Positions 1 to 7,419 of a DNA stretch of 7,419 nucleotides are shown here, piece after piece. Position numbers and translations under genes: made by a program. Source of the stretch: Oligoflexales bacterium (GTDB lineage Bacteria; Bdellovibrionota_B; Oligoflexia; Oligoflexales; CACXFL01); assembly GCA_028282865.1 (NCBI GenBank), contig JANQHA010000552.1, forward strand, positions 1 through 7,419. Direction: 5' to 3'. Each line of letters starts with the position of its first letter. The first letter of the stretch is position 1. Under the pieces are notes generated by a model, which did no database searches, was not told the DNA's origin, and saw nothing but the letters and a program-made list of their open reading frames with translations.

Positions 1-3000
1 TAGCTCTTGACTCTGACTGTTCTACTGCACTTTCTAAGCTTTTAGAGATATACCGGTCAACCCAGAACTCTGCTGGAATGATACCTATACTTGAGTCTCA
101 GCTATATATTGCGCTTAGGTCGGCTGACCTACCTACGGTGACTAGGCTTAGGGAGGAGCTGTTTTCGTATTATGATAACGATGAAAGAAGAGCATCTTTG
201 CTGCTTGATATCCTACCGGTATTTCCTGATATTGATCTTCAAATGAAGTTAGTCCAAGGTCTTGAACTCGATAAGTCCACTTGGAGGAAGTTGATTGATT
301 CTTGGGCTGCTACAGTTATTCCTGGTGATGATAAAGCTACTTTAGCTAAAAGTTACATCGAACTTGGACGGTTGTGTCTACAATATCTAGCTGACTCAGC
401 GCAGTCTGTGGGATTCTACATGCTTGGATTACGTAGTGGCTGGATTGACCAAAGTTCATTTGACTTTGTTATTGAATATTTAGTGCGGCAGTCTGATCAA
501 GCAGCAATTAGTGAATGCTTCGCTTTGAGATTAGATCAGCTTGTTGGTAGTGATAAAGTCGATTTGCTGGACGATATTCTGCTCAATAGGTACCAGTTCT
601 TTTCTGAAAAAAGCTTAAACGAATACGCCCTATCAATATACTTATTGAAACCAGAAAAGAAGAATCATTTATATAGCCGCTTTGACTTCTACGGCTCGAA
701 AGATGACTTTAGCGAGGTTGAGAATCTTTTGGACTCTTTAGAATCTCTAGAGAAGAACGTGCTTCAACTCGATGAATGGTATGTTCTTGCTATTGAAAAT
801 ATTTCTCGAAGCTCAGACGTTGTTAAATATTCTTACCTGGCGCGAATTTACGATAAACGAATAGATCTGAATAATAATGATGAAGATGTAGTACGCGAGG
901 CTGTAAAGTGCTTTCAGCTAAGTAAGGATAGAGAACTGCAAAAAAAATACTGCTCCTTATTGGTTGATATGGACATATTACCACCGATTGATACGGAGTC
1001 GCTCCTCAGCCTATTTGCTGACTCTGGGATCTACCGCGCTAAGATTCTTCGGTGGTCCGCAGATAGGGCGGAAAATGATCATATACGCTTAAATTACTAT
1101 TACGAAGCCTACCAGGAGTTTTCAAAACTTTCAGGCCGCGGTCTTGATGCCGAGTTTTGTTTGCTACACTACTGCCAAGAGGCGGCTGCTTCAGATGATG
1201 ACCTGGGTTATTTGCGCGTGCTGATTAGCCAATCTGGTCATTGGAATTCTTACCAGTCTATTCTGGATTTTCAAATTTCGCAGCGATCGGTAGATGACCG
1301 GTTAGCATTGTATAGGGAATTTATAGAGGTCTCTTTGATCGAAGTGGGCGATGCTGTAAAGGCGGGCTCTATTGTAGATCAGGCCTTGGATGCTGGCTTT
1401 CAGTCTGAAGATCTGGTCGATGAAACGATTGAGAACGAGTTGCTAGAGCAAGGTGTAGCTCCCACAATTATTGCCGAGCAGATGTTTAAGCGTCATGTGG
1501 TTCGTAAGGATTTAGACAGAGCGGTCAAGGTATGGATGTATCTGTTATTTACCCAAAAAGATGAGACTGAGATTGGTGCGTTTATCGAGTGGAGTAAAAA
1601 TGTAATAAATCTTCCCGTTTCTGAAATATTGTGGGAGGAGTTGATTGCCAGTGTCGTGGACCTAAGGAGAATGCTTCATATGGTTGGAAGGCTTCACCTT
1701 GATTTGATGACCGAAATTGGCAATCACTTGTTTGACTTTGAGCAGTATAGTGAGCAGTCGTATAAGGCGCTTAAAGAAGTATACAAAAGCAGACCTGATG
1801 AACGGAGTATTTGGATTCCTTTATATTTACTGCTTAGAACTTATGGCTCAGAGAAGGACTTAACGAATTATATTCGCCAATTGATTCCACGGGTGGAGAA
1901 GATACCCGAAGTCATTAGGTCCTACCCCATCACTATTGAAAGTTTGCGTAGTGAACTTGCGCGTTTGGAGTCTGTCGACGGTCGGGTAAAGTCAGTAGTT
2001 GGATTTGAGCAAGAAACTGGCATAGGGGTTCCGCCAGGACCCCCCGGCAATTCCATGCAAGCTCCTCCAAAAGAAGCGTTAGACTGGCGGTCCTTGGTTA
2101 GTTCGCTTCAGGTCCCCGATAACTTCTGTCATGAGCTATTTAATCGGCCGATTTCTAGCGCAATTGAAAAGCATATTGCACTTCAAGCGTGTAGTCTCCT
2201 TAGTGGAGACTTTGAAGTGATGAAACATTGGCATTGGCAGGTTTGGAGAAATCCAAATCAGTATGGTTATAAACTGGAGGGTCGGAACCGTTACCCAGAC
2301 GATGGTGGTTTGAGCGAAATCAATTCACCTCTTCATCGACTTTTACTATATGTAGCTCCGGTGCTCATTCAAATGCATCGCGATCAGTTTAGTGCGCAAG
2401 GCCTGGCGGTTAGAATGGGGATGACTGCCAAGCAGTTTTCTAACGAAGCCAAGCCTGTCGACTGGAAAGACCCGGCTTTCTTAAAAACGGGATTAGTACA
2501 CTATCAAGAAGTATTAGAGAGGCAAAACTTTAGAATTTCCCATCTCGCCAACATGGGCTTAGAGATTTTCTACGAAGGAAGTACTAGACATATTTATTTC
2601 GATAAGACTGGTTATCAGGATTTACCTGGAAGCATTTTGTTTCACCGTATTTTCAGCCTTCTTTGGTCGGTCAAACTACGCTATTTCCCGCTACTACACC
2701 TAGACCCGCAGAAGGATGTTATTCCACTTCTTTGGGCTATACAGCAACAATTAGAAGGGACTGGGATACGAGCTGTAAAACGTTTCTTTGGTTCCAAATT
2801 AACCCCTTTAGAACAGACTCTGAGGTCGTTAGACTTGGCTGAGTTAGGTCATCGTTTTTCGCAGGTAGCTAAGATTGACGCTGCAGAGGTTGATCAGCTA
2901 TGGGACGTTATGAATCAACATATCCTACGGCTGCAACTAGCGGAGACATTAGACTTGGTGGGCCTAGCGGAAAGTCTGGCCGGTAGAAATATTGTCGATC

Positions 3001-3086
3001 AAGCGAAAATGGCTAACAACGAAATTCTGGAGAAATCAGACCGAATTGAAGACCTTATTATTTTTTCAACCAAGCTAAAGCTATAG
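1..3086 (+). CDS. Very large TPR-like helical-repeat protein with distinct C-terminal domain (5'-partial)
   Basis: The reading frame is open to the left edge (first full codon at base 3), so the ATG at 78 is probably internal: it has no convincing ribosome binding site, and the 25 codons before it look like the same repeat (ALSKLLEIYRS, then LESQL). 1027 residues are visible. Up to about base 2000 the protein is almost wholly amphipathic helix in 30-40 residue units, with TPR-like pieces such as RLALYREFIEVSLIEVGDA near 1300-1360. A Pro/Gly-rich linker (GVPPGPPGN) lies near 2025-2050. The last 330 residues or so form a less repetitive domain rich in aromatic residues and His, with HWHWQVW, HRLLLYVAPVLI and ILFHRIFSLLW. 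No HExxH, Walker or other catalytic motif was found, and no membrane segment is obvious. TPR-type solenoids are usually protein-binding scaffolds; that role is inferred here. The function of the C-terminal domain is unknown. Reality of the gene is near certain; its function is not. Confidence 0.9.
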   Translation, partial: ALDSDCSTALSKLLEIYRSTQNSAGMIPILESQLYIALRSADLPTVTRLREELFSYYDNDERRASLLLDILPVFPDIDLQMKLVQGLELDKSTWRKLIDSWAATVIPGDDKATLAKSYIELGRLCLQYLADSAQSVGFYMLGLRSGWIDQSSFDFVIEYLVRQSDQAAISECFALRLDQLVGSDKVDLLDDILLNRYQFFSEKSLNEYALSIYLLKPEKKNHLYSRFDFYGSKDDFSEVENLLDSLESLEKNVLQLDEWYVLAIENISRSSDVVKYSYLARIYDKRIDLNNNDEDVVREAVKCFQLSKDRELQKKYCSLLVDMDILPPIDTESLLSLFADSGIYRAKILRWSADRAENDHIRLNYYYEAYQEFSKLSGRGLDAEFCLLHYCQEAAASDDDLGYLRVLISQSGHWNSYQSILDFQISQRSVDDRLALYREFIEVSLIEVGDAVKAGSIVDQALDAGFQSEDLVDETIENELLEQGVAPTIIAEQMFKRHVVRKDLDRAVKVWMYLLFTQKDETEIGAFIEWSKNVINLPVSEILWEELIASVVDLRRMLHMVGRLHLDLMTEIGNHLFDFEQYSEQSYKALKEVYKSRPDERSIWIPLYLLLRTYGSEKDLTNYIRQLIPRVEKIPEVIRSYPITIESLRSELARLESVDGRVKSVVGFEQETGIGVPPGPPGNSMQAPPKEALDWRSLVSSLQVPDNFCHELFNRPISSAIEKHIALQACSLLSGDFEVMKHWHWQVWRNPNQYGYKLEGRNRYPDDGGLSEINSPLHRLLLYVAPVLIQMHRDQFSAQGLAVRMGMTAKQFSNEAKPVDWKDPAFLKTGLVHYQEVLERQNFRISHLANMGLEIFYEGSTRHIYFDKTGYQDLPGSILFHRIFSLLWSVKLRYFPLLHLDPQKDVIPLLWAIQQQLEGTGIRAVKRFFGSKLTPLEQTLRSLDLAELGHRFSQVAKIDAAEVDQLWDVMNQHILRLQLAETLDLVGLAESLAGRNIVDQAKMANNEILEKSDRIEDLIIFSTKLKL

Positions 3087-3090
3087 CTTT
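3077..3090. terminator. Perfect 14-bp palindrome at convergent gene ends, possible weak two-way terminator
   Basis: AAAGCTATAGCTTT is its own reverse complement and contains the stop codon of the left gene (TAG, 3084-3086). As a hairpin it gives an AAAGC/GCTTT stem with a TATA loop, followed by one further T on the plus strand. It sits in the junction between two convergent genes, where a bidirectional terminator is expected. The stem has only two G-C pairs and the T tract is short, so termination would be weak; it may be partly a by-product of the Lys-Leu-Lys-Leu-stop codons. Confidence 0.3.
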
Positions 3091-3107
3091 TACATTATTA
3101 CAACGGT

Positions 3108-4544
3108 CTACCATTTTCTTATAGTAGCTTGCGGCCTGCGATTCTTCCATACGATGCTTCCCTGGCTACTGACGGTAGGTGCCGGTTCATCGCCAATTTT
3201 GTTCGAATGAGGCTGAATTTTATAGGTGTATTCTCCGTTAGGTAGTCTAAGTATTTTAGAGCGACCGTTGGTGATGACAAACTCGGTTTCGCTGGTAATA
3301 CTGTCCGATAAGTACTGTTTGTTATTTTTTGCAAACCTACTGTCGAGTTCTGGCTGGTTGCAGGAACGACCCTCTGTGGAGCTTGTAATATTCAGATAAT
3401 TAGCCACTGAAAGAGCCTGGCTCTGCACACCAAATAGTGGGTGCCAGCATTGGTGTTGCGATGGTGAAAGCTCCGCTAGCAAGTTTGACTTCACTTTTTC
3501 TGATGGGATAAGGGTAACAAGTAGGTCTTTGCTAGGAGTTTGATCTCGAGGAATTTTTATTGTAAGCAGACCTAGTTTACTGGAATGTTCATATAACTTT
3601 TTGAAGAACTCAATTTCGCTTGTAGCTTTTAGTAGTCCTATACTTGCGGCGGCAGTTCGGTTGTTGACAAGTTGATTGCTACACACTGCTTCTTGCCAAG
3701 CTGAGGTTGACAACGCTAATGGCAATTCATTAGGTTTGGAGGATCGAATCATTTTGCATAGATGATCGAGCTCGCTCTCAGTTCTGTTACTGCCTAGGGC
3801 TTCGGCTAGTTCAATGGCGACAGATACTCTGCGGGTAAGTATGTAGGGCTGTCTTGACCACCTTCTTATCATCGTTTTCCGGATTGACCTAAGGTGTTTC
3901 TCGGTGTCACCTACTTTATTAGCTTCTGGAAGGTGACAAAATAGCCCATAATCGTCAACGGTAGCTCTGCAGTCAGGTACAATTTGAGAGAGCCAAGCTG
4001 TCGTAATCTGGTTGATTTCTTTACTTAGCTCTGATGAGAGCTGCCCTTTTTCAGAGCTAGATGCTTCACAGATGCTTGCGACTGTTTGAGAAGCAATTGG
4101 AGTCGTTAAATCAATCGTAAACTTTTCACCAGCTACTTCTATCTGTGTAGCGGCTAGGCTTTCTGGTGAAAAAATTATCTTAACTTTCTCCATACCGAAT
4201 GCCGAGGTTACCGGCAAAGTCCATTGCTGTTTTTCTATGCGATCGTCTTTGTTAGGAATGCATAGATTAGTGGTGAGAGCTAATAATCTAATGGGTATGT
4301 TATTTTTAAGGGTGTATATAGCTTGCTGCTTTGGCGGAGAGCTTAGAAGGTTGAATGGATTAAATCTAGACCACGAAGATGAATCCTGAGCGATTTCTGA
4401 AGTATTGCTATCGTTTGCGGAGTTATGAAAGCGACAGCTTACGCCAACAACGATAGCTATCAAGAAGCAGAAAGTCGGGAGATTTAGGAAAGAAAGGATC
4501 CTAGTACACTTCGATTTTATGAACAGCCACATCGACCGTTTCAT
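3108..4544 (-). CDS. Probable lipoprotein of unknown function, 478 residues, eight further cysteines
   Basis: I do not recognise the family. The ATG at 4544 is chosen because AGGTGG (4555-4550) lies 5 nt upstream. A GTG at 4553 is in frame but lies inside that site; an ATG at 4532 is possible. The N-terminus is basic (MKRS, KSK, R), then hydrophobic (FCFLIAIVVGVSC), and the stretch around VGVSC fits a loose lipobox with the lipidated Cys at residue 37. That is slightly late for a signal peptide II site, so an uncleaved anchor is the alternative. A Ser/Asn/Asp-rich spacer follows to about residue 60. Eight cysteines remain after Cys37 (about 95, 159, 192, 203, 263, 288, 366 and 395), an even count that suits disulfides in the periplasm. 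The middle (about 170-260) looks helical. The end (about 420-478) looks beta-rich, with LPNGEYTYKI resembling a small surface beta-sandwich. It overlaps the upstream tail-tube-like gene by 44 bp, so the two products are probably made together. Confidence 0.85.
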   Translation of the reverse strand: MKRSMWLFIKSKCTRILSFLNLPTFCFLIAIVVGVSCRFHNSANDSNTSEIAQDSSSWSRFNPFNLLSSPPKQQAIYTLKNNIPIRLLALTTNLCIPNKDDRIEKQQWTLPVTSAFGMEKVKIIFSPESLAATQIEVAGEKFTIDLTTPIASQTVASICEASSSEKGQLSSELSKEINQITTAWLSQIVPDCRATVDDYGLFCHLPEANKVGDTEKHLRSIRKTMIRRWSRQPYILTRRVSVAIELAEALGSNRTESELDHLCKMIRSSKPNELPLALSTSAWQEAVCSNQLVNNRTAAASIGLLKATSEIEFFKKLYEHSSKLGLLTIKIPRDQTPSKDLLVTLIPSEKVKSNLLAELSPSQHQCWHPLFGVQSQALSVANYLNITSSTEGRSCNQPELDSRFAKNNKQYLSDSITSETEFVITNGRSKILRLPNGEYTYKIQPHSNKIGDEPAPTVSSQGSIVWKNRRPQATIRKW

Positions 4545-4971
4545 GGAAACCACCTAGCGCCGAATTCGCAGATTCAACGGTCCAAGAGAGAGGCTGACAC
4601 AGTTTCAGGACATATCGTGAAATCTCTTGACCTAGTTTATTTCTTTTAACTAAATGTATGTCTCTTAGTTCTTCGTTTCGCTTCGCAGTGTTTTTGGCCC
4701 ATAGATAAAGCGACGGGTCAGTAACAAAGTTGCGGTGAAGTGTGACTTTAGTGTAACGATTCCCCTCAGAATCGATTTCTCCATTAATTTTGCTCAACCC
4801 TTCGATCTTCTCGAAGCTACCATAGTTAAAATCGTCAATTTCAACGGTGACGCCGTTAGGCTCAACTACGAACCCTGCTGGCAAGTTATGAGAAGAAAGA
4901 GTGATCGCTACCACGGCGCCAATTAGTAGCGTTGCGCGTACGATTGAGCGAAAATGTCTTCTAATAAACAC
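4501..4971 (-). CDS. Tail-tube-like protein (T4 gp19-type domain) with N-terminal signal or membrane anchor
   Basis: It is 156 residues from a GTG start; an in-frame TGA 15 nt upstream rules out an earlier start. The only Shine-Dalgarno candidate, GAGG, is about 10 nt away, so translation may be modest. Residues 1-11 are basic (IRRHFRSIVR), 12-25 are hydrophobic (ATLLIGAVVAITL), and LPAGF at 30-34 could be a signal-peptidase site or the end of an anchor. Residues 38-156 follow the pattern of the phage T4 gp19 / conserved phage-tail family: VTVEIDDF then FEKIEGLS (43-60), VTLHRNFVTDPSLYLWA (76-92), RDIHLVKRNKLGQEI (103-117), the Pro-x-x-Trp step QPLSW (126-130), and closing VDVAVHKIEV (146-155). 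Members form the inner tube of contractile tails and related injection systems, but normally have no signal sequence. The match was made by eye, without a profile search. No other tail gene lies in the window. It overlaps the lipoprotein gene by 44 bp. Confidence 0.72.
   Translation of the reverse strand: MFIRRHFRSIVRATLLIGAVVAITLSSHNLPAGFVVEPNGVTVEIDDFNYGSFEKIEGLSKINGEIDSEGNRYTKVTLHRNFVTDPSLYLWAKNTAKRNEELRDIHLVKRNKLGQEISRYVLKLCQPLSWTVESANSALGGFHETVDVAVHKIEVY
4550..4555 (-). promoter_or_regulatory. Internal Shine-Dalgarno (AGGTGG) for the lipoprotein gene, inside the upstream coding sequence
   Basis: AGGTGG on the minus strand is spaced 5 nt (TTTCC) from the ATG at 4544. It is coding sequence of the upstream gene, where it falls in codons for Leu-Gly-Gly near its C-terminus. 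It decides the start of the downstream gene and argues for translational coupling or reinitiation. Confidence 0.6.
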
Positions 4972-5023
4972 TTTAAGTGTGCCTCAATACAGGATGTGAA
5001 AGTTCTTTAGTTATAAATTTACC

Positions 5024-5070
5024 ATAGTTAGGACTATACTTACTAGCCCTTTCTAAAAAAACCTTAGTAA
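5024..5070 (-). promoter_or_regulatory. Possible promoter and inverted repeats upstream of the tail-tube-like gene
   Basis: The 147-bp gap between ridA and the tail-tube-like gene carries no ORF worth calling. On the minus strand TATAGT (5038-5033) resembles a -10 box about 62 nt before the GTG start, but no good -35 is seen 16-18 nt upstream, where there is only a T tract. Two small inverted repeats are present: ATAGT/ACTAT (5024-5028 and 5033-5037) and TTACTA/TAGTAA (5040-5045 and 5065-5070). They could be operator sites, or chance in AT-rich DNA. No strong terminator for ridA is visible. Confidence 0.2.
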
Positions 5071-5118
5071 ACATATGACATAGTCACAAAGGCTCTCATG
5101 AATATTATCGGGCGAACT

Positions 5119-5499
5119 TTAGGAAACCTTAGCTATCGCTTCTATTTCAACTCTGACATTTTTGGGTAGTTTAGCCGCTTGAACACACGCTCTAGCGGGA
5201 AAAGGCTGCTCAAAATAGCTTGCATAAATTTCGTTAACCTCAGCAAAATTGTTCATATCCTCAAGAAAAATTGTCGTTTTCACAACTTGGTTCAACGAAC
5301 AACCGCCTGCCTCTAAAACAGCCGCAAGATTTTTCATAACTTGATGGGTTTCTTCACTAATAGAGCCCTCGATTAGGGTTCCGTTAGCTGGGTTGATTGG
5401 TATTTGCCCTGAGCAAAAAAGGAGCCCATCAACCTTAATCGCTTGGGAGTAAGGGCCTACAGCTGCTGGGGCGTTCTCTGTTTCAATTGCTTGCTTCAT
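5119..5499 (-). CDS. ridA: RidA family reactive enamine/imine deaminase
   Basis: The 126-residue product has the normal length of RidA (YjgF/YER057c/UK114 family). Members form homotrimers in the cytoplasm that hydrolyse reactive enamine/imine intermediates, such as 2-aminoacrylate from serine or threonine dehydratases, to the 2-keto acid and ammonia, protecting PLP enzymes. Signature stretches are GPYSQAIK (15-22), SGQIPINP (30-37), VVKTTIFLEDMNNFAEVN (72-89), FPARACV (100-106) and VEIEAIA (117-123). By alignment from memory with the E. coli protein, the active-site residues Tyr17, Ser30, Arg103 and Glu118 are all kept, so it should be active. The start is the ATG at 5499, with AAGGTG 5 nt upstream; the same frame runs further upstream to about 5550, but that would add 17 unconserved residues. 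It lies 160 bp downstream of the aspS-linked TPR gene, so it may share that transcript or use its own promoter. Confidence 0.96.
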   Translation of the reverse strand: MKQAIETENAPAAVGPYSQAIKVDGLLFCSGQIPINPANGTLIEGSISEETHQVMKNLAAVLEAGGCSLNQVVKTTIFLEDMNNFAEVNEIYASYFEQPFPARACVQAAKLPKNVRVEIEAIAKVS

Positions 5500-5504
5500 A
5501 AGGT

Positions 5505-5510
5505 CACCTT
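5505..5510 (-). promoter_or_regulatory. Shine-Dalgarno of ridA
   Basis: AAGGTG on the minus strand, 5 nt (ACCTT) before the ATG at 5499. It fixes the ridA start at the conserved MKQAIETENAP end rather than at the longer reading frame beginning near 5550. Confidence 0.75.
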
Positions 5511-5527
5511 TATAAGTTAATTTAACG

Positions 5528-5544
5528 CTCTCACATTTTGAGAG
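5528..5544. promoter_or_regulatory. Perfect 6-bp inverted repeat upstream of ridA, candidate operator
   Basis: CTCTCA (5528-5533) and TGAGAG (5539-5544) are exact reverse complements separated by 5 bp, ending 28 bp before the ridA ATG. On the minus strand a TTGATA hexamer (5550-5545), similar to a -35 box, abuts the repeat, so the repeat would exactly fill a 17-bp spacer. The matching -10 positions (CGTTAA or GTTAAA) are poor, so the promoter reading is speculative. A repressor site, or a short leader hairpin if transcription begins further upstream, are both possible. Confidence 0.35.
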
Positions 5545-5659
5545 TATCAAAAATTTATTAAAAATCTATATAAAGATCATAGGCATATAGTCTATCGGTA
5601 CAGGTGTGGAAATCAGCAATTGTTTTCTGCCAGGCACCTTTCATTGGCCTGTAGGAATC

Positions 5660-7419
<1,760 letters not shown>

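Follow-up and report, generated by a model that had tools for sequence, protein, structure and literature searches.

A likely exported protein with a predicted tail-tube fold and the adjacent gene for a predicted lipoprotein in the Oligoflexales

The window, by which we mean the whole 7419-base stretch of DNA that was analyzed, lies on a single contig of a 3.3-Mb draft Oligoflexales genome that is 90% complete. Its minus strand, read in the direction of transcription, carries the end of aspS, then a TPR-like gene for which every Pfam match was under the cut-off, a RidA-family gene, the ORF of a tube-type protein and an ORF of 478 amino acids (Table 1). The first-pass annotation had placed the tube-type protein in an ORF at 4501..4971, and we recovered this ORF with exactly those coordinates, on the minus strand and with 156 residues. 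An ORF of 1027 amino acids on the plus strand (window 3-3086), open at the window edge, runs towards the tube/lipoprotein pair; it had no Pfam match at E <= 0.01, and its 1002-aa form had no NCBIfam match at E <= 1.

Table 1. Features of the tube/lipoprotein locus, in window coordinates
Feature	Position	Strand	Basis or remark
Tube-fold protein gene, predicted exported	4501..4971	-	ORF, 156 aa, GTG start
Predicted Sec signal peptide, residues 1-32, predicted cut after Ala32	4876..4971	-	Conserved layout in homologues
Predicted mature tube-fold domain, residues 33-156	4504..4875	-	AlphaFold2 model; fold searches align residues ~31-156
Region with the ring-stacking 'long loop', residues 60-79	4735..4794	-	Shortened, unconserved
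Most conserved stretch of the tube protein, residues 80-94	4690..4734	-	Alignment, n=79 homologues
Predicted lipoprotein gene, 478 aa, no named family	3108..4544	-	Directly 3' of the tube gene
Lipobox of the predicted lipoprotein (G-V-S-C37)	4434..4445	-	Cys37 invariant
44-base overlap of tube and lipoprotein genes	4501..4544	-	3' end of the tube gene contains the lipoprotein start codon
RidA-family gene (TIGR00004), upstream of the tube gene	5119..5502	-	NCBIfam match; conserved neighbour

The window tube protein matches PF06841 (gp19) over residues 70-137 with an E-value of 2.9e-5 and 24.4 bits, which falls short of the curated cut-off of 28.2 for membership. TIGR02241 also matches under its cut-off (E 1.4e-4), and a PHROGs search gave nothing better than E 0.14. 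Across the family, 37 of the 40 members scanned, that of the window included, match PF06841 at E <= 1e-3. When 56 genomes were searched, 19 matched at this threshold, 10 above the cut-off, and all 19 matches fall at the gene of the predicted exported tube. A profile of the exported family alone found no solved tube by sequence, its best matches being unrelated and at E 0.02 or worse. Six residues (R80, W91, P127, W130, G140 and E144) are invariant across the exported and spirochaete tubes in an alignment of 85 rows.

The structure of the tube protein was predicted with AlphaFold2 at a pLDDT of 88.3 and a pTM of 0.70, from an alignment that includes six ordinary spirochaete tubes. The model has an N-terminal helix at residues 3-28 and a second helix at 88-98. 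A Foldseek search with it gave 26 matches at E <= 1e-3, and among the 50 matches listed all are to contractile injection systems, T6SS Hcp or phage tails; AlgoCIS (7aeb), PVC Pvc1 (6j0b) and AFP Afp1 (6rao) were matched at E-values of 1.1e-6 to 9.5e-6. AlphaFold2, Foldseek and VIA-align together place the tail-tube beta-barrel with its outer helix in the predicted structure, so that residues 33-156 are predicted to form a phage tail-tube/Hcp barrel. Since 37 of 40 members match PF06841 and the predicted structure finds tubes in Foldseek, the tail-tube match is not due to chance; since the window protein scores below the PF06841 cut-off and the exported-family profile reaches no solved tube, the link to tail tubes depends on the model and on family matches that are weak. 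The first-pass annotation had called the protein tube-type, in agreement with the predicted gp19/Hcp barrel; the significant match to tail-tube families that it asked for was obtained for the single sequence (PF06841 and TIGR02241) only at scores under the curated cut-offs.

Two neighbouring parts of the barrel differ strongly in conservation. Stacked rings of long flexible tails are described as touching one another mainly through the loop between strands 2 and 3, a loop that contractile tails have too (PMC9022992, partial text). Its length in contractile tubes is nearly constant at 25-28 residues in the portion of PMC6088184 consulted, which also describes two helices on the outer surface of a phage tail tube compared with the diffocin tube. 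Among 79 homologues of the exported protein, the region that holds the loop has a median of 21 residues (range 13-37), whereas the same columns hold 32 residues in six of six spirochaete tubes compared; the region is thus about 11 residues shorter in the exported family. Its length ranges from 12 to 81 residues in a more divergent alignment, and at columns 60-71 the commonest character reaches a frequency of only 0.13-0.29, so the region departs from the long loop of nearly constant length that marks the gp19 family. Residues 80-94, which read R-N-F-V-T-D-P-S-L-Y-L-W-A-K-N in the window, have a commonest residue at 0.85-1.00 per column in the 79 homologues, and R80-N94 leads into helix 88-98. 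The tube proteins of two genomes, G006 (L091 4505-5239) and G012 (L102 2013-2762), carry inserts of 60 and 81 residues in the loop region, and in this family the gene adjoining the tube gene is a different one.

The first 32 residues consist of a basic start, a hydrophobic core, a five-residue spacer and Ala32, and thus have the n-h-c layout with a small residue at -1 that is typical of substrates of Sec and signal peptidase I. Column 32 is Ala in all 79 homologues, while position -3 holds Ser (48), Leu (26) or Val (5); Leu at -3 is less usual for signal peptidase I. A strongly hydrophobic stretch precedes Ala32 in 75 of the 79, with a mean hydropathy of 1.79-3.19 over 13 residues, where the best stretch in the mature parts reaches 0.58-1.23; the other four begin only 4-11 residues before Ala32. 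In those 75 homologues the uncharged core is mostly 14-16 residues long (range 9-25, with a few at 19-25) and mostly ends five residues ahead of the predicted cut. The commonest character does not exceed 0.62 at columns 12-31. In the divergent alignment, Ala is kept in 17 of 19 rows, corresponding to 12 of 14 genome copies, the two exceptions being L095 and L102.

Fifteen spirochaete tubes from the same scan start within about 10 residues of the would-be mature start and have no hydrophobic extension, and for this reason the exported form looks like a tube subunit to which a signal peptide has been added. The mature exported protein is predicted to have 124 residues, against 142 in most spirochaete tubes. 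Members of the gp19 family are expected to assemble in the cytoplasm and to have no signal sequence; here a signal layout is conserved. A short core, a fixed spacer and an Ala are typical of cleaved signals more than of anchors, and we therefore favor a cleavable signal, with the cleavage itself predicted from sequence. The basic and then hydrophobic N-terminus described in the first-pass annotation was found as stated, and of the two roles offered for it, export signal or membrane anchor, the former gains from the core of 14-16 residues, the spacer and the invariant Ala and the latter loses. Homologues that start near residue 33 are not the rule. The tube protein also has a single, nearly invariant cysteine, Cys125 (window 4597-4599; 0.91 of the 79), which in a periplasmic protein, as this one is predicted to be, would be unpaired unless bonded between chains.

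The gene that overlaps the end of the tube gene is its most constant companion. Profile searches found it in 37 of 43 Oligoflexales genomes and in none of 15 other genomes of the class, and in 37 of 37 genomes it lies on the same contig and strand as the tube gene and directly 3' of it. The profile matches of the two genes overlap by 35-47 bases in 29 of the 37 genomes, most often by 44; in the other eight they lie 61-325 bases apart, several of these matches being partial at one end. Its product has the marks of a bacterial lipoprotein: Cys37 follows a hydrophobic stretch and is invariant in all 25 aligned members, and 21 of them fit the PS51257-type pattern, which we take to be the classic lipoprotein pattern. 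None of the 25 has Asp after the lipobox Cys, and by the E. coli rule the protein would go to the outer membrane. Each member has at least eight further cysteines, seven of them in invariant columns, which would suit four disulfide bonds outside the cytoplasm, and these bonds are predicted. No member had a Pfam match at E <= 1e-3, no PDB sequence matched at E <= 1, and comparison with solved folds gave no confident match.

Four of the 41 genomes with a tube gene lack a lipoprotein match (G006, G011, G012 and G013). The contig of G013 ends 344 bases past the tube gene, and in G006 and G012 the adjoining ORFs are other genes without an evident signal. In G011 (L093 1404-2147), the tube gene is followed by a 247-aa ORF that is unrelated and begins in a lipobox-like manner (ILASC); it may be a lipoprotein that has taken the partner's place.

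A single tube gene was found by profile search in 41 of the 43 Oligoflexales genomes, that of the window included, and in none of 15 other genomes of the class. In two genomes it appears as two pieces of one frame, and the match in G006 is weak (6.7e-4). The gene was not found in 2 of the 43; the genomes are drafts, and such absences are therefore soft. The contractile sheath family PF04984 was matched in three of the 43, on contigs other than that of the tube gene, and the remaining 40 gave no sheath match. The T6SS sheath family PF05943 (TssC/VipB) was matched in none of the 43, the window's own draft included, and in 7 of 13 other genomes of the class. The tube gene is thus stably kept as a core gene, in genomes most of which gave no sign of a sheath. 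No sheath gene was seen among the window proteins scanned, as the first-pass annotation had noted, and sheath genes are rare in the order; what its picture of the neighborhood had overlooked is the conserved lipoprotein gene with its 44-base overlap. Among the loci that we collected, L056-L070 are from Spirochaetales and carry a gp19 tube without an export signal. In L056 the tube gene follows a sheath gene, and further genes of the locus encode a second sheath protein, a baseplate J-like protein and a Tail_P2_I protein; several of the other loci in this set have ORF lengths similar to those of L056.

Clustering the genes of 25 loci, some of them short and the 24 besides the window found via the tube gene, gave the tube gene in 25, the lipoprotein gene in 25, RidA in 23, the TPR-like gene in 18, ffh in 16, a MiaB/RimO-type gene in 14, a DUF1573 gene in 12 and aspS in 11, and the tube-lipoprotein pair is the one association among these neighbours that is never broken. 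The gene immediately upstream is RidA in 23 of the 25 loci of this first set (the window and L032-L055) and in 10 of the 15 of a second (L091-L105). Because RidA keeps its place as well, gene order by itself is no proof of a partnership, and we give more weight to the gene overlap and the matching location signals. Distances of the tube and lipoprotein correlate beyond RidA (partial r 0.60, 0 of 2000 permutations, 23 loci), which is supportive of a partnership and confounded by common descent. The genes downstream of the pair differ by lineage (L038 12155-16523, L103 1892-3379), with ffh (SRP54), a MiaB/RimO-type radical SAM gene and DUF1573 in many loci and a lipase maturation factor gene in G007; only some loci have ABC transporter genes close to the pair.

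Taken together, we put at about even odds a reading in which the likely exported tube-fold protein and the adjacent lipoprotein form a periplasmic ring held at the outer membrane. It is likely that these bacteria have turned a component of a viral injection machine into a permanent element of their envelope. The earlier suggestion that a tube fold had been moved to the envelope gains support from the signal layout and from the conserved neighbouring gene for a predicted lipoprotein. Export of the tube protein is likely because its N-terminal 32 residues are laid out like a cleavable Sec signal; signal peptidase I would cut after Ala32 and leave 124 residues. With the stacking loop cut short and unconserved, the subunits would then be expected to assemble into one six-membered ring or a short stack of rings, not into a long tube. 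The lipoprotein would dock on the outer face of this ring, perhaps by way of the invariant stretch around the outer helix, and keep it at the outer membrane. The ring may be a constitutive part of the envelope, for example a lined opening or a scaffold, rather than a weapon, since its gene belongs to the core genome and sits among genes such as aspS, ridA and ffh. A bolder version, to which we give somewhat less than even credence, is that of a phage tail tube domesticated as a lasting element of the Gram-negative envelope: Sec-exported and sheathless, it would form a hexameric ring or short channel in the periplasm and be fastened to the outer membrane by a dedicated, co-translated lipoprotein, the two genes making an envelope machine.

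The degenerate stacking region, with its variable length, would suit an exported adaptor that forms no ring, i.e. a small beta-barrel that binds the lipoprotein as, for instance, a periplasmic chaperone or co-subunit. Tail-tube proteins are reported to be stable as monomers in isolation (PMC9022992, partial text). We consider an adaptor unlikely but the most serious of the alternatives: the six residues shared without exception with the spirochaete tubes suggest that more than a scaffold has been kept, and this is not decisive.

Were the signal to remain as an anchor, the tube domain would stand in the periplasm tethered to the inner membrane, as is the case for MCE-type rings. The modelled helix at 3-28, the lack of the Ala in L102 and L095 and the few cores of 19-25 residues all point this way. 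The usual core length, the mostly fixed spacer and the Ala in 79 of 79 homologues speak against it, and we regard an uncut anchor as rather improbable.

Transport across the outer membrane into surface tubes or adhesive appendages, for which the fold would serve and the lipoprotein could act as an anchor, seems a distinctly poor prospect, given the shortened and unconserved stacking region and the lack of a secretion-pore gene among those neighbour clusters that were identified. Still harder to credit is a protective decoy, a periplasmic subunit that poisons or caps the incoming tubes of phage tails or T6SSs: it would share their predicted fold and is likely placed at the envelope, but it is encoded by a single gene that 41 of 43 genomes carry among stable neighbours, and most defence genes are unlike single-copy core genes of this kind. 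The family matches to gp19 could be read as an ordinary contractile-system tail tube with a wrongly called start, a reading hardly worth entertaining against the hydrophobic extension in 75 of 79 homologues, the 40 of 43 genomes without a sheath match and the fixed lipoprotein neighbour.

The ring held at the outer membrane can be set beside several known systems. The tubes of eCISs (AlgoCIS, PVC Pvc1 and AFP Afp1) and T4 gp19 have the predicted barrel fold in common with the exported protein, which differs from them in its added signal peptide, its shorter stacking region and its stable presence as one gene per genome with no sheath gene alongside. Hcp of the T6SS is secreted without a signal sequence (PMC5924787, partial text). 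The protein described here has a predicted signal, in contrast, and occurs in an order in which 43 of 43 genomes have no VipB match. TssJ is an outer-membrane lipoprotein of the T6SS and likewise serves a machine with a tube-type protein; the partner here differs in having 478 amino acids, eight conserved cysteines besides the lipid-bearing one and no named family, and the T6SS tube protein is itself not exported, whereas this one appears to be. In MCE-domain systems such as MlaD, a hexameric beta-barrel ring in the periplasm has a lipoprotein of the outer membrane as its partner. The exported pair, with its would-be ring, resembles them in arrangement only, as the family is unrelated and the window has no permease or ATPase.

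To our knowledge, every known tail-tube protein is synthesized in the cytoplasm and transported by the machine to which it belongs. The literature available as full text, to which subscription papers mostly do not belong, yielded in the portions consulted no report of a signal-bearing, periplasmic or domesticated tail tube. The fold is known already, and it is the location, the partner and the pattern of conservation that we have not found described. The tube/lipoprotein pair belongs to a poorly studied order related to predatory bacteria and, having two genes, is open to direct expression and testing. If the bolder reading is true, the pair would be a previously undescribed two-gene envelope machine; if this tube-fold protein, kept as a core gene, does leave the cytoplasm by the general export route of the cell, as it appears to, it would mean that tail tubes can become housekeeping parts of the bacterial envelope.
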